From contig NZ_CP091277.1 in NCBI RefSeq assembly GCF_029633965.1, positions 1,175,940 to 1,239,939 of the forward strand: a DNA stretch of 64,000 nt, written 5' to 3'. Below are positions 1-64,000 of this stretch, one piece after another (position 1 is the stretch's first letter; each line of letters opens with the position of its first letter). The notes beneath the pieces were generated by a model. The model was given only the letters and a program-made list of their open reading frames with translations, ran no database searches and was not told the DNA's origin. A program made the position numbers and the translations under genes. Origin of the DNA: Methanogenium sp. S4BF. Its GTDB lineage: Archaea; Halobacteriota; Methanomicrobia; Methanomicrobiales; Methanomicrobiaceae.

Positions 1-875
1 TAGGTCTTTGCCAGCTCTTCTTTGAGCCGGGCGCCAAGCAGGGGGGTATACTCTCCGGCATCAATTGCATCCAGCGCCCGCCGGTAACAGGACACTGCTG
101 TTTTTACATATTCCGGAGGCCGGATGCGTCCTTCAATTTTAAACGAACGGATGCCTGCTGCGATCAGGTCGGGCAGGATCTCAATCGAGCACAGATCCTT
201 CGGGCTGAGGACATAATTATGCCCTATAATATACGCATTGTCCTCATCCTCCACATCGGTTATACGGTACAGCCGGCGGCAGGGCTGTATGCACTGCCCC
301 CGGTTGGCGGATTTTCCGAATGTTTCAGCAGACAGAAAACACCGCCCCGACTCACTCACGCACATCGCACCATGGACAAAGGTTTCGACATCACAGTCCA
401 CCCCATCCGATTTCGCCAGTCTGCATATATGAGCGATATCCTCCAGAGCACATTCCCGCGCCAGAATGATACGGGAGGCACCCAGTTCTGCATAGAATGC
501 AAATGCCTGATAGTTGGAGACACTTGCCTGTGTGGAGATGTGAACCGGGATACCTGCTTCCCGTGCCAGACGAAACACGGCCATATCCCAGCAGATAATG
601 GCATCCACGCCGGCATCTTTGGCAGCAGACACAATCTGTGCCAGTTTCTGCATCTCGTGATTGTGATAAATCGTATTGAGGGTCAGGTATCCCTTTGCCA
701 TGTGTCCATGCAGATACCGCATGATACCCGGCAGTTCATTTATCTCAAAATTGCCGGCGTTATCCCGCATATTCATATGTTTAATGCCGAAGTATACGGC
801 ATCAGCTCCATTTTCGATAGCTGTCTGTAGACAGGACCAGGTACCGGCCGGGGCCAGAAGTTCAATATTTTTCAT
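1..875 (-). CDS. Peptidase U32 family protein, 3' end cut by window edge
   Basis: The minus-strand frame starting with ATG at 875 stays open to the window edge, giving about 291 residues of the N-terminal part. It begins MKNIELLAPAGTW, the usual U32 start, followed by NGADAVYFG. The family signature is present around residue 165 (FVHGAMCVSESGRC) with NRGQCIQPCRR after it, and the Cys residues of this block may bind a cofactor. U32 proteins are (beta/alpha) barrel enzymes. Several characterised members (TrhP, RlhA, UbiU/V) act in RNA or quinone hydroxylation rather than proteolysis, so the peptidase label should not be taken literally. The C-terminal part lies outside the window. The gene stands alone here. 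Family assignment is firm; the substrate is unknown. Confidence 0.9.
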   Translation of the reverse strand, partial: MKNIELLAPAGTWSCLQTAIENGADAVYFGIKHMNMRDNAGNFEINELPGIMRYLHGHMAKGYLTLNTIYHNHEMQKLAQIVSAAKDAGVDAIICWDMAVFRLAREAGIPVHISTQASVSNYQAFAFYAELGASRIILARECALEDIAHICRLAKSDGVDCDVETFVHGAMCVSESGRCFLSAETFGKSANRGQCIQPCRRLYRITDVEDEDNAYIIGHNYVLSPKDLCSIEILPDLIAAGIRSFKIEGRIRPPEYVKTAVSCYRRALDAIDAGEYTPLLGARLKEELAKT

Positions 876-899
876 GGGTTTCCTTCACACACAGGGAAT

Positions 900-927
900 A
901 GTATCGTCAATATTGTCAGTATCGTCA
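900..927. repeat. Direct repeat AGTATCGTCA x2 upstream of the U32 gene
   Basis: AGTATCGTCA occurs at 900-909 and again at 918-927, an 18-bp period, 25 bp upstream of the U32 start codon. The position suits a regulator-binding or promoter-proximal site. No regulator can be named. Confidence 0.35.
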
Positions 928-1087
928 TTCAGGAGTATTACCGCTCACGGTTCCGGCATAGGTTTCCCGGTCTGACCGGAGGCACGGATGACAGGGCGTC
1001 ACCATTCCACTCTCAGACTGCACCCCCAAACTGATTATCGGGCATGCATAATCAATCCTGCCCATTTCCGGGTCACGGGAACAGAAC

Positions 1088-1107
1088 CCGAAAAAATCGG
1101 AAAAAAA
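1088..1107 (-). terminator. T-rich terminator after the HTH-GAF regulator
   Basis: Read on the minus strand, two T runs (T7 at 1107-1101 and T6 at 1096-1091) follow the stop codon of the upstream gene within 15 bp. The CCGA-TTTTT-TCGG stretch can also form a short hairpin. Oligo-T tracts are the usual archaeal termination signal. Confidence 0.5.
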
Positions 1108-1118
1108 GGGAGATGTGC

Positions 1119-2750
1119 CTAATCCTGCCGCGACTCGAGTTCACGTGCCAGCCGGGACCTCTCAAGGGCGACTCCCAGCTGGAGACCGATGGAAGAGATA
1201 TTTTCGAGGCTGGTTGGCATATAGGGCTTTACGTCCCTGCTGCCCATGTTTAAGAGACCCACGACCGTGTCACCGGTTTTTATGGGCAGGATGAGGAGAG
1301 TGCGCAGCCCGGTTGCCCTCATTCCGGGGTCCAGCATGGCGTACTCAGGCATCTCGGAAGTGATATAGATGATATTTCTCTCCCGGAAGGCCCGTTCAAA
1401 GAGGCCGTTGAAGATACCGGAAATGCACATATTTCTCAGGCTCTCCGGCATGTTCCTGTGCACCCTCGCTGTCATCTCATCCTTCTCATCCTTGAGATAG
1501 ACACAGCCCATCTCAAATCCCAGCGACGTCATCGCCGATTCAATGGACTTCTCCAGAATCAGGGTCTCATCACGGGCATCATTCAGGATTCCTGATATCC
1601 CGTTCATCGCAAGGAGCGTGTTGATATACTCAGACCTCTCCCGGTCCAGACGCTGCATCTTCAGGGCACCGGATATTTCATCTGCGACTATCTCCACATT
1701 TTCAATCTCTGTTGTGCTCACATCGGTATCCATGACCAGCAGTATTGCTCCCATCGCCCTCTCCTCCTCGATTATCGGAACGGCGATGGCGCTTTTCACG
1801 GCGGGACTGCCGGTACCTTCACTCAGGCAGGCAATAACAGGGTCGCCATCCCCGGCGGAAACATTTTCAAGGGTTGTCATGCACCGGGTAATAAGGGGAG
1901 AGAGAACGGCCTGCATCCCGTCGGTTACGGTGAAGGTACTGTATGGAATCTGCAGATCAGCCATGAAGACAGCACAGTGAACAAATGGCAGCAGCTTATC
2001 CCTGACGCCTGTCATCGCCTCTTTCAGGAGGTGCGCCTCATCATGGGCGGTGCCGGCCGCACGGATGATGTACAGCAGTGCTTCCAGCTGCCTTCGGCTG
2101 CGTTTGTGTGCGGAGAGATCTTCTCCTGTGAGGGAAAAACACCCGGCCGGGCCTCCCGGAGCAGGAGGAAACAGGGAAATTTTGTATGGCCGGCAGACCC
2201 CTGCCTTCTCCCTGAGATCCAGTTCCATGGAGAAAGCATGGCCGGTCTTTTCTGCCCTCATTGCCCGCTCCAGCCTGTCCGCCTGATGCGGCCGGATAAG
2301 CTCCCGGATGGTTGCGGCTTCAGGGAAAAGAGATGAGAAGAGCCTGTTTCTAAAGATAATCCGTAAATCCGCATCCACCGTCAGCACAATAATATCAGGA
2401 TGATTCAGCCGGTCTTCCAGCTCCGCCTCCCGGAGCAAAATTCCGGTGAGCTCGCATGCCATGGACGCAAGCATCCGGACTTCACGGTCCATGGATTCAC
2501 CTTCCGGACGGACAGACACCTCCATCCCTGCATCAGGCGTCTGTTTCAGCATCCATAATTTGCTGCGGCCAATGTGCCTGAAGTCCAGAATCTCCTTTGC
2601 ATGGAGGACGCCGAGGTACTTGAGCACCGTTGCCCTGCTCTTGCCCGTTCCCATCGCAATTTTGTCGAGCATGCACTCTTCCGGGGAGTGTGACCGGATG
2701 TATGACAGGATCCGTTTTTCCGTATCAGAGAGATCAGGTATTGGCACCAT
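1119..2750 (-). CDS. Winged-helix / PAS-like / double GAF sensor-regulator
   Basis: A 543-residue soluble protein. Residues 5-70 form a winged-helix DNA-binding domain (KIAMGTGKSRATVLKYLGVL recognition region). Residues about 105-215 look like a PAS fold (IIVLTVDADLRIIFRNRLF). Two GAF-like domains follow, about 225-370 and 375-540. No kinase or methyltransferase domain is seen, so it probably couples ligand or redox sensing directly to DNA binding. The ATG at 2750 lacks a Shine-Dalgarno sequence and lies 7 bp from a CTATA-N3-TATAG palindrome that also holds the likely TATA box, so the mRNA may be leaderless. It is divergent from the DUF169/TusA/DsrE operon, whose promoter carries a second copy of the palindrome, so it is a candidate autoregulator and operon regulator. 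The ligand is unknown. Confidence 0.8.
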   Translation of the reverse strand: MVPIPDLSDTEKRILSYIRSHSPEECMLDKIAMGTGKSRATVLKYLGVLHAKEILDFRHIGRSKLWMLKQTPDAGMEVSVRPEGESMDREVRMLASMACELTGILLREAELEDRLNHPDIIVLTVDADLRIIFRNRLFSSLFPEAATIRELIRPHQADRLERAMRAEKTGHAFSMELDLREKAGVCRPYKISLFPPAPGGPAGCFSLTGEDLSAHKRSRRQLEALLYIIRAAGTAHDEAHLLKEAMTGVRDKLLPFVHCAVFMADLQIPYSTFTVTDGMQAVLSPLITRCMTTLENVSAGDGDPVIACLSEGTGSPAVKSAIAVPIIEEERAMGAILLVMDTDVSTTEIENVEIVADEISGALKMQRLDRERSEYINTLLAMNGISGILNDARDETLILEKSIESAMTSLGFEMGCVYLKDEKDEMTARVHRNMPESLRNMCISGIFNGLFERAFRERNIIYITSEMPEYAMLDPGMRATGLRTLLILPIKTGDTVVGLLNMGSRDVKPYMPTSLENISSIGLQLGVALERSRLARELESRQD

Positions 2751-2756
2751 ATGAAT

Positions 2757-2769
2757 CTATACGATATAG
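2757..2769. promoter_or_regulatory. Candidate operator 1, CTATA-N3-TATAG
   Basis: CTATACGATATAG is an inverted repeat with a 3-bp centre, immediately upstream of the HTH-GAF gene start at 2750 and overlapping its probable TATA box on the minus strand. The following bases GTCTAAC resemble GTTAGAC after the second copy. Confidence 0.5.
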
Positions 2770-2896
2770 TCTAACGCCTGCCCACTATTTGAGGATACCG
2801 GATCCTGCCGCATTCCCCTAAACACATGTGAAAAGAATATTCCCCCCTGTTTCTGAAATTGAAGAGAATCAGGGAAATGTATTAATAGTAATTATA

Positions 2897-2909
2897 CTAT
2901 ACCATATAG
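2897..2909. promoter_or_regulatory. Candidate operator 2 / TATA region, CTATA-N3-TATAG
   Basis: CTATACCATATAG repeats the palindrome of the first site, here about 65 bp upstream of the DUF169 start in an AT-rich promoter. One protein binding both sites could control both divergent transcripts. Confidence 0.5.
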
Positions 2910-2973
2910 TTAGACAACAAAGTGAAAAAGGCAGACACCTGCGATGAACTTTGAGAATTGTGGAGAGTGAACA

Positions 2974-3654
2974 ATGACATACGAAATAATCGGAAAAGAA
3001 CTGAAAGAACTGCTGAATCTGAAGGGCAGCCCGGTTGCCGTGAAACTTATCCATTCCGGGGCAGAAATCCCCGCCGGCTACGAAAAGGTGCCGGAGAAGA
3101 GCCGCCACTGCCAGTTTGTGCAGGACGCCCGGCTGAAAGGGATGAAAGGGTATGCGACAAAAGAGGAGCACATGTGCACAGGAGGTGCCGGCGTCATGGG
3201 CATCGAAGCCCTCCCGGAGCAGGTGGCCACCGGAAGCACCTATCACAAACTGGGCAATTTCAAAACAGCAGAGGGAGCCCTCGACACGGTGAGCGCGATT
3301 CCGAAGAGCACGGAGAACCACTACGCCTCACTCTACTCGCCGCTGGAGACAGCCGAATTCGAGCCTGACGTCGTCGTCATCGTTGCCACACCCCGGCAGG
3401 CGCTGCGACTGAGCCAGGCATACATCCATGAAAAAGGCGGCAGAATCTCCAGCGACTACTCGGGCATCCAGTCACTCTGTGCCGATGCCGTCGTCGCTGT
3501 GAGAGAGAGGGGCGTCCCGAACATGACGCTGGGCTGCAATGGCTCGCGGAAATTTTCCGGGATTGCAGAGGAGGAAGTCATTCTCGGCATCCCGCCGAAG
3601 AACCTGCCGGCCATCATTGAGGCGTTGAAGACATTCAGTGAGAAGTGGGGATAA
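2974..3654 (+). CDS. DUF169 family protein
   Basis: A 226-residue soluble protein matching the DUF169 family that is widespread in methanogens and other anaerobes. Visible family features are the N-terminal GSPVAVKLI segment, the conserved Cys-rich stretches around residues 44-47 (RHCQFV) and 65-72 (MCTGGAG), and a central VVVIVATPRQALRLSQAY block. The ATG at 2974 has a GGAG-type ribosome-binding site about 10 bp upstream. It is the first gene of a plus-strand operon with the TusA/DsrE fusion (1 bp gap after the preferred start of the next gene) and a small membrane protein. Biochemical function is unknown. The conserved Cys residues and the neighbours suggest redox or sulfur chemistry, which is inference. 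Confidence 0.85.
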   Translation: MTYEIIGKELKELLNLKGSPVAVKLIHSGAEIPAGYEKVPEKSRHCQFVQDARLKGMKGYATKEEHMCTGGAGVMGIEALPEQVATGSTYHKLGNFKTAEGALDTVSAIPKSTENHYASLYSPLETAEFEPDVVVIVATPRQALRLSQAYIHEKGGRISSDYSGIQSLCADAVVAVRERGVPNMTLGCNGSRKFSGIAEEEVILGIPPKNLPAIIEALKTFSEKWG

Positions 3655-3655
3655 C

Positions 3656-4492
3656 ATGGTAAAGACCATCAATGCGCAGGGAATCAAATCCCCCAATGCA
3701 GCCATCCTCGCAGATAATGTCATCAAAAACCGGGATGACGCCGGGGAGGAGATACGCTTCCTCCTCAGCCCCGGTGCGGAAGCAGGCATGGATGCCGTCG
3801 CACGGAAACACGGATACGAACTGGAGATCACGCCATCCGGCAGTCTCACAGAGGCACGGATGATGCCAACAGGAACGACCATGAGAGAGATTGACGTCAG
3901 GGGAGACTTCTGTCCCGGCCCGGTCATTACCGTAGGCAATATCCTTGCCACCCTCCCGGCGGGAGAGAGAGTCAAGGTGATAGCCGCAAGTGAGGATACG
4001 CTGGATGACATCGCAATGGCGGTCAAATCCTCCGGCTCCGTGATTGCCGGACGGGGCACCGACGGGGAACAGCACTTCCTGATCGCTGAAAAGGCAGAGA
4101 AGCAGGAGTCAGTCACTGCCGTGATGAGCAAAGACCGCGTGGTGATTGCACAGAGCAGTGGCATCGGCAACGCAGAGCGGGCATATGCAACCTTCCTCTT
4201 CTCACAGGTCGCCCTGAGCATGGGCAAGAAGGTCACCATCTTCCTGTTGATGGATGGTGCAGGCATCGGGAAGAAAGGCAATGCCGCCGGGGTGAAGCAT
4301 CCTGCCTTTGAGCGGCTTGACCTCCTTATGGACGAGGTCATCAAAGCCGGTGCAACAGTCTATGTCTGTGAACTGAGCGCAAAATTCCGTGGCATCGGGC
4401 CGGAGAGCCTTGTTGACGGCGTGCGGCTTGCCGGCGCAGCAACATACCTTGAGCTCCTGAGCAACCCGGCAAACGCCGTCGTAAACTTCTGA
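3656..4492 (+). CDS. TusA-like / TusA / DsrE three-domain sulfur-carrier fusion
   Basis: The protein is 278 residues from ATG 3656; an upstream in-frame start at 3638 would lie inside the DUF169 gene and adds only six residues. Residues 1-60 are a degenerate TusA-like domain with INAQGIKSPN where an active TusA has a Cys before Pro. Residues about 80-150 are a second TusA-like domain with the active-site motif intact (DVRGDFCPGP). Residues about 160-278 are a DsrE-type domain with the Cys-containing VYVCELSAKFRGI segment. TusA and DsrE proteins pass persulfide sulfur between Cys residues in tRNA thiolation and dissimilatory sulfur metabolism. Fusion of both carriers suggests intramolecular sulfur relay. 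The acceptor is not identifiable, although DUF169 and a membrane protein are co-transcribed. Confidence 0.8.
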   Translation: MVKTINAQGIKSPNAAILADNVIKNRDDAGEEIRFLLSPGAEAGMDAVARKHGYELEITPSGSLTEARMMPTGTTMREIDVRGDFCPGPVITVGNILATLPAGERVKVIAASEDTLDDIAMAVKSSGSVIAGRGTDGEQHFLIAEKAEKQESVTAVMSKDRVVIAQSSGIGNAERAYATFLFSQVALSMGKKVTIFLLMDGAGIGKKGNAAGVKHPAFERLDLLMDEVIKAGATVYVCELSAKFRGIGPESLVDGVRLAGAATYLELLSNPANAVVNF

Positions 4493-4501
4493 GGTGAAAA
4501 A

Positions 4502-4831
4502 ATGGAAATAACATATCAGGTAATCGCCCTCGCGGTCATGTTCAGCGGCATCGTCAGCGGATTTATCACCTTCAGGATGCTGGGGATGAAACTGGCACCC
4601 CACTTCGGTGCGCTCATCCTCGCCCTCCTTGCCACCATCGCCGCCATCCTGACCGGAAATATCGCCGTCGCCTATGGAGCGGCACTCCTGCAGGTCGCAG
4701 CGGCACTCACGGCCTACACACAGATGTGGACAACGCTGAAGTACAGTTTCCAGACATCACCGGGATACGCCCCTCACCTGGCCCTGGTGACGATGCTGCC
4801 GGTGCTTGCACTGGCAGGAATACTGCTGTAA
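4502..4831 (+). CDS. Small integral membrane protein of the DUF169/TusA-DsrE operon
   Basis: A 109-residue hydrophobic protein with about four predicted membrane helices (near residues 5-27, 35-52, 54-75 and 90-109). It starts 9 bp after the TusA/DsrE stop with GAGGTGAAAAA as the ribosome-binding region, so it is the third gene of the operon. No family is recognised. A membrane partner for the upstream sulfur carriers is possible but unproven. A T-rich tract (TTCTTTTTT near 4870) follows and could end the transcript. Confidence 0.7.
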   Translation: MEITYQVIALAVMFSGIVSGFITFRMLGMKLAPHFGALILALLATIAAILTGNIAVAYGAALLQVAAALTAYTQMWTTLKYSFQTSPGYAPHLALVTMLPVLALAGILL

Positions 4832-4876
4832 GCAGTGCAGACCACCAGCCTCTCACACAACCCACCCATTCTTTTT

Positions 4877-6133
4877 TCAGACCGGCATGAAAAGGAACCA
4901 GGCCCAGTATACAAGGGTCTGGGCAAAGGTCAAAGGAATGCCAATCCGGGCAAATTCGAGAAACCGGATGCTCATCCCTTCTTTTTCAGCATTCTGTATG
5001 ATGATGACGTTGCTTGCGGCACCGAGAATAAGGAGGTTTCCCGCAAGCGTGCTTCCCGCGGCAAGCGCCATGAGTGCGGCGTCCGATGCCCCCCCTCCCG
5101 TTATCAGCGGGAGGGCGAGTGCCACGAAGGGGACGTTGGAGATAAACTGGCTGACGATGATGCCCAGCGTGAAGATGACCGGCACGCCGGTGACCGGATA
5201 CGCCGCAGACGCCATCGACTGCTGGAAGAAACCGGTGTCCCAGACGCTCTGCATCAGAACGAAGAGCGCCGCAAAAAAGACAAGCGTCTCCCAGTCGATA
5301 TGCCGCACGATATGGACCCGTTTTGGTGAAAAGACGAGAACCGGCAGTGCCGCACAAACGGCGATGGCAGTCAGGGGGATGGTGATCCCGGTCTCAAGGA
5401 ATACGAGGAGCACCCGGAGCCCTATAAGCAGGAAGATCAGAACAAGCGACAGCAGTGCAGGGCGGGTGAGGGCGGAGTCACCTGCCGCTTCCGGGGCAGG
5501 TGAGGAGAGGACGCATTTGCCGAATTCACGGGGATAGAACACCTTCATCGCACCATAGACGAGCAGGAGCCCCGCAGCGGACGGGACCGCAAGGTAGAGA
5601 ATAAATGTCAGAAACGGATTTTCAAGGCCGCCTTCGAGTGCGATAAGGAGATTCTGCGGATTCCCTATGGGGCTTACAACACTTCCCGTGGTGACCGAGA
5701 AGGCAAGGACGAGGAGCAGCATCACCGGCGATATATTGAATTTCTTCGCGAGATACAGGACGAAGGGGGTGCCGATGATGGCCACGGTGTCATTCATGAG
5801 CACGGCGGAGAAAAAACCGGTGACCGCGATTAAGAGCAGGATGAACAGATCCATGCTCATCTCATGCCGGAACAGCCGGCTGGAAAGGGTTATCAGAAGT
5901 CCGCTCTCCTGAATGGCCTCCCCGACAACAAACATCCCGAAGAGAAAGATCATGACATCGGTGTTGATGGCATAGAGCGCATCCAGAGGAGATATCTGCC
6001 CGAGGATGAGGACGGCAAGGGCTCCCCCCAGCATGATCTGCCAGATGGCAAGCCGGATGCCGCCAATATTACGAAGCGCAATCAAACCGAGCACAAGGGC
6101 CAGAATGACTGCGACGATGACTGCCTGATTCAT
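4877..6133 (-). CDS. ArsB/NhaD (ion transporter superfamily) permease
   Basis: A 418-residue polytopic protein with about 11 hydrophobic segments in two halves. The first half carries MNDTVAIIGTPF and SVVSPIGNPQNLLIAL, the second SNVPFVALALP and AGNLLILGAASNVIIIQNA. These paired NP/SN-containing re-entrant motifs are typical of the IT superfamily that includes ArsB, NhaD and SLC13 carriers. It should therefore be a secondary transporter of an anion (arsenite, sulfate-like or dicarboxylate) or a cation/proton antiporter. Sequence alone does not fix the substrate. No ars genes are nearby. It converges on the DUF169 operon, with only 45 bp between the stop codons. Length is normal for the family. 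Confidence 0.82.
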   Translation of the reverse strand: MNQAVIVAVILALVLGLIALRNIGGIRLAIWQIMLGGALAVLILGQISPLDALYAINTDVMIFLFGMFVVGEAIQESGLLITLSSRLFRHEMSMDLFILLLIAVTGFFSAVLMNDTVAIIGTPFVLYLAKKFNISPVMLLLVLAFSVTTGSVVSPIGNPQNLLIALEGGLENPFLTFILYLAVPSAAGLLLVYGAMKVFYPREFGKCVLSSPAPEAAGDSALTRPALLSLVLIFLLIGLRVLLVFLETGITIPLTAIAVCAALPVLVFSPKRVHIVRHIDWETLVFFAALFVLMQSVWDTGFFQQSMASAAYPVTGVPVIFTLGIIVSQFISNVPFVALALPLITGGGASDAALMALAAGSTLAGNLLILGAASNVIIIQNAEKEGMSIRFLEFARIGIPLTFAQTLVYWAWFLFMPV

Positions 6134-6305
6134 CGGGGTTATTGCACTGTGACGTTATATTCTGAAATATAGGCAATAAAGACCGGTGATTGCAGAGGGA
6201 CCATGGCATACTCAACGAACCGGAAATCCGGATGCAGGCAGCAAACACAGAAATCCGGCACTGGCCAGGACACCAGTTTTTTACTGAATTCCGTGACCGA
6301 TTCAA

Positions 6306-6318
6306 TTTTTCAAAAAAA
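6306..6318 (-). terminator. Oligo-T terminator after the purine permease
   Basis: Seven consecutive A residues at 6312-6318 are read as T7 on the minus strand, starting six bases past the permease stop codon, with a further run in AAAAATT. This is a typical archaeal terminator. Confidence 0.5.
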
Positions 6319-6323
6319 GAGGT

Positions 6324-7628
6324 TCAGTAGGGATAGAACACAAAAAAGAGCAGGCAGAGAAGAAACAGCCCCCAGCCTGCGGGATGGACATCCCCGGCCC
6401 GCCCTTTCATCACCTTGAATACCGGGAAGAGCACGAATCCGGCACACAGCCCGACACCCAGGTTCCCGGTGAAGATCATCATCACGATGACCGCAAATGC
6501 GGGAATGAGTTCGGTGTAATCGTGATAATCAATCTTTGCAAGCGGGCTGAGCATCAGCATCCCGACGGCGATGAGTGCAGGACCTGTCGCGGCAGCAGGA
6601 ATGGCTGCAAAGAGCGGAGAGAAGAAGAGCCCGAGTGAGAAGAGGCCTGCCACCGTAAGCGCCACCAGACCGGTTCGTCCGCCGGCAGCCGTGCCGGCAC
6701 CCGATTCCAAAAATACCCCTGCCGTTGTCGTCCCAAAAAGAGCCCCTGCAATGGTGGCGAGTGAATCCGCTGCAAAGGTCTTCTCGATCTCCGGCAGGTC
6801 ACCGTTCGCATCGGTCAGTCCTGCCTGGGTAGCAATCCCCAGTGCCCCGCTCATCGTAAAGAACAGGTCCATCGTAAACATGGTCAGGAGAACAGAAACC
6901 ATCCCCCAGGACAGGACACCCACGATATCAAGCTGCAAAAGAACAGGGGCGGGATTCGGGGGCAGCGAAACAACGGCATCGGGCAGCGGCGCAATCCCGG
7001 TGAAAAACGCGGCTGCGGCAGTCGCAAGGATACCTATCAGGATGGCACCCCGCACTCCGCGTACCATGAGAATACTGATTAACAGAAATCCGCCGATGGC
7101 GAGAAGAATGGACGGAGAGGTGAGCGCTCCGGCCTTCAGGAGAGTACCTCCCTGCCCTCCCGCCACAATCCCGGATGTGGTCAGTCCGATATAACTGATG
7201 AACAGCCCGACACCCACCACAAAACTGTATTTCAGGTTCTTCGGCACGGCCTGCGCCAGAATGGTGCGCCCGCCGGTGACCGTCAGGATGAAGAGGAGGA
7301 CACCGGAAAGAAAGACCGCCCCAAGGGCTGTCTGCCAGGAGTAGCCGAGCACCCCCACGACCGTATAGGCGACAAAGGCATTCGTCCCCATATAGGGTGC
7401 GACCGCGAACGGGCGATTTGCATACAGCCCCATGAGTGCACACCCAAAGACCGCAGACAGAATCGTTGCAACCATCGACGGCCCGAACGGCATCCCTGCG
7501 GCCTGGAGAATCGCAGGATTGACGACGATGATATACGCCATCGTCATAAACGTTGCAGCACCGGCCAGAACCTCGGTCCGGGCATTGGTGCCGTATTCAT
7601 CAAATCTGAAGTATTCTGCGATTCCCAT
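6324..7628 (-). CDS. NCS2-family hypoxanthine/guanine permease (AzgA/PbuG type)
   Basis: A 434-residue, roughly 12-helix permease. The N-terminal FDEYGTNARTEVLAGAATF, MTMAYIIVVNP and VAPYMGTNAFVAY blocks and the central ATIAGALFGTTTAGVFLESG block are hallmarks of the AzgA-like branch of nucleobase:cation symporter family 2. It most likely imports hypoxanthine, guanine or adenine for purine salvage. A GGAG ribosome-binding site lies 8 bp before ATG 7628. Two short palindromes (7701-7712 and 7715-7724) sit in the promoter region. Decayed fragments matching this gene's central block occur at about 19485-19581 and 24078-24120, so the genome once had a second copy. Exact base specificity is not determinable. 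Confidence 0.9.
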   Translation of the reverse strand: MGIAEYFRFDEYGTNARTEVLAGAATFMTMAYIIVVNPAILQAAGMPFGPSMVATILSAVFGCALMGLYANRPFAVAPYMGTNAFVAYTVVGVLGYSWQTALGAVFLSGVLLFILTVTGGRTILAQAVPKNLKYSFVVGVGLFISYIGLTTSGIVAGGQGGTLLKAGALTSPSILLAIGGFLLISILMVRGVRGAILIGILATAAAAFFTGIAPLPDAVVSLPPNPAPVLLQLDIVGVLSWGMVSVLLTMFTMDLFFTMSGALGIATQAGLTDANGDLPEIEKTFAADSLATIAGALFGTTTAGVFLESGAGTAAGGRTGLVALTVAGLFSLGLFFSPLFAAIPAAATGPALIAVGMLMLSPLAKIDYHDYTELIPAFAVIVMMIFTGNLGVGLCAGFVLFPVFKVMKGRAGDVHPAGWGLFLLCLLFFVFYPY

Positions 7629-7700
7629 TTCATTCTCCTGTGAACTGAATATCAGTCCGAATCAGGGGATGATAATGATGTCCATTTATTTGTTTAAACA

Positions 7701-7724
7701 CAAGTAAACTTGATTTGTGCACAA
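7701..7724. promoter_or_regulatory. Two palindromes upstream of the purine permease
   Basis: CAAGTAAACTTG (7701-7712; CAAGT-AA-ACTTG) and TTGTGCACAA (7715-7724) lie next to each other about 75-95 bp upstream of the permease start, near a GTTTAAAC stretch that may be part of its promoter. They are candidate operator sites for a purine-responsive regulator. Confidence 0.4.
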
Positions 7725-7867
7725 GCACATCCACAAAAAAAGCCGCATCTACTGAAATTACGTCCGTAAGAAACAGGAACAGTGAACAGGTACCGGTTCT
7801 CCCAAACCGACAACCTGTTCAGACAGCTCTTCTCTGCTAAATACGATACCGGAAAAACGTTGAATTA

Positions 7868-8389
7868 TCAGGAGCCGTAGTAGGCCTCCATCACCAGACC
7901 GCGGAACGCTTCTCCCCGTCGTTCACACTCCTGGAAAACCGCATTTCTACCGGCCGGATCACCGATTTTGAGGAGTGCTGCGGCCGTAAGCGCACGACAG
8001 CTTTCTGAGGATTCCTCATGCATGATCCTGAGCATCGGTTCAACCGATTTCTGGTTTTTTATCTCTGCAAGTGCCCAGATTGCGGGATCTCTGACTGACT
8101 CTCCAGAGGAGGTTGCTGTCTCGATGAGAGAGTCAACAGAATCCGTACCAATTCGGGCCAGTGCCATTGCAGATATCCAGCGGACACTCGGACTGCCTTT
8201 CTTTAGCAGTTCGATCAGTGATTCGACAGCATGCTCATCGCTTTGTCTGAGGAAATCAACCGTCCGCATGATTTCAGGAATATTCCCTTCCTGAAATTTT
8301 TTCTCCAGCTGCCTGAGAATTGTTCCGGGTTCCCCGGGTTGTACAACCTCTGCCCCGGGTTTTACCTTCTGTAGCTGTATGTCATTCAC
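7868..8389 (-). CDS. HEAT-repeat (PBS-lyase-type) protein
   Basis: A 173-residue soluble helical protein built from about four HEAT units. Repeated patterns include VRWISAMALARIG, VRDPAIWALAEI and CRALTAAALLKIGD. These match the short bilin-lyase-type HEAT repeats common in archaea, which act as protein-binding scaffolds. GGGGGTGA lies just upstream of ATG 8389. A paralogue lies at 29200-29685, and both share a 24-bp promoter-proximal element. The N-terminal 30 residues differ between the two. No partner can be named from context, since the neighbours are a permease and the cobalt importer. Confidence 0.8.
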   Translation of the reverse strand: MNDIQLQKVKPGAEVVQPGEPGTILRQLEKKFQEGNIPEIMRTVDFLRQSDEHAVESLIELLKKGSPSVRWISAMALARIGTDSVDSLIETATSSGESVRDPAIWALAEIKNQKSVEPMLRIMHEESSESCRALTAAALLKIGDPAGRNAVFQECERRGEAFRGLVMEAYYGS

Positions 8390-8404
8390 CCCCTTTTCGT
8401 ACCC

Positions 8405-8428
8405 CTATACAGCATCCGGTATAGATAG
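8405..8428 (-). promoter_or_regulatory. Promoter element shared by the two HEAT genes
   Basis: On the plus strand this reads CTATACAGCA, five variable bases, then TATAGATAG. The same 10+5+9 pattern occurs at 29712-29735 upstream of the other HEAT gene. Read toward the gene, it contains a TATA-like CTATCTATA. It lies 15 bp from the start codon, implying a very short leader. Confidence 0.5.
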
Positions 8429-8934
8429 AGATATACAAAGCAAAAGAGCCCCTCAACAGTGCCATGCAAACTGATAATACAGGATGATTGTTCCCGGAAA
8501 TCTCCAAACCATTAGCATCGCAGAATAGATTTTTTCCAGATAGTGTCCGCAATATTTTTTCAGGATACCCTATTCAACCCGATGAAGGTACAATCCTTCC
8601 CGACTGTTCCGGCACAGGGGTGATTACGAGAGAATCCGTATCCCGGGTTACCCACTGCTCTTTTGCAAATCTGTGCGATACACCGGAAAGAGCAGACGAC
8701 ATATCGTCCCCGAACCTTTCCCCTTTTCACGGTCGTGACCATTTTTACTCCCGTATACGGTGCATCCCGGCCGTCTGATATGCCTCATGAAGTATGCCGG
8801 CACACCAGGTGGCAGGGAGTATTGCAGGCCCCTTCTGAGTTTTCAATAAAGTAAAAATAAATAGTGTTAAATCAAAAAAATGTGCCATACAATTGAATTT
8901 GTATTAACTAATATGAAATTGTATTGGTGACACT
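8429..8934. other. Gene-free region upstream of cbiM
   Basis: About 500 bp with no convincing coding frame; the small open frames here lack family resemblance and ribosome-binding sites. The last 90 bp are AT-rich (AAAAATAAATAG near 8853-8863) and form the probable cbiM promoter. No cobalamin-riboswitch core was recognised. Confidence 0.5.
8887..8904. promoter_or_regulatory. Candidate metal-regulator operator upstream of cbiM
   Basis: ATACAA-N6-TTGTAT forms an 18-bp inverted repeat 30 bp upstream of the cbiM start. A further ATTGTAT at 8918-8924 pairs with the first half-site (ATACAAT). A dimeric cobalt- or nickel-responsive repressor would fit the position, but the sequence does not match the classical NikR consensus. 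Confidence 0.35.
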
Positions 8935-9645
8935 ATGCATATAATGGAAGGTTTCCTGCCCAGCCCATGGTGGCAGATATGGTGGATTCTGGCACTTCCG
9001 TGCCTGATATACGGTTTATACAAACTGAAGAAAATTATGGATACAAACCGTGAACTGCTCCCGCTGCTTGGCATTGCAGGCGGATTTATTTTTGTTCTGT
9101 CCGCCCTGAAGCTCCCTTCGGTAACCGGAAGCTGTTCCCACCCAACAGGGACGGCACTGTCAGCAATTACCTTTGGCCCGTGGATCACCGCAGTACTGGG
9201 CTGTATCGTTCTCCTGTTCCAGTCCCTGTTTCTGGCACACGGCGGTCTGACCACCCTGGGTGCGAACATGGTTTCCATGGCCATCGTTGGACCATTCGTT
9301 GGCTATTATATTTACAAGGCCCTCGACAGGCTGAATGTCAATTTCTTTGTCAATGTATTCATCGCAGCATTCCTCTGTGATCTGGTCACCTACTGTGTGA
9401 CCGCACTTGAACTCGCCCTTGCGTTTCCGGACACCTCAGGCGGGCTTATACCTTCCTTCGCAGCATTCCTCGGTGTCTTTGCGGTTACCCAGATCCCGCT
9501 CGCGATCGTTGAAGCGCTGGTATTCGTTGTGATCTTCAAATACATCGTCATCCTGAAGCCGGAGATGCTTCTGAAACTGAAAGTGCTGACAGACACCAAA
9601 ATGGAGACCGTCAAAGGAGGGTTGCAGAATGAAGTATCTGTTTGA
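8935..9645 (+). CDS. cbiM: CbiM, cobalt ECF transporter substrate-binding membrane component
   Basis: A 236-residue polytopic protein. The N-terminus MHIMEGFLP is the family hallmark: the first residues and His2 insert into the core and coordinate Co2+ or Ni2+, which fixes ATG 8935 as the start. The HPTGTALSAITFGPW and AHGGLTTLGANMVSMAIVGP blocks are also diagnostic of CbiM/NikM. It binds the metal in the ECF-type importer completed by CbiN, CbiQ and CbiO directly downstream; the cbiN start overlaps its end by 17 bp. Cobalt rather than nickel is inferred from the presence of cbiN and the converging corrin operon. Confidence 0.95.
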   Translation: MHIMEGFLPSPWWQIWWILALPCLIYGLYKLKKIMDTNRELLPLLGIAGGFIFVLSALKLPSVTGSCSHPTGTALSAITFGPWITAVLGCIVLLFQSLFLAHGGLTTLGANMVSMAIVGPFVGYYIYKALDRLNVNFFVNVFIAAFLCDLVTYCVTALELALAFPDTSGGLIPSFAAFLGVFAVTQIPLAIVEALVFVVIFKYIVILKPEMLLKLKVLTDTKMETVKGGLQNEVSV

Positions 9646-9940
9646 AATCATCACGCTCATTGCAATAATCCTCTTCACGGGTGCATTCCTTTACACGGAT
9701 ACCATGGTGCAGGCATCAGGCGAAGAAGGCTGGGGAGGAACAGACGGTGTGGGTTCCGGGATGGTTGAAGCAACCGGCTATGAACCCTGGATCGATAACT
9801 CCGATTATACCTTCACTCCCCCGTCAGGTGAGATCGAGTCCTGCCTCTTCGCCCTGCAGGCCGTATTCGGCGGTCTGTTGATCGGATGGATATTCGGGTC
9901 ATGGGCAACAGAGAGACGGATGAAAAAGAACTCAATCTAA
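9629..9940 (+). CDS. cbiN: CbiN, cobalt ECF transporter auxiliary subunit
   Basis: A 103-residue protein with two membrane helices (about 4-24 and 72-93) flanking an extracytoplasmic loop, the standard CbiN layout. CbiN stimulates metal loading of CbiM. The gene overlaps the cbiM 3' end by 17 bp with GGAGG inside cbiM as its ribosome-binding site, and cbiQ follows 15 bp later. Confidence 0.92.
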   Translation: MKYLFEIITLIAIILFTGAFLYTDTMVQASGEEGWGGTDGVGSGMVEATGYEPWIDNSDYTFTPPSGEIESCLFALQAVFGGLLIGWIFGSWATERRMKKNSI

Positions 9941-9955
9941 CTTTTTTGATACCCG

Positions 9956-10759
9956 ATGAATTACGAACTGCTTGAAAATAGTGCCCGGAACAGCAGGCTC
10001 GGGGATGTGCACCCCGCAGTAAAGCTGATACTGGGTCTGGGATGCATCCTCATCTCCGTTTCCTCGGAAAGTTTTCTCACGCCGCTTGTCATCGCTGTTT
10101 CCATCAGCCTCATAACGGTCGTTTTTGGGGGGATACACCCGCGTATGTACCTCAGGCTGCTCTTCATCCCTCTTGGTTTTGCGCTCCTGAGCGTGCTCGT
10201 CATACTCTTTGTCAGAAACAGCGGAGAGATTCTTTTTTCCTGCTCTGTCTTCGGATGGCTGACCCTGACGGTCACGACAGGAAGCATCAATGAAGGCACA
10301 CTCATTTTATCCCGGATATTTGGCGGGATGTGTGCTCTGTTCTTCATATCCCTCTCAACCCCGGTGACAGAGATCTTTACTCTGGCAAAAAAATGCCGTC
10401 TGCCTGAGTTCCTGACTGAACTTGCGATGCTTATCTACCGGTTTATCTTCATTCTCATGGAACAGGCGGAAATGATATACCGTGCCCAGGTGATGCGCCT
10501 CGGATATATGAGACGGAAGGGTGCGGCTGAATCATTCGGATGCATGGCCGGAACCCTTTTCATCCATTCCCTCGAGTCAGGCGAAGCCGTCATCGCGGCA
10601 ATGGACTGCAGATGCTATACCGGCAGATACGCATCCCTTGGAGAGCAGGGCGTGTTCTTTGGCCAGGCCCTCTTTGGAACACTACTCTATCTCTCCGTGA
10701 TGCTCTGCATAATGACGCTTTCTGGCAATACCCAATTGTATGGTGGTGTAATCCCGTGA
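9956..10759 (+). CDS. cbiQ: CbiQ, cobalt ECF transporter transmembrane component
   Basis: A 267-residue membrane protein of the EcfT/CbiQ family. Residues 15-22 (DVHPAVKL) match the conserved N-terminal segment. The cytosolic coupling region carries AQVMRLGYMRRKG and ESGEAVIAAMDCRCYTGR; the latter is the Ala-containing coupling helix that contacts the ATPase. It links CbiMN to the CbiO ATPase dimer. Its TGA stop overlaps the cbiO GTG start (GTGA), indicating translational coupling. Confidence 0.93.
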   Translation: MNYELLENSARNSRLGDVHPAVKLILGLGCILISVSSESFLTPLVIAVSISLITVVFGGIHPRMYLRLLFIPLGFALLSVLVILFVRNSGEILFSCSVFGWLTLTVTTGSINEGTLILSRIFGGMCALFFISLSTPVTEIFTLAKKCRLPEFLTELAMLIYRFIFILMEQAEMIYRAQVMRLGYMRRKGAAESFGCMAGTLFIHSLESGEAVIAAMDCRCYTGRYASLGEQGVFFGQALFGTLLYLSVMLCIMTLSGNTQLYGGVIP

Positions 10760-11991
10760 ACTGCATACTTGAACTGACAAATCTCGAATACCATTACCCA
10801 AACGGACCGAAGGCGCTTGAAGGCGTCAGTCTCCGTATCCAGCGGGGTGAAAAGCTTGCACTGGTGGGACCCAACGGGGCAGGAAAATCAACACTGCTCC
10901 TCATGCTGAACGGAATGCTCAGGCCCGATTCCGGGACCGTCCGGTTTAACGGAAATCCTGTCTCCTACACACGGAAAGCACTGATGGAACTGAGAAAACA
11001 AGTCGGATTTGTATTCCAGAACCCCGACCACCAGATCATCGCCCCCACTGTATACCAGGATGTGGCGTTCGGGCCGGTGAATCTGGACTACACGGAGGAG
11101 GAAGTAAAACGGTCGGTACGCGAAGCACTGATCTATGTAGGCATGAGCGGTTTCGACCGGCGCCCGCCGCACAATCTCTCGGGAGGGGAGAAGAAGAAAG
11201 TCGCCATGGCAGGAGTCCTCGCGATGAATCCCGATGTGCTGGTATTCGATGAACCCACCAGCGCCCTTGACCCGGACAGTGCCCGGAGCATTATGGAGCT
11301 TCTGGACGAACTCCATCATGCGGGAAAGAGCATCATCATCTCGACACATGATGGAGAACTCGCCTATGCATGGGCGGACCGGGTTATTCTCATGAATCAG
11401 GGGAAAATAATTGTCGGCAGCAAACCGGAGGATGCATTTTCGGATAAACAGCTGCTCGCGGAGGCCGGATTATCAAAACCGGTGATCATTGAGCTGTATG
11501 ACGCACTGTGTGAAATGGGGATGCCAAGAAACGGGAGAATACCGAAATCGGTCCTCGATGTTGTCCGGATACTGGAAACGGAATATCATCATGCCACCGC
11601 CTGTGAAGCCTGCGGTTCGATCATTCTTGCAGATGCCGCCAGCTCTGACGATGAGAGCCTTACACGATTCATCCATGCCGGAACTGTCGCGGCTGTGGGC
11701 GCAATGGGGACTGCAGCAAAGGAAAAGGCAGGACAGTGCGGCATATCCCTCACCTGTTCCTACGGGGTTATCGACAAATGCCTGCTGAAGGCACTATCCG
11801 GAAAAAACAGTCTCATCATCACGAGCGGAGGCATGATAAACCGGGTATGTAACCGGGTGGAGGAGTTCAATGCAGAAAGCGGGAAGAATGTTGAAATCGT
11901 CAGGTATGAAGATTTCATCCGGTCACAGGGACCCGCAGGTCATGAACCCCTGTCAGAATCCGTCGAAACCATCCCTGTTTTTGAAGAATGA
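10756..11991 (+). CDS. cbiO: CbiO, cobalt ECF transporter ATPase with a C-terminal extension
   Basis: The protein is 411 residues from GTG 10756, chosen because it overlaps the cbiQ stop and places MNCILELTNLEYHYP at the usual CbiO start. Longer readings run inside cbiQ. ABC motifs are all present: Walker A GPNGAGKST, Q-loop FQNPDHQII, signature LSGGEKKKVAMAG, Walker B VLVFDEPTSALD and the switch His in STHDGE. A typical CbiO has about 280 residues. Here roughly 140 residues follow, with Cys in ACEACG, GQCG, TCSYG, DKC and RVCNR and a glycine-rich AAVGAMGTAAKEK segment. The role of this extension is unknown; metal or corrinoid sensing is one possibility. Confidence 0.93.
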   Translation: MNCILELTNLEYHYPNGPKALEGVSLRIQRGEKLALVGPNGAGKSTLLLMLNGMLRPDSGTVRFNGNPVSYTRKALMELRKQVGFVFQNPDHQIIAPTVYQDVAFGPVNLDYTEEEVKRSVREALIYVGMSGFDRRPPHNLSGGEKKKVAMAGVLAMNPDVLVFDEPTSALDPDSARSIMELLDELHHAGKSIIISTHDGELAYAWADRVILMNQGKIIVGSKPEDAFSDKQLLAEAGLSKPVIIELYDALCEMGMPRNGRIPKSVLDVVRILETEYHHATACEACGSIILADAASSDDESLTRFIHAGTVAAVGAMGTAAKEKAGQCGISLTCSYGVIDKCLLKALSGKNSLIITSGGMINRVCNRVEEFNAESGKNVEIVRYEDFIRSQGPAGHEPLSESVETIPVFEE

Positions 11992-12030
11992 AACGGAAAA
12001 ATCGTCAAAATTGCCTCTTCGCTTCCCCCA

Positions 12031-12052
12031 TCCTCTTCTTTTCTGCTCTTTT
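12031..12052 (+). terminator. T-rich terminator region of the cbiMNQO operon
   Basis: Pyrimidine-rich tract with repeated T runs (TCTTCTTTTCTGCTCTTTT) about 40 bp after the cbiO stop, in the 89-bp gap between the converging cobalt transporter and cbi operons. Confidence 0.4.
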
Positions 12053-12080
12053 GCCCGCCACCCATCACAATTGAACGGTG

Positions 12081-12662
12081 CTAAAACCCGCCTGCCATGA
12101 CGACAAAGAGATCCGACTGGGGAGCCGGAGGAGCACCCGTATCACCGAGGGCGATTCTTTCATCCGGATATCCCAGCCGTTCACAGAGAGCAATCCGACA
12201 TTTCAGCGATTGTTCCGTCAATCTCTCTGCTAAAAGAGCAGGGACAAATCCGGGGTCCGCAATAATAAAGACCGTTTTGCCCCGTTCAATCTCAAAACAG
12301 ATCTCCCCAAAAGCCGTTTCATAGTCTTTTGCATGGGCGTTTACGATGGCTGTTTTTGTCATGGGCACGCCCAGTTTTGCACAGGCATACTGGTAGGAGG
12401 ATATGCCCGGGATTACCTCACCCCCGAGGGAGCCAAGTCCTGCCAGCATGGGATCACCCGTCGAGAGGAGAACGGCACTCTCCGGGAGGTGACGGAGCGC
12501 CCGGTAATCGGAGATGACCTCCGTCACGCAGTCTGTTCGTATATGCGCTGCGGCACGCTCAATGGCCCGTTCTGAGCCATAGATCAGGTCTGCATCCCGG
12601 ATGGCGGCAATTGCCGCTTCGGTGAGCATGCCCGGCCCGCAGCCGACACCAACGACCTTCAG
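12081..12662 (-). CDS. cbiE: CbiE, cobalt-precorrin-7 C5-methyltransferase, probable CTG start
   Basis: SAM-dependent tetrapyrrole methylase that methylates C5 and works with CbiT. The first ATG in frame (12629) would cut off the conserved SAM-binding opening VVGVGCGPG, which is encoded just upstream. The open frame extends back to a TGA at 12687 with no ATG, GTG or TTG in that stretch. The best start is CTG at 12662: it overlaps the cbiD TGA (CTGA) and has AGGGGG seven bases upstream. That gives 193 residues, normal for CbiE. Later motifs include STGDPMLAGLG and GEVIPGISSYQYACAKLG. It is the last gene of the cbiTLFGHCDE operon. Confidence 0.88.
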   Translation of the reverse strand: MKVVGVGCGPGMLTEAAIAAIRDADLIYGSERAIERAAAHIRTDCVTEVISDYRALRHLPESAVLLSTGDPMLAGLGSLGGEVIPGISSYQYACAKLGVPMTKTAIVNAHAKDYETAFGEICFEIERGKTVFIIADPGFVPALLAERLTEQSLKCRIALCERLGYPDERIALGDTGAPPAPQSDLFVVMAGGF

Positions 12663-13690
12663 TTCGAATCCCCCTGTATTCTTCCCTCACGGTCAATGAT
12701 GACCACCCGCATGCCCGGCATGCACCGTTTATAATCTGCAAGATTCTGCTCCATAATATCCGTCCAGCGGGGTGACTGCGTCAGCTCCTCGACCGTCCCG
12801 TATCCGGTGCCGTCCAGAATTGCAGGATTGATAAACTTCAGGATGAGCGCCGGAAGGCCGCAGAGAACCGCTTCCCCTCCTGCCGCCTCAATGCCCCGCT
12901 CCATGAATTTGCCCACAAGGACCACCTCACGTTCGGGAAAGAGCATCCTCGCATACCGCAGGCCCACTCTCCCCGTGGTCAGCACCGGCTGCTTTGCCGA
13001 CCGGATTCTCCCGAAGACATCCTCTGAGAGATGGTCATCCCATGGTTCAACAAGCCCGGTCGAGCCCAGCACAGAGACTCCCCCCACAACACCCACGTTC
13101 GGATTGAGGGTCTGTTTCCCGATTGCTGCACCGTCCGGGATGGTGAGGCGAACCGTCACGCCATCCAGATGCAGGTCCCGGGCCGCCTCCTCTGTCGCAC
13201 CCCGGATGGTCGCCCACGACGGAGGGCTGATCGCCGCATCGCCGATGTGGTATCGCGGCGTCTTTCGCACAAACCGCCCGATACCCTCCCCCGCCCGAAC
13301 AGCGATGCCGGATGCAGTCTCCGTTGCCTCTGCACAGAAGAGCAAATCTGCGGTGATATCATGCGCATAGTCCCCCGGATATTTCCTCGCAGAACCGCAC
13401 CCGTTTCTTCCCTCTGCGGGGACTTCACATCTCAGGCCGCAGGGAAGGGCGATACAAACAGACGATACCGGCTCATGGAGGGACAGCACGGCCGCCTTGC
13501 ATGCCGCAGCAGCCGTGGTTCCGGTGGTAAACCCCCGTTTCAGGATTGTCCCTCCGGAGGTGAGAACAGCAAGACCCCCTCTGACCTGCTCAAGTGCATG
13601 GCTGTCCGTGCATGCCCGGACCCATTCATCGGGGTATACAAAGCCGGTTACCGGATCATGCACCTTCATCATCTCATCGCTGACTTTCAA
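12659..13690 (-). CDS. cbiD: CbiD, cobalt-precorrin-5B C1-methyltransferase
   Basis: A 343-residue protein. The KRGFTTGTTAAAACKAA opening is the CbiD hallmark, with NPNVGVVGGVSVLGSTGLVEP in the middle and MRVVIIDREG near the end. It methylates C1 during oxygen-independent corrin synthesis. Its start overlaps the cbiC 3' end by 17 bp, and its stop TGA overlaps the presumed CTG start of cbiE. Confidence 0.95.
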   Translation of the reverse strand: MKVSDEMMKVHDPVTGFVYPDEWVRACTDSHALEQVRGGLAVLTSGGTILKRGFTTGTTAAAACKAAVLSLHEPVSSVCIALPCGLRCEVPAEGRNGCGSARKYPGDYAHDITADLLFCAEATETASGIAVRAGEGIGRFVRKTPRYHIGDAAISPPSWATIRGATEEAARDLHLDGVTVRLTIPDGAAIGKQTLNPNVGVVGGVSVLGSTGLVEPWDDHLSEDVFGRIRSAKQPVLTTGRVGLRYARMLFPEREVVLVGKFMERGIEAAGGEAVLCGLPALILKFINPAILDGTGYGTVEELTQSPRWTDIMEQNLADYKRCMPGMRVVIIDREGRIQGDSN

Positions 13691-14306
13691 TGTACATCGT
13701 GATGATCTCGTTTACGGAAGCGACCGCGGGAGGTGTCCCGCCGCGTGTTCCCACGTTTGAAACAGACGGGACATGCTTTGTCCGGAGAATCTCTTTTGAT
13801 TCCTTCGCATTGACAAAACCGACCGGCGTACCGATAACAAGCGAAGGGCGGACGCCTTCGTCAATCATCCTGCATACCGTCAGCAGGGCCGACGGGGCAT
13901 TGCCAATGACGATGATCGCATTCTCAAGCCGGTCCCGTAATGCCATAAACCCCGCAGACGTCCGGGTAATCCCATATTCCCGGGAGATATCCGCTCCAAA
14001 ATCCAGCGCACAGAGCACCTCCGACTGATGCTCGTTTTTCCGGATGCCCGTCTGGACCATCCTGATATCCGTGATGACAGGCGCACCTGCCGCAAGGGCA
14101 CGGAGCCCTGCCTCCACCGGATGGCTGGTGAATGCCATAAGATCAGCCATACCGAAATCGCCGACCGCAATGGCGCAGCGCTGGCGGATTCTGTCCTCCG
14201 GCGTCTCGTTTCCGACCACCTGCCGGGCAAGGCCCCTGCTTGTCGATGAGATGGCGTAGCCCTCTCGTGTGTCCGCACCCGGATCAATATACGTATTTTC
14301 GGTCAT
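13674..14306 (-). CDS. cbiC: CbiC, cobalt-precorrin-8 methylmutase
   Basis: A 210-residue protein with clear family blocks: AAGAPVITDIRMVQTGI, IVIGNAPSALLTVCRMI, LVIGTPVGFVNAKESKEIL and GTRGGTPPAVASVNEI. The enzyme moves the C11 methyl group to C12, giving cobyrinate. In CobH/CbiC a catalytic His lies in an R-x-V-H-A block. An ungapped alignment to the remembered CobH sequence puts Ile here (RCAIAVGDF, codon 14169-14171). It overlaps cbiH by 23 bp and cbiD by 17 bp. The family is certain; the active-site change deserves checking. Confidence 0.92.
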   Translation of the reverse strand: MTENTYIDPGADTREGYAISSTSRGLARQVVGNETPEDRIRQRCAIAVGDFGMADLMAFTSHPVEAGLRALAAGAPVITDIRMVQTGIRKNEHQSEVLCALDFGADISREYGITRTSAGFMALRDRLENAIIVIGNAPSALLTVCRMIDEGVRPSLVIGTPVGFVNAKESKEILRTKHVPSVSNVGTRGGTPPAVASVNEIITMYIESQR

Positions 14307-15060
14307 AGCCCCTCGGTGTGATCATCTGCTCTTTTCCGCAGATGGTTCCCATGCGTGACTCCTCTCCGCCGATGATCACAATGGAGCGCATATCGACAAA
14401 ACTGTCATCGGCAAAGAGCGATTTCAGGGTAAAGAACCGGACCTCCTCTTCATCCCGGAATGCGTTTTTTACCACGACCACCGGAACGGAACCATCCTGA
14501 TATTTCAGAGCGATGGACAGCGCCTGCGCAAGATTATCGGGCCGCCCCCTGCTCTTCGGATTGTAAACGGCGACCGGCACCCCCATCCGGAACGCCAGAT
14601 CCATCCTCTTTTCAATTACCTCCCACGGCGTGAGAAGGTCTGAGAGCGAGAGGGTGACATAATCCCCGGAAAGAGGCGAACCGGCACGGGAAGCCGCAGC
14701 GGTGGCGGCCGTGACACCGGGTATTACCTCATATTCGATGCAGGAGTGGTCATGCTCAAGCACTTCCAGCACAATACCTGCCATTCCGTACACCCCCGGA
14801 TCACCGCCGCTGACCATGCAGACGGTCTTTTCGTGCGCCAGTTCCACACAGGCCCGTGCACGCTCAACCTCCTTCCCCATGGAGCTCCGGATGACCTCTT
14901 TTCCCTCCACCAGATCCTCAATCTGCCTGAGGTAGAAGTCATTCCCGATGATGACGGCTGATTCCCGGATGGCGTCTTTTGCCCTCTCCGTCAGCTGATC
15001 CGTTCTTCCGGGGCCGATGCCCACGATGAAGAGTTTTCCCCTGTTATCTGATGACCGCAA
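14284..15060 (-). CDS. cbiH: CbiH, cobalt-precorrin-3B C17-methyltransferase
   Basis: A 258-residue tetrapyrrole methylase. The GIGPGRTDQLTERA SAM-binding start, VSGGDPGVYGMAGIVLE and EVIPGVTAATAAASRAGSPL are typical of CbiH/CobJ, including the LSDLLTPWEVIEKR segment. It methylates C17 and drives ring contraction to the delta-lactone intermediate, which CbiG then opens. It overlaps cbiG (17 bp) and cbiC (23 bp). Confidence 0.94.
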   Translation of the reverse strand: MRSSDNRGKLFIVGIGPGRTDQLTERAKDAIRESAVIIGNDFYLRQIEDLVEGKEVIRSSMGKEVERARACVELAHEKTVCMVSGGDPGVYGMAGIVLEVLEHDHSCIEYEVIPGVTAATAAASRAGSPLSGDYVTLSLSDLLTPWEVIEKRMDLAFRMGVPVAVYNPKSRGRPDNLAQALSIALKYQDGSVPVVVVKNAFRDEEEVRFFTLKSLFADDSFVDMRSIVIIGGEESRMGTICGKEQMITPRGYDRKYVY

Positions 15061-15919
15061 CAGTCACTCCTCCGTAAATCTGCTTTTTCATAATGATCTC
15101 TTTTCTCTTTGAAAGGGCCAGCGCCGCGGGTTCTGCCACCCCGGGGAGACCCAGTTTATCGCTGGCCCGCGACGGCGACGGGGGAGATTCTGCCCGGATG
15201 AACGCATCATCCACACAGATCAGGTTCCCGTCCAGCTCCCCGACTGCCTGAATAAGCCCGGCTTCATCGTATTTTATCGCTGAAGTTGCGTATGCAAGGA
15301 CCTCATCGGGCGTGATGCCCGCATCGGTGAATGCGGATGCAAGGGCCCGGAGAATATCCTCTTTCCCGGCCCCTCTCCGGCACCCGATGCCGACGATATA
15401 TTCTCCGCTCTTCAGCAGCACAGAGACGCCCGGCGGTGCGATGGCAATGGCCGGGGGTGCGATCACGTGCACAGCGACATTGCCATCGAGAATCCCTGCA
15501 TTGACCACCCGTGTCGAATCCCTGTTGATTATCTCAAGACCCCGTGCTGCTGCTGTCGACTCCACCGAAGGCAGCCCCCGTGTCTCGGTTGCGGTGGTAA
15601 TCACCGGGTGCAGGCCCTGCTCCTCCAGCCGCTTTGCCACCGCATTTCCGCCGTGATGCCCCCCCAGCAGAGGGATGGCATACCGGAAGTCGGGACTGAC
15701 GACGACGACACAGGGGTCGGTCCATTTGTCGTGCAGGTGAGGTGCAGCGGCCCTGACCGCAATCCCCGTGGACATGACCGCGACAATCGTTTTATAGCGT
15801 TCAAACGCGTTTCCGAATGCCTCTTTTGAGTACACCTCAAAAGAGGCATCCATCCGGTCTGCCAGCTCCTGTGCCCTGCCGGCAGTCATTTCCAGGGATA
15901 TTACAATGGTGTCTGTCAT
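15044..15919 (-). CDS. cbiG: CbiG, cobalt-precorrin-5A hydrolase
   Basis: A 291-residue protein with the three usual CbiG parts: N-terminal VAVMSTGIAVRAAAPHL region, central IPLLGGHHGGNAVAKRL, and C-terminal domain with VGIGCRRGAGKEDIL and LGLPGVAEPAALAL. It opens the lactone ring and releases acetaldehyde from C20 in the anaerobic pathway, which supports an oxygen-independent route here. Start ATG overlaps the cbiF stop by 4 bp. Confidence 0.94.
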   Translation of the reverse strand: MTDTIVISLEMTAGRAQELADRMDASFEVYSKEAFGNAFERYKTIVAVMSTGIAVRAAAPHLHDKWTDPCVVVVSPDFRYAIPLLGGHHGGNAVAKRLEEQGLHPVITTATETRGLPSVESTAAARGLEIINRDSTRVVNAGILDGNVAVHVIAPPAIAIAPPGVSVLLKSGEYIVGIGCRRGAGKEDILRALASAFTDAGITPDEVLAYATSAIKYDEAGLIQAVGELDGNLICVDDAFIRAESPPSPSRASDKLGLPGVAEPAALALSKRKEIIMKKQIYGGVTVAVIR

Positions 15920-16641
15920 CCGTAGAGGTGGGAATGGGTGTAGGAGGGCCCTACGGGGTTCACCACTTCACCGATGATGATGAGTGCGGTCTTAACAATT
16001 CCTGCTGCCCGTGCCTTCTCTGCGATATCAGCGACAGTCCCGCGGACGACCTTCTCGTCCGGCCAGGTGGCGTGATAGATAACAGCCGCAGGCGTCTCCG
16101 GTGGGCATTGCACCTTTCCAACGATCTCCTCCAAGTGCTCGGTGCCCAGAAATATCACCATCGTCTGCCCGAGTGCGGAGAGTTCAGCAATCCAGTCCTC
16201 CTCAAGGGTCTTTCCGGCAGGGCGGGTGATGATGACGGATTCTGAGACCCCTTTCAGCGTATACTGGATGCCAAGGGATGCGGCCGCTCCAAAAAACGAT
16301 GAGACGCCCGGAACACGTTCGACCTCGATGCCTGCGTTGTGCAGAATGTCCACCTGCTCGATGATGGCGCCGTAGAGTGCGGGGTCTCCGGAATGGAGGC
16401 GCACGACCGTTTTGCCGCTCTGTGCCGCCTCGATCATGAGATCCGTCATCTCTGCAAGCTTCATCCCCCAGCTGTCATATTTTTCAGCAGCAGGGCATGC
16501 CGCCACCAGCTCGGGGTTCACGAGGGATCCGGCATAAATGAGCAGATCGGCCCGGTCCAGCAATGCTTTTCCCTTTACCGTGATGAGGCCCGGATCGCCG
16601 CATCCGGCCCCGACAATGTATATTGTTGGCATCTCTCTCAC
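15916..16641 (-). CDS. cbiF: CbiF, cobalt-precorrin-4 C11-methyltransferase
   Basis: A 241-residue tetrapyrrole methylase with IYIVGAGCGDPGLITVKG, RLHSGDPALYGAIIEQ and ERVPGVSSFFGAAASLG, the CbiF/CobM pattern. The start may be GTG 16641, whose GTGA overlaps the cbiL stop, or ATG 16632, three codons later; both keep the SAM motif. It methylates C11 before CbiG acts. Confidence 0.94.
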   Translation of the reverse strand: MREMPTIYIVGAGCGDPGLITVKGKALLDRADLLIYAGSLVNPELVAACPAAEKYDSWGMKLAEMTDLMIEAAQSGKTVVRLHSGDPALYGAIIEQVDILHNAGIEVERVPGVSSFFGAAASLGIQYTLKGVSESVIITRPAGKTLEEDWIAELSALGQTMVIFLGTEHLEEIVGKVQCPPETPAAVIYHATWPDEKVVRGTVADIAEKARAAGIVKTALIIIGEVVNPVGPSYTHSHLYG

Positions 16642-17246
16642 TTCCCCGCATATAATATACTGAAATACGCACTTTCTTCCGGGAGCTCATCTGTCTGGTA
16701 TATCCTCTGGCCGTCCATGTACATTTTTTCGGCCAGAATGAACCGGGTATACCCGGATTTCCTCAGTTCATCGGCCGTCTCCCGTGGCCGCCTCACCTTC
16801 AGCCGGATGGTTGCGGTCTGCTCCGACCCGTCTGTTATCTCAATGCCTCCGTTCAGCGTGACGCCCGCAGCAGAGGTGAATGCAGTAATGGAGCTGACTC
16901 CGGGGACAGATGTATAGGAAATCTCCGGGTATTTCTCGTCCAGCACCGCACAGAGCCTCCCGAATGTGCCGTAAAAGTTCGGGTCGCCGAGGATGCAGAA
17001 GACGGCAAGGCCGTCACGGGCCACCGGAGCAATGAGGTCGGCATTCTTCCCGATGCACCGGGTAATGTATCCTTCATCCGCGGTCATCGGAAAGGACAGG
17101 ACGACCGGATCTGCCCGGTAGGGTGCGATGATATCCTTTGCAACGGTTCCGGGCACAAATACCTGATCTGCCTGTTCAATCAGGTTCACTGCCTTTACGG
17201 TCAGAAGCTCAGGGTCTCCGGGACCGATGCCAACAGCGACAAGCAT
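16638..17246 (-). CDS. cbiL: CbiL, cobalt-factor II / precorrin-2 C20-methyltransferase
   Basis: A 202-residue tetrapyrrole methylase. AVGIGPGDPELLTVKAV, VFCILGDPNFYGTFGRL and SVPGVSSITAFTSAAG are the CbiL/CobI motifs. It catalyses the C20 methylation that commits the tetrapyrrole to corrin synthesis. The start abuts the cbiT stop with no gap. At 202 residues it is slightly shorter than many CbiL proteins (about 230). Confidence 0.92.
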   Translation of the reverse strand: MLVAVGIGPGDPELLTVKAVNLIEQADQVFVPGTVAKDIIAPYRADPVVLSFPMTADEGYITRCIGKNADLIAPVARDGLAVFCILGDPNFYGTFGRLCAVLDEKYPEISYTSVPGVSSITAFTSAAGVTLNGGIEITDGSEQTATIRLKVRRPRETADELRKSGYTRFILAEKMYMDGQRIYQTDELPEESAYFSILYAGK

Positions 17247-17786
17247 CTACTGCTTCACCTCACCGACGATGATATACACGGGATTTAAGGGTTTAAACAT
17301 CAGATCGCCTGCCAGATCATATGACCGGGAGACCTGAATGTGGAGTGCCTCAACAAATATGCCCAGTTCTCTCATCTTCCTGACCGTCCGTGAAACCGTG
17401 TCCAGAAGAACGGCGTTGACCACAATTCTTCCCCGGACGATCTCCGTCAGCTTTTCAAGCACCGTCTCTATCTCTCCTGAACCGCCGACAAAGGCACAGT
17501 CCAGCCTGTTCATTTCGTCAAGAGCATGAGACGCCTCGCCGTGGATCAGGGTGATATTCTCTATCTCTGCCGTTTCAATCTCCTGCCGTGCGTATTCAAC
17601 CGCTTCAGCCCGCCGGTCAACTGCATACACACGTCTGCATCGCTCAGACGCCTGAATGGATATTTTTCCGGTGCCGCATCCGATGTCGGCCATGACATCC
17701 CCCTCCCGAATTCTGAGTTTGAGCAGGGATACTGCCATCACTTCGTCCTGTGTCGGTCCGCCTTTGAGTCCCATTAAAACATACAT
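17247..17786 (-). CDS. cbiT: CbiT, cobalt-precorrin-6B C15-methyltransferase (decarboxylating)
   Basis: A 179-residue Rossmann-type SAM methyltransferase with GGPTQDEVMAVSLLKL, motif I ADIGCGTGKISIQAS and CAFVGGSGEIETVLEKL, as in CbiT. It methylates C15 and decarboxylates the C12 acetate side chain, partnering CbiE at the far end of the same operon. It is the first gene of cbiTLFGHCDE. ATG 17786 or the ATG four codons later (MGLKGG) may be used. Confidence 0.92.
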   Translation of the reverse strand: MYVLMGLKGGPTQDEVMAVSLLKLRIREGDVMADIGCGTGKISIQASERCRRVYAVDRRAEAVEYARQEIETAEIENITLIHGEASHALDEMNRLDCAFVGGSGEIETVLEKLTEIVRGRIVVNAVLLDTVSRTVRKMRELGIFVEALHIQVSRSYDLAGDLMFKPLNPVYIIVGEVKQ

Positions 17787-18065
17787 TAATTGTTTTAATT
17801 CAGATAAAGTGTTGTTGTTTCAATGTGGGCCGTTACTGCGGACAACGTGAGATACCAACGGGAATATTCTGAAGCAGACGTTTAAAAGAATGCCACCACT
17901 TCCCCTGCCGGCGGGGTGTGATGAGGCGGGAAAAAAGATTCGTGTCTCATGCATCTGCCACATGCAGTGCATATTTCCGTCAGACGGCAGTTTCAGGCCA
18001 CGGCAGCCAATCAGCAGGCAAATTCAATCGTGACCTCTCACCGGAGAGAGCCTGAACCACTCGTT
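17787..18065. other. Gene-free spacer between cbiA and cbiT
   Basis: A 279-bp gap between two minus-strand genes, with an AT-rich stretch next to cbiT (AATTAAAACAATTAATG read on the minus strand) that may hold a separate promoter for the cbiT operon. No reading frame or RNA gene is supported. Confidence 0.5.
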
Positions 18066-19391
18066 TCACCCACGGTTGACCGAACGGATGGTATCCACCA
18101 GTCCGGCTGCAAACGGATCCGTGAAATATGCATGGGTATACCCCGCCAGCACATTCTGGAGATAAATCCCGTCTTTCCCGTCTTCAATTCCCCGGCCCCG
18201 CTTCAGCTCCAGCGCAAACCGCACGTCTGCGGCGGCGTCCACTCTGGTATAATGGAATTCATGCCCCCGGTATACGGTCCCCCGGGGAAACAGAGCGTCT
18301 GCAGCCGTACACCCGGCATCGACGTAGCCGAGTGCCTGGAACCGTCCCATCTTCACGGTCTCGGCCGGGATGACGCCGCACATCCGTGTCGTCGTCCCGT
18401 CCATCTCAATACTCTCCGTCAGGTAGGTGAGACCACCGCACTCGGCATAGATGGGCATGCCGCTGTCCGCAGCTTTTTTCACCGCATCCCTGCATGGAGA
18501 GCGTGCCAGTTCAGCGCAGTGCAGTTCAGGATAACCGCCGCCGAAATACAGGGCATCCACATCCGGCAGGGAGTCGGTGAGGGGGCTAAAAAAGACCAGT
18601 TCAGCACCGGAGTTTCGCAGCCGGTCAAAATTGTCCGCATAATAGAAATTGAATGCCGCGTCATATGCAACCCCGATCCAGACCGGATGGGTCCGTTCTG
18701 CCCTTTCGGTTTCAGAGGTTCGGACGGAAAAAGTGCTCTTTGCAATGCCTATGATGGCATCGATATCACAGTTCTCCTCCAGAATTCCCCTGAATTCAGA
18801 GATAGAACTGGTCTCATGCGCCATCCGGAGCCCCAGATGCCTGCTCTCAATGCATCTCTCCTTCTCCCAGGGGATATATCCGAATGCGGGGGCGGCAAGA
18901 GACGCCGCAATCATCTCTCCGTGCCGTTTGCTGCCGACCCGGTTGAAGATCACGCCGCCGATGTTCACATCAGGATCAAATGAGGTAAACCCCAGCACCT
19001 GCGCATTGACACTGCGTGAGGCGCCCTTTGCATCGACGACCAGCACAACCGGACACCCGAGGATCTTTGCCACATGGCCGGTGCTGCCGGTGTCCTCCCC
19101 CTCAAGCCCGTCAAAAAGGCCCATGACGCCCTCAATCACGGCGATATCGGCTCCCGCGGACGCCCGGACAAAGGTATCCCTTACCCCCTCTTCCCCCATC
19201 ATATACGGGTCAAGATTCCGTGAATGCCTCCCGCAGATGGCGGTGTGATGGGTCGGGTCGATAAAGTCCGGCCCCACTTTGAAAGGCTGGACGTTAAGCC
19301 CCCGTTTCACGAGAGCAGACATCAGTGCCCCGGAGATCGTGGTCTTGCCGCATCCGCTGTGGGTGCCTGCGATAATAATGGCGGGAATCAT
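18066..19391 (-). CDS. cbiA: CbiA, cobyrinate a,c-diamide synthase (or the CfbB paralogue)
   Basis: A 441-residue glutamine-dependent amidase-ligase. Residues 7-17 hold the P-loop (AGTHSGCGKTT) of the ATP-binding domain, followed by VQPFKVGPDFIDPTHH. The C-terminal class I glutamine amidotransferase domain has its nucleophile in PIYAECGGLTYL. It amidates the a and c side chains of cobyrinate. Methanogens also have CfbB, a homologue acting on Ni-sirohydrochlorin for coenzyme F430, and sequence alone cannot fully separate them. Position upstream of the cbi operon favours CbiA. A deleted pseudogene copy is at 23600-23980. Confidence 0.88.
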   Translation of the reverse strand: MIPAIIIAGTHSGCGKTTISGALMSALVKRGLNVQPFKVGPDFIDPTHHTAICGRHSRNLDPYMMGEEGVRDTFVRASAGADIAVIEGVMGLFDGLEGEDTGSTGHVAKILGCPVVLVVDAKGASRSVNAQVLGFTSFDPDVNIGGVIFNRVGSKRHGEMIAASLAAPAFGYIPWEKERCIESRHLGLRMAHETSSISEFRGILEENCDIDAIIGIAKSTFSVRTSETERAERTHPVWIGVAYDAAFNFYYADNFDRLRNSGAELVFFSPLTDSLPDVDALYFGGGYPELHCAELARSPCRDAVKKAADSGMPIYAECGGLTYLTESIEMDGTTTRMCGVIPAETVKMGRFQALGYVDAGCTAADALFPRGTVYRGHEFHYTRVDAAADVRFALELKRGRGIEDGKDGIYLQNVLAGYTHAYFTDPFAAGLVDTIRSVNRG

Positions 19392-19484
19392 CTTAAATCA
19401 GATATTGTACGGAAATAGTATTTTCCAGTTCCTTTTCGACCTTTTTCAGAAGACCTCCGGAACAGTGAATTTTTGTATTGATAT

Positions 19485-19581
19485 ACCGGTCCGCCCTCTT
19501 GCAGCCGTACCGGCACCCGATCCCAGAAATACCCCAGGCGTAGTCATCCCGAAGAGGGCACCTGCGATGGTGGCAATTTAA
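19485..19581 (-). pseudogene. Remnant of an NCS2 purine permease gene
   Basis: Read on the minus strand this encodes ATIAGALFGMTTPGVFLGSG and then GAGTAARGRTGI, nearly the same as the central block of the permease at 6324-7628. Nucleotide identity over about 75 bp is roughly 80 percent by eye. Nothing else of the permease is present, so it is a fossil fragment between cbiA and the kinase. Confidence 0.7.
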
Positions 19582-19618
19582 CCGCCAATTCGCACGTAAT
19601 TAATAGTGGGCCCGTTTT

Positions 19619-22594
19619 TTAGTCATTGTACCGGTATCCATACTTTGGAACAGCAATTTCAAACCGTGCACCTTTGCCATCGGTTCCGGTTTCTGAGATT
19701 GATATATCGGTGATATCAAGAATTTCCCGGGACAAAAACAGCCCGAAACCAGTATTTGAACCAACACCGCGGTCGAATATCTTCTTTTTCATATCATCTG
19801 CAATGCCGATGCCATTGTCTTCAATTGTTAAAACCCCGCTCCCTCCGGTTTCATGGAAAGAAACATGAATGTCAGTCACATGTTTCCCATGCCTGACGGC
19901 GTTTTCAAAAATATTGTAAAAGACCTTTTCAAGCATTTGGTCGGTAAATATTTCCAGTGTGCCGGTATCTATCCTGACGTTTACCGCGGTAGAAGACATA
20001 TTTGATACAGCCAAACTGGCTGAATTTTCAACGGACTGCCAGGTCGGGCTGTGTACACCAAGTTCCTGATATTCACGGGTAAATGCGATCTGGCTTTCAA
20101 TCATTTCTGTGGCTCCGATAATCTTCCCCAGATAATCATCAGCCTTTCCTTTGTCATCTTCCCCTTTTAGCATCTCTTCATACCCAAGGAGAACACTGAT
20201 CTGGTTGTTGATATCATGCCGGGTGATGGACGAAAGGAGGTTCAGCTTTTTATTCAGCGTCTTCAGTGCATTTTCTGTATTTTTTCGTTCAGTGATATCT
20301 CGTCCGACAGACAGGTGGACCACCCGGTTGTTTAATGCAAAGCAGCAGGAATTATTCTCAATAGTAGCAATGGTGCCATCTTTTCGTATCGCTTTGGCTT
20401 CAAAGGTTGCTCTTCCTTTTGTGCGGAACTGATTCGCGATATTCAGATAATGATCCCTTGTTTCAGCCCCTTCAATGTCCACCATAGACATCTGGAGCAT
20501 TTCATCACGGCTGTAGCCAAGACTCCTGCAGGCGGCATCGTTTACCTCCAGGAATCTTCCGGGAGGCCCTCTCGGTGGAAACTCATTAAGAAATATGATG
20601 TCACCAGTGGAATTGAATATCTCCCGAAACTTTGTTTCACTCTCACGAAGTGTCTGCTCTGCTTTTTTCCTCTCGCTGACATCCCTTCCCACAGACAGGT
20701 GAACCATCCGGTTATTTAATTGAAAAATGGTTCCGCAGGTATCGAATGTAATTATGCTGCCATCTTTTGTTATGGCCCTGCCTTCAAAGGATGCTCTTCC
20801 TTTTGCACGATACTGTTTTACGATATCATCAAAATGGTCTCTGATTTCAGGCAACAAAATGTCCGCCATCGACATCCGGAGCAGTTCTTCACGCGTGTAT
20901 CCCAGATTCCTGCACGTAGCATCGTTCACTTCTATGAATCTGCCAGGACCCGTCCCCGGGATAAACTCATTCAGAAATATGACATCACTTGCAGAATTGA
21001 ATATCTCACGGAATTTAATTTCGCTCTCACGTTGTGCCGCCTCCACCCTCTTTCGTTCAGATATATCCCGTACAAAAGCGCACCCGTACTTCTGGCCATC
21101 ATAATTCAGGTTTACAACACTGATCTCAGTACTGACATCTTCACCATCTTTTTTGGAAGACTTTACTTCAAAGATGAAAGCACTATTCCGGTCGTGTTTA
21201 TTCCAAAAATCCAGAAAATTCTCCTGTTGAAAATTAGGGATAAACATGGAAAGACCCATTCCCCGTAATTCTTCCTCAGAATAACCAAAAATATCTGTAG
21301 CCTTCTTATTGACAGAAATAAAATCACCATTAAAGTCCACCCAAAATATGGCATCAGGGCCATTATCCATGGTAAACTGGGTAAATTTCAGTTTTGTTTC
21401 TGCTTCCTTCTGCCCGGTAATGTCAATGAAGGAAATGATATTTTTCTTTGTACCCGGAATCATTGCCGAGGTCAGTTTAACATCTATGATCTCACCGGTT
21501 CTGTGAATTAGTCTGCAATCGTAGCTATTTGGCACTGAATCCGGTTCAGTCCGTCTGAGCCGGTGATATTCCAGTACTCTCTCCCGGTCTTCTTCTGCAA
21601 CCCTTTCCTGCCAGTTCAAAAACATCCCGGGCTCATCTCCGGAATAACCCATGAGCAGTTTCATCTTTTCATTGACATGTAAGATAGTGACCTCATCTTC
21701 AACAATTGCCATTGCAGTTCCGGTATTTTCAAATACCGTCCGGTAAATTCCTTCTGCCTGTTTGTAGTCAGTTATGTCCCGTATGGATTCAATGGCACCG
21801 GTAACACGGCCATCGGTATCATAAAGGGGGGAAGCAGTAAACCACAGGTATGCCCCCTCACCGTTGCGAAGATGAGGGATGAATGTCTCTGCATATAATC
21901 TATCTCTGTTTTCACGATTCAGTACCGGATAAGAAACTTCCGTCTGCAAACTTTCATTGAGAACCAGATCAATCATGATCGGACGACGTTTACCGTAAAA
22001 TGGCAGGGCATATTCATAGTCCCCCTTTCCAAGCATTTCAGATGCGGGAGTGCCTGTCATCTGTTCTATTGCACGGTTCCATGCAATCACTCTCCCATCC
22101 ATTTTGACTGCAAAGGTGGCGTCAGGCATGAAATTGATGACATCTGCCATCTTTCGTTCATATTCAAGGAGGCGCTTTTCCGCCCGGGTTTTATAAACCA
22201 CCTGCCTGACACAGTTCTGAAGTTCTCCAAACTGAACATTTGGTTTTCCGCCTTTCTGGAGGTAGTAATCGGCACCGGCATTGAATGCCTCAATAGCAAC
22301 TTCTTCCCTGCCCCTGCCGGTGAAGAGAATAAAAGGGATGCTGTTTCCTTCAGTACGGAGTGTTTTCAGGAATTCAAGACCGTCCATTTCAGGCATCTGG
22401 TAGTCAGATATAACCGCATCATATTTTTCCTCCTGAATCATGTGAAGGGCCTCTTTTACAGAAGAGGCAGTATTGAGCAAAAAATTCCCGGTGTATTCCA
22501 GATATTGTTTCGTTACATTGAGCAGTATGGTTTCATCGTCGACATATAACAGGAATATTCGATCATCAGAATTCCCCCCGAATTCAGGAATCAT
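19619..22594 (-). CDS. Hybrid receiver - five PAS - histidine kinase
   Basis: A 991-residue cytoplasmic sensor kinase with no membrane segment. Residues about 12-128 are a CheY-like receiver with YVDDE, phosphoacceptor Asp in AVISDYQMPEMDG, Thr in FILFTGRG and the Lys of YYLQKGG. Five PAS domains follow (about 143-285, 285-400, 405-525, 530-650, 655-780). PAS4 and PAS5 are near copies of each other. The kinase core has the H-box SSITRHDINNQISVLLGYEE, N-box FENAVRHG, IEDNGIGIADD and SNTGFGLFLSREIL. Input ligand and output partner are unknown; such kinases are plentiful in Methanomicrobiales. A paralogue follows at 24141-26501. Confidence 0.9.
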   Translation of the reverse strand: MIPEFGGNSDDRIFLLYVDDETILLNVTKQYLEYTGNFLLNTASSVKEALHMIQEEKYDAVISDYQMPEMDGLEFLKTLRTEGNSIPFILFTGRGREEVAIEAFNAGADYYLQKGGKPNVQFGELQNCVRQVVYKTRAEKRLLEYERKMADVINFMPDATFAVKMDGRVIAWNRAIEQMTGTPASEMLGKGDYEYALPFYGKRRPIMIDLVLNESLQTEVSYPVLNRENRDRLYAETFIPHLRNGEGAYLWFTASPLYDTDGRVTGAIESIRDITDYKQAEGIYRTVFENTGTAMAIVEDEVTILHVNEKMKLLMGYSGDEPGMFLNWQERVAEEDRERVLEYHRLRRTEPDSVPNSYDCRLIHRTGEIIDVKLTSAMIPGTKKNIISFIDITGQKEAETKLKFTQFTMDNGPDAIFWVDFNGDFISVNKKATDIFGYSEEELRGMGLSMFIPNFQQENFLDFWNKHDRNSAFIFEVKSSKKDGEDVSTEISVVNLNYDGQKYGCAFVRDISERKRVEAAQRESEIKFREIFNSASDVIFLNEFIPGTGPGRFIEVNDATCRNLGYTREELLRMSMADILLPEIRDHFDDIVKQYRAKGRASFEGRAITKDGSIITFDTCGTIFQLNNRMVHLSVGRDVSERKKAEQTLRESETKFREIFNSTGDIIFLNEFPPRGPPGRFLEVNDAACRSLGYSRDEMLQMSMVDIEGAETRDHYLNIANQFRTKGRATFEAKAIRKDGTIATIENNSCCFALNNRVVHLSVGRDITERKNTENALKTLNKKLNLLSSITRHDINNQISVLLGYEEMLKGEDDKGKADDYLGKIIGATEMIESQIAFTREYQELGVHSPTWQSVENSASLAVSNMSSTAVNVRIDTGTLEIFTDQMLEKVFYNIFENAVRHGKHVTDIHVSFHETGGSGVLTIEDNGIGIADDMKKKIFDRGVGSNTGFGLFLSREILDITDISISETGTDGKGARFEIAVPKYGYRYND

Positions 22595-23195
22595 ATATTT
22601 AACCTCTTTTATCCTATTTCGTTAATCGATTTTCCTAGTGATAACTCTTTCCCCAACTGACTGTCACATCAGGTTAATGTATGTATTAAATACATTTTTC
22701 TTCAAGCCCTGATTTGTCAGGACGAAAAGAGAAACCTGCCTGCAATGTGGCCCAAACAATAACAAATCAGTTAAAATAAATTTTTATTTCTACAATTTAT
22801 TCGTATTAGATGCTTGTTTTACAGAATTATTATAAAGATAATGACAAAAAACCCATTCTCTCATGTTCAATAGCATGGATACCTGGTGAACGGGAATAAA
22901 AAAAGTATCAGGACGAAAGACAACAATTGCATTTTCGCTTTCACCGGTGAGCATATCAAAAAGTGTGCCTGCCCGATGAACCGGATATGAAGAAGAATAA
23001 GAGGAAATACCAAAAATAATATTCCATAGAATATATTCGAAACACAAACCAACACATAGACACACCACACAATTAGTTTAATAATTCAATATTTCATATA
23101 ATACAATATGAATTTATTTTAGGGCAGGGATTTGTTTAAAAGAAAGAGGCAAATCACATCACGCCAAACCTGCCAGCAATCGAAAAAAACATAGA
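22595..23195. other. AT-rich gene-free region upstream of the kinase
   Basis: About 600 bp with markedly higher AT content than the neighbouring genes. A 92-codon minus-strand frame at 22790-23068 has no ribosome-binding site, no family resemblance and odd composition, so it is not called. The part nearest the kinase holds a palindrome. Confidence 0.5.
22681..22695. promoter_or_regulatory. Palindrome ATGTATTAAATACAT upstream of the kinase
   Basis: A perfect 7-bp inverted repeat around one central base, about 90 bp upstream of the kinase start at 22594, in the AT-rich promoter region. It may be an operator or overlap a TATA box. Confidence 0.4.
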
Positions 23196-23456
23196 CTAAT
23201 CATACAACCCTATTCCCAGATTATCGTCGTCATCCCAGGTACTTTCAGCATCCTCCGGCTCTCTGCCGATTTGAACGGGAGATACGCATTTCTCAACAGT
23301 CACCGTGCTTCTGATATACGCCTTGGTGAGGATAAAACCGCATATAATAAAGAAAAACCAAATAGCGTCAATTCCGGCCGCAAAAAGGACAAGAAGTCCG
23401 AAAATGAACAGCAGAAGATCCATGAGTGTGCATTTCCGGATGAGGAAATCAGTCAT
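23196..23456 (-). CDS. Small hypothetical membrane protein
   Basis: An 86-residue frame with two hydrophobic segments (about 12-29 and 31-47, IDAIWFFFIICGFIL) followed by a charged, acidic C-terminal tail ending DDDDNLGIGLYD. The composition looks protein-like and differs from shadow frames. No family is recognised. It lies between the duplicated kinase/cbiA segments, and nothing nearby suggests a role. Confidence 0.5.
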   Translation of the reverse strand: MTDFLIRKCTLMDLLLFIFGLLVLFAAGIDAIWFFFIICGFILTKAYIRSTVTVEKCVSPVQIGREPEDAESTWDDDDNLGIGLYD

Positions 23457-23599
23457 AATTTTACATTATACACTACCCTGAAAACAGGGATAAATCTATT
23501 GTGCGCAAAAAGAGCCGCCGCCCAAACAGGCGTTCTAAGGAGAATTCAACTGTTATCGGCCAATTCAACGTTCAGAACGTTTGGAAGTGGTGGAGATCA

Positions 23600-23980
23600 T
23601 CACAGCATTTCATTTTCAGAAATTGATAGCAGGGATAATTCAGACCAGGACTGCCTTTTTACTGCCCGTATGATCTCCATCGGTTCTGATGCAAATGGTT
23701 CAGAAAAATATGCATGAGTATAATCCTGCAGGTTCATTTTGAATGTACATTTTATCCTGCCAGTCTTCAATACCCCGTCCTCCCCCATCATATACAGTTC
23801 AGGGTTTCGTGAACGCCGTTTGCAGATGGCAGTGTGGTGGGTGGGTTGATAAAGTCAGGTTCAACCTTGAACGGCTGAACGGTGAGCCCCCGTTTCACAA
23901 GAGCAGATATCAGTGCCCCGGAATATCGTGATCTTGCCGCATCTGCTGTGGGTGCCTGCGATAATTATGCCAGGAATCAT
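23600..23980 (-). pseudogene. Decayed, internally deleted copy of cbiA
   Basis: From ATG 23980 the minus strand reads MIPGIIIAGTHSRCGKIT, matching the cbiA start with a damaged P-loop (SGCGKTT to SRCGKIT). An extra base then shifts the frame, a lost base shifts it again near the PTHHTAIC segment, and roughly 1 kb of the middle is missing. After the deletion the reading resumes in the C-terminus (DYTHAYFSEPFA, compare GYTHAYFTDPFA in cbiA). It occupies the same place relative to the second kinase as intact cbiA does to the first, so it arose by segment duplication. Confidence 0.85.
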
Positions 23981-24077
23981 CGTAATCAGATATTGCACCA
24001 AAAAAGGATTTTCCGTTTCCTTTTCTACCTTTTTCAGAAGAACCCCGGAACAGTGAATTGTTGTATTGATACACCGG

Positions 24078-24120
24078 CTGTTTTTTCATCCCGAAAATAA
24101 TTCCTGCGATGGTGGCATCT
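24078..24120 (-). pseudogene. Further-decayed copy of the NCS2 permease fragment
   Basis: The minus strand reads ATIAG-(2)-FGM before similarity fades, in the same place between pseudo-cbiA and the second kinase as the better-preserved fragment at 19485-19581. The flanking GAACAGTGAAT(T)...TTGTATTGATA(T/C)ACCGG and TTCGCACGTAATTA sequences are also shared. Confidence 0.55.
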
Positions 24121-24140
24121 AACCATCACTTCGCACGTAA

Positions 24141-26501
24141 TTATTCGTGGACCCGGTTTTCGTCATTGAACCGGAATTCATACTTTGGAACCACAATTTC
24201 AAACCGTGCTCCTTTGCCTTCGGTACCGGTTTCAGAGATTGAAATGCCGGTGATATCAAGAATTTCCCGGGTTAAAAACAGCCCGAAACCTGTGTTTAAA
24301 CCAACACCACGTTCGAATATCTTCTCTTTCATATCATCTGCTATACCGATGCCATTGTCTTCAACGGTCAAAACCCCGTTCCCGTCTGTTTCATGGAAAG
24401 AAACATGAATGTCAGTCACATTACCACCATGCCTCACGGCGTTTTGAATAAGATTGTAAAAGACCTTTTCAAGCATATCGTCGGCAATAATTTCCAGTGG
24501 CCCGGTCTCAATCCTGACCTTTGCCCCGATAGCGGACACATTTGATGCTGCCAAACGAACCAAATCTTCAACAGACTGCCAGGTCGGGCTGTGTACTCCA
24601 AGCTCCTGATATTCACGGGTAAAGGCAACCTGACGCTCAATTAATTCTGTAGCCCTCACAATCTCTCTGAGATACTCCTCAGCTATTTCGTTGTCAATTT
24701 CCTCTTCCAGCATCTCTCCGTACCCAAGGAGAACACAGATCTGGTTGCCGATATCATGCCGGGTGATGGAGGACAGGAGGTGAAGTTTTTTGTTCAGGGT
24801 CTTCAGCGCATTTTCTGCATTTTTCCGTTCGGTGACATCTCTCGCAAAACCGCACTCATAATCCTGACCTCCAAAATTCAGAAAAACGATATTCAGTTCA
24901 ATAGTGACGCTGGATCCATCCTTTTTTACAACTGTGGCCTCAAAAGTCAGGGAACCCTTCTTTTTTGCAATCTCCCAGAACTCCTTAAAGCGTTCGTACG
25001 GGTAATCCGGAGCAAAATCCGAAATGTGCATGGTGAGCAGTTCTTCCTTTGGATAACCAAACATATCGACAGCACTCTGGTTGACCGAAAAGAATCTGCC
25101 CTCGGTATCCGCCCACAGTATACCATCGGGGGCATGGTCAGCGGTAAACTGGGTAAACTTCAGATTATTCTCTGCTTCCTTCTGTCTGGAAATGTCAATG
25201 AAGGAGATGAGACTCTTTTTTGTGCCGGGAATGACTGAAACCGTCAGGCCAAGATTCCTGATCTCACCATTTTTATGAATCAGTCTGCATGTGAAAATAC
25301 CGGGTGCTGTATCCCTATCCCTTTGCCTGAGATTCTGATATTTCAGGAGATTTTCCCGGTCTGCTTCCAGAACCAACTCAGGCCATACCATCTTACTTTC
25401 ACACTCAGCTCTGGAATAGCCCCATATCTCTTCTGTTTTGGCATTGACCTTTGATACGGTGCCGTCCTCTTCAATAATCGCCACTCCCGCCCCGGCATAT
25501 TCAAATGCCGTCCGGTAGATTCCTTCTGCCTGTTTGTAACCAGTCACATCCCGGATGGATTCAACGGCTCCGATAATACTGCCATCATTACCATAGAGGG
25601 GGGAGGCGCTAAACCACAGGTATGCCCCCTCACCGCTGCGCAGATGGGGAATGAATCTCTCACCACAGAATGTGCCCCCGTTTTCACCGTTCACTCCAGT
25701 ATAGGAAACGTCAGTCTGCAAACCTCTGTTGAGAGCAAGATCTATCAGGATCGGACAGCGTTTGCCGTAAAACGGGAGGGCATATTCATAGTTTCCCTTC
25801 CCCAGCATTTCAGATGCAGAAATGCCCGTCATCTGCTCTATTGCACGGTTCCATGCAATCACCCTGCCTTCTGTATCTATTGCAAACGTCGCTTCAGGCA
25901 GGTAATCGATGACAGCCGACATCCGCTCTTCACGCTCAGGATGGCGCATTTCGGCACGGTGCTTTTCGGCCCGGTTTTTTTCGACCAGCCGCCTGACACA
26001 GTTCTGAAGTTCAGCAAACCGGACATTTGGCTCCCCGCCTTTCTGAAGGTAGTAATCAGCACCGGCATTCAGCGCCTCAATCACAACATTTTCCCCGCCT
26101 CTCCCGGTGAAGAGAATAAAAGGGATGGAATTTCCTTCACCACGGAGTATCTTCAGGAATTCAAGGCCGTCCATCCCCGGCAACTGATAACCAGATACAA
26201 CCGCATCGTATTTCCCGTCCCGAATGGCGGGAAGGGCGTCTTCTGCAGAAGAGATGGTGTGTATGATGAAATCCACGCTTTGTTCCGGACATTGCTTCAT
26301 TCCAGTACGCAATACGGCTTCATCGTCGACACAGAGCAGGGATATTTTATTTTCGGAACGTCTCAGAATATCACAAACCAGATATTGTGACCAATTTATG
26401 CTATTTAGTAAATCATTGCGAAACCATATTAATAATTGTACATTTTTACGTACCAGTGCGGAAAAACAGCAGGTGGATTTCTGCATCGCACCACTATGCA
26501 T
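24141..26501 (-). CDS. Receiver-like - three PAS - histidine kinase, degenerate receiver
   Basis: A 786-residue paralogue of the kinase at 19619-22594. The receiver-like domain (about 55-175) keeps CVDDE, ILFTGRG and YYLQKGG, but the phosphoacceptor Asp is Gly (AVVSGYQLPGMDG; codon GGT at 26190-26192 against GAC in the paralogue), so it cannot be phosphorylated in the normal way. Three PAS domains follow, then H-box SSITRHDIGNQICVLLGYGE, N-box IQNAVRHG, VEDNGIGIADD and LNTGFGLFLTREIL, so the kinase core looks intact. The first 50 residues are unlike the paralogue, and no start codon lies at the homologous position. The true start is doubtful and the original 5' end may be lost. Confidence 0.82.
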   Translation of the reverse strand: MHSGAMQKSTCCFSALVRKNVQLLIWFRNDLLNSINWSQYLVCDILRRSENKISLLCVDDEAVLRTGMKQCPEQSVDFIIHTISSAEDALPAIRDGKYDAVVSGYQLPGMDGLEFLKILRGEGNSIPFILFTGRGGENVVIEALNAGADYYLQKGGEPNVRFAELQNCVRRLVEKNRAEKHRAEMRHPEREERMSAVIDYLPEATFAIDTEGRVIAWNRAIEQMTGISASEMLGKGNYEYALPFYGKRCPILIDLALNRGLQTDVSYTGVNGENGGTFCGERFIPHLRSGEGAYLWFSASPLYGNDGSIIGAVESIRDVTGYKQAEGIYRTAFEYAGAGVAIIEEDGTVSKVNAKTEEIWGYSRAECESKMVWPELVLEADRENLLKYQNLRQRDRDTAPGIFTCRLIHKNGEIRNLGLTVSVIPGTKKSLISFIDISRQKEAENNLKFTQFTADHAPDGILWADTEGRFFSVNQSAVDMFGYPKEELLTMHISDFAPDYPYERFKEFWEIAKKKGSLTFEATVVKKDGSSVTIELNIVFLNFGGQDYECGFARDVTERKNAENALKTLNKKLHLLSSITRHDIGNQICVLLGYGEMLEEEIDNEIAEEYLREIVRATELIERQVAFTREYQELGVHSPTWQSVEDLVRLAASNVSAIGAKVRIETGPLEIIADDMLEKVFYNLIQNAVRHGGNVTDIHVSFHETDGNGVLTVEDNGIGIADDMKEKIFERGVGLNTGFGLFLTREILDITGISISETGTEGKGARFEIVVPKYEFRFNDENRVHE

Positions 26502-26825
26502 TCAATTTAGCCGGGGAGAATAGGGACAATATTCACAGGCATTCTGTCATTTCAGGCGTTTTCAGCCACCTTAGAGAGACCCACCCCATAAGGTTTCCCA
26601 CGGGGATGATGAGCCGCTTTCCGGCACTCATCTGGCCGTTATCGGGACCCGGAATATATTTTTACAAGAGGAATTCAATGAAAATGACGACAGTGTATGC
26701 AAAAATACTATTCGTGTCCGGTTCCGGGATATGTGCACGCACACGGTTGCATGTCAGAAAGCATTCCATAGGTCGACGTCTCCGTCAGGACGTTTCCGTG
26801 TTCATCCGGAATAGACCGTAAAGGA
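26502..26825. other. Gene-poor region downstream of the secreted-protein gene
   Basis: A 324-bp gap. A 47-codon plus-strand frame starting ATG 26678 has a GAGG about 7 bp upstream but an unremarkable basic translation; it is not called. No other structure was recognised. Confidence 0.4.
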
Positions 26826-27695
26826 TCAGTATACTCCCTCACCGGTTGTCAGAAGCCCTTTCACCCAATATGTTCCGCGAGCCTCCCCCGTAAACTCATG
26901 GGCAACTCTCTCCCGGTATGAATTTGACTGCCAGCCGCCTATCCACCACTGGTTTATCCCCTGAAATTCAGAGGAGATGGAAAGGACATTCTCATCATCA
27001 CAGGTGTATGAGAGAATAAACGGCACCTCAACAAGAGCACCGGACGTCCCGCCGCTCAGATAATAGTCTTCATAGACGACCCCTTCGGGACTGCTGACAT
27101 TTTCCAGAATCCGGTAGGGCATGAACAGGGGCTCCGTTCCAAACGGCATCCGGGTATTAATCGTGTGCCCGGCATCATTATCATACATGTGAAGCTCCAT
27201 TGCCACAAGGACCGGCGTCTCTTCTGAATAGTGGTTGGAATAGATGATGGTTGGCCGGGGAAGGTCGGACTCGTTTTGCCCCGGCATAATCGCAATCGGT
27301 TCGATACGGTTTTTGTATATGGGGTCTATCCGGTCAGCCGATAGATTCAGCATTGGGATGCCGTTCACCTGCTCAATTTGAGCGGATATACTGCCGGCAC
27401 GGTCACCATTATCGAAACTGACACGGGACATATTGATAACGGTCTCATTCTGTCCGGAGGCCGGATTATAATAGGAAGGAACAGGAATGAGGAGAACTAC
27501 ATCTTCAATAGGCTCCGATGTGGAGAATTTCAGTTCGTAGATGTAAACCGATTGCGCACTCTCCGATGCGGTGAAACTAAAAAATCCAATCATTATAGCA
27601 GAGAACATGACCAGCACGACAATCAGCACAAGTATCGCGAGATTGACTCTCCCCACATCATCCGGAAGATTCCGCATTATCCGGTTATTTGGCAT
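26826..27695 (-). CDS. Membrane-anchored extracellular hypothetical protein
   Basis: A 289-residue protein with one N-terminal membrane segment (about 18-42, VNLAILVLIVVLVMFSAIMI) after a short charged start. An exported domain of about 245 residues follows, rich in Tyr, Ser and Asn-x-Ser/Thr sequons. The single helix could be a signal anchor or a pilin-like segment, but the usual class III signal-peptide cleavage pattern is not clear. No domain family is recognised. The protein stands alone, about 200 bp from the META-domain lipoprotein gene on the same strand. Confidence 0.65.
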   Translation of the reverse strand: MPNNRIMRNLPDDVGRVNLAILVLIVVLVMFSAIMIGFFSFTASESAQSVYIYELKFSTSEPIEDVVLLIPVPSYYNPASGQNETVINMSRVSFDNGDRAGSISAQIEQVNGIPMLNLSADRIDPIYKNRIEPIAIMPGQNESDLPRPTIIYSNHYSEETPVLVAMELHMYDNDAGHTINTRMPFGTEPLFMPYRILENVSSPEGVVYEDYYLSGGTSGALVEVPFILSYTCDDENVLSISSEFQGINQWWIGGWQSNSYRERVAHEFTGEARGTYWVKGLLTTGEGVY

Positions 27696-27900
27696 AGAAT
27701 CGGGATAATTGTTTTCATACCCTTTTTCAGTGCCGCAGGTTTTCCGGACGGGTTTATTTTTGCCCCGGTTGTTCAGACTGCCGGGACGATGAGCAGGATA
27801 TGAATCGTTTTTTCATTTGTGAGACCGGAGAAACTTCCGATTTCACGCATCTAAGCTAAACAAAAAGAGTGAGGTGAAAGGGGTGTGTATTTTGGTATTC

Positions 27901-28773
27901 CTACTCTGCTGCGGTGAACGTCAGGATGGTCTTCTCTGATGCGTCCTGCACGGTCAGGATATCCCCCTCAATCCCATAGCCTGCCGCTGCTTCCAGAAGG
28001 TTCAGGTAGGTCGTCTCCTGCACCATCGTTCCCTCCGGCTCATCGCAGAACATCTTTGTTGCACCAACCGGTCCGAACGAGAGTGCAGTGCCATCGGTTT
28101 CATAGGATGCAAAGTAGCTGTTGCACCCGGCAGACCCGGATACTCCCCCGTCTTCATCAACAATCAGGCTGATCTCCGTTCCGGCGATGACCGAAGAAAC
28201 CGAGTCATTGCCGGTAGTGTATGAGGTCAGCATCCATGTGGTTCCGGTCAGGGGTTCAGGGGCAGGGGGCTGTGCCTTCTCAAAGACGAGCAGGACGGTT
28301 CCGTCTGCATCTGAGAGTTTCAGTTCATCTCCACCCATACTGAATGATGCAGTTTCACCGAGCAGGTTCAGGAACGTGCTCTCCTGTATCATCAGGGGGC
28401 CTGACCCTGCCATCAGGGTGCTCCCGATGAGTCCGAACGAGAGGGTTTCTCCATCGGTTTCGTAGGATGCGAAGTAGTTGTTAATACCTGCAGAGCCTGC
28501 GATACCGCCATCTTCATCGAATATCAGCGTGACCGGTGAACCCTCGGTGACAGAGACCAGCCCTGCGGTTCCGTTGTCATACGATTTCAGCTGCCATTCG
28601 GTTCCGTTCAGAAGCGGTGCACGGTCTGGTTTGGTATCGGTTCCGTTCAGGGCGTCACCACCCGTATCAGGGGATGCGGAGAGGCACCCTGCACTAAACA
28701 GACAGATTCCCAGCACAAGCACCGTTCCCATCAGGATTGGTATGCCTGTATTACGGTCGGTCTTTGTTGCCAT
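27901..28773 (-). CDS. Lipoprotein with two META (HslJ-like) domains
   Basis: A 290-residue protein with an N-terminal signal ending in a lipobox (LFSAGC, Cys about 30), so it is probably lipid-anchored outside the cell. Two META domains follow, about 55-165 and 175-288. Each has the pattern L-x-GT-x-W-x-L-x-SY, then V(T/S)LI-x-DEDGG-x-(A/S)GSAG, then NYFASYETDG or NSYFASYETDG. META domains occur in HslJ and other envelope proteins, but their biochemical role is unclear. The two copies are close in sequence and derive from internal duplication. Confidence 0.82.
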   Translation of the reverse strand: MATKTDRNTGIPILMGTVLVLGICLFSAGCLSASPDTGGDALNGTDTKPDRAPLLNGTEWQLKSYDNGTAGLVSVTEGSPVTLIFDEDGGIAGSAGINNYFASYETDGETLSFGLIGSTLMAGSGPLMIQESTFLNLLGETASFSMGGDELKLSDADGTVLLVFEKAQPPAPEPLTGTTWMLTSYTTGNDSVSSVIAGTEISLIVDEDGGVSGSAGCNSYFASYETDGTALSFGPVGATKMFCDEPEGTMVQETTYLNLLEAAAGYGIEGDILTVQDASEKTILTFTAAE

Positions 28774-28880
28774 ATACTATCACATTGTCAGACCAACAGC
28801 ATAAACAAACCTTTGACTACGAATAAATTGGAAGTCAAATATCCATCCGATTTTAAAAAAACACCCCAAATGCATTTTTT

Positions 28881-28908
28881 GGATTTGCCAAAATGGACTG
28901 GCAAATCC
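28881..28908. repeat. Perfect 10-bp inverted repeat, 8-base loop
   Basis: GGATTTGCCA (28881-28890) and TGGCAAATCC (28899-28908) pair perfectly. The hairpin lies about 110 bp upstream of the META lipoprotein start. It may be an operator or an RNA hairpin in the leader. On the plus-strand side it is preceded by T6, so as a minus-strand RNA it is followed by A residues, unlike a terminator. Confidence 0.6.
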
Positions 28909-28926
28909 GTTGTCTGCGTTCTTGCC

Positions 28927-28943
28927 GGGAGGGGAGGGGGGGG
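28927..28943 (+). other. G-run cluster with quadruplex potential
   Basis: GGG-A-GGGG-A-GGGGGGGG gives at least four G3 blocks with one-base spacers on the plus strand, in the gap between the META lipoprotein and the second HEAT gene. It meets the simple sequence rule for an intramolecular G-quadruplex. Confidence 0.5.
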
Positions 28944-29035
28944 TGACACCCGCATCACGGACTGCCGCTTTTTCGCCCCTTCCGGAACGAACGGCAGGAA
29001 ACAGCACGTATGCCTCTGTACAAGTACATAGGTCT

Positions 29036-29073
29036 ATTGTAAACCTGTGCGTGAATTGTAAACCTGTGCGTGA
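29036..29073. repeat. Tandem 19-bp repeat, two exact copies
   Basis: ATTGTAAACCTGTGCGTGA is present twice back to back (29036-29054, 29055-29073) in the same 425-bp gene-free gap as the hairpin and G-run cluster. It may be a duplicated protein-binding site or replication slippage. Confidence 0.7.
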
Positions 29074-29199
29074 TCTGCCGGCAGTATGCATCCGGCAGGA
29101 ATCCTCATCACGGAAGGAATACATGAGCATCGACTGAAACGGGACAAATCAAGGCCCGATGAATGGATAAACAGGTCAAAAAGAGAACTAATAATGAAT

Positions 29200-29685
29200 T
29201 CAGGACCCGCTGAAGGCTTCATCCACCCTTCCGCGGAATTCCTCTCCGGAACGTTCATACTCCCGGTTCACCGCTTCAACACCGGCAGGATCATTGATCT
29301 TCAGAAGCGCCGCTGCGGTCAGGATGCGGCAGCATTCCGACTCCTCATTCTGCATGATCCTGACTAATGGTTCAACCGCCTTGGGGCTCCCGATCTCGGC
29401 AAGTGCCCAGATTGCCGGGTTTCTGACGGAGACATCACGGGTGGATGCAACCTCAATAAGTGGTTCAACTGAGAATGTCCCTACCCGTGCCAGTGCCATT
29501 GCCGACCTCCAGCGTACATTCTGGTTCCCGGTTGTGAGCAATTCAACCAGGGGTGCAACGGCAGGCACCCCAATCCTTCCGAGGGCGTCTATTGCCCCAA
29601 GACTCCCGTGTATATCCTCTTTCTGCAACCGATCCATCAGCTGCGTGAGAGTATGCCTGTTTTCTTCCTCTACCTCTTCAGCCAT
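29200..29685 (-). CDS. HEAT-repeat (PBS-lyase-type) protein, paralogue of 7868-8389
   Basis: The protein is 161 residues from ATG 29685 (MAEEVEEENRH). An upstream in-frame ATG at 29727 is rejected because it would sit inside the shared promoter element. About four to five HEAT units are seen (GSLGAIDALGRIG, VRWRSAMALARVG, VRNPAIWALAEIG, CRILTAAALLKIND), closely matching the paralogue. It is probably a scaffold or adaptor for protein binding. The next gene upstream on the strand is the HTH-PAS-GAF regulator. Confidence 0.8.
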   Translation of the reverse strand: MAEEVEEENRHTLTQLMDRLQKEDIHGSLGAIDALGRIGVPAVAPLVELLTTGNQNVRWRSAMALARVGTFSVEPLIEVASTRDVSVRNPAIWALAEIGSPKAVEPLVRIMQNEESECCRILTAAALLKINDPAGVEAVNREYERSGEEFRGRVDEAFSGS

Positions 29686-29711
29686 CTCTGCCACCACTCC
29701 GCTACATGCAG

Positions 29712-29735
29712 CTATACAGCAACACATATAGATAG
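29712..29735 (-). promoter_or_regulatory. Promoter element shared with the other HEAT gene
   Basis: Plus-strand reading is CTATACAGCA, five variable bases, TATAGATAG: 19 of 24 positions equal the element at 8405-8428. It lies 26 bp upstream of the chosen start and contains a TATA-like sequence, so the paralogues are probably co-regulated. Confidence 0.5.
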
Positions 29736-29895
29736 TAATTTACGGAGCAGTAACGCCCGCAGAAAGGCATCCGGATTCTGCTCCGCATACATTCTTATAT
29801 CGGAATATTGCAGGCTGCACTCAGGCACCGTTGATCGCGGCTGGTCCTGCATGGTCCTACAGGATCATCTCCTCCCATTGACACAGACACCTCGC

Positions 29896-31791
29896 CTATT
29901 GGAGCGAATCGCTTCCCTTAAAGGACCCGACCAGCCCAATCACCTGACCATTTGTATCCGTGATGGCAGTGACCGTGACCTGCCCGGTGAATGTGGACTG
30001 GTCTTTCCGTATCCCGGAAAGTGGACCGGACCATTGTTGTCTCTTATCCAGAACAGGAATTCCATTCTTCGCAACCGCACTCCCTTTCAGAAATTCAGAT
30101 GCGTGTTTGCCGGCAACTTCTTCCACGGAATCGTAGCCCCACAGGGACAGAAACGCAGGATTCACATATTTCAGATTCCCGTTTACATCCGCGATGCCAA
30201 CGGCGCATGGCAATGCGTCAAGTACCTGCCCCCTGACTTTCAGCTCTTCTTTTACATCCATCAGCTCACTGATGCCCGAGAGCAGGACGCGGTGCGCCTG
30301 CCGTAATTCGGTAACATCCTCATAGATGATGAACTGGGTATTGTCGCAGAGAGTCACCGGCCGAAACAGGATGGCTCGTGTCTCACCGTTTTTGCACCGC
30401 ACCGGAAAGGTGCGGGGACGTGCCTGGTTTTTCCCGGCCGTATTCAAATCCGACTTCCAGGTTGCAATCGCCCGGGCACGCAACTCTTCATCCGGAAAGG
30501 CCTTTTCGAACCAGTCCCTTCCGGTCGGTATATCGGCTAACGTATACCCAAACAGATCCGTGAAGCTATGGTTGATGTAGGTATAGCACCCCTCAGGGTC
30601 GATAATCGCAGCCGCGAACGGAGATATTTCAACCACTTCCCTGAACCTGTGGTTGCTCCGCCGGAGCCGTTCTTCGGTCATCCGCCTGCTGATGACAATC
30701 GATGCCTGCCGGATGAAGGATTCAAGGACACGGGTATCCGTGAGAGAATTCTCCTTCGACATGAACACACCGACATCTCCTAGGAGCTGTTCATTCCATG
30801 CGAAAAACGCCAGGTACACCTTCCCGATATTCTGCCTGTGCAGAATCTCTTCACAGACAGTCTCCGGAATCTGACGGAAGGTAAAATCATAGAAAGACAA
30901 CCTGTCTTCCCCGGCCTTTGCGGCGAGACGGATCTCACGGATTCCTCTCTTTATTTCATCAGGATTTGCAAGAAGCGGGGATAAGAACACCTCATCGAGG
31001 GGAAAGACCATCCCCACCGGATCACGCCCGATATGTGAGGTGAGTGCATCCCGGAAATCCTGCCCCATCACCGCACGAACAGCAAAATGGCGCCTGATTT
31101 CATCATAGGACTGGACAAATACCCGCCCCTCCGGGATGAATTCGAGGAGCAGTTCGGCAATACGCTGATAGATATCCGTCCTATCCGGAAGGTCCACAAA
31201 CTCCATCGCCGTTTTGGCGAGAAACTCCATGTTTTCCACATACCGTTTTTTTTCGGTAATGTCCTCCAGAACAATGGTGCGGCCCCTTTCGCCGTCCTCG
31301 AACACCGTGGGAATCACCTGCATCTGGTAGAAGAAATCCTCATTATTGTGCGTATGACAGACGTCGGTGATGAACTGTTCCCGCTCCACACCCTCAATGA
31401 ACGCAATCATCTCCGCCGTTGAAAGCATGGGTATCGGAACATCCCGGATATTCTCCCCGATAATTTCGTCTTTCTTAACCCCGGCGAGCCGGAGCAGATG
31501 GTCATTGATCTGCACTACCGTGCCATTACTGTCCAGAACCACGATCAGGTTTTTGGTGAAGCAGAGAAATGCAGACATAGGGACACGCTGTGCAACCGAG
31601 TAGACCTTCGCGTTTCCAACACTACGCATATCGACCTGCCCACCCATCCGCAGCACTTCGAGATGTTTTGAGACAGAATTTCGGGTTATATGGGTCTGTT
31701 TGGCTATCTCTGAGATCGTCATACCTCTCGGCCGGAACCGGAGTGTCTTCAGGATGCGGGCAGCGGAGTCAGACTCCTGCTCCATGATCAA
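29896..31791 (-). CDS. Winged-helix / PAS / GAF / PAS / PAS sensor-regulator
   Basis: A 631-residue soluble protein. Residues about 9-70 are a winged helix with a classic ISEIAKQTHITRNSVSKHLE recognition region. PAS1 is about 75-190, a GAF-like region 195-370, PAS2 375-500 (VVEISPFAAAIIDPEGCYTY) and PAS3 505-625. No kinase core is present, so it is a one-component regulator with several sensory inputs, like the protein at 1119-2750 in principle but not a close copy. Targets are unknown. It is divergent from polX, with about 350 bp between. Confidence 0.8.
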   Translation of the reverse strand: MIMEQESDSAARILKTLRFRPRGMTISEIAKQTHITRNSVSKHLEVLRMGGQVDMRSVGNAKVYSVAQRVPMSAFLCFTKNLIVVLDSNGTVVQINDHLLRLAGVKKDEIIGENIRDVPIPMLSTAEMIAFIEGVEREQFITDVCHTHNNEDFFYQMQVIPTVFEDGERGRTIVLEDITEKKRYVENMEFLAKTAMEFVDLPDRTDIYQRIAELLLEFIPEGRVFVQSYDEIRRHFAVRAVMGQDFRDALTSHIGRDPVGMVFPLDEVFLSPLLANPDEIKRGIREIRLAAKAGEDRLSFYDFTFRQIPETVCEEILHRQNIGKVYLAFFAWNEQLLGDVGVFMSKENSLTDTRVLESFIRQASIVISRRMTEERLRRSNHRFREVVEISPFAAAIIDPEGCYTYINHSFTDLFGYTLADIPTGRDWFEKAFPDEELRARAIATWKSDLNTAGKNQARPRTFPVRCKNGETRAILFRPVTLCDNTQFIIYEDVTELRQAHRVLLSGISELMDVKEELKVRGQVLDALPCAVGIADVNGNLKYVNPAFLSLWGYDSVEEVAGKHASEFLKGSAVAKNGIPVLDKRQQWSGPLSGIRKDQSTFTGQVTVTAITDTNGQVIGLVGSFKGSDSLQ

Positions 31792-32140
31792 GGAGCGTCT
31801 TTGGTCATTCCTGTATTAAAACCGTTGCAATGCAATGCAGATGAACCGGCAGAATACGAATACTGCCCGCCTTATTGCCTGAATCCGGCATCGCCACGCA
31901 GAAACCAATGAACATTCGGTTTCAGGGCCCTCATGCCCCTTTTTTTCGGAATACGGCATTTCATCCTCATACACCCTGCATATGCAGATGTCCCGGCATG
32001 TTGAAGAACAATCCGGCCCCCCTGAGATGCCCTTACTGCGATGCCCTTAATATGTTCATATGCAGTAATGCTGGTATCCTCTCACTATGGAGGATGAAAC
32101 CGGATGCCGGAGAGCCGGTGGAACACGGATGGCAGGAATG
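31792..32140. other. Divergent intergenic region, no gene seen
   Basis: A 349-bp region between the HTH-PAS regulator and polX. The annotated polX start at 32141 leaves an in-frame extension back to 32087 as the only coding alternative. No repeats or RNA genes were recognised. Confidence 0.4.
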
Positions 32141-33865
32141 ATGAGACAGCAGGTGACGAATACAGATATTGCCGCGATGCTCACGGAGATTGCAGATATC
32201 CTCACGCTCAGGGGAGTCGCATTCAAACCGCGTGCCTACCTCAGGGCGGCCCGTGCCATCGAATCCCTTGATGAGGAGATCACCGACATCTATGACCGCG
32301 GCGAACTTGAAACGATTCCCGGCGTGGGGTCTGCCATCGCAGCGAAGATCACGACCATCATGGAAGAGGGCACCCTCCCCTATCTCGACCAGCTGCGTGA
32401 AGAGGTGCCGCCGGGTCTCCGCGATCTGATGGAAATTGAAGGGATTGGCCCGAAAAAGGCTCACCTCCTGTATACCGAACGGGGCATCACCGGCATCGAA
32501 GACCTCGAGGCTGCGGTGAACGGAAAACAGGTGCGCACCATCCGGGGGTTCGGGGAGCAGTCGGAAAAAAAGATCGCGGAGAGTATCCGGGTCTGGAAGG
32601 AGCGGCACACCCGCTTTCTCCTTGGATACATCCTGCATGATGCAGAGGCAATCGGGAAGAAACTCCAAAGCCATCCGGCAGTCATGGAGGCGTGTCTGGC
32701 GGGGTCCATCCGCCGCCGGAAGGAGACCATCGGGGATGTGGATATTCTGGTCTCCACCGACGACCCGGACACGGTCTCGGCATTCTTCTGCTCACTCCCC
32801 GAACGACGGCGGGTGCTGATGCAGGGGCCGAAACGATCCACGATTGTGCTGGCAGAGAACCTGCATGTCGACCTGCGGGTGATACGGCAGGGCCAGTTCG
32901 GCGCCGCCCTCCAGTACTTCACCGGTTCAAAGGCACATAACATCCGCCTGCGCCAGCGTGCCATCGACCGTGGATGGAAACTGAACGAATACGGCCTTAC
33001 GACACGGGATGGAGCTGAGGTCATCGCCCGTGAACGGGAGGAGGATATTTATGACGCCCTGGGCCTTGCCTTCATCCCTCCCGAACTCCGGGAGAACAGC
33101 GGCGAAATCGAGGCGGCGGCGGAAGAGAGGCTTCCCCGTCTCATTGGGTACGGGGAGGTGAAAGGCGACCTGCATGTGCATACCCGGTGGAGCGACGGCG
33201 CTCATACCATCCGGGAGATGGCAGAGGCCGCACGGGAACGGGGATGCGAATATATCGCCATATGCGACCACTCGGAGGGTCTGCCCGTTGCCCACGGCAT
33301 TTCCGCAGACGCCATTTTCAAACAGGGCAAAGAGATTGCCGACCTGAACCGGGAGCCCGACGGCATCACCGTGCTGCACGGCATCGAGGCAAACATCGAC
33401 CGCGACGGAAGTCTGGATGTCAGAAAGAAGGTCCTCCGCGACCTCGACTTCGTGATCGGCAGCATCCACTCCTCATTCCGGCAGCCGGAAGCGGAGATGA
33501 CCGAACGGCTGCTCACCGCCATCCACCATGACCATCTGGACATGATCGGCCACCCCACCGGCCGCCTCATCATGAAACGGGACCCATACCGGTTTGATAT
33601 GGACACGGTCTTTGAAGCGGCGGCCGCAGCACATGTCCTGATGGAAATAAACGCATTCCCCACCCGGCTCGACCTCTCGGATGTCAACTGCCGGAGGGCA
33701 CATGCCTCCGGCGTGATGATGGGAATCGGGACCGATGCCCACCATATGGACCATCTCCGGTACCTTGAACTGGGCATTGCGGTGGCCCGGAGGGGGTGGC
33801 TGGAAAAGGGGGATGTGATCAATACGCGGCCGCTTGCGGAATTCAGTGCATGGCTGGAGAAGTGA
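32141..33865 (+). CDS. polX: PolX, family X DNA polymerase with PHP exonuclease domain
   Basis: The protein is 574 residues from ATG 32141 (MRQQVTNTDIAAML). Two ATGs just upstream and one at 32087 are possible but add non-conserved residues. The N-terminal 8-kDa and helix-hairpin-helix region has ETIPGVGSAIAAKI and MEIEGIGPKKAHLLY. The polymerase palm holds the catalytic carboxylates in TIGDVDILV and HVDLRVI, with YFTGSKAHNIRLRQRA in the fingers/thumb. The PHP domain (about 345-574) has metal ligands in DLHVHTRWSDG, CDHSEG, HGIEANI and GTDAHH. Such enzymes fill short gaps and excise 3' ends in base-excision repair. Length and layout are normal. Confidence 0.95.
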   Translation: MRQQVTNTDIAAMLTEIADILTLRGVAFKPRAYLRAARAIESLDEEITDIYDRGELETIPGVGSAIAAKITTIMEEGTLPYLDQLREEVPPGLRDLMEIEGIGPKKAHLLYTERGITGIEDLEAAVNGKQVRTIRGFGEQSEKKIAESIRVWKERHTRFLLGYILHDAEAIGKKLQSHPAVMEACLAGSIRRRKETIGDVDILVSTDDPDTVSAFFCSLPERRRVLMQGPKRSTIVLAENLHVDLRVIRQGQFGAALQYFTGSKAHNIRLRQRAIDRGWKLNEYGLTTRDGAEVIAREREEDIYDALGLAFIPPELRENSGEIEAAAEERLPRLIGYGEVKGDLHVHTRWSDGAHTIREMAEAARERGCEYIAICDHSEGLPVAHGISADAIFKQGKEIADLNREPDGITVLHGIEANIDRDGSLDVRKKVLRDLDFVIGSIHSSFRQPEAEMTERLLTAIHHDHLDMIGHPTGRLIMKRDPYRFDMDTVFEAAAAAHVLMEINAFPTRLDLSDVNCRRAHASGVMMGIGTDAHHMDHLRYLELGIAVARRGWLEKGDVINTRPLAEFSAWLEK

Positions 33866-34085
33866 GAGGCAACGGTGCCTGAGCCTGAAATAAGACCTCA
33901 GGTTCACGGAGGCGCAGAAAATGGGATTCACATCACCCGACAAATCCCACCGATAGCCATCAATCCATCCGCAGGAGGCAGTCATCCGGAAAAGAAGAAA
34001 TCTGGAATTGCGATGCAGAGGAGTACGGGTGGCAAAAATGATAAACGGGTGAGCCAAAAAAGAGAGAGAGATGAATTGATGTTTC

Positions 34086-34577
34086 TCAGACGACCAGTTT
34101 ACATTTCACCTGGACGTTTCCGTCAAAACTGTGTCCCACCCCGATTGAGTTGAATCCGGTATAATACATGCCGAAATTACCATCATACCCGGTGAATGAC
34201 AAGGTATCCGGCTCAGCGTTTGAACCTTCGCCATAATCGGCAACAGTAAGGGACCAGTCGCCATCTGCATCAGACCCGGAGAGTTGTGCATAGAAACCGG
34301 GAGCACCGTTATTCTCGCCGAGGCCACAAACGAAGGATTCAACATCCAGCTTCAGTTTTTCCATCGACTCGTGATAAACGATGTGGACTTCACCCTTTAC
34401 CTCACCATCCTTTTCCATCGCATGGAAAGTGACGGTTATATTCCCGACGGCATCATCATATACCATCCCCCCTCCATTGACCTTGCAGCTATCCCACTCA
34501 CAGCACACCGCTGACGCAACACCTGTCATCGCAAGCAGAATGGTGCATGCAATCAGCCCTGCATAAATCTTCTTCAT
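34086..34577 (-). CDS. Small secreted hypothetical protein
   Basis: A 163-residue protein with a clear signal peptide (MKKIYAGLIACTILLAM, cleavage about A-S-A at 22-24) and a GGAGGT ribosome-binding site 5-6 bp before ATG 34577. The mature part is acidic and probably beta-rich, with four Cys (three near the start CCEWDSC, one in VESFVCGLGE) plus one near the end, consistent with an exported disulfide-bonded or metal-binding fold. No family was identified with confidence. It borders the insertion sequence. Confidence 0.7.
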   Translation of the reverse strand: MKKIYAGLIACTILLAMTGVASAVCCEWDSCKVNGGGMVYDDAVGNITVTFHAMEKDGEVKGEVHIVYHESMEKLKLDVESFVCGLGENNGAPGFYAQLSGSDADGDWSLTVADYGEGSNAEPDTLSFTGYDGNFGMYYTGFNSIGVGHSFDGNVQVKCKLVV

Positions 34578-34739
34578 TTTTTACCTCCGTGCACCGGGGA
34601 TGTTACCCGGGCACCACCACACATTGACGCCCTGAAGAAGGACATACCAATACCACACCGACGGAAACGAATCATAGAGAATTTCTAAAAACCCCACCCA
34701 ACCAGAAGTACTTTATACACCTCTTTCGATCACTAATTG

Positions 34740-35681
34740 ATGAGTAATTTCACTAATTTTGCAATTAGGTATGAATACGAGCGTATTGCTGAATTGGGTG
34801 ATAAGCTAGGAGAAGTTGAGAAATTGATCGACTGGGAAGCGTTCCGCCCCTTCCTTACAGGTCTCTATTCGAATAACACCGAAAAGGGTGGTCGCCCTAA
34901 TCTTGACGAAATTCTGATGTTAAAGATGCTTATTCTGCAACAATGGCATGGTTTGTCGGATCCAGAACTTGAACGACAAGCGAATGACCGAATATCCTTT
35001 CGTCAGTTTCTGGGATTTCCGGATAAAATCCCTGATCGTTCAACGATCTGGGCTTTTCGTGAAAGGCTCTCTTTATCCGGAAAAGACAAAGATATCTGGA
35101 ACGAACTTCAGCGTCAGCTGGATGCAAAAGGTCTCACAATAAAGAAAGGGATGATTCAGGATGCAACCTTCATCCATTCGGATCCCGGGCATGCATCTTC
35201 TGATACTCCTCGGGGAGAGGAGGCAAAGACCAGGAGAAGTAAAGATGGAACCTGGACAAAAAAAGGAGGGACATCTCATTTTGGATTCAAATTGCATGCC
35301 ATCATTGACAGAGAATATGATTTGATCCGAAGGGTATGCACAACAACTGCATCCGTTCACGACAGCCAGATAGACTTGTCTGAAGAAGGTGAAGTAGTGT
35401 ATCGCGATAGAGGGTATCAGGGAGCAAAATGCAAAGGATACGATGCAACCATGAAGAGGGGGGCCAGAGGCCATCCCATTGGTATACGGGACAAACTCCG
35501 AAATGAGAGAATCAGTCGAAAAAGGACAAAAGGAGAAAGACCATTTGCTGTCATAAAATCAGTATTTACTTCTGGAACTGTGAGAGTGACAGAATTGGGC
35601 AGAGTAAGGGTGAAGAATATGTTTTCTGCATTTTCATACAATCTCTATCAGTTGAGAACGATTGAAAAACAGAGTCTTTAG
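34740..35681 (+). mobile_element. IS5-like insertion element: transposase gene
   Basis: A 313-residue DDE transposase from ATG 34740; a TTG one codon earlier is less likely. It has an N-terminal DUF772-type helical domain (GRPNLDEILMLKMLILQQW, LSDPELERQANDRISFRQFL) and DDE catalytic segments MIQDATFIHSD, VYRDRGYQGAK and TKGERPFAVIKS. The GC content is visibly lower than that of the flanking genes, in line with recent arrival. The reading frame is complete, so it may be active. Clear terminal inverted repeats and target duplications could not be found by eye, so the element ends are not set. Confidence 0.88.
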
Positions 35682-35741
35682 AGCGATAGCCATCTGAAAT
35701 TGCCTAATTATGAATGACTATGTGAGACAATTTCCCTCTAT

Positions 35742-35894
35742 TTAGGCATTTATTGTGATATTGTTGTTCGAAAAATGGGGATAAAAGTAATCCTCCATAA
35801 TAAATACCTGTGGAATGATTCCTTTCCGTCCCGCTCTCACTTCCCTGATTTTCTCCAGAGGCAATCCTAGATACACCTCATAGCCCATATACAT
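35742..35894 (-). CDS. Possible short ORF or gene remnant beside the transposase
   Basis: The gap 35682-36090 is AT-rich and gene-free apart from this 50-codon frame, which begins MYMGYEVYLGLPLEKIREV and ends at a TAA. The sequence is protein-like, but no family was recognised and no ribosome-binding site is clear. It could be the tail of a gene cut when the insertion element arrived. Confidence 0.25.
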   Translation of the reverse strand: MYMGYEVYLGLPLEKIREVRAGRKGIIPQVFIMEDYFYPHFSNNNITINA

Positions 35895-36090
35895 TATGGG
35901 ACCAAATTGAACCAGGATTGTAATTTTAAGCTTAAATTATCACAATAATGCAACCGGATGCCGCCCAATTTTTTATTCATGCAATTTATGTGTTCAGAAG
36001 AAGTCATATCCCGCGATATGATTTCAAATACGGAATCGAAGGCAAAAATGCCAATATCTTCCTGATGTAGTCCCGGCGGAAAACGATCGG

Positions 36091-36993
36091 TTACGGATTT
36101 CTCACGAGACGTCCATCCCCCTCCAGTGCCGCAAGGGCACGAAGGGCGCTTATCTCCTTATCCTTGATCTCAAGCATGATATCGACGTCAAAGGGCCGGA
36201 TTGCCCCGGTGAACCCCAGAAAATCAGGAATATCGATCGTTGCCGCATGCCGCCCCGGCCGACCGTCCGGGTCCTGCGTGCTGTAATCGACCATCGGGAG
36301 GCCGTCACGGGACCCCCATGTCGCGGCAACGTCCGGATAAATCTCTCCCGCCGCTTCCTCATACGAGGCGTTCACCCGGTGATGCAGGGTGTCAAAGATG
36401 ACCGGTACGCCTGTCTCTGCATGAACATGAAGACAGTCGCGGGCCGTATACCGCCGGTCGTCGTTTTCTATCACAAGGCGGCGGAGGACCGGTTCATCAA
36501 GGTTGAGATACCGGTCAATAAACCGGGCAATGCCCGCCTCGCGGTCGCCGTAGACCCCGCCGACATGGAGCTGAATCTTCGCGGTCGTATCAAGCCCGAG
36601 CAGGTCCAGCACCTCTGCGTGATAGGCAAGTTCGGCAATGCTTCGCCCGAGAATATCCGGGTCTTTTGCATTGAGCAGGATGAACTGGTCCGGGTGCATC
36701 GATATCCGCATCGCATGCTCCCGAATATATGCCCCGATGGCAGAGAACTCTTCCCGGAAGGTCTCCTGCCAGTCGGCCGTGCATACCGGGTGGGAGGCGA
36801 AGGGGACGAGGTCTGAGGTGAGACGGAAGAAGAGAATCCCGTGGCCGGCATTATACCGGAGAATTTCTCCGAGGCACGCAAGGTTCCCCGCCAGTGTCGA
36901 GAGCAGGCGCTCATCGGAATAGGAGCGGAGACGAAACGTCCGGCTGCTCCGGCAGGAGAGCGACTGGTTAATGCACGGGTATCCTATTTTCAT
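36091..36993 (-). CDS. uvsE: UvsE/UVDE-family UV-damage endonuclease
   Basis: A 300-residue TIM-barrel nuclease. The start MKIGYPCIN, the RISMHPDQFILLN block, LHVGGVYGDREAGIARF, RLVIENDD and VPVIFDTLHH carry the metal-binding His, Glu and Asp residues of UVDE enzymes. The C-terminal MVDYSTQ and DVDIMLEIKDKE motifs are also present. It nicks DNA 5' of UV photoproducts and other lesions in an alternative excision repair route. AGGTGA lies just before ATG 36993. Length is normal. Confidence 0.92.
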   Translation of the reverse strand: MKIGYPCINQSLSCRSSRTFRLRSYSDERLLSTLAGNLACLGEILRYNAGHGILFFRLTSDLVPFASHPVCTADWQETFREEFSAIGAYIREHAMRISMHPDQFILLNAKDPDILGRSIAELAYHAEVLDLLGLDTTAKIQLHVGGVYGDREAGIARFIDRYLNLDEPVLRRLVIENDDRRYTARDCLHVHAETGVPVIFDTLHHRVNASYEEAAGEIYPDVAATWGSRDGLPMVDYSTQDPDGRPGRHAATIDIPDFLGFTGAIRPFDVDIMLEIKDKEISALRALAALEGDGRLVRNP

Positions 36994-37065
36994 TCTTCAC
37001 CTGCAAAAGGCGGGGAATGGTCGTGCCTCATCCAAATGGCGCTCCGATTCACCGGAAGAACGATA

Positions 37066-37467
37066 TTACTGGAGCGACGCATGCATCCTTCTTGTCTGCG
37101 GCATGCCTTCGCGTATCCAGTCCCATGCATCCTGCTCACAGTTCTTCCGGAAGAACCGGAGATCACTGTTCGGGAAGAGGAAGAAATGGTCCACATAGTT
37201 TAGTTTTCTCTCCCATTCCTCGTCACCAACGATGGCCTGACGCTCGATATACAGCACCCGTGAGTCCTCCCTCACGTCATCGTCCATTGCCCCGATACCC
37301 TCACTCTGCAGATCGGAGATATCAACAAACAGACGTATCACGCCATATTCCTCTATTGCCCGGCGCAATGGCGGCATGAAGACTTCATAATAATCTTCAC
37401 TCGTAATCTCACCGATGAACTGAAACCCAACCAGACATCCGTGGCTTTCCGATAGTAATTCAATCAT
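37066..37467 (-). CDS. SpoIIAA-like (STAS-fold) protein
   Basis: A 133-residue soluble protein resembling the SpoIIAA-like family (DUF3478). It has an N-terminal VGFQFIGEITSEDY strand/helix, the IRLFVDISDLQ central strand and the VDHFFLFPNSDLRFF region. GAGGTGAGG precedes ATG 37467. Members have a STAS/CRAL-TRIO-like fold of mostly unknown role. It lies 73 bp upstream of uvsE on the same strand and may be co-transcribed. The 340-bp gap on its other side (37468-37806) holds no supported gene. Confidence 0.75.
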   Translation of the reverse strand: MIELLSESHGCLVGFQFIGEITSEDYYEVFMPPLRRAIEEYGVIRLFVDISDLQSEGIGAMDDDVREDSRVLYIERQAIVGDEEWERKLNYVDHFFLFPNSDLRFFRKNCEQDAWDWIREGMPQTRRMHASLQ

Positions 37468-37806
37468 TTTTCCTCACCTCTTCTCCCCCGAACATGGGAA
37501 TGACACAATAGAATCCGATGCATATCACCAGAACATCACCTCTCCTTCACCCCCTTTGGGAAGAATGGTTCTCACGCGATCACGGCCCCCCCGGCCCTCA
37601 ATAGTTTCGTCTTCCCATGCAGTCCTGAGGGTGGGTAGAATGTAATCAGAAGAGTAAATATCTTTTTGCCGGATGCCGGGGCGCAATGGATGAGCTACCG
37701 GTGCATGCGGAACGCATCCTTCATTTTGCCGACATGAGGTGAGAATCCAAACCATGCCATAAATAATGCCGGAAACGAAAAGGGGGGTGTATATCGGGGA
37801 GGCAAT

Positions 37807-38565
37807 TCACCCGAGTGTCCGGTTAAAGAACCTCACCATCTCCCCGTATGCGTCACGGGCGGCACTACTCTCCGAGAGCATTCCGTCTTCAATCATGAAC
37901 CCATGCGGCTCGCCCTGGTAGACCTTCAGTTCAAAGTACACGTCAGCGGCATCAAGTGCCGTCGCATAGCGGTAGATGTCTGCCACCGGACTCGGTTGAT
38001 CCCGGCTGCCATGAATGATCAGGATGGGATCAGCAATCTCACCGGTGAGGCTCGCGGGGGTGGTTTCATTATTAAACCCGCCGGAATACGGGAATCCGTA
38101 CCAGGCGACGCCAGACCTGAAATCACCGATTTGGGGCAAAAACAGCATGGTATAGCGGCCGCCGGCACAGAACCCGGTCAGGCCAAGGCGGCTCGTGTCG
38201 ACATCAGCACGGGTCCCGAGATAGGAGACGGCATCCCGGACCAGCTGCTCCACCACATCGTCTGACGGCGATTTCTCAAAGGTCTGCCATTCGGGTGCGA
38301 TGACCACATATCCCTCCCCTGCAAACCGGTCCACCATCTCACGGTAGCCGGGTTCAGGTCCGTTGAACGAATGAATCAGCACGATGCCCGGATACAGCCC
38401 GGTGCCGCCCGGTGCCGCGATATAGGCGGGATAAATCTGTCCGCCGCTGGTGATCGGTACCGATGCTCCTTCCTGCATGCCCCCGTCAGACTCATCCCCG
38501 GAGTCGACGCATCCTGCGATGCAGGCAAGAATCACGAGCATGCCGATACAGATGATAGTTCTCAT
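37807..38565 (-). CDS. Dienelactone-hydrolase-family lipoprotein
   Basis: A 252-residue protein with a lipoprotein signal (ILACIAGC, Cys about 18). The alpha/beta-hydrolase domain has the Cys nucleophile elbow GFCAGGRY, acid residue in HGSRDQPSP and His in QGEPHGFMI, the dienelactone hydrolase Cys-Asp-His triad. The export signal is unusual for classical cytosolic DLH, so it probably hydrolyses an ester or lactone outside the membrane. The substrate is unknown. Confidence 0.85.
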   Translation of the reverse strand: MRTIICIGMLVILACIAGCVDSGDESDGGMQEGASVPITSGGQIYPAYIAAPGGTGLYPGIVLIHSFNGPEPGYREMVDRFAGEGYVVIAPEWQTFEKSPSDDVVEQLVRDAVSYLGTRADVDTSRLGLTGFCAGGRYTMLFLPQIGDFRSGVAWYGFPYSGGFNNETTPASLTGEIADPILIIHGSRDQPSPVADIYRYATALDAADVYFELKVYQGEPHGFMIEDGMLSESSAARDAYGEMVRFFNRTLG

Positions 38566-38863
38566 ATATCTCCCTCAACCGGGGGGATGCGTCTCCATTC
38601 CTCTTCTCCGGATAAATAGGTTGTGACGGAGAGTCGTCATGCTGCTGTTAAATCCCATTCGTGACCGGATTCCCCTAATCATGAACGTATTAAAGGAAAA
38701 TGAGAGTGAATTTTGAGCGGGAAAAGGAGACGGATTGAAAAAATGGAGAGCATTGGTAATAGCATATGGTATCGTGTGGCCCTCCAGCCATACTGCAATA
38801 CCCGGACAGTCACAATATACAGTCCTTACATTTCTGATTGCCGCAATCGATGTTATCAATTTT

Positions 38864-39093
38864 ATAGGCCAGGCACCACCCATGCAACGTGGAGCGGAAA
38901 TGGCGGATCTGCATCCTATGTCTCATTTGGCAGGGCACTTGGGTATATGGACGGCGTTTGGCAGGACGTGCACGGCGCAGGCGCTCAGCGCAGTGATCCA
39001 AAGGCAGGGGACGCATCGGATTATCCCGAGGGCCATGGCCCGCAGGGAGATGCCATCAGGATTGAGAACTTTGTCCGCCTTGTCCGGAGATAA
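38864..39093 (+). pseudogene. C-terminal fragment of a Lcl_C/DUF1566-like protein
   Basis: The plus frame ending at the TAA at 39091 encodes YVSFGRALGYMDGVWQDVHG, then AGAQRSDPKAGDASDYPEGH and GPQGDAIRIENFVRLVRR. This resembles the C-terminal end of DUF1566/Lcl_C domains (ending N-x-VR-x-VR), recalled from memory. Sequence upstream in this frame is unrelated and has no start or signal peptide, so the gene seems 5'-truncated. The surrounding gaps (38566-38863, 39094-39368) show no other gene. Confidence 0.45.
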
Positions 39094-39368
39094 AGAGAGA
39101 CGGGTACACCATCCAAACACTCCGACAATATCTCTTGGAAAAAACAGCGACACATAACATTCCGGGACTCAGTCCGAATATGGAAATACTCAGAACAATC
39201 CCGGATATCTAAAAGAGAAGAGCATAAACGCGACATCCCTTCCTCTTCTCATTTCATATGATGAACGCCGCCCCTGGAGAACTGTTTTCCCGTTTATCAT
39301 AGTGCGCCTCTTTCTATCGTATTTCAGAACGGCAATCCAGAATACCAATAGGGAGAATGGACACAGGA

Positions 39369-41012
39369 CTATGCGAAATACTGTATCTCCCCTTCCGTCC
39401 GCTCCCGTACAGGCATCACTCCGGGAAACGCCCGCTCCAGAAGCTCCCGGTTGAAGTGCGCCCATGTGACGGTCTGCGTCCCTGCTGTCACGGATGAGGA
39501 GGAGGAGGAGGAGGAGGAATCCGGGTAAACCACGCTCTCACCCTCCCCTGTCAGGTGCAGGTCAGGAAAGTGCCCGCTCGTATAAAGACCGTCACAGAGG
39601 AGGAGTTCGTTCAGGTCCCGGATCACCGCCTGCCCGGCCGGGGAACCGGCAGGAACCTCACTGTCGCCGGGGACGGCGATGATGTTCTGCACCCGGTGTG
39701 AGAGCCGCCCGAGGATATCACGGGCCGCCAGAGTCCGGGTGTCCCGGAGGTGCCGGAGAAACCGCAGCGCTGCCGGGAGGTCTTCCGGCGCAAACAGGAC
39801 ACCGCCCTGCCCGGACGCCGGAATCGTCACCCATGACCGGAAAAAGTAGTTTGCCTCCCTCGCAGGCCGTGTCGCAGAGCTCTCGCTGATGGCAGGCGGC
39901 CGCTGATCGGTCGTGAACGCCCCGTCATAGTAGACAGTCCGCCCGTTCTCCAGATCGATCTCTAAGAGCGCCGACCCGCTCCCGCCATCATCCTGTGATA
40001 CCACATGTCCGGGGTGGAACCGGACCATCTCCACCATCGGGTCATGCTCCACATCACGCACCAGCGCGAGATCCCGGACCGCCGTAAACATGAGCGTAAA
40101 GAGCGGATAGTCCAGAGAGCCTGAATACGGTTTCCAGTCACCGAAGAGAAAATATTCAAGGGCGGCGGGTGACGCCCGGATAAGGGCGAGAATGGGGAGA
40201 ATCCAGTGCTGGTACTCAAACCGCAGATAATGCTCCCCTATGCCGGTGGGATAGCGTTTCAGCCAGGGGTGATGCACAAATGTCTCCCGGTTACCGGATT
40301 CTATCGCCGTCATCCGCTCCTCATCAGAGAAACCGTCCGGAAACACCGGGAGCCTGAGTCCGACCGCCGGAGAGCAGGCAGACTGCTCCGAAATATATGC
40401 CGCAAAGGAGCAGGGAGGGGCTCCGCTATTCACCGATTCGGTGCGGTAATACTGTTCGAATACCTTCGGTGCTTCATACATATCCCAGTCCCTCAGCGGG
40501 ATGCTCCGCTGAATCTCGACCCCTTTTTGGGAGAGAATGTACCTGACCAGACCTGCGCTGGTGTGCTCCATGACATAGGCATTCATCAGCGCCCGCTGCA
40601 TCCCCGGGTCCTTGACCATCCGGAACAGGTATTTCATAATCCTGAGGTACGGCTCATACCCTTCCAGCAGGTAGTAATGCGGCGTCTTTCCGCTCTGCCG
40701 CGGCGCCCGGATCATAACAGATCCCAGTATCCCGAGTGCACAGAGGTCCTCACAGATTTTCCCCGCCCAGTCCTTTGAGATTGACGTCTTCCCCTGCGAA
40801 AGATAGGACGTCCCGAAATCTTCGTGGATCCTTGACGGATAGGAGTAGAAGCGGCACCCCCCTGACGCTGTCGGATACCGGACGCCGCATCCCTTCTGCA
40901 AACCGGGTTTTGTGGACACACCCGTGTTCACCACAAAGTACCAGAGCACCTCCCACTTCTGCCTCGTCATCTCTTCCGGTTCCATAGGTGAAACTGTCCT
41001 GTTGTGTTCCAT
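39369..41012 (-). CDS. Unrecognised protein with N-terminal winged-helix-like region
   Basis: The protein is 547 residues from ATG 41012 (MEHNRTVSPMEPEEM). Longer readings back to 41117 run through an array of direct repeats and are disfavoured. Residues about 15-120 (RQKWEVLWYFV, KDWAGKICEDLCALGIL, HYYLLEGYEPYLRI) look like a helical or winged-helix module that may bind nucleic acid. The rest has no recognised domain, though it looks folded (FEYQHWILPILALI). A nine-Ser stretch near the C-terminus is encoded by a trinucleotide repeat. No membrane segments are seen. Function unknown. Confidence 0.65.
   Translation of the reverse strand: MEHNRTVSPMEPEEMTRQKWEVLWYFVVNTGVSTKPGLQKGCGVRYPTASGGCRFYSYPSRIHEDFGTSYLSQGKTSISKDWAGKICEDLCALGILGSVMIRAPRQSGKTPHYYLLEGYEPYLRIMKYLFRMVKDPGMQRALMNAYVMEHTSAGLVRYILSQKGVEIQRSIPLRDWDMYEAPKVFEQYYRTESVNSGAPPCSFAAYISEQSACSPAVGLRLPVFPDGFSDEERMTAIESGNRETFVHHPWLKRYPTGIGEHYLRFEYQHWILPILALIRASPAALEYFLFGDWKPYSGSLDYPLFTLMFTAVRDLALVRDVEHDPMVEMVRFHPGHVVSQDDGGSGSALLEIDLENGRTVYYDGAFTTDQRPPAISESSATRPAREANYFFRSWVTIPASGQGGVLFAPEDLPAALRFLRHLRDTRTLAARDILGRLSHRVQNIIAVPGDSEVPAGSPAGQAVIRDLNELLLCDGLYTSGHFPDLHLTGEGESVVYPDSSSSSSSSSVTAGTQTVTWAHFNRELLERAFPGVMPVRERTEGEIQYFA
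39496..39519. repeat. Trinucleotide microsatellite (GAG)7GAA
   Basis: On the plus strand GAG is repeated seven times and followed by GAA, encoding most of a poly-Ser run in the minus-strand gene. Copy-number changes would lengthen or shorten the Ser run without breaking the frame. Confidence 0.85.
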
Positions 41013-41059
41013 GAAAAATACCCGTTCAGAGGTCATCAATGCACCGGATAATAACGCGG

Positions 41060-41126
41060 AACGCATCGACACATACCGCTGCCCGCCAACGCGTCGACTC
41101 GGCAGAAAACGACTCAACGCGTCGAC
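41060..41126. repeat. Three AACGC(A/G)TCGAC direct repeats with an exact 28-bp period
   Basis: AACGCATCGAC starts at 41060, and AACGCGTCGAC starts at 41088 and 41116. The 17-bp spacers are unrelated. The array sits between the divergent unknown gene (start 41012) and the 37-residue protein gene (start 41208), which suits a cooperative operator. No replication gene is near to suggest an origin. Confidence 0.65.
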
Positions 41127-41207
41127 CGAATCCCGGAATACCCGACTCTTTCACGGGATTTATCATTCACGTTTTCACATCTTAGTATAGCAGCAAGGAG
41201 GTGAATC

Positions 41208-41321
41208 ATGGCAAAGAAAAACGATAACCAGAAGGGCGCATCCCGTAACCAGTCCGGTGCCGAGAAGAGCGGTAAGGACTTCAAGTCTAACGCCCAGTCT
41301 GCAGGAAAGGGAAGAAAATAA
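41208..41321 (+). CDS. 37-residue basic, low-complexity protein
   Basis: ATG 41208 follows AAGGAGGTGA, a near-perfect Shine-Dalgarno sequence with 4-5 bp spacing, so efficient translation is likely. The peptide starts MAKKNDNQKGASRNQSG and ends SAGKGRK. It is rich in Lys, Gly, Ser, Asn and Gln, lacks hydrophobic clusters and should be unfolded alone. This composition recalls small stress, nucleic-acid-binding or desiccation-type proteins, but no family is identified. The three 28-bp-spaced repeats lie just upstream. A pyrimidine-rich CCCCTCCCCTTTT follows the stop and may terminate. Confidence 0.75.
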   Translation: MAKKNDNQKGASRNQSGAEKSGKDFKSNAQSAGKGRK

Positions 41322-41498
41322 TCCCCTCCCCTTTTCAGATTCAAAAATAACTCTCTTTATTTCGGCTGCCGCATAGGCAGGGACAGTTTTTTCTGACGGA
41401 TTCTTTTCTGAACCCGTGATTGCTCTCAGGATTTTTCAGGGCCGTATCAGCCGTTTCCTGCTGTGCCGTACGTATTTTTTATGTCCCGTGCCTTTCCG

Positions 41499-42380
41499 TC
41501 ACTCCACCGTCACCGTCCGCTCCGGCGTCCATGCCGGATCGACAAAACTCAGAATCACGGCCACCGTATCCCCGGCATTCCGGTATCCCTTCACCTGGTC
41601 CGGCGCGATGTATGCAGCACTCCCTGCAGGGACACGGATCTCGCTCCCGGCAGGGGTGTATACTTCAATCTCACCTTCAGTCACGTAGATCAGCTCAGAC
41701 GCACCGGCAAGCCGGTTGAAATCCGCAGACCCTCCGGGGAGGATTTCTGCGTATGCGATACTGTAGTCAATCGGGAAGTGCTTCTCAGGCATCAGCACCG
41801 GATTTGCGAGGGTATATATCATCATGTCAGACCCGATGTCCCATTCAATGCCCGCACGGGGATCGGGGATGACAATCGGCATGCCGTCTGTTGCGCCACC
41901 ATCCGTTCCGGGTGTATATGCGGCCAGTTCATCTCCGGACAACTCATTTGCTGCGGAAAACGGCGGCTGAATGACGTCAATATAGCGGAGGGGTACATCT
42001 CCGGTCGCGGTGATTGTCTGCCGGACACCCATCGGCAGGACAACAATCTCCCCATCCCGGGCGGTCACGGTTGTGGCATCGCAGTGGATCTCCGCTTCAC
42101 CTCCAATCACACAGACCATCTCTGACGTTTCTAAAAGCCGATGGGGGAGTGTCCCGTTGCCCGGCGGAAGGGTAACAAGTCCCATGCTGTAGTGAATTGT
42201 TATATCCGGCGTCTCCTCGCCGATGATGCCGGCATAGTGTCCCTGCCCGTCAAAGATGGAGAAACCGTCTGCCGGGGTCAGGAGTTGGATGCCCTCGTCC
42301 TCTGCCGGTGACGGACTCTGTGTCAGGCACCCGGCTGAGATGACCATGCAGATGAAGATGAGAAGTATGGCCCTGCGCAT
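41499..42380 (-). CDS. Lipoprotein with two cupin domains
   Basis: The protein is 293 residues from ATG 42380 (MRRAILLIFICMVISAGC), chosen because the lipoprotein signal and lipobox begin there; the frame upstream to 42503 is Pro-rich and unlikely to be coding. Two cupin barrels follow: about 60-150 (LPPGNGTLPHRLLETSEMVC, GEAEIHCDA) and 190-290 (LPGGSADFNRLAGASELIYV, GEIEVYTPAGSEIRVPAG). Metal-binding His residues are only partly kept, so it may bind a small molecule rather than catalyse. It would sit on the outer face of the membrane. Confidence 0.8.
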   Translation of the reverse strand: MRRAILLIFICMVISAGCLTQSPSPAEDEGIQLLTPADGFSIFDGQGHYAGIIGEETPDITIHYSMGLVTLPPGNGTLPHRLLETSEMVCVIGGEAEIHCDATTVTARDGEIVVLPMGVRQTITATGDVPLRYIDVIQPPFSAANELSGDELAAYTPGTDGGATDGMPIVIPDPRAGIEWDIGSDMMIYTLANPVLMPEKHFPIDYSIAYAEILPGGSADFNRLAGASELIYVTEGEIEVYTPAGSEIRVPAGSAAYIAPDQVKGYRNAGDTVAVILSFVDPAWTPERTVTVE

Positions 42381-42514
42381 GAATAGTGAATCTGCGGGAG
42401 ATGACATAAATCCAGTTATCTGTGGGGGAAAAGGGGCCGGAGGGGGACGAAAGACCACCGGGAAAGGTGACAGGAATCGGATGATGATCCGTGGCCGGTT
42501 CATTCATCGACGAC

Positions 42515-42521
42515 AAAAAAA
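42515..42521 (-). terminator. T7 tract downstream of the giant surface-protein gene
   Basis: Seven A residues on the plus strand are T7 in the minus-strand transcript, about 45 bp after the stop codon at 42565. Confidence 0.45.
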
Positions 42522-42564
42522 GGAGATATGATAGCCGGAAATACTCATTTGGAGAGTTCTCTTT

Positions 42565-45500
42565 TTATTCTTCCTTTCTCCTGCGAATTGCCAGATATCC
42601 CACCACAGCAAGTGCAGCGATTAAAATACCCCAGAGCCAGATTGCAGACCCGTCCGGTGAACCGGATGGTGGTTTGGTCATGTCCGGCAGAGGCACTTCA
42701 GGTGCCGCTTCTGCGAAGAGGGCCCAGGTGCTGAAGTGACTGACCTGAATGGTGATGGTTCTCTCGTTAGCATCCGCCGTTCCTGGGACACGCTCCCATG
42801 CTCCGCTCGTGCTGTTGAACCATCCGGCTTCTGCCCGGTTGCCGTATCTCTCCCATTCATCCTCTGAAAGCACAAATGTCAGAGTAATTGCGGGTGAAAA
42901 GGACACGCCGTCAGGACTGCAGTCGAAGGCATAGAGTGCCCGTGGATGCTCAAGGTGCCCTATATCTCCGGGTGACGGGACGGAAGTGACCGGCACAGCG
43001 ACAATGCGGATGGTTTCCTGCAGCATGCCGGAGCCATCCCGTGCCACCACACCGGCATCGATAGTGAGGTATCCGGCCAGATCATCCGCCCAGATGGTCA
43101 CCGTTCGTTCAACGGCACCGTCAGGGCCTGCCGGAAGCCGGGCAGTTCCGATAAACTCAGTGGGTGCCACTGCCGGTGTGGGATTCACGGTCACAGCAGC
43201 CGTCGGCGTTGGTCGGGCCGTGGTCGCCACCGGTGTCGACAGGGGAGTCGGGGTAGGCGTCGGTGTCACAAACGGTGTCGGATCATCACTGTCTCCGCCA
43301 TCCGTATGGATGGTGACGATGACAAACCGCACCTTTTCCTCAGTAATACTGCCATACGCATTCGTCGCGGTCAGTGAGACCGCGTATGCTCCCGCACGCT
43401 CGTAGGTGTGCACCGGATGCTGCTTCGTCGAAGTCGCTCCGTCACCGAAGTCCCAGAGCCAGGCCGTCGGACTGCTGGTGGTCCGGTCAGTGAACGTGAC
43501 GGTAAGCGGGGCATACCCCGTATTCTGGCTGGCACTGAAGTCAACCGTCATCGGGTTGGTGACGGTGATGTATCCCGCCTCTTCTGCCGTATCCGTACCC
43601 ACCGGATTGGTGATGGTGAGGGCGACATCATAGACGCCGGCCGCAGCGTAGGTATGTACCGGGTTCTGCTCTGTCGAAGTAGTCCCGTCACCGAAGTTCC
43701 AGGCCCAGGTTTCGGGATAGCCATCCGAATAGTCATAGAACTGCACCATAAGAGGAGCAGGCCCTTCGACCGGAGTGGCGGAGAACTTCGCCGCAGGGCC
43801 CTCATTCAGGGCGAACGCGACGAGTGCCTTGAAGGAGAACCCGTCCGGCGAGAGGGCGGTGAAGGTGTAGATGCCGTCTGCGTAGGTGTAGGTTGTCTCA
43901 AGGTGGGAGACCACCCCCTCATGGGAGAGGCTCAGAACGGTGAAGTTGTCCGCCCCGCCCCAGGCGTCCACATATGCGGCAGATGCACTCATCACGATGA
44001 TTGCATCGGAGACGTTAATTCCACCGAATGCGGATTTGTTAATTTCCATGGTGTAGGCCACTTCTTCGAGTTCGGCACCCATATCACCAAGGACACCGAG
44101 CTGGAAGAGCCGGCCCATCGTCTCGTTCACGGCGCCACGGGTGATCGTGACGTCGAGCCGGGTGTCGGGGTTCGTCAGGCCGGAGAGGGACCCGGAGATG
44201 TTCGCGCTGATGCCGGTGGTGACCGCACCCACATCCCCACTGAGGTTGACGGCGTTCGTAATGTTGCCAATCGACGCACCGGTGCAGTTGCCCGTCCACT
44301 CCGAGGATATGTTCTGCAGACCGGTGGTCCGGATGGTGATGTCAATGCCCGGATTGCGGACAAGGATGGTCGTGTTGCCATTCGTGATGGTGGCATTCCG
44401 GTTCTCGGTGATATTGATGGAAACGTGCTGCGTCACATCGTCAAAGGTCATGTTTGCGACGGTGGCAGGCAGGGTGTCATTGAGGGCGGTCGCGACTGGT
44501 GTGATGGTGATGTAGCCGGGACGCATGTCGTCGAACCGGTAGGTGGTATTGGTCCGCGTCCACTGCGGGTTGACGAGCCGGAGTTCGCGTTCACAGGGCA
44601 GGCCGTTCGAGTGCACCTGCATATCGATGAGGGAGACTGCCTCCTCGCTCGTGATTGCGTCCGGTGCCGCCGCACTAACCTGGAGCCAGCCGTTTTCATT
44701 CCGGACATCGGAGGAGATAATCAGTCCCGGAATGGTCGCATTCGCCCGGATGTCTGTCACGGTCACGACCGTCCGGTTGAACTCCATGATGAACGAGAGG
44801 TTGGTGACCCCATTGAGCCCCGCTGCAGTGATGGTCAGATATTTCGAAGATTCGACGGGGAGAGCACCGGAGGGTGCATCCACGGCGGTGCGGGCCTCGA
44901 CTGCAATGGCACCGTCTTCCCGGACAACCGGGCATGTGTGATCGATGGCATACACGAATGCGTCCATGATGGAGAGGGGTGCGGTCTGCCGGAGGCCTTC
45001 AATCTCCGGTGCGGACCGGAAGGTGATGTTTGCAACTGCGGCAGCGCCTTCGAATGTGATGCCGGCGTCATCCGTGATGACGATGGCGACAAAGCCACCT
45101 GTGTTGTCGATGGTGGCACCGAAGGCCGCACCCCCGGTGAGGGGTGCCGGGGCGGCACTCTCCACGGTGATGAGTGACGGGTCATAGGCGATGGTGAAGG
45201 TGAGGTTTGTTACGTTATCCAGCCCCGTGGCGCTCACCAGGAATCCGGCACTCTCGTTTGCGGGCAGTCTGCCTTCCGGAGCGATGAGGGTGACGGCGGG
45301 CGTGCTGCTCACGCAGATGTAGTCCTCGCGGGTGCGGGTGTTCGTGCCGTATTCGTTGCCGACGGTGAGGCTGACCGTGTATGTTCCTTCTTCTGTGTAG
45401 CTGTGAACCGGATTCTGCTCTGCTGAAGTGGTGCCGTCACCGAATGACCAGTTCCAGGTCTCCGGCCCGCCGGTGGAGGTGTCGGTGAAGGTGACCTGAA

Positions 45501-48500
45501 GCGGTGCATCACCCGTCAGGGGTGCTGCGGTAAAGGAGCCGACCGGAGCGGTTCCCACCGGGGTAAGGGTGAACGCAGCCTCGGCGGTTGCGTCCGCGGT
45601 GACCTGAATGGTCCGAACAGGGGTGGGATTATACCCTGATTTCTCTACGGCGACCGTGTGGCTGCCAACGGGGATGTCGGGGAGTGTGCTGTTTGTCAGA
45701 ACGGTGGTGTTGCAGCCGTCCAGCCAGATCCAGGCATCGTCCGGCGATGAAGTCACATGGATGGCACCGCTCTCCTGCGACAGGGCGAAGAAGACGTCGC
45801 TTTCCTCATCCGGCACAACCGTTACGCTCCGGTTTGTCGGGCGGATGTAGCCAGACTTCTCGATGGTGACGGTGTGGATCCCCGCGGCGATGCCGGTGAG
45901 GGTGGTGTTTGTGAGCCGGCCGGTGTTCTCGCCGTCCAGCCAGATGGTGGCATTCGCCGGGCTGGAGCTGACACGGATTGAACCGGGGTGTGATACGAGG
46001 GTGAATTCCACCGTTTCGATGGTGCCGGTCGTCACTGTTGCAATGCCCGTTGCGGGTGCGTACCCGTCCTTCTCAACGGTCACATTATACGTGCCCACCG
46101 GCTGGTCCGTGAAGGTGAAGTTCGTCAGTTCACCTGTCGCGGTGCCGTTCAGGGAGATGCGTGCACCGGAAGGCATGGAATTCACCTGTAAGGTGCCCGT
46201 CTGGCTGGTGAGGACGAAGCTCACGAGCTCGGTCTCGTCCGGTGTTACCGTGACAATCTGACTTGCAGTGTCATACCCAGCCCTGACCACCGTCACATTG
46301 TATTCACCAACCGGCTTGGTATCGAAGGTGAAGTTCGTCAGTTCACCTGTTGCTACATTATTCAGGTAGATGCTTGCTCCTGCAGGTGTGGAATTGACCT
46401 GCAGCGTGCCGGTCTGACCTATAAGGGTGAAGTCCACCAGTTCTGTGGCATCCTTTGTCAGGGTAACGGTTTCGGTCTGGGTGTCATACCCGTCCTTCAC
46501 GACGGTCACATTGTACTCGCCGACCGGCTTGTCCGCAAAGATGAAGTTCGTGAATTCGCCCGTGGCATCCCCGTTCAGGTAGATGCTCGCATTCGTCGGA
46601 GTGGAGTTCACCTGCAGCGTCCCGACCTGCTGCACCAGCGTGAAATCAACCACTTCGGTGGCATCCTTTGTAAGTGTGACCGTCTCCGTCTGGCTGTCAT
46701 ACCCGTCCTTCACGACCGTTACGTTGTACTCGCCAACCGGCTTGTTATCGAAGGTGAAGTTCGTGAGTTTGCCCGTGGCATCCCCGTTCAGGTAGATGCT
46801 TGCGTTCGTTGGCGTTGAATTTACCTGCAGCGTGCCCGTCTGACCTATAAGAGTGAAGTCCACCAGTTCAGTGGCACCCTTCGTCAAAGTGACCGTCTCC
46901 GTCTGGGTGTCATACCCGTTCTTCACGACTGTCACATTGTACTCGCCAACCGGCTTGTCCGTGAAGGTAAAGTTCGTCAATTCGCCCGTGGCATCCCCGT
47001 TCAGGTAGATACTGGCGTTTGTTGGTGTGGAATTGACCTGCAGCGTACCCGTCTGACCTACAAGGGTGAAGTCCACCAGTTCTGTCGCATCCTTCGTCAG
47101 GGTAACCGTCTTCGTCTGGGTGTCATACCCGTTCTTCACGACTGTCACATTGTACTCGCCAACCGGCTTGTCCGCAAAGGTGAAGTTCGTCAGTTCACCT
47201 GTCGAAACATCGTTCAGGTAGATGCTGGCATTTGTTGGTGTTGAATTCACCTGCAACGTTCCAACCTGCTGCACCAGCGTAAAGGAGACATAGTCGGTAG
47301 CGTCCTTCGTTAAAGTGACCGTCTCGGTCTGGGGGTCATACCCGTCCTTGACCACTGTCACATTGTACTCGCCAACCGGCTTGTTCGCAAAACTGAAGTT
47401 CGTGAATTCGCCCGTCGCCACATCGTTCAGGTAGATGCTTGCTCCTGCAGGTGTGGAATTGACCTGCAGCGTACCCGTCTGACCTACAAGGGTGAAGTCC
47501 ACCAGTTCTGTCGCATCCTTCGTCAGGGTAACCGTCTTCGTCTGGGTGTCATACCCGTTCTTCACGACTGTCACATTGTACTCGCCAACCGGCTTGTCCG
47601 CAAAGGTGAAGTTCGTCAGTTCACCTGTCGAAACATCGTTCAGGTAGATGCTGGCATTTGTTGGTGTTGAATTCACCTGCAACGTTCCAACCTGCTGCAC
47701 CAGCGTAAAGGAGACATAGTCGGTAGCGTCCTTCGTTAAAGTGACCGTCTCGGTCTGGGGGTCATACCCGTCCTTGACCACTGTCACATTGTACTCGCCA
47801 ACCGGCTTGTTCGCAAAACTGAAGTTCGTGAATTCGCCCGTCGCCACATCGTTCAGGTAGATGCTTGCTCCTGCAGGTGTGGAATTGACCTGCAGCGTGC
47901 CGGTCTGACCTATAAGGGTAAAGTCCACCAGTTCTGTGGCATCCTTTGTCAGGGTAACGGTTTCGGTCTGGGGGTCATACCCGTCTTTCACGACTGTCAC
48001 ATTGTACTCGCCAACCGGTTGGTCCGTGAAGGTGAAGTTCGTCAGTTCACCCGTTGCAACTTCATTCAGGTAGATGCTCGCATTCGTCGGGGTGGAGTTC
48101 ACCTGAAGCGTCCCGACCTGCTGCACAAGTGTGAAGGCAACCAGTTCACTCGCATCCTTCGTCAGAGTAACGGTCTCGGTCTGGCTGTCATACCCGTCTT
48201 TCACGACTGTCACATTGTACTCGCCAACCGGTTGGTCCGCAAAGGTGAAGTTCGTGAATTCGCCCGTCGCCACATCGTTCAGCCAGATGCTTGCGTTGGT
48301 CGGAGTTGAATTGACCTGCAGTGTACCAACCTGCTGCACCAGCGTGAAGGCAACCAGTTCACTCCCATCCTTCGTCAGAGTAACGGTCTCGGTCTGGCTG
48401 TCATACCCGTCCTTCACGACTGTTACGTTGTACTCGCCAACCGGTTGGTCCGCAAAGGTGAAGTTCGTGAATTCGCCCGTCGCCACATCGTTCAGCCAGA

Positions 48501-51500
48501 TGCTTGCGTTGGTCGGAGTTGAATTGACCTGCAGCGTCCCGACCTGCTGCACAAGTGTGAAGGCAACCAGTTCAGTCGCACCCTTCGTCAGAGTAACAGT
48601 CCCGGTCTGGCTGTCATACCCGTCCTTCACCACCGTCACATTGTATTCACCGACAGGTTTGCTCGTGAAGGTGAAGTTCGTCAGTTCGCCCGTGGCAACG
48701 TCGTTCAGGTAGATGCTCGCATTCGTCGGAGTGGAGTTCACCTGTAAGGTGCCGACCTGCTGCACCAGCGTGAAGGCAACCAGTTCAGTCGCACCCTTCG
48801 TCAGAGTAACAGTCCCGGTCTGGCTGTCATACCCGTTCTTCACGACTGTCACATTGTACTCGCCAACCGGTTTGCCCGTGAAAGTGAAGTTCGTGAATTC
48901 GCCCGTGGCAACATCGTTCAGGTAGATGCTGGCGTTGGTCGGAGTGGAGTTCACCTGCAGCGTCCCAACCTGCTGCACCAGCGTGAAGTCCACCAGTTCT
49001 GTCGAATCCTTTGTCAGGGTAACGGTCTCGGTCTGGGGGTCATACCCGTCCTTCACGACCGTCACATTGTATTCACCGACAGGCTTGTTATCGAAGGTGA
49101 AGTTCGTCAGTTCGCCCGTCGCAACGTCGTTCAGGTAGATGCTGGCGTTTGTTGGTGTAGAATTCACCTGCAAGGTGCCGACCTGCTGCACCAGCGTGAA
49201 GGAAACCAGTTCTGTCGAATCCTTCGTCAGGGTGACGGTCTCGGTCTGGGTGTCATACCCGTCCCTGACCACCGTCACATTGTACTCGCCGACCGGCTTG
49301 TTATCGAAGGTGAAGTTCGTGAATTCGCCCGTGGCAACATCATTCAGGTAGATGCTGGCGTTCGTCGGAGTGGAGTTCACCTGTAAGGTCCCAACCTGCT
49401 GCACCAGCGTGAAGGAGACAGACTCGGTAGCGTCCTTCGCTAAAGTGACCGTCTCCGTCTGGGTGTCATACCCGTCCTTCACCACCGTCACATTGTATTC
49501 ACCGACCGGCTTGTCCGCAAAGGTGAAGTTCGTAAATTCGCCCGTGGCGACCTCATTCAGCCAGATGCTTGCGTTCGTTGGCGTGGAATTCACCTGTAAG
49601 GTGCCAACCTGCTGCACCAGCGTGAAAGAAACCAGCTCACTCGCACCCTTCGTCATAGTGACGGTCTCGGTCTGGGGGTCATACCCGTCTTTCACGACCG
49701 TAACATTGTATTCACCGACCGGCTTGTTATCGAAGGTGAAGTTCGTGAATTCGCCCGTGGCAACATCATTCAGGTAGATGCTTGCGTTGGTCGGAGTTGA
49801 ATTGACCTGCAGTGTACCAACCTGCTGCACCAGCGTGAAGGCAACCAGTTCACTCCCATCCTTCGTCAGGGTAACAGTCTCGGTCTGGGGGTCATACCCG
49901 TCCTTCACGACCGTAACATTGTATTCACCGACAGGCTTGTCCGTGAAGGTGAAGTTCGTCAGATCACCCGTCACAACATCGTTCAGCCAGATGCTGGCGT
50001 TGGTCGGAGTGGAGTTCACCTGCAGCGTCCCGACCTGCTGCACCAGCGTGAAATCAACCACTTCGGTGGCATCCTTCGTCAGAGTAACGGTCTCGGTCTG
50101 GCTGTCATACCCGTCCTTCACGACTGTTACGTTGTACTCGCCAACCGGCTCGTCCGCAAAGGTGAAGTTCGTCAATTCACCCGTGGCGACCTCATTCAGC
50201 CAAATGCTTGCGTTCGTTGGAGTGGAGTTCACCTGCAGCGTCCCAACCTGCTGCACCAGCGTGAAGGAAACCAGTTCTGTCGAATCCTTTGTCAGGGTGA
50301 CCGTCTCGGTCTGGGTATCATACCCGTCCTTCACGACTGTCACATTGTACTCGCCGACCGGTTTGTCCGCAAAGGTGAAGTTCGTGAATTCGCCCGTCGC
50401 AACTTCATTCAGGTAGATGCTGGCGTTCGTTGGCATAGAGTTCACCTGTAAGGTGCCAACCTGCTGCACCAGCGTGAAGGAAACCAGCTCACTCGCACCC
50501 TTCGTCATAGTGACGGTCTCGGTCTGGGGGTCATACCCGTCTTTCACGACCGTAACATTGTACTCGCCGACCGGTTTGTCCGTGAAGGTGAAGTTCGTCA
50601 ATTCGCCCGTCGCAACGTCGTTCAGGTAGATGCTCGCATTCGTCGGAGTGGAGTTCACCTGCAGCGTCCCGACCTGCTGCACAAGTGTGAAGGCAACCAG
50701 TTCACTCGCATCCTTCGCCAAGGTAACCGTCTTGGTCTGGGTGTCATACCCGTCCTTCACGACTGTCACATTGTACTCGCCAACCGGCTTGTCCGCAAAG
50801 GTGAAGTTCGTCAATTCGCCCGTGGCATCTCCGTTCAGGTAGATGCTGGCATTCGTTGGTGTCGAGTTCACCTGCAACGTTCCAACCTGCTGCACCAGCG
50901 TGAAGGCAACCAGCTCACTCGCATCCTTCGTCAGAGTAACAGTCTCGGTCTGGCTGTCATACCCGTCCTTCACGACTGTCACATTGTACTCGCCAACCGG
51001 CTTGTTCGCAAAGGTGAAGTTCGTCAGTTCACCCGTCGCCACATCGTTCAGCCAGATGCTGGCGTTTGTTGGTGTAGAATTCACCTGCAGCGTCCCGACC
51101 TGCTGCACAAGTGTGAAGGCAACCAGTTCACTCGCATCCTTTGTAAGTGTGACCGTCTCGGTCTGGGAGTCATACCCGTCCTTCACGACTGTTACGTTGT
51201 ACTCGCCAACCGGTTTGTCCGCAAAGGTGAAGTTCGTCAGTTCACCCGTCACAACATCGTTCAGCCAGATGCTGGCGTTCGTCGGAGTGGAGTTCACCTG
51301 CAGCGTCCCGACCTGCTGCACCAGCGTGAAATCAACCACTTCGGTGGCATCCTTCGTCAGGGTGACAGTCTCGGTCTGGGTGTCATACCCGTCCCTGACC
51401 ACCGTCACATTGTACTCGCCAACCGGCTTGTTCGCAAAGGTGAAGTTCGTAAATTCGCCCGTGGCATCCCCATTCAGGTAGATGCTCGCATTCGTTGGGG

Positions 51501-54500
51501 TGGAATTCACCTGCAATATTCCCACCTGCTGCACGAGCGTGAAGGCAACCAGTTCACTCGCATCCTTCGTCAGGGTAACAGTCTCGGTCTGGGTGTCATA
51601 CCCGTCCCTGACCACCGTCACATTGTACTCGCCAACCGGCTTGTTCGCAAAGGTGAAGTTCGTCAGTTCACCCGTGGCATCCCCGTTCAGGTAGATGCTC
51701 GCATTCGTCGGGGTGGAGTTCACCTGCAGCGTCCCGACCTGCTGCACCAGCGTGAAGTCCACCAGTTCTGTCGAATCCTTCGTCAGGGTAACGGTCTCGG
51801 TCTGGGTATCATACCCGTCCCTGACCACCGTGACGTTGTATTCACCAACCGGCTTGTCCGTGAAGGTGAAGTTCGTGAATTCGCCCGTCGCCACATCGTT
51901 CAGGTAGATGCTCGCATTCGTCGGGGTGGAGTTCACCTGCAGCGTCCCGACCTGCTGCACCAGCGTGAAGGAGACATACTCGGTAGCGTCCTTCGTTAAA
52001 GTGACCGTCTCGGTCTGGGAGTCATACCCGTCCCTGGCCACCGTCACATTGTACTCACCGACCGGCTTGTTATCGAAGGTGAAGTTCGTGAATTCGCCCG
52101 TGGCAACATCATTCAGGTAGATGCTGGCGTTCGTCGGAGTGGAGTTCACCTGTAAGGTCCCAACCTGCTGCACCAGCGTGAAGGAGACAGACTCGGTAGC
52201 GTCCTTCGCTAAAGTGACCGTCTCCGTCTGGGTGTCATACCCGTCCTTCACGACCGTAACATTGTATTCACCGACAGGCTTGTCCGTGAAGGTGAAGTTC
52301 GTGAATTCGCCCGTTGCAACTTCATTCAGGTAGATGCTCGCATTGGTCGGAGTCGAATTCACCTGCAGGGTACCGACCTGCTGAACCAGCGTGAAGTCGA
52401 CGAGTTCGGTGGCATCCTTTGTAAGTGTGACCGTCTCGGTCTGGGTGTCATACCCGTCCTTCACGACTGTCACATTGTACTCGCCAACCGGTTTGTTATC
52501 GAAGGTGAAGTTCGTCAGTTCACCCGTCGCAACGTCGTTCAGGTAGATGCTGGCGTTCGTTGGTGTGGAGTTCACCTGCAATGTTCCAACCTGCTGAACC
52601 AGCGTGAAATCAACCACTTCGGTGGCATCCTTCGTCAGAGTAACAGTCTCGGTCTGGGTATCATACCCGTCCTTCACCACCGTCACATTGTATTCACCGA
52701 CCGGCTTGTCCGCAAAGGTGAAGTTCGTCAGTTCGCCCGTGGCATCCCCGTTCAGCCAGATGCTGGCGTTCGTTGGGGTGGAGTTCACCTGCAGCGTCCC
52801 AACCTGCTGCACCAGCGTGAAGGAGACATCCTCAGTCGAGTCCTTCGTGACCGTGGCGACCTCCGTTGCCGGATCGTAGCCATCCAGCTCAACGGTGACG
52901 TTGTAGGTACCCACCGGCTGGTCTGCGAGACTGACGTTTGTGAAGTCACCGGTTGCAGTGCCATTCAGGTAGATCGCTGCCCCCGACGGTGTGGAATTGA
53001 TCTGCAGCGTTCCGACCTGCCGGACGAGGGTGAAACTCACCGTTTCTGTCTGATTTGATGAGACCGTAACGTTCTGGGTTTCTGAATCATACCCACTCAT
53101 TGCAACTGTTACATTGTAGATCCCGGTATCGAGATCGCTCAGGGTCGCATTCGTGACCGAGGCGTTCAGCACCCCGTCAAGGTAGATGCCTGCTCCCGCG
53201 GGCGACGAATTGATCTGCATACCGCCGGTCTGGTGCACGAGGTCGAAGCTGACGAGCGTTGTGGCGTTGTTCGAGACCGTCACTGAATCGTTCACGGCGG
53301 TCTCGAAATCGTCCAGCACCAGCGTGACGTTGTAGATACCGGTATCGAGATCGCTCAGCGTCGCATTCGTGACCGAGGCGTTCAGTACCCCGTCGAGATA
53401 GATGCCTGCTCCCGCGGGCGAGGAATTGATCTGCAGACCGCCCGTCTGGTGCACGAGGTCGAATGAGACCAGGGTTGTCTCATTATACAAGACCGTCACC
53501 GAATCATTCACTACGGTCTCGTAGTCCTCCAGCACCACTGTCACATTATAGGTACCGGTATCAAGACCGCTCAGGGTCGCATTCGTGACCGAAGCGTTCA
53601 ACACCCCGTCGAGATAGATGTTCGCCCCCGCAGGCGAGGAATTGATCTGCAGACCACCGGTCTGGCGCATGAGATCGAAGAAGACAGATGTCGTTTCGTT
53701 GTCTGTCACGGTGACGGACTCATTCACTCCGGTCTGGTAGCCGTCCAGCACCACCGTGACGTTGTATACGCCTTCCGGCATGTCCGGGAAGGTGGCATTG
53801 GTTACCTGTACAGGGTCAACACCATTGAGGATGATGGATCCACCTGCCGGAGCCGAGGTTACCGCAAGGGTGCCGGTGCTATACGGCTGCCACTGGAAGA
53901 TCGGATACTGACTCTTGTGGGTAAACACCCGCCAGATCTTTGTCGAATCGGCACTGGTGCTGATGATACCCGCAGACCAGTTCAGACCGTTATCTTCAGC
54001 ACCGGTCAGGAACGCAATGTCTCTAAACTGCGTCGTGTCGGTAACGAGTGTCCCAAGACCGGAGTCTCCGTTGGTGTGCCGGTAACAATTGGTAAAGGAA
54101 GCAGCATCATTGAACCCAAGGAACCCGCCATCGTTCCCGTTCACCGCAATAGCAGTGCCCGTCGCATAACTGTTTGTGATGGTGGCACTACGCCGGTTCA
54201 GACCGACCAGACCGCCGGCATGAACATTTGCCGCTGACGCATTCCCGGTCGCATAACAATTGACAATGGTCCCGGCGTTCTCGTTCGTTCCGACAAGACC
54301 ACCGACATCGTCAATATCACCGCTGGCATTCCCGGTTGCGTAACAGTTCGCAATGTCGCCATCATTATTCCAGCCGACAAGACCGCCATTCGCATAGTGC
54401 GGTGCATACACATCACCGGTTGCATAACTCCCGGAGATGGAGCCACAGTTCTGCCCAACAAGACCACCTGCGTGTTTGTCAGTGCCGGTCACACCGGTCG

Positions 54501-55491
54501 TAGCGGAACAATTCGTAATATCTCCGAGGTTATACCCCACAAGACCGCCGTTATTCATCACACCGGCCACTGTTCCTGCCGCATAACAGCCGGAAACTGA
54601 ACTCCCGGCATCATTCAGGCCGACAAGCACACCGACATGGTTGTTCCCCCGAACACCGCCTTCGGTTGTCTCGATTGAAACACCGGCAATCACGGCACCG
54701 GAACCGGCCTGTCCAAAGAGACCGACGGCATCGACCCCGCTCTGTGCGAGCGTGAGGTTGCTGATGGTGTATCCACCCCCGTCGAAATTGCCGGTAAAGG
54801 GAATCGTGCTGTTGCCGATGGGTGCTGAGGGCTGACCGGACGCAAGAGTGATGTCACTGCCCACGGCAAAGTGCTTCCCGGTCCAGTCCTCCGGGACAGA
54901 CACGAGTTCCTCGATATCCGCACTCGAGGTTATTCGGTAGGGGCTTGCTGCGGTACCGTTCCCGCCGCTGTATCTGGAGAATGCAAAGAGCACGTCTTCT
55001 GTTTCACCGGACGAGAGCGTGACAGTCCGGGAGAGGGGGGCCAGACCGGTGCGTTCTACCGTAATGTTGTAGGTGCCGGTATTGATGTCACTGAGCGTCG
55101 TATTTGTGACGCCGCTCACACTGCCGTTCAGGTAGATGGTCGCCCCTGCAGGTGTCGAATTGATCCGGAGATCCCCGGTCCGGTGCACGAGGCTGAAGGT
55201 TACGACTGTTGTTTCATCGGTCGTGACGGTGACGGACTCATTTGCGGCAGTCTCGTAATCCGCCTTCACAACAGTAACATTGTAGGTACCGGTATCGATA
55301 TTGCTCAGGGTTGCATTGGTGACACCGCTCGCAGTGCCGTTCAGGTAGATGGCGGCTCCCGCGGGCGAGGAGTTGATCTGCAGACCGCCGGTCTGGTGGA
55401 CAAGGTCGAAGGTTACGACTGTTGTTTCATCGGTCGTGACGGTGACGGACTCATTAATCGCCGTCTCATAATCGTCCAGCACCACCGTCAC
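42565..55491 (-). CDS. Giant PEGA-repeat surface protein, downstream frame
   Basis: 4308 codons, opening in the middle of a PEGA domain (TVVLDDYETA), so it is not an independent gene start. GTG 55491 overlaps the TGA of the upstream frame as GTGA. Order: PEGA units (to about 55020), a GLUG module (about 54975-53885), PEGA units (to 53030), 33 almost identical 71-residue PEGA repeats (53022-45990), two divergent repeats, PKD (about 45540-45310), two cohesin-like domains (about 45300-44480), an unknown domain (to 43810), two PKD domains (about 43790-43310), a Thr/Pro linker, one more domain, then a C-terminal helix IWLWGILIAALAVVGYLAI and RRRKEE. It is a membrane-anchored, probably N-glycosylated stalk. 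It may be translated by frameshift from 55488-63008. Confidence 0.9.
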   Translation of the reverse strand: MTVVLDDYETAINESVTVTTDETTVVTFDLVHQTGGLQINSSPAGAAIYLNGTASGVTNATLSNIDTGTYNVTVVKADYETAANESVTVTTDETTVVTFSLVHRTGDLRINSTPAGATIYLNGSVSGVTNTTLSDINTGTYNITVERTGLAPLSRTVTLSSGETEDVLFAFSRYSGGNGTAASPYRITSSADIEELVSVPEDWTGKHFAVGSDITLASGQPSAPIGNSTIPFTGNFDGGGYTISNLTLAQSGVDAVGLFGQAGSGAVIAGVSIETTEGGVRGNNHVGVLVGLNDAGSSVSGCYAAGTVAGVMNNGGLVGYNLGDITNCSATTGVTGTDKHAGGLVGQNCGSISGSYATGDVYAPHYANGGLVGWNNDGDIANCYATGNASGDIDDVGGLVGTNENAGTIVNCYATGNASAANVHAGGLVGLNRRSATITNSYATGTAIAVNGNDGGFLGFNDAASFTNCYRHTNGDSGLGTLVTDTTQFRDIAFLTGAEDNGLNWSAGIISTSADSTKIWRVFTHKSQYPIFQWQPYSTGTLAVTSAPAGGSIILNGVDPVQVTNATFPDMPEGVYNVTVVLDGYQTGVNESVTVTDNETTSVFFDLMRQTGGLQINSSPAGANIYLDGVLNASVTNATLSGLDTGTYNVTVVLEDYETVVNDSVTVLYNETTLVSFDLVHQTGGLQINSSPAGAGIYLDGVLNASVTNATLSDLDTGIYNVTLVLDDFETAVNDSVTVSNNATTLVSFDLVHQTGGMQINSSPAGAGIYLDGVLNASVTNATLSDLDTGIYNVTVAMSGYDSETQNVTVSSNQTETVSFTLVRQVGTLQINSTPSGAAIYLNGTATGDFTNVSLADQPVGTYNVTVELDGYDPATEVATVTKDSTEDVSFTLVQQVGTLQVNSTPTNASIWLNGDATGELTNFTFADKPVGEYNVTVVKDGYDTQTETVTLTKDATEVVDFTLVQQVGTLQVNSTPTNASIYLNDVATGELTNFTFDNKPVGEYNVTVVKDGYDTQTETVTLTKDATELVDFTLVQQVGTLQVNSTPTNASIYLNEVATGEFTNFTFTDKPVGEYNVTVVKDGYDTQTETVTLAKDATESVSFTLVQQVGTLQVNSTPTNASIYLNDVATGEFTNFTFDNKPVGEYNVTVARDGYDSQTETVTLTKDATEYVSFTLVQQVGTLQVNSTPTNASIYLNDVATGEFTNFTFTDKPVGEYNVTVVRDGYDTQTETVTLTKDSTELVDFTLVQQVGTLQVNSTPTNASIYLNGDATGELTNFTFANKPVGEYNVTVVRDGYDTQTETVTLTKDASELVAFTLVQQVGILQVNSTPTNASIYLNGDATGEFTNFTFANKPVGEYNVTVVRDGYDTQTETVTLTKDATEVVDFTLVQQVGTLQVNSTPTNASIWLNDVVTGELTNFTFADKPVGEYNVTVVKDGYDSQTETVTLTKDASELVAFTLVQQVGTLQVNSTPTNASIWLNDVATGELTNFTFANKPVGEYNVTVVKDGYDSQTETVTLTKDASELVAFTLVQQVGTLQVNSTPTNASIYLNGDATGELTNFTFADKPVGEYNVTVVKDGYDTQTKTVTLAKDASELVAFTLVQQVGTLQVNSTPTNASIYLNDVATGELTNFTFTDKPVGEYNVTVVKDGYDPQTETVTMTKGASELVSFTLVQQVGTLQVNSMPTNASIYLNEVATGEFTNFTFADKPVGEYNVTVVKDGYDTQTETVTLTKDSTELVSFTLVQQVGTLQVNSTPTNASIWLNEVATGELTNFTFADEPVGEYNVTVVKDGYDSQTETVTLTKDATEVVDFTLVQQVGTLQVNSTPTNASIWLNDVVTGDLTNFTFTDKPVGEYNVTVVKDGYDPQTETVTLTKDGSELVAFTLVQQVGTLQVNSTPTNASIYLNDVATGEFTNFTFDNKPVGEYNVTVVKDGYDPQTETVTMTKGASELVSFTLVQQVGTLQVNSTPTNASIWLNEVATGEFTNFTFADKPVGEYNVTVVKDGYDTQTETVTLAKDATESVSFTLVQQVGTLQVNSTPTNASIYLNDVATGEFTNFTFDNKPVGEYNVTVVRDGYDTQTETVTLTKDSTELVSFTLVQQVGTLQVNSTPTNASIYLNDVATGELTNFTFDNKPVGEYNVTVVKDGYDPQTETVTLTKDSTELVDFTLVQQVGTLQVNSTPTNASIYLNDVATGEFTNFTFTGKPVGEYNVTVVKNGYDSQTGTVTLTKGATELVAFTLVQQVGTLQVNSTPTNASIYLNDVATGELTNFTFTSKPVGEYNVTVVKDGYDSQTGTVTLTKGATELVAFTLVQQVGTLQVNSTPTNASIWLNDVATGEFTNFTFADQPVGEYNVTVVKDGYDSQTETVTLTKDGSELVAFTLVQQVGTLQVNSTPTNASIWLNDVATGEFTNFTFADQPVGEYNVTVVKDGYDSQTETVTLTKDASELVAFTLVQQVGTLQVNSTPTNASIYLNEVATGELTNFTFTDQPVGEYNVTVVKDGYDPQTETVTLTKDATELVDFTLIGQTGTLQVNSTPAGASIYLNDVATGEFTNFSFANKPVGEYNVTVVKDGYDPQTETVTLTKDATDYVSFTLVQQVGTLQVNSTPTNASIYLNDVSTGELTNFTFADKPVGEYNVTVVKNGYDTQTKTVTLTKDATELVDFTLVGQTGTLQVNSTPAGASIYLNDVATGEFTNFSFANKPVGEYNVTVVKDGYDPQTETVTLTKDATDYVSFTLVQQVGTLQVNSTPTNASIYLNDVSTGELTNFTFADKPVGEYNVTVVKNGYDTQTKTVTLTKDATELVDFTLVGQTGTLQVNSTPTNASIYLNGDATGELTNFTFTDKPVGEYNVTVVKNGYDTQTETVTLTKGATELVDFTLIGQTGTLQVNSTPTNASIYLNGDATGKLTNFTFDNKPVGEYNVTVVKDGYDSQTETVTLTKDATEVVDFTLVQQVGTLQVNSTPTNASIYLNGDATGEFTNFIFADKPVGEYNVTVVKDGYDTQTETVTLTKDATELVDFTLIGQTGTLQVNSTPAGASIYLNNVATGELTNFTFDTKPVGEYNVTVVRAGYDTASQIVTVTPDETELVSFVLTSQTGTLQVNSMPSGARISLNGTATGELTNFTFTDQPVGTYNVTVEKDGYAPATGIATVTTGTIETVEFTLVSHPGSIRVSSSPANATIWLDGENTGRLTNTTLTGIAAGIHTVTIEKSGYIRPTNRSVTVVPDEESDVFFALSQESGAIHVTSSPDDAWIWLDGCNTTVLTNSTLPDIPVGSHTVAVEKSGYNPTPVRTIQVTADATAEAAFTLTPVGTAPVGSFTAAPLTGDAPLQVTFTDTSTGGPETWNWSFGDGTTSAEQNPVHSYTEEGTYTVSLTVGNEYGTNTRTREDYICVSSTPAVTLIAPEGRLPANESAGFLVSATGLDNVTNLTFTIAYDPSLITVESAAPAPLTGGAAFGATIDNTGGFVAIVITDDAGITFEGAAAVANITFRSAPEIEGLRQTAPLSIMDAFVYAIDHTCPVVREDGAIAVEARTAVDAPSGALPVESSKYLTITAAGLNGVTNLSFIMEFNRTVVTVTDIRANATIPGLIISSDVRNENGWLQVSAAAPDAITSEEAVSLIDMQVHSNGLPCERELRLVNPQWTRTNTTYRFDDMRPGYITITPVATALNDTLPATVANMTFDDVTQHVSINITENRNATITNGNTTILVRNPGIDITIRTTGLQNISSEWTGNCTGASIGNITNAVNLSGDVGAVTTGISANISGSLSGLTNPDTRLDVTITRGAVNETMGRLFQLGVLGDMGAELEEVAYTMEINKSAFGGINVSDAIIVMSASAAYVDAWGGADNFTVLSLSHEGVVSHLETTYTYADGIYTFTALSPDGFSFKALVAFALNEGPAAKFSATPVEGPAPLMVQFYDYSDGYPETWAWNFGDGTTSTEQNPVHTYAAAGVYDVALTITNPVGTDTAEEAGYITVTNPMTVDFSASQNTGYAPLTVTFTDRTTSSPTAWLWDFGDGATSTKQHPVHTYERAGAYAVSLTATNAYGSITEEKVRFVIVTIHTDGGDSDDPTPFVTPTPTPTPLSTPVATTARPTPTAAVTVNPTPAVAPTEFIGTARLPAGPDGAVERTVTIWADDLAGYLTIDAGVVARDGSGMLQETIRIVAVPVTSVPSPGDIGHLEHPRALYAFDCSPDGVSFSPAITLTFVLSEDEWERYGNRAEAGWFNSTSGAWERVPGTADANERTITIQVSHFSTWALFAEAAPEVPLPDMTKPPSGSPDGSAIWLWGILIAALAVVGYLAIRRRKEE
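45990..53030 (-). repeat. Array of 33 tandem 213-bp PEGA-encoding repeats
   Basis: Exact 213-bp (71-codon) period with no frame slips. Each unit encodes (V/T)GTLQVNSTPTNASI, LND(V/G)ATGE, TNFTF, KPVGEYNVTV, DGYD-x-QTETVTLTKD and FTLVQQ. Variants (IYLN/IWLN; GDATGE, DVATGE, EVATGE; VQQ/IGQ/VGQ) recur in mixed combinations, a mosaic expected from recombination or gene conversion between units. This is protein-coding repetition, not CRISPR. Confidence 0.95.
47041..47892 (-). repeat. Recent two-unit (426-bp) tandem duplication in the PEGA array
   Basis: The block starting CAGCGTACCCGTCTG at 47041 recurs at 47467, 426 bp (two 213-bp units) later, apparently without differences by eye, while other units differ at many positions. 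Confidence 0.8.
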
Positions 55492-58400
55492 ATTGTGTTC
55501 GATATCGGGGACAATCCCCCCACTGTGGCGTTCGTCTGCACTGACCGGTTCACCCCGTCAATCCATATCCAGCCGTTGGACGGGGTGGAGTTGATCTGCA
55601 GGGTTCCGGTGATGTTCGCAAACGGAGCAATGGTATGCCAGGAGGAGAGGGACTCAAGCCGTGCATAGACATACTTCTCCACCGTGTTCACGCCGTTCGT
55701 GCCGGCGACTTCGCCCCAGGTACTGCCGGTAGTGATGTCCCACATGGAGAGGGAAGATGCATTGAGTCCTGCCACATCGGCATCGGTGTAGCTGACATTC
55801 AAAAGCATCCAGCCCGGTGCGGTGACATTCACAAAGTGGCTGATGTTCGCATAGCCTGTGGGGTCGGCCGGTTGGATGACGGTGGCACCGGCGATCTTCA
55901 TACCGCCGCCGAAGGTGAATGAGACAGAGGTGCTGTCCGTGTCACCCATCGTGAGGTTCGTGAAAATGACACCGGTGCACTCTTCACTTACAGAGAAGTC
56001 ATCCCCGCTCCCGGTATCTGCACTGATATTCGTGAAGACCACATCACTGGAAGACGCAAGATAGCAGCTGCCGCCCTCTGACGAAGCGGTGTTGTCCGTA
56101 TAGGTGACATTGGTGATTTCTGCAAGGGCAGAATTGTAGAACTGAGAACCGCCGCCAAGCTTCCCGGTATTGCGCGTAAAGGTCGTATCCTGTATGTCAG
56201 CAGAGGGAGAACTGATGAAATAGCATCCTCCACCGTTATAATTCGCGGTGTTGTCGGTGTAGGCAGTACCAGATATCTCCGGAGTATCGGATTGTTCAAA
56301 GTAACAGCCTCCGCCATAGTTTGCAGTATTGTTCGTGAAGGTCGCACCCGTCACAACGGCATCATCTGCATCATAGTATGATGCACCGGCGCCAAACGTC
56401 CCGGCGGTGTTGTTTGTAAAGGTCGTGCGGGTCAGGACGGGTGCTGCGGAATTTCGGATATATACCCCTCCACCGCGATATTTCGCCGAATTGTTCGTGA
56501 AGACCACATCTGTCAGAACGGGAGACGGAGAAGTCGTAATTAAAACCGCACCTCCATGTTCTCCTGCCGTGTTGCCGGTAAACGTGGTATCCGTGATGCA
56601 GCTGTCGTCAACATAGGTGATACACACTGCACCGCCGCTGTCATCGGAGCCTTCGGCGGAGACACCATTTCCGGTAAAGACACACCCGGTGATGGTGAGC
56701 CCCTGCAGGTGCGAACCAATCGTTCCCAGTGCCTGAACACCGGCACCGGCACCGGCAAAGGTGTTTCCGGAGATGGTGAGCCCCTGCAGCGTCGCATTGT
56801 CTGCGGTAATGGTGATGGCGGGGGCGGTGTTTGAAGTATTGGTCAGAAGCGGCCGGACCGGTGAGCCATCCCACTGCTTTACTGTTACATTCGGGACGGC
56901 AATCGTGAACCCTCCCTCATAGGTGTGCCCATCCGTCCCCCAGATTTGGATGGTATCGCCGTCTTTTAATACGGGGACATCGGAGACTTCCGAGTAATTT
57001 CCGCCGCCCGCAATGGATGAAACGTTCCAGAGAACCGGTGAGATCAGGGTAATGTCTACTTCTTCGGTAGCTCCCCCGGCAAGGAGAACCGTCTGAGAAT
57101 CTGACAGATACCCCGATTTTGCAACGGTGACGGTGTAAGTTCCTGCCGCCATATCGGTCAGCGTTGCATTGGTCTTGCTCCCGGTGTCAACGCCGTTGAG
57201 GGAAACGGATGCACCTTCCGGTATTGAGTTAACCTGAATCGTTCCTTCCTCATACGACTGCCACTGGAATATCGGGTAATTGTTTTTATAGGTAAATGCT
57301 CTCCAGATCTTTGATGAGTCGGCATCAGTGCTGATGACAGCAGCTGACCAGTTCAGACCAGGGTCAGTGGAAGGATCCACGCCAGGTGTTCCGGTGAGGA
57401 ACGCATAATCCCTGAAGGTAGACAAATCATCGATCGGGGTGCCGGAACCGCCGGCGGTATAACGATAACAGTTGGTTATCGTGCCGGAATTACTCCCAAC
57501 GAGACCTCTGGCATAAGACCTTGCAGCAGCACTGCCAATTGCATAGGAGTTGGTTATCGTGCCGCTATTTGTTCCAACAAGACCGCCGGCATCATCATAT
57601 CTCGTTACAGTCGCATTACCGGTCGCATAGCAATTGGTTATACCACCTGAGCTCTGACCAACAAGACCACCGGCATTATAATTACCTGCAGTAGCAGTAC
57701 CGGTTCCATAACAATTGGTTATGCCACCACTGGAATACCCGACAAGACCACCGGCATACCCGGCACCTTCTGCCGCAGCATTGCCGGTCGCATAACAGGT
57801 GATTATGCTGCTGCCATCGTTCTTACCAACAAGACCGCCGGCAAAACTACTACTGCCAGTAGCGCTACCCGTCGCGTAGCATTTTCTTATCGTGCTGTCG
57901 GATTCTTTCACATATCCAACGAGACCACCGGCATACGATCTTGCACCGGCATTACCTGTTGCAGAACAATTGGTGATGCTGATACTGCCGGTACTGGAAT
58001 AGCCGGCATAGCCAACAAGACCACCGGCATAATCACCACCACTCGCAGTAGCATTACCGGTCGCAGAACAATCGGTGATGGTTGTGTCTCCGGAATAAAT
58101 ATAACCGGCAAGACCACCGGCATAACCATCAGCACCTGCAGTGGCACTACCACTCGCAGAGCAGTTGATTATATTACCATAATTAAAATACCCAACAAGA
58201 CCACCGGCATATTTGGATCCATCGACTCTACCGCTCGCGGAGCAGTTGATTATGCTGCTACCGGAATCAATACGGCCGACAAGACCACCGGCATAATTAC
58301 TACTCGCAGTGACACTGCCCGTCGCGGAGCAGTCCCGTAGCGTGCTGCCGGAATATTGAGCAAAGCCCGCAAGACCACCGGCATAGCTACCTGCACTGAC

Positions 58401-61400
58401 ACTACCCGTCGCAGAACAATTGGTGATGCTGATGCTACCGCCGGAAGTACGGCTGACACGGCCAACAAGACCGCCGGCATACTCTCCACTCGCAGTGACA
58501 TTGCCTGTTGCAGAACAATTGCTGATGGTAGCAGAATAATAAATATAGCCAACAAGACCACCGGCATTCGTACTCGCAGTGGCATTGCCGGTCGCACTAC
58601 ATTCGGTTATACTGCCGGAATAGATATACCCCACAAGACCACCGGCATATCCGGAACTACCGCTTGCACTGACACTGCCGGTCGATGAACAGTTGGTTAC
58701 GCTACCGGAACCTATACGGCCGGCAAGAATACCGACATAATCCTTTCCAAAAACACCGCTATCTCCAGCCTCAACTCCAAGATTCTTAATTTCTCCATCA
58801 GAATCGAGATATCCAAACAGACCGACATAATCAGAGGAGCTCTTATTCATCACGAAATTGCTGATGGTATAACCCTGGCCGTCAAAACTGCCGGTAAACT
58901 TGGTACCCGAACTACCAATCGTCTCAGTTGGACTGTTGACAAGGGCAATGTCATTCGTCAGGATGAAATACGCGCCCCAGTCCCCGGAAATGGTTGACAG
59001 ACCTATTAAATCCTCTTCTGTACTGATCTTGTAAGGATTATCTGAGGTTCCGGTGCCGCCGCTGTACTTTGTTAACGTAAAGTCAAGAGTTTCAGTATCA
59101 CCCGATTCAAGTGTCACAACCGAAAATGCAGGATCGGGCTTATAACCAGCAAGCACAACCGTAACATTATACTCTCCTCCGGAGAGCTGTGAGAGCGTTG
59201 CATTGGTCTCGCTTTCGGTGGCGACACCGTTCAGGGAAATGTCCGCACCGTCAGGCGTTGAGTTTACCCGGATCGTACCGGTGCCAAACGACTGCCACTG
59301 GAAGATCGGGTACTGACCCTTATAGGTAAATGCACGCCAGACCTTTGTCAAATCGGCGCTGGTGCTGATGTTACCCGTAGACCATCCCAGACCGTCGTCA
59401 GGCGTATCCCCGGTGAGGAAATCAATGTCCCTGAACGTCGTTGGATCAGATACATATGTGCCGTTGAAACACCCGCCGCTATTATAGTGCCGGTAACAGT
59501 TGGTGAGGGTGCCGTCCTTATTATACCCGATAAGACCGCCGGTATTACTCCCACCGGCAGTGGCACTCCCGGTTGCATAACTGTTGGTGATGGCGCCCAT
59601 GTTCTCCGCCACAAGACCGCCGGCATAATCATTCCTGGCAGTGGCATTCCCGGTTGCATAACAGTTGGTGATGCTGCCATCAGATCTGATAGACCCGGCA
59701 AGACCGCCGGCACAATCATACCTGGCATTAGCATTCCCGGTTGCATAACAGTTGGTGATGCTGCCATAACTTTGCCCGACGAGACCGCCGGCATATTCAT
59801 CCCCGGCAGTGGCATCCCCGGTTGCAGAACAATTGGTTATACTGGAACTGCCACAAAAGCCAACAAGACCGCCGGCCCAACTAGCCGTGGTAGTGGCATT
59901 CCCCGTTGCAGAACAGTTGGTGAGGGTGCCAGAATTGAAATACCCGACAAGACCACCGGCCCAACTCTCCGTGGCAGTGGCATCCCCGGTTGCATAACAG
60001 TTGGTGAAGGTGCCAGAAAAAACATGCCCAACAAGACCGCCGGCATACTCACTGGCAGTGGCGCTCCCGGTTGCAGAACAGTTGGTGAGGGTGCCACGGC
60101 TTTCTCCAACAAGACCGCCGGCATAATCCCCGGAGGCTGTGGCATTCCCGGTTGCATAACAGTTGGTAAGGATGCCCGTGTTGTAACCGGCAAGGACACC
60201 AACATTGTTTGATCCGGATACACCGGCGTCACTGGCGGTGATTCTGAGATTCGAGATCTCCGCCCCGGAATCAACGTACCCAAAGAACCCGATGTACGAA
60301 CCGAACCAATTAATAATCGTAAATTCGCTGATGGTGTGGCCCTGCCCGTCAAAATTCCCGGTGAATTCCGTGCCGCTGTTCCCGATCGTCGCCGTCGGGC
60401 TTCCGTCAGCGAGGGAGATGTCTGTTGTGACGATGAAATGCTTGTCCCAGTTCCCGGAATCAGTTGAAAGGTAGATGACATCGTCCCGGGTGCTGATCTG
60501 GTAGGGATTTGCCGCCGTGCCGTTTCCCCCGCTGTACAGCTGGACAAGGGTAAATGCAGCGGTTTCGGTCTCACCGCTCGAGAGGGTCACGGTCCTGAAT
60601 CCGGGTGAGGGAATATAGCCGTCACGTTCAACGGTCACGTTGTAGGTGCCTGGCAGATAATTGCTGAAGGTGGCGTTGGTGTAATTGCCAGTGCTGCTGC
60701 CATTAATGGAGATCAGGGCACCCGCCGGAGTGGAGTTGACCTGCAGCGTCCCGACCTGTTGGACGAGGATGAAGTTGACGGATGCCGTTGCATCACCGGT
60801 AAGGGTAATGCTCTGATATCCGGTATCGTATCCGGATTTTGCTGCGGAAATATTGTATGTCCCCGCAGGAATCGCAGAGAGTGTTGCATTGGTCTCGCTC
60901 CCGGTGGCGACGCCGTTCAGGGAAATGTTTGCACCGGCAGGCGTTGAGTTTACCTGGATTGTTCCGGTGCCAAACGACTGCCACTGGAAGATCGGATACT
61001 GGCTCTTGTAGGTAAATGCCCGCCAGACCTTTGTCGAATCGGCGCTGGTGCTGATGATACCTGCAGACCATTTCAGACCGTTGTTGAGTTCATCTCCGGT
61101 GAGGAACGCAGTGTCCCTGAGCGTCATAAGGTCGGGAACATATGTGCCCCGGGAATTATCGCCACCGTTATAGTGCCGATAACAGTTTGTGATGGTGCCA
61201 GTATTTGAACCAACAAGACCACCGGCCAAACTAGTCCCAACAGTTGCATTCCCGGTTGCATAACAGTTTGTGATAGTTCCTCCGTTGTTATACCCGACAA
61301 GACCGCCGGCAAATCTAACCCCCGCATTTGCATTCCCGGTTGCATAACAGTTTGTGATAGTTCCTCCGTTGTTATACCCGACAAGACCACCGGCAAGATT

Positions 61401-63008
61401 AGCAGTACCGGTTGTGGCATTCCCGGTTGCATAACAGTTGGTGATGGTGCCTTCACTATACCCGACAAAACCACCGGCAGCATAATCACTGGCATTGGCA
61501 TTCCCGGTTGCAGAACAGTTAGTGATGCTGCCAGTGTTACTGCCGGCGAGGACACCGACATAGCACTTTCCGGTTACGCCGGCGTCACCGGCGGTGATTC
61601 CCAGGTCCTTAATTTCTGCACCCGAACCAACATACCCAAAAAGGCCGACATTTTCAACACCGGTTTTACTCAGGGTGAAATCGCTGATGGTGTGGCCCTG
61701 CCCGTCAAAATTCCCGGTGAATTTCGTGCCGCTGTTCCCGATCGTCGCCGTCGGGCTTCCGTCAGCGAGGGAGATGTCTGTTGTGACGATGAAATGCTTG
61801 TCCCAGTTTTCAGAATCGGTTGAGAGATAGATGACATCGTCCCGGGTGCTGATCTGGTACGGATCATCCGACGTGCCGCTTCCACCGCTATAGAGTTGTT
61901 CTACCTGCACCTGCCACTGGAAGAGTGGATACTCACTCTTATCCGAAAACGCCCGCCAGATTTTGGATGAATCAGCATCCGTGCTGATAATTCCTGTTGA
62001 CCATTTAAGACCATTATCCGGTGATGTTCCGGTTAAAAAAACATAGTCCTTAAATTTCGTAATATCAGTGATCAGAATACCGGTTGCCGAAGGTCCACCA
62101 GTGTAACGGTAACAGTTCGTTACGGAGCTATCCCAATTGTAACCAACAAGACCGCCGGCATAAGAAGGAGCAGTGGCAATACCCGTTGCATAACAATTTG
62201 TAATGGAGCTATCGACATTCCAACCAACAAGACCACCGGCATCACTTCCAGTTGCAGTGGCCTTGCCCGTTGCATAACAGTTCGTTATGGAGCCATAGTC
62301 ATTCCAACCAACAAGGCCGCCGGCATCATATTCAGAAGTGGCATTGCCCGTTGCATAACAGTTCGTTACAGAGCCATGGTCATTCCAACCAACAAGGCCG
62401 CCGGCATCATACTTAAATGCAGTGGCATTGCCCGCTGCAGAACAGTTCGTTACGGAGCCATAATTCAAACCAATAAGACCGCCGGCATCACCTCCAGTTG
62501 CGGTGGCAGCGCCCGTTGCATAGCAATTCGTAACCGAGCCTCGATTATCTCCAACAACCACACCGACATAATTGCTTCCGCGTACACCATTGGCATTCGT
62601 TTCAACGCCCAGACAAGTAATCTCTCCACCTGAACCGACACAGCCAAAGAGACCAATGTTATCATTATTTATCGACAATTCGAAGTTGCTAATCGTATAC
62701 CCCTGCCCGTCAAAAGTGCCGATGAAAGGAGTAGCGGAAGTACCAATCGTTGATGTGGGATTTCCTCCGGAAAGATCGATATCACCGGTCACTATAAAAT
62801 ATTTATTCCAGTTGCCAGAGTCCGTGGACAGATATCTGATATCAGCACTGCTGCTTATCTGATAGGGACTCGCCTCTGTGCCGCTGCCGCCGCTATACAC
62901 TGCGGCTACCGGTGCTGCCAGACAGGGAATTGCGACAAACGTGATGAGCATCACAAAAAAAATTGCTTGAATTGCTGGTGCACTCCACCAGGGGGAATTT
63001 TCAGACAT
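55488..63008 (-). CDS. Giant GLUG/PEGA surface protein, upstream frame with signal peptide
   Basis: The protein is 2506 residues from ATG 63008, preferred over ATG 63023 because GAGGTG lies 7 bp before it. A signal peptide (IFFVMLITFVAIPCLAAPVAA) is followed by four modules that each open YSGG-(S/N/T)-GT...PY-(Q/K)-I(S) and carry many GLUG motifs of the GGLVG...(T/I)TNCYATGNATA type (about 62895-61885, 61885-60975, 60540-59285, 59065-57245). PEGA domains separate some modules. A right-handed beta-helix region (about 57030-55840) and a PGF-pre-PGF-like segment follow. The frame ends at TGA 55488 inside a PEGA domain, after TNATVGGLSP. The missing half of that domain is in the next frame. Confidence 0.9.
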   Translation of the reverse strand: MSENSPWWSAPAIQAIFFVMLITFVAIPCLAAPVAAVYSGGSGTEASPYQISSSADIRYLSTDSGNWNKYFIVTGDIDLSGGNPTSTIGTSATPFIGTFDGQGYTISNFELSINNDNIGLFGCVGSGGEITCLGVETNANGVRGSNYVGVVVGDNRGSVTNCYATGAATATGGDAGGLIGLNYGSVTNCSAAGNATAFKYDAGGLVGWNDHGSVTNCYATGNATSEYDAGGLVGWNDYGSITNCYATGKATATGSDAGGLVGWNVDSSITNCYATGIATAPSYAGGLVGYNWDSSVTNCYRYTGGPSATGILITDITKFKDYVFLTGTSPDNGLKWSTGIISTDADSSKIWRAFSDKSEYPLFQWQVQVEQLYSGGSGTSDDPYQISTRDDVIYLSTDSENWDKHFIVTTDISLADGSPTATIGNSGTKFTGNFDGQGHTISDFTLSKTGVENVGLFGYVGSGAEIKDLGITAGDAGVTGKCYVGVLAGSNTGSITNCSATGNANASDYAAGGFVGYSEGTITNCYATGNATTGTANLAGGLVGYNNGGTITNCYATGNANAGVRFAGGLVGYNNGGTITNCYATGNATVGTSLAGGLVGSNTGTITNCYRHYNGGDNSRGTYVPDLMTLRDTAFLTGDELNNGLKWSAGIISTSADSTKVWRAFTYKSQYPIFQWQSFGTGTIQVNSTPAGANISLNGVATGSETNATLSAIPAGTYNISAAKSGYDTGYQSITLTGDATASVNFILVQQVGTLQVNSTPAGALISINGSSTGNYTNATFSNYLPGTYNVTVERDGYIPSPGFRTVTLSSGETETAAFTLVQLYSGGNGTAANPYQISTRDDVIYLSTDSGNWDKHFIVTTDISLADGSPTATIGNSGTEFTGNFDGQGHTISEFTIINWFGSYIGFFGYVDSGAEISNLRITASDAGVSGSNNVGVLAGYNTGILTNCYATGNATASGDYAGGLVGESRGTLTNCSATGSATASEYAGGLVGHVFSGTFTNCYATGDATATESWAGGLVGYFNSGTLTNCSATGNATTTASWAGGLVGFCGSSSITNCSATGDATAGDEYAGGLVGQSYGSITNCYATGNANARYDCAGGLAGSIRSDGSITNCYATGNATARNDYAGGLVAENMGAITNSYATGSATAGGSNTGGLIGYNKDGTLTNCYRHYNSGGCFNGTYVSDPTTFRDIDFLTGDTPDDGLGWSTGNISTSADLTKVWRAFTYKGQYPIFQWQSFGTGTIRVNSTPDGADISLNGVATESETNATLSQLSGGEYNVTVVLAGYKPDPAFSVVTLESGDTETLDFTLTKYSGGTGTSDNPYKISTEEDLIGLSTISGDWGAYFILTNDIALVNSPTETIGSSGTKFTGSFDGQGYTISNFVMNKSSSDYVGLFGYLDSDGEIKNLGVEAGDSGVFGKDYVGILAGRIGSGSVTNCSSTGSVSASGSSGYAGGLVGYIYSGSITECSATGNATASTNAGGLVGYIYYSATISNCSATGNVTASGEYAGGLVGRVSRTSGGSISITNCSATGSVSAGSYAGGLAGFAQYSGSTLRDCSATGSVTASSNYAGGLVGRIDSGSSIINCSASGRVDGSKYAGGLVGYFNYGNIINCSASGSATAGADGYAGGLAGYIYSGDTTITDCSATGNATASGGDYAGGLVGYAGYSSTGSISITNCSATGNAGARSYAGGLVGYVKESDSTIRKCYATGSATGSSSFAGGLVGKNDGSSIITCYATGNAAAEGAGYAGGLVGYSSGGITNCYGTGTATAGNYNAGGLVGQSSGGITNCYATGNATVTRYDDAGGLVGTNSGTITNSYAIGSAAARSYARGLVGSNSGTITNCYRYTAGGSGTPIDDLSTFRDYAFLTGTPGVDPSTDPGLNWSAAVISTDADSSKIWRAFTYKNNYPIFQWQSYEEGTIQVNSIPEGASVSLNGVDTGSKTNATLTDMAAGTYTVTVAKSGYLSDSQTVLLAGGATEEVDITLISPVLWNVSSIAGGGNYSEVSDVPVLKDGDTIQIWGTDGHTYEGGFTIAVPNVTVKQWDGSPVRPLLTNTSNTAPAITITADNATLQGLTISGNTFAGAGAGVQALGTIGSHLQGLTITGCVFTGNGVSAEGSDDSGGAVCITYVDDSCITDTTFTGNTAGEHGGAVLITTSPSPVLTDVVFTNNSAKYRGGGVYIRNSAAPVLTRTTFTNNTAGTFGAGASYYDADDAVVTGATFTNNTANYGGGCYFEQSDTPEISGTAYTDNTANYNGGGCYFISSPSADIQDTTFTRNTGKLGGGSQFYNSALAEITNVTYTDNTASSEGGSCYLASSSDVVFTNISADTGSGDDFSVSEECTGVIFTNLTMGDTDSTSVSFTFGGGMKIAGATVIQPADPTGYANISHFVNVTAPGWMLLNVSYTDADVAGLNASSLSMWDITTGSTWGEVAGTNGVNTVEKYVYARLESLSSWHTIAPFANITGTLQINSTPSNGWIWIDGVNRSVQTNATVGGLSPISNTM
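55516..55521 (-). other. G6 run at the frame junction of the giant gene: candidate -1 slippery site
   Basis: In the upstream frame the codons are GTG-GGG-GGA-TTG, so G-GGG-GGA fits the X-XXY-YYZ heptamer in phase. A -1 slip gives VGGIVPDIEHNVTVV, which completes the PEGA domain, and makes 63008-42565 plus one base exactly divisible by three (6815 codons). A one-base sequencing or replication error in the G run would look the same. Confidence 0.7.
57463..58740 (-). repeat. Dense GLUG-motif repeat cluster
   Basis: The fourth GLUG module holds the longest series of roughly 60-75-bp repeats, each encoding AGGLVG-(Y/R)-x-NCSATG(N/S)-type units. The other modules (62600-62100, 61540-61170, 60210-59470, 54640-54060) contain the same motif at lower copy number. 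Confidence 0.75.
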
Positions 63009-63023
63009 GGTAAAACACCTCAT

Positions 63024-63883
63024 TTTCGGTAAAGACAGAACAGATGATCCTCAGGCACCTGAAATCCAAACCCCGGACGTCCCCTGCCGGCACCCCGGCA
63101 CGGGAATCTGCATGCGTAGTACTATCAGGGATACTGCTGCACGAATATGGATCAGCACGAATGCCTGCCAAAAACGGCATTATAACTACTCTTTTGAGGA
63201 GGAACACCACAATGGAGAGATAACAGAAGACCTCAGGTCTCTGACGGCCGGAGAAAAATAACGCACAGTAGGCATGCAACGCGGGGGGGACACTCATTAA
63301 TAGTTATTGCACAATTACGCATATATAAATACACCCTCACACAAGCCCATTAAGGCTTTTAAGCATCATGCTGTGCAATGCCGACAATAGTTAAGGGAAC
63401 AAAATAACCGTACCGGCCACTGACTTCAAACCCGAATACCAGAAACCGCGATTGGTTTCCTGAAAAATCGGTGATGATGCGGATTTAAAACCGGATCAAA
63501 ACGCCCCGGGCCGGCAACCCGGACCACATCCGAACGGTATTAAATCGGACCATGCATCAGGGGCCAATAATTTCCCGTCAGAATAAACAGAGAAACGAAC
63601 ACTGCCATTTATAGTATGGGGAAGACAAGGCAGGAACCGGATATTTCCGGAGGGGAATATGTTCCTGCCCGGCCCGGCCAAAAAATGATATCCAAAAGAC
63701 ACCGGCCCTGTGGTGTGTGGTCAGGGGGGCCGGCTGTCTCTTCCTGAATGGTATTTCCGAGAGTATAGTATTGGGATGGGTGGGGAAAGGTGCCATGTGT
63801 CATGCACTCTGTGGTCTTTGCTGACACATGGATTGAATGGAGAGTTTGTCCTTTCAGCCATTCATGAGATGATTTGCTGGTTC
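63024..63883. other. Upstream region of the giant gene, no gene seen
   Basis: About 860 bp without a supported coding frame. The short frames present lack ribosome-binding sites and family resemblance. It contains the probable promoter at 63321-63330. Confidence 0.5.
63321..63330 (-). promoter_or_regulatory. TATA box for the giant surface-protein gene
   Basis: The minus strand reads ATTTATATAT, a strong archaeal TATA box. With transcription starting about 25 bp downstream, the leader would be near 290 nucleotides, long for an archaeon. Confidence 0.5.
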
Positions 63884-64000
63884 TTATTCAGCGGACGGGC
63901 CGCCATGCCGGAGGCCGGTGCCTGCATCGGCAGGGCGGTTCTCCTGCAGGAAGGCGTGAACGGCTTCCCTGTCGCCGCTCTCAAGTGCGGTCTCAAGAGC
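63884..64000 (-). CDS. C-terminal end of an unidentified protein, cut by window edge
   Basis: The last 38 codons of a minus-strand gene, ending at TAA 63884. The visible tail ALETALESGDREAVHAFLQE is helical and resembles the end of helical-repeat proteins such as ankyrin or TPR types, but this is too short to assign. The rest lies beyond the right edge. Confidence 0.45.
   Translation of the reverse strand, partial: ALETALESGDREAVHAFLQENRPADAGTGLRHGGPSAE

Follow-up and report, generated by a model that had tools for sequence, protein, structure and literature searches.

A gene for a small basic protein beside a candidate winged-helix regulator in Methanogenium sp. S4BF belongs to an unnamed family with relatives next to viperin genes

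We analysed a stretch of 64,000 nucleotides (hereafter the window), corresponding to positions 1175940-1239939 of the 2.51-Mb single-contig genome (G000) of Methanogenium sp. S4BF. An open reading frame of 37 codons plus stop lies at 41208-41321 on the forward strand and translates into MAKKNDNQKGASRNQSGAEKSGKDFKSNAQSAGKGRK. It is the sole gene in a 513-bp gap between two opposite-strand genes, which encode a 538-aa protein (39369-40985, reverse strand) and a cupin protein (41499-42503). The sequence AAGGAGGTGA (41195-41204, forward strand), a strong ribosome-binding site three bases upstream of the ATG, occurs once in the whole window with both strands counted; the shorter GGAGGTGA occurs eight times, directly preceding ATG, GTG or TTG in three cases, and a similar GGAGGTGA site was found upstream of the small-gene copies in the genomes G105, G108 and G090. 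The product is basic and hydrophilic (net charge +7, GRAVY -1.82), contains 13.5% glycine and is probably unfolded. Elsewhere in the window, a 4308-residue open frame (42565-55491, reverse strand) consists largely of tandem repeats of approx. 70 residues, which we take to be PEGA-like.

A profile built from 42 relatives, with the window protein left out, was searched against all open reading frames of the window and picked 41208-41321 at E=1.8e-6, the next-best frame reaching E=0.14. The protein scored 24.7 bits, twelve bits above the best (12.4 bits) of 5000 shuffles of its own residues. Given this profile match and the score above all shuffles, the frame is, on sequence grounds, no chance frame but a real gene, whose small, basic product belongs to an unnamed family, and both the 37-residue basic product and the strong ribosome-binding site of the original prediction were borne out. 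The only Rfam match near the gene, to an animal microRNA family, was put down to chance (24.5 bits against a gathering threshold of 70), and scans for bacterial-type promoters and terminators around it gave nothing useful.

Among 232 genomes of the order, close homologues of like length were preceded by the same kind of ribosome-binding site. Two of them, from the same genus, share 62% identity with the window protein, over the whole length in G108 and over residues 1-34 in G105; eight weaker matches outside the genus are canonical members of one family, and the loci L010 and L011 were rejected as chance matches. Members have approx. 40 residues and the core AAxRIQSxADKTGxNQxFKxRAQSAAxKN, in one version of which H follows RIQS. 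With an 11-member profile, 29 order genomes gave matches at E<=0.1, of which 23 of 231 were kept at E<1e-8 (G103, G184, G045, G069, G135 and G079 were dropped). The gene was expected to lack conserved relatives if the prediction was wrong; as the peptide is conserved, that objection fails. At the level of the phylum, the family was found in 17 of 246 genomes at E<=1e-3, and a scan of named genome records yielded 56 family loci, with several in some metagenome-assembled genomes (MAGs). The carriers include Asgard archaea (Loki-, Heimdall-, Thor-, Hel- and Hodarchaeota and Borrarchaeum), Methanosarcinales, Methanocellales, Poseidoniales, Thermoplasmata, one Thaumarchaeota MAG and five bacterial records. 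No family member was found in phage records, and none of 33 pattern matches on viral contigs was confirmed.

The 43 members compared carry a net positive charge in 40 cases and contain, all together, one Cys and no Trp. Of the conserved core positions A11, R13, I14, Q15, G22 and F27, the window protein keeps A, R, Q, G and F; it has RNQ in place of RIQ and lacks two residues before F. Purifying selection acts on the gene in other branches (pS 0.522 and pN 0.055 for L022 against L024; pS 0.353 and pN 0.063 for a second pair of relatives) and is weaker between the window and G108 (pS 0.364, pN 0.188); dN/dS gave no usable information for L008/L009 and L051/L053. Within the family, the window copy forms a divergent and partly relaxed branch. 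Variant architectures were also observed. Three tandem copies of the gene occupy 6467-6800 of locus L214 (genome G120), which has two further copies elsewhere in its genome. N-terminal extensions in frame with the core were seen at L058 (3776-4123) and L061 (3794-4123), where they carry NPNN repeats, and at L075 (605-940), where the related extension is Asn/Gly/Ser-rich; these three loci belong to Poseidoniales or Euryarchaeota.

Upstream of the gene, a putative promoter-like element, CTTTCACGGGATTTATC (41148-41164, forward strand), recurs unchanged in G090 and in similar form in G105 and G108; in G000 it occurs once without mismatch, and 14 times with up to three mismatches vs four for a reversed control. 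Farther upstream lie three forward-strand copies of the repeat ACGCRTCGAC: ACGCATCGAC, with one mismatch, at 41061-41070, and ACGCGTCGAC at 41089-41098 and again at 41117-41126. Each follows the previous one by 28 bp, placing them at -147, -119 and -91 from the start codon. Two to three copies are kept in all five divergent-pair loci, which represent three families. G105 and G090, where the first copy deviates at up to two positions, show identical spacing, G108 nearly identical spacing, and G068 has two copies. The exact tandem pair occurs once in the genome (control 0). The argument from these repeats rests on spacing and conservation, since the 10-mer itself, with one mismatch allowed, is no commoner in the window than by chance (5 vs 4.35).

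A different signal was found at viperin loci with a CARF-type regulator. Of 13 such loci examined, 10 have a palindrome no more than three mismatches from GGAAACAGTTTCC in the 140 bp preceding the small gene, and 10 have one before viperin; 3-16% of random windows from the same loci, true sites included, match equally well. Before the small gene it was absent in the four winged-helix-type viperin loci examined (5-6 mismatches). In six genomes, the pattern GAAACARTTYC showed hardly any excess over its reversed control (G000, 6 vs 5; G096, 2 vs 4; G089, 6 vs 5; G046, 3 vs 1; G019, 9 vs 7; G094, 5 vs 3). With up to two mismatches, GGAAACNNTTTCC was counted 39 times in the window vs 19.2, but many of these sites were counted on both strands.

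The divergent 538-aa protein is a candidate sensor-regulator according to homology, a predicted model and a genome search. It has no match in Pfam or PADLOC, and is homologous over nearly its full length to viperin-adjacent proteins of a MAG locus (L088, E 3e-38) and of two Methanoculleus loci (L062, E 2e-31; L049, E 3e-31). The window therefore carries a feature proposed for viperin loci, a regulator homologous to one beside viperin. The predicted model (pLDDT 77, pTM 0.82), for which Foldseek returned nothing better than E 0.05, has a winged helix at its N-terminus. VIA-align, covering mainly residues 1-136, matched an Orc1 chain (Z 8.8, rmsd 3.1 over 102 residues; this Z lies near the level reached by common folds) and PadR (Z 8.6, rmsd 3.1 over 93 residues). 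Relatives of this protein were found at 12 places in 11 of 231 order genomes. The small gene is also present in nine of the 11 (1.1 expected; p=9e-9) and lies 197-1292 bp from the winged-helix gene in 10 of the 12 places; near the winged-helix gene of G091 no small gene was detected. The winged-helix gene of G085 stands beside viperin. In G090 the divergent pair is situated amid type I restriction genes (HSDR_N and Methylase_S, the HsdR and HsdS domains), and a homologue of the HsdR frame is present in G068.

The first sign of a link to antiviral defence upstream of the relatives was a radical SAM gene with a viperin signature, together with a CARF-HTH gene. We called viperin by NF038283 over its cut-off (180 bits), which retained 22 of 231 order genomes from 59 with viperin-like matches; the searches for the small gene, viperin and the winged-helix protein are assumed to cover one identical set of 231 genomes. 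Viperin and the small gene occur together in 15 genomes vs 2.2 expected (odds ratio 54, p=4.8e-13; because the genomes are related, such p-values overstate independence), and no small gene was detected in the other seven viperin genomes. In each of these 15 of the 23 family genomes, viperin and at least one copy of the small gene are 135-1068 bp apart, and most of these loci also have a CARF-HTH gene. Genome G122, in which a viperin fragment shares a short contig with the small gene, is a sixteenth case, tallied here as viperin-less. Five of the eight small-gene genomes so tallied carry the divergent winged-helix pair, its genes 197-223 bp apart; G201 has a more distant winged-helix pair, and the divergent gene of G110 falls into one cluster with a B-box/rhodanese protein. 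Altogether, a candidate regulator is adjacent to or near the small gene in 22 of 23 order genomes, the exception being G110 with a different DNA-binding-type neighbour. Since the search with NF038283 found no viperin in G000 at E<=1e-20, the antiviral link of the window rests on its winged-helix homologue.

Outside the order, viperin over the cut-off was found beside the small gene at three loci only: in a Lokiarchaeota MAG (297 bits), in a Bacteroidetes MAG (270) and on the plasmid pMETHO01 of Methanomethylovorans hollandica (270 bits), whose gene table, known to be incomplete, has no gene entered for the small frame. At locus L212 the neighbours match the PADLOC models for pVip, Csa3 and TPR. 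In Poseidoniales the gene upstream of the small gene is MkoB/DrmC-like (105 bits at L058). Counting the plasmid with the 56 loci from named records, the flanks examined contained viperin at 11, CARF at nine, PLD-like genes at eight and winged-helix genes at seven of 57 loci; at least one of these neighbours was seen at 26 loci and none at 31, many of which have short flanks. Locus L207 (G108), one of 68, was left out of the neighbourhood comparison because the profile missed its small gene.

Several other arrangements recur. At three loci without viperin, L222 (5115-5930), L210 (8520-9434) and L214, the small gene is divergent from a gene for a protein with B-box zinc finger and rhodanese domains; the domains were confirmed for L222, where the start of the protein presumably resembles a ribbon-helix-helix. 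In two Lokiarchaeota MAGs and one Methanosarcinaceae MAG (L051, 4334-7091; L053, 3608-6344; L099, 4151-6924), a cassette of genes for radical SAM activase-like, NrdD-like (anaerobic ribonucleotide reductase) and kinase-like proteins has the small gene in first position, and opposite it the two Lokiarchaeota MAGs encode a CARF-like protein; this cassette could be an undescribed nucleotide-based defence set. In two bacterial MAGs (L050, 4214-6166; L090, 2160-3989), the small gene is followed by a related protein of approx. 600-650 residues whose start is HTH-like; that of L050 also has TPR repeats and a SEC-C motif. Downstream of a viperin-TPR locus, near position 4965 of L215 (G103), a short stretch reading AAGRIQSA is possibly a remnant of the small gene; its score was not significant.

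The small protein itself has no match in Pfam, and PADLOC, with which the window copy alone was scanned, gave none either; six Pfam families were matched by the 43 relatives below threshold, and NCBIfam matched none of these relatives. Sequence searches of the PDB found nothing with an 11-row profile and, with a 43-row profile, only chance matches to antibody and esterase chains (best E 0.35). The AlphaFold model, one helix with pLDDT 64 and pTM 0.20, was uninformative, and no description of the family or gene was found in searches of open-licence papers. The nearest described setting is that of the pVip/Csa3-like CARF-HTH/TPR loci, where many of the small-gene relatives in the order sit; the window locus differs in lacking viperin, and neither a CARF nor a TPR neighbour was seen there. 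A viperin system with a TPR protein has been reported as exclusive to archaea (PMC12988326), and the available excerpt of that paper does not name the small protein.

The most plausible explanation, one that we hold slightly above even, is that the gene encodes a small basic protein of a family serving antiviral or conflict loci and switched by the adjacent regulator. All functional evidence for it comes from sequence and neighbourhood. We consider the association with defence probable, and regulation by the neighbouring gene equally so. Following this explanation, infection or a nucleotide signal would be sensed by the winged-helix protein (at other loci by the CARF-HTH protein), which would also bind the upstream sites; altered binding would lead to a burst of peptide, to which the near-ideal ribosome-binding site would contribute. 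The peptide would then act on nucleic acid or a nucleic-acid enzyme, in the role of a small effector or cofactor, an activity that we regard as doubtful, and perhaps fold into a helix on its partner. Such folding on a partner, perhaps nucleic acid, is suggested by the positive charge, the scarcity of Cys and Trp and the low-confidence helix. The window genome would carry a viperin-less two-gene version.

The original prediction had likened the product to stress or nucleic-acid-associated proteins. Its basic and hydrophilic nature stands; the likeness itself is an argument from composition, and the genomic neighbours (viperin, CARF and winged-helix genes), which point to antiviral defence, are the stronger lead. 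An LEA-like or hydrophilin-type protectant, abundant as a disordered shield under salt, heat or drying and remotely kin to SMP, is unlikely, yet it stays the main rival because SMP (PF04927) is the best-represented Pfam family among the sub-threshold matches. SMP aligns weakly with four of the 43 relatives, more than any other Pfam family, and in the three cases detailed the alignments span most of the domain; all of them fall below the cut-off of 22 bits (best 16.4), and the window protein has none. In genome searches one G120 copy reached 13.4 bits with PF04927, and matches over the cut-off numbered 0/60, 0/13 and, in a bacterial group, 4/188; the last four all lie in frames of more than 700 residues, so that no sequence bridging to SMP was obtained. 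Plant SMP proteins are longer. Hydrophilins are defined by hydrophilicity above 1 and Gly above 6%. The family is very hydrophilic, and the window protein, being Gly-rich as well, has both properties of composition, but Gly exceeds 6% in just 17 of 43 relatives and falls short in 26. A protectant would also leave the viperin, CARF and winged-helix neighbours unexplained. As the relatives in the order adjoin viperin or a sensor-regulator gene, a small switchable part of archaeal immune defence is more likely than a general stress protein.

The frequency of candidate regulators beside the gene would also suit a co-regulator, a peptide that tunes the neighbouring winged-helix or CARF-HTH protein by binding to it, through feedback or anti-repression, and has no effector role. 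We consider this quite unlikely: the same peptide core accompanies unrelated regulator types, and in G120 copies occur in threes or apart from regulator genes. The gene might otherwise be a decaying remnant in this genus, its promoter and repeats persisting after the peptide is no longer needed. The copies in G105 and G108, which are rearranged or score poorly with the family profile (20.6 and 0.2 bits), point that way, as does a pN/pS of approx. 0.5 here vs approx. 0.1-0.2 in two other pairs; nevertheless, all three genomes of the genus in which the gene is present retain the open frame, the ribosome-binding site, the promoter element and the phased repeats, and decay appears very unlikely. 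It is highly improbable that the peptide belongs to a toxin-antitoxin or abortive pair and is harmful unless restrained by its neighbour. A small basic product beside a DNA-binding partner, the patchy spread and the plasmid copy would fit such a pair, but the genes are divergent rather than operonic in all five window-type loci, the protein is very soluble and the window copy matches no known toxin family.

The explanation of a switchable defence protein could be extended, speculatively, to a new class of antiviral small proteins: disordered basic effectors or cofactors of approx. 40 residues that would serve viperin-like, nucleotide-based immunity under interchangeable sensors (CARF-HTH, the winged-helix protein of approx. 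540 aa and others), spread over Asgard archaea, methanogens, marine group II and some bacteria, with a possible remote kinship to the eukaryotic SMP stress domain. We offer this extension tentatively and think it rather improbable as a whole. The family is widespread and unnamed, its proteins tiny and positively charged, and since defence catalogues are mostly built from longer proteins, they readily overlook a component of viperin loci that has just 40 residues. Even if the small protein has no effector role, the locus offers a candidate regulator, unnamed and directly testable, in the 538-aa winged-helix protein with its phased repeats. If the small protein is needed for immunity, the set of genes to be cloned for tests of archaeal and Asgard viperins would change, and there would be a handle on virus sensing by methanogens.
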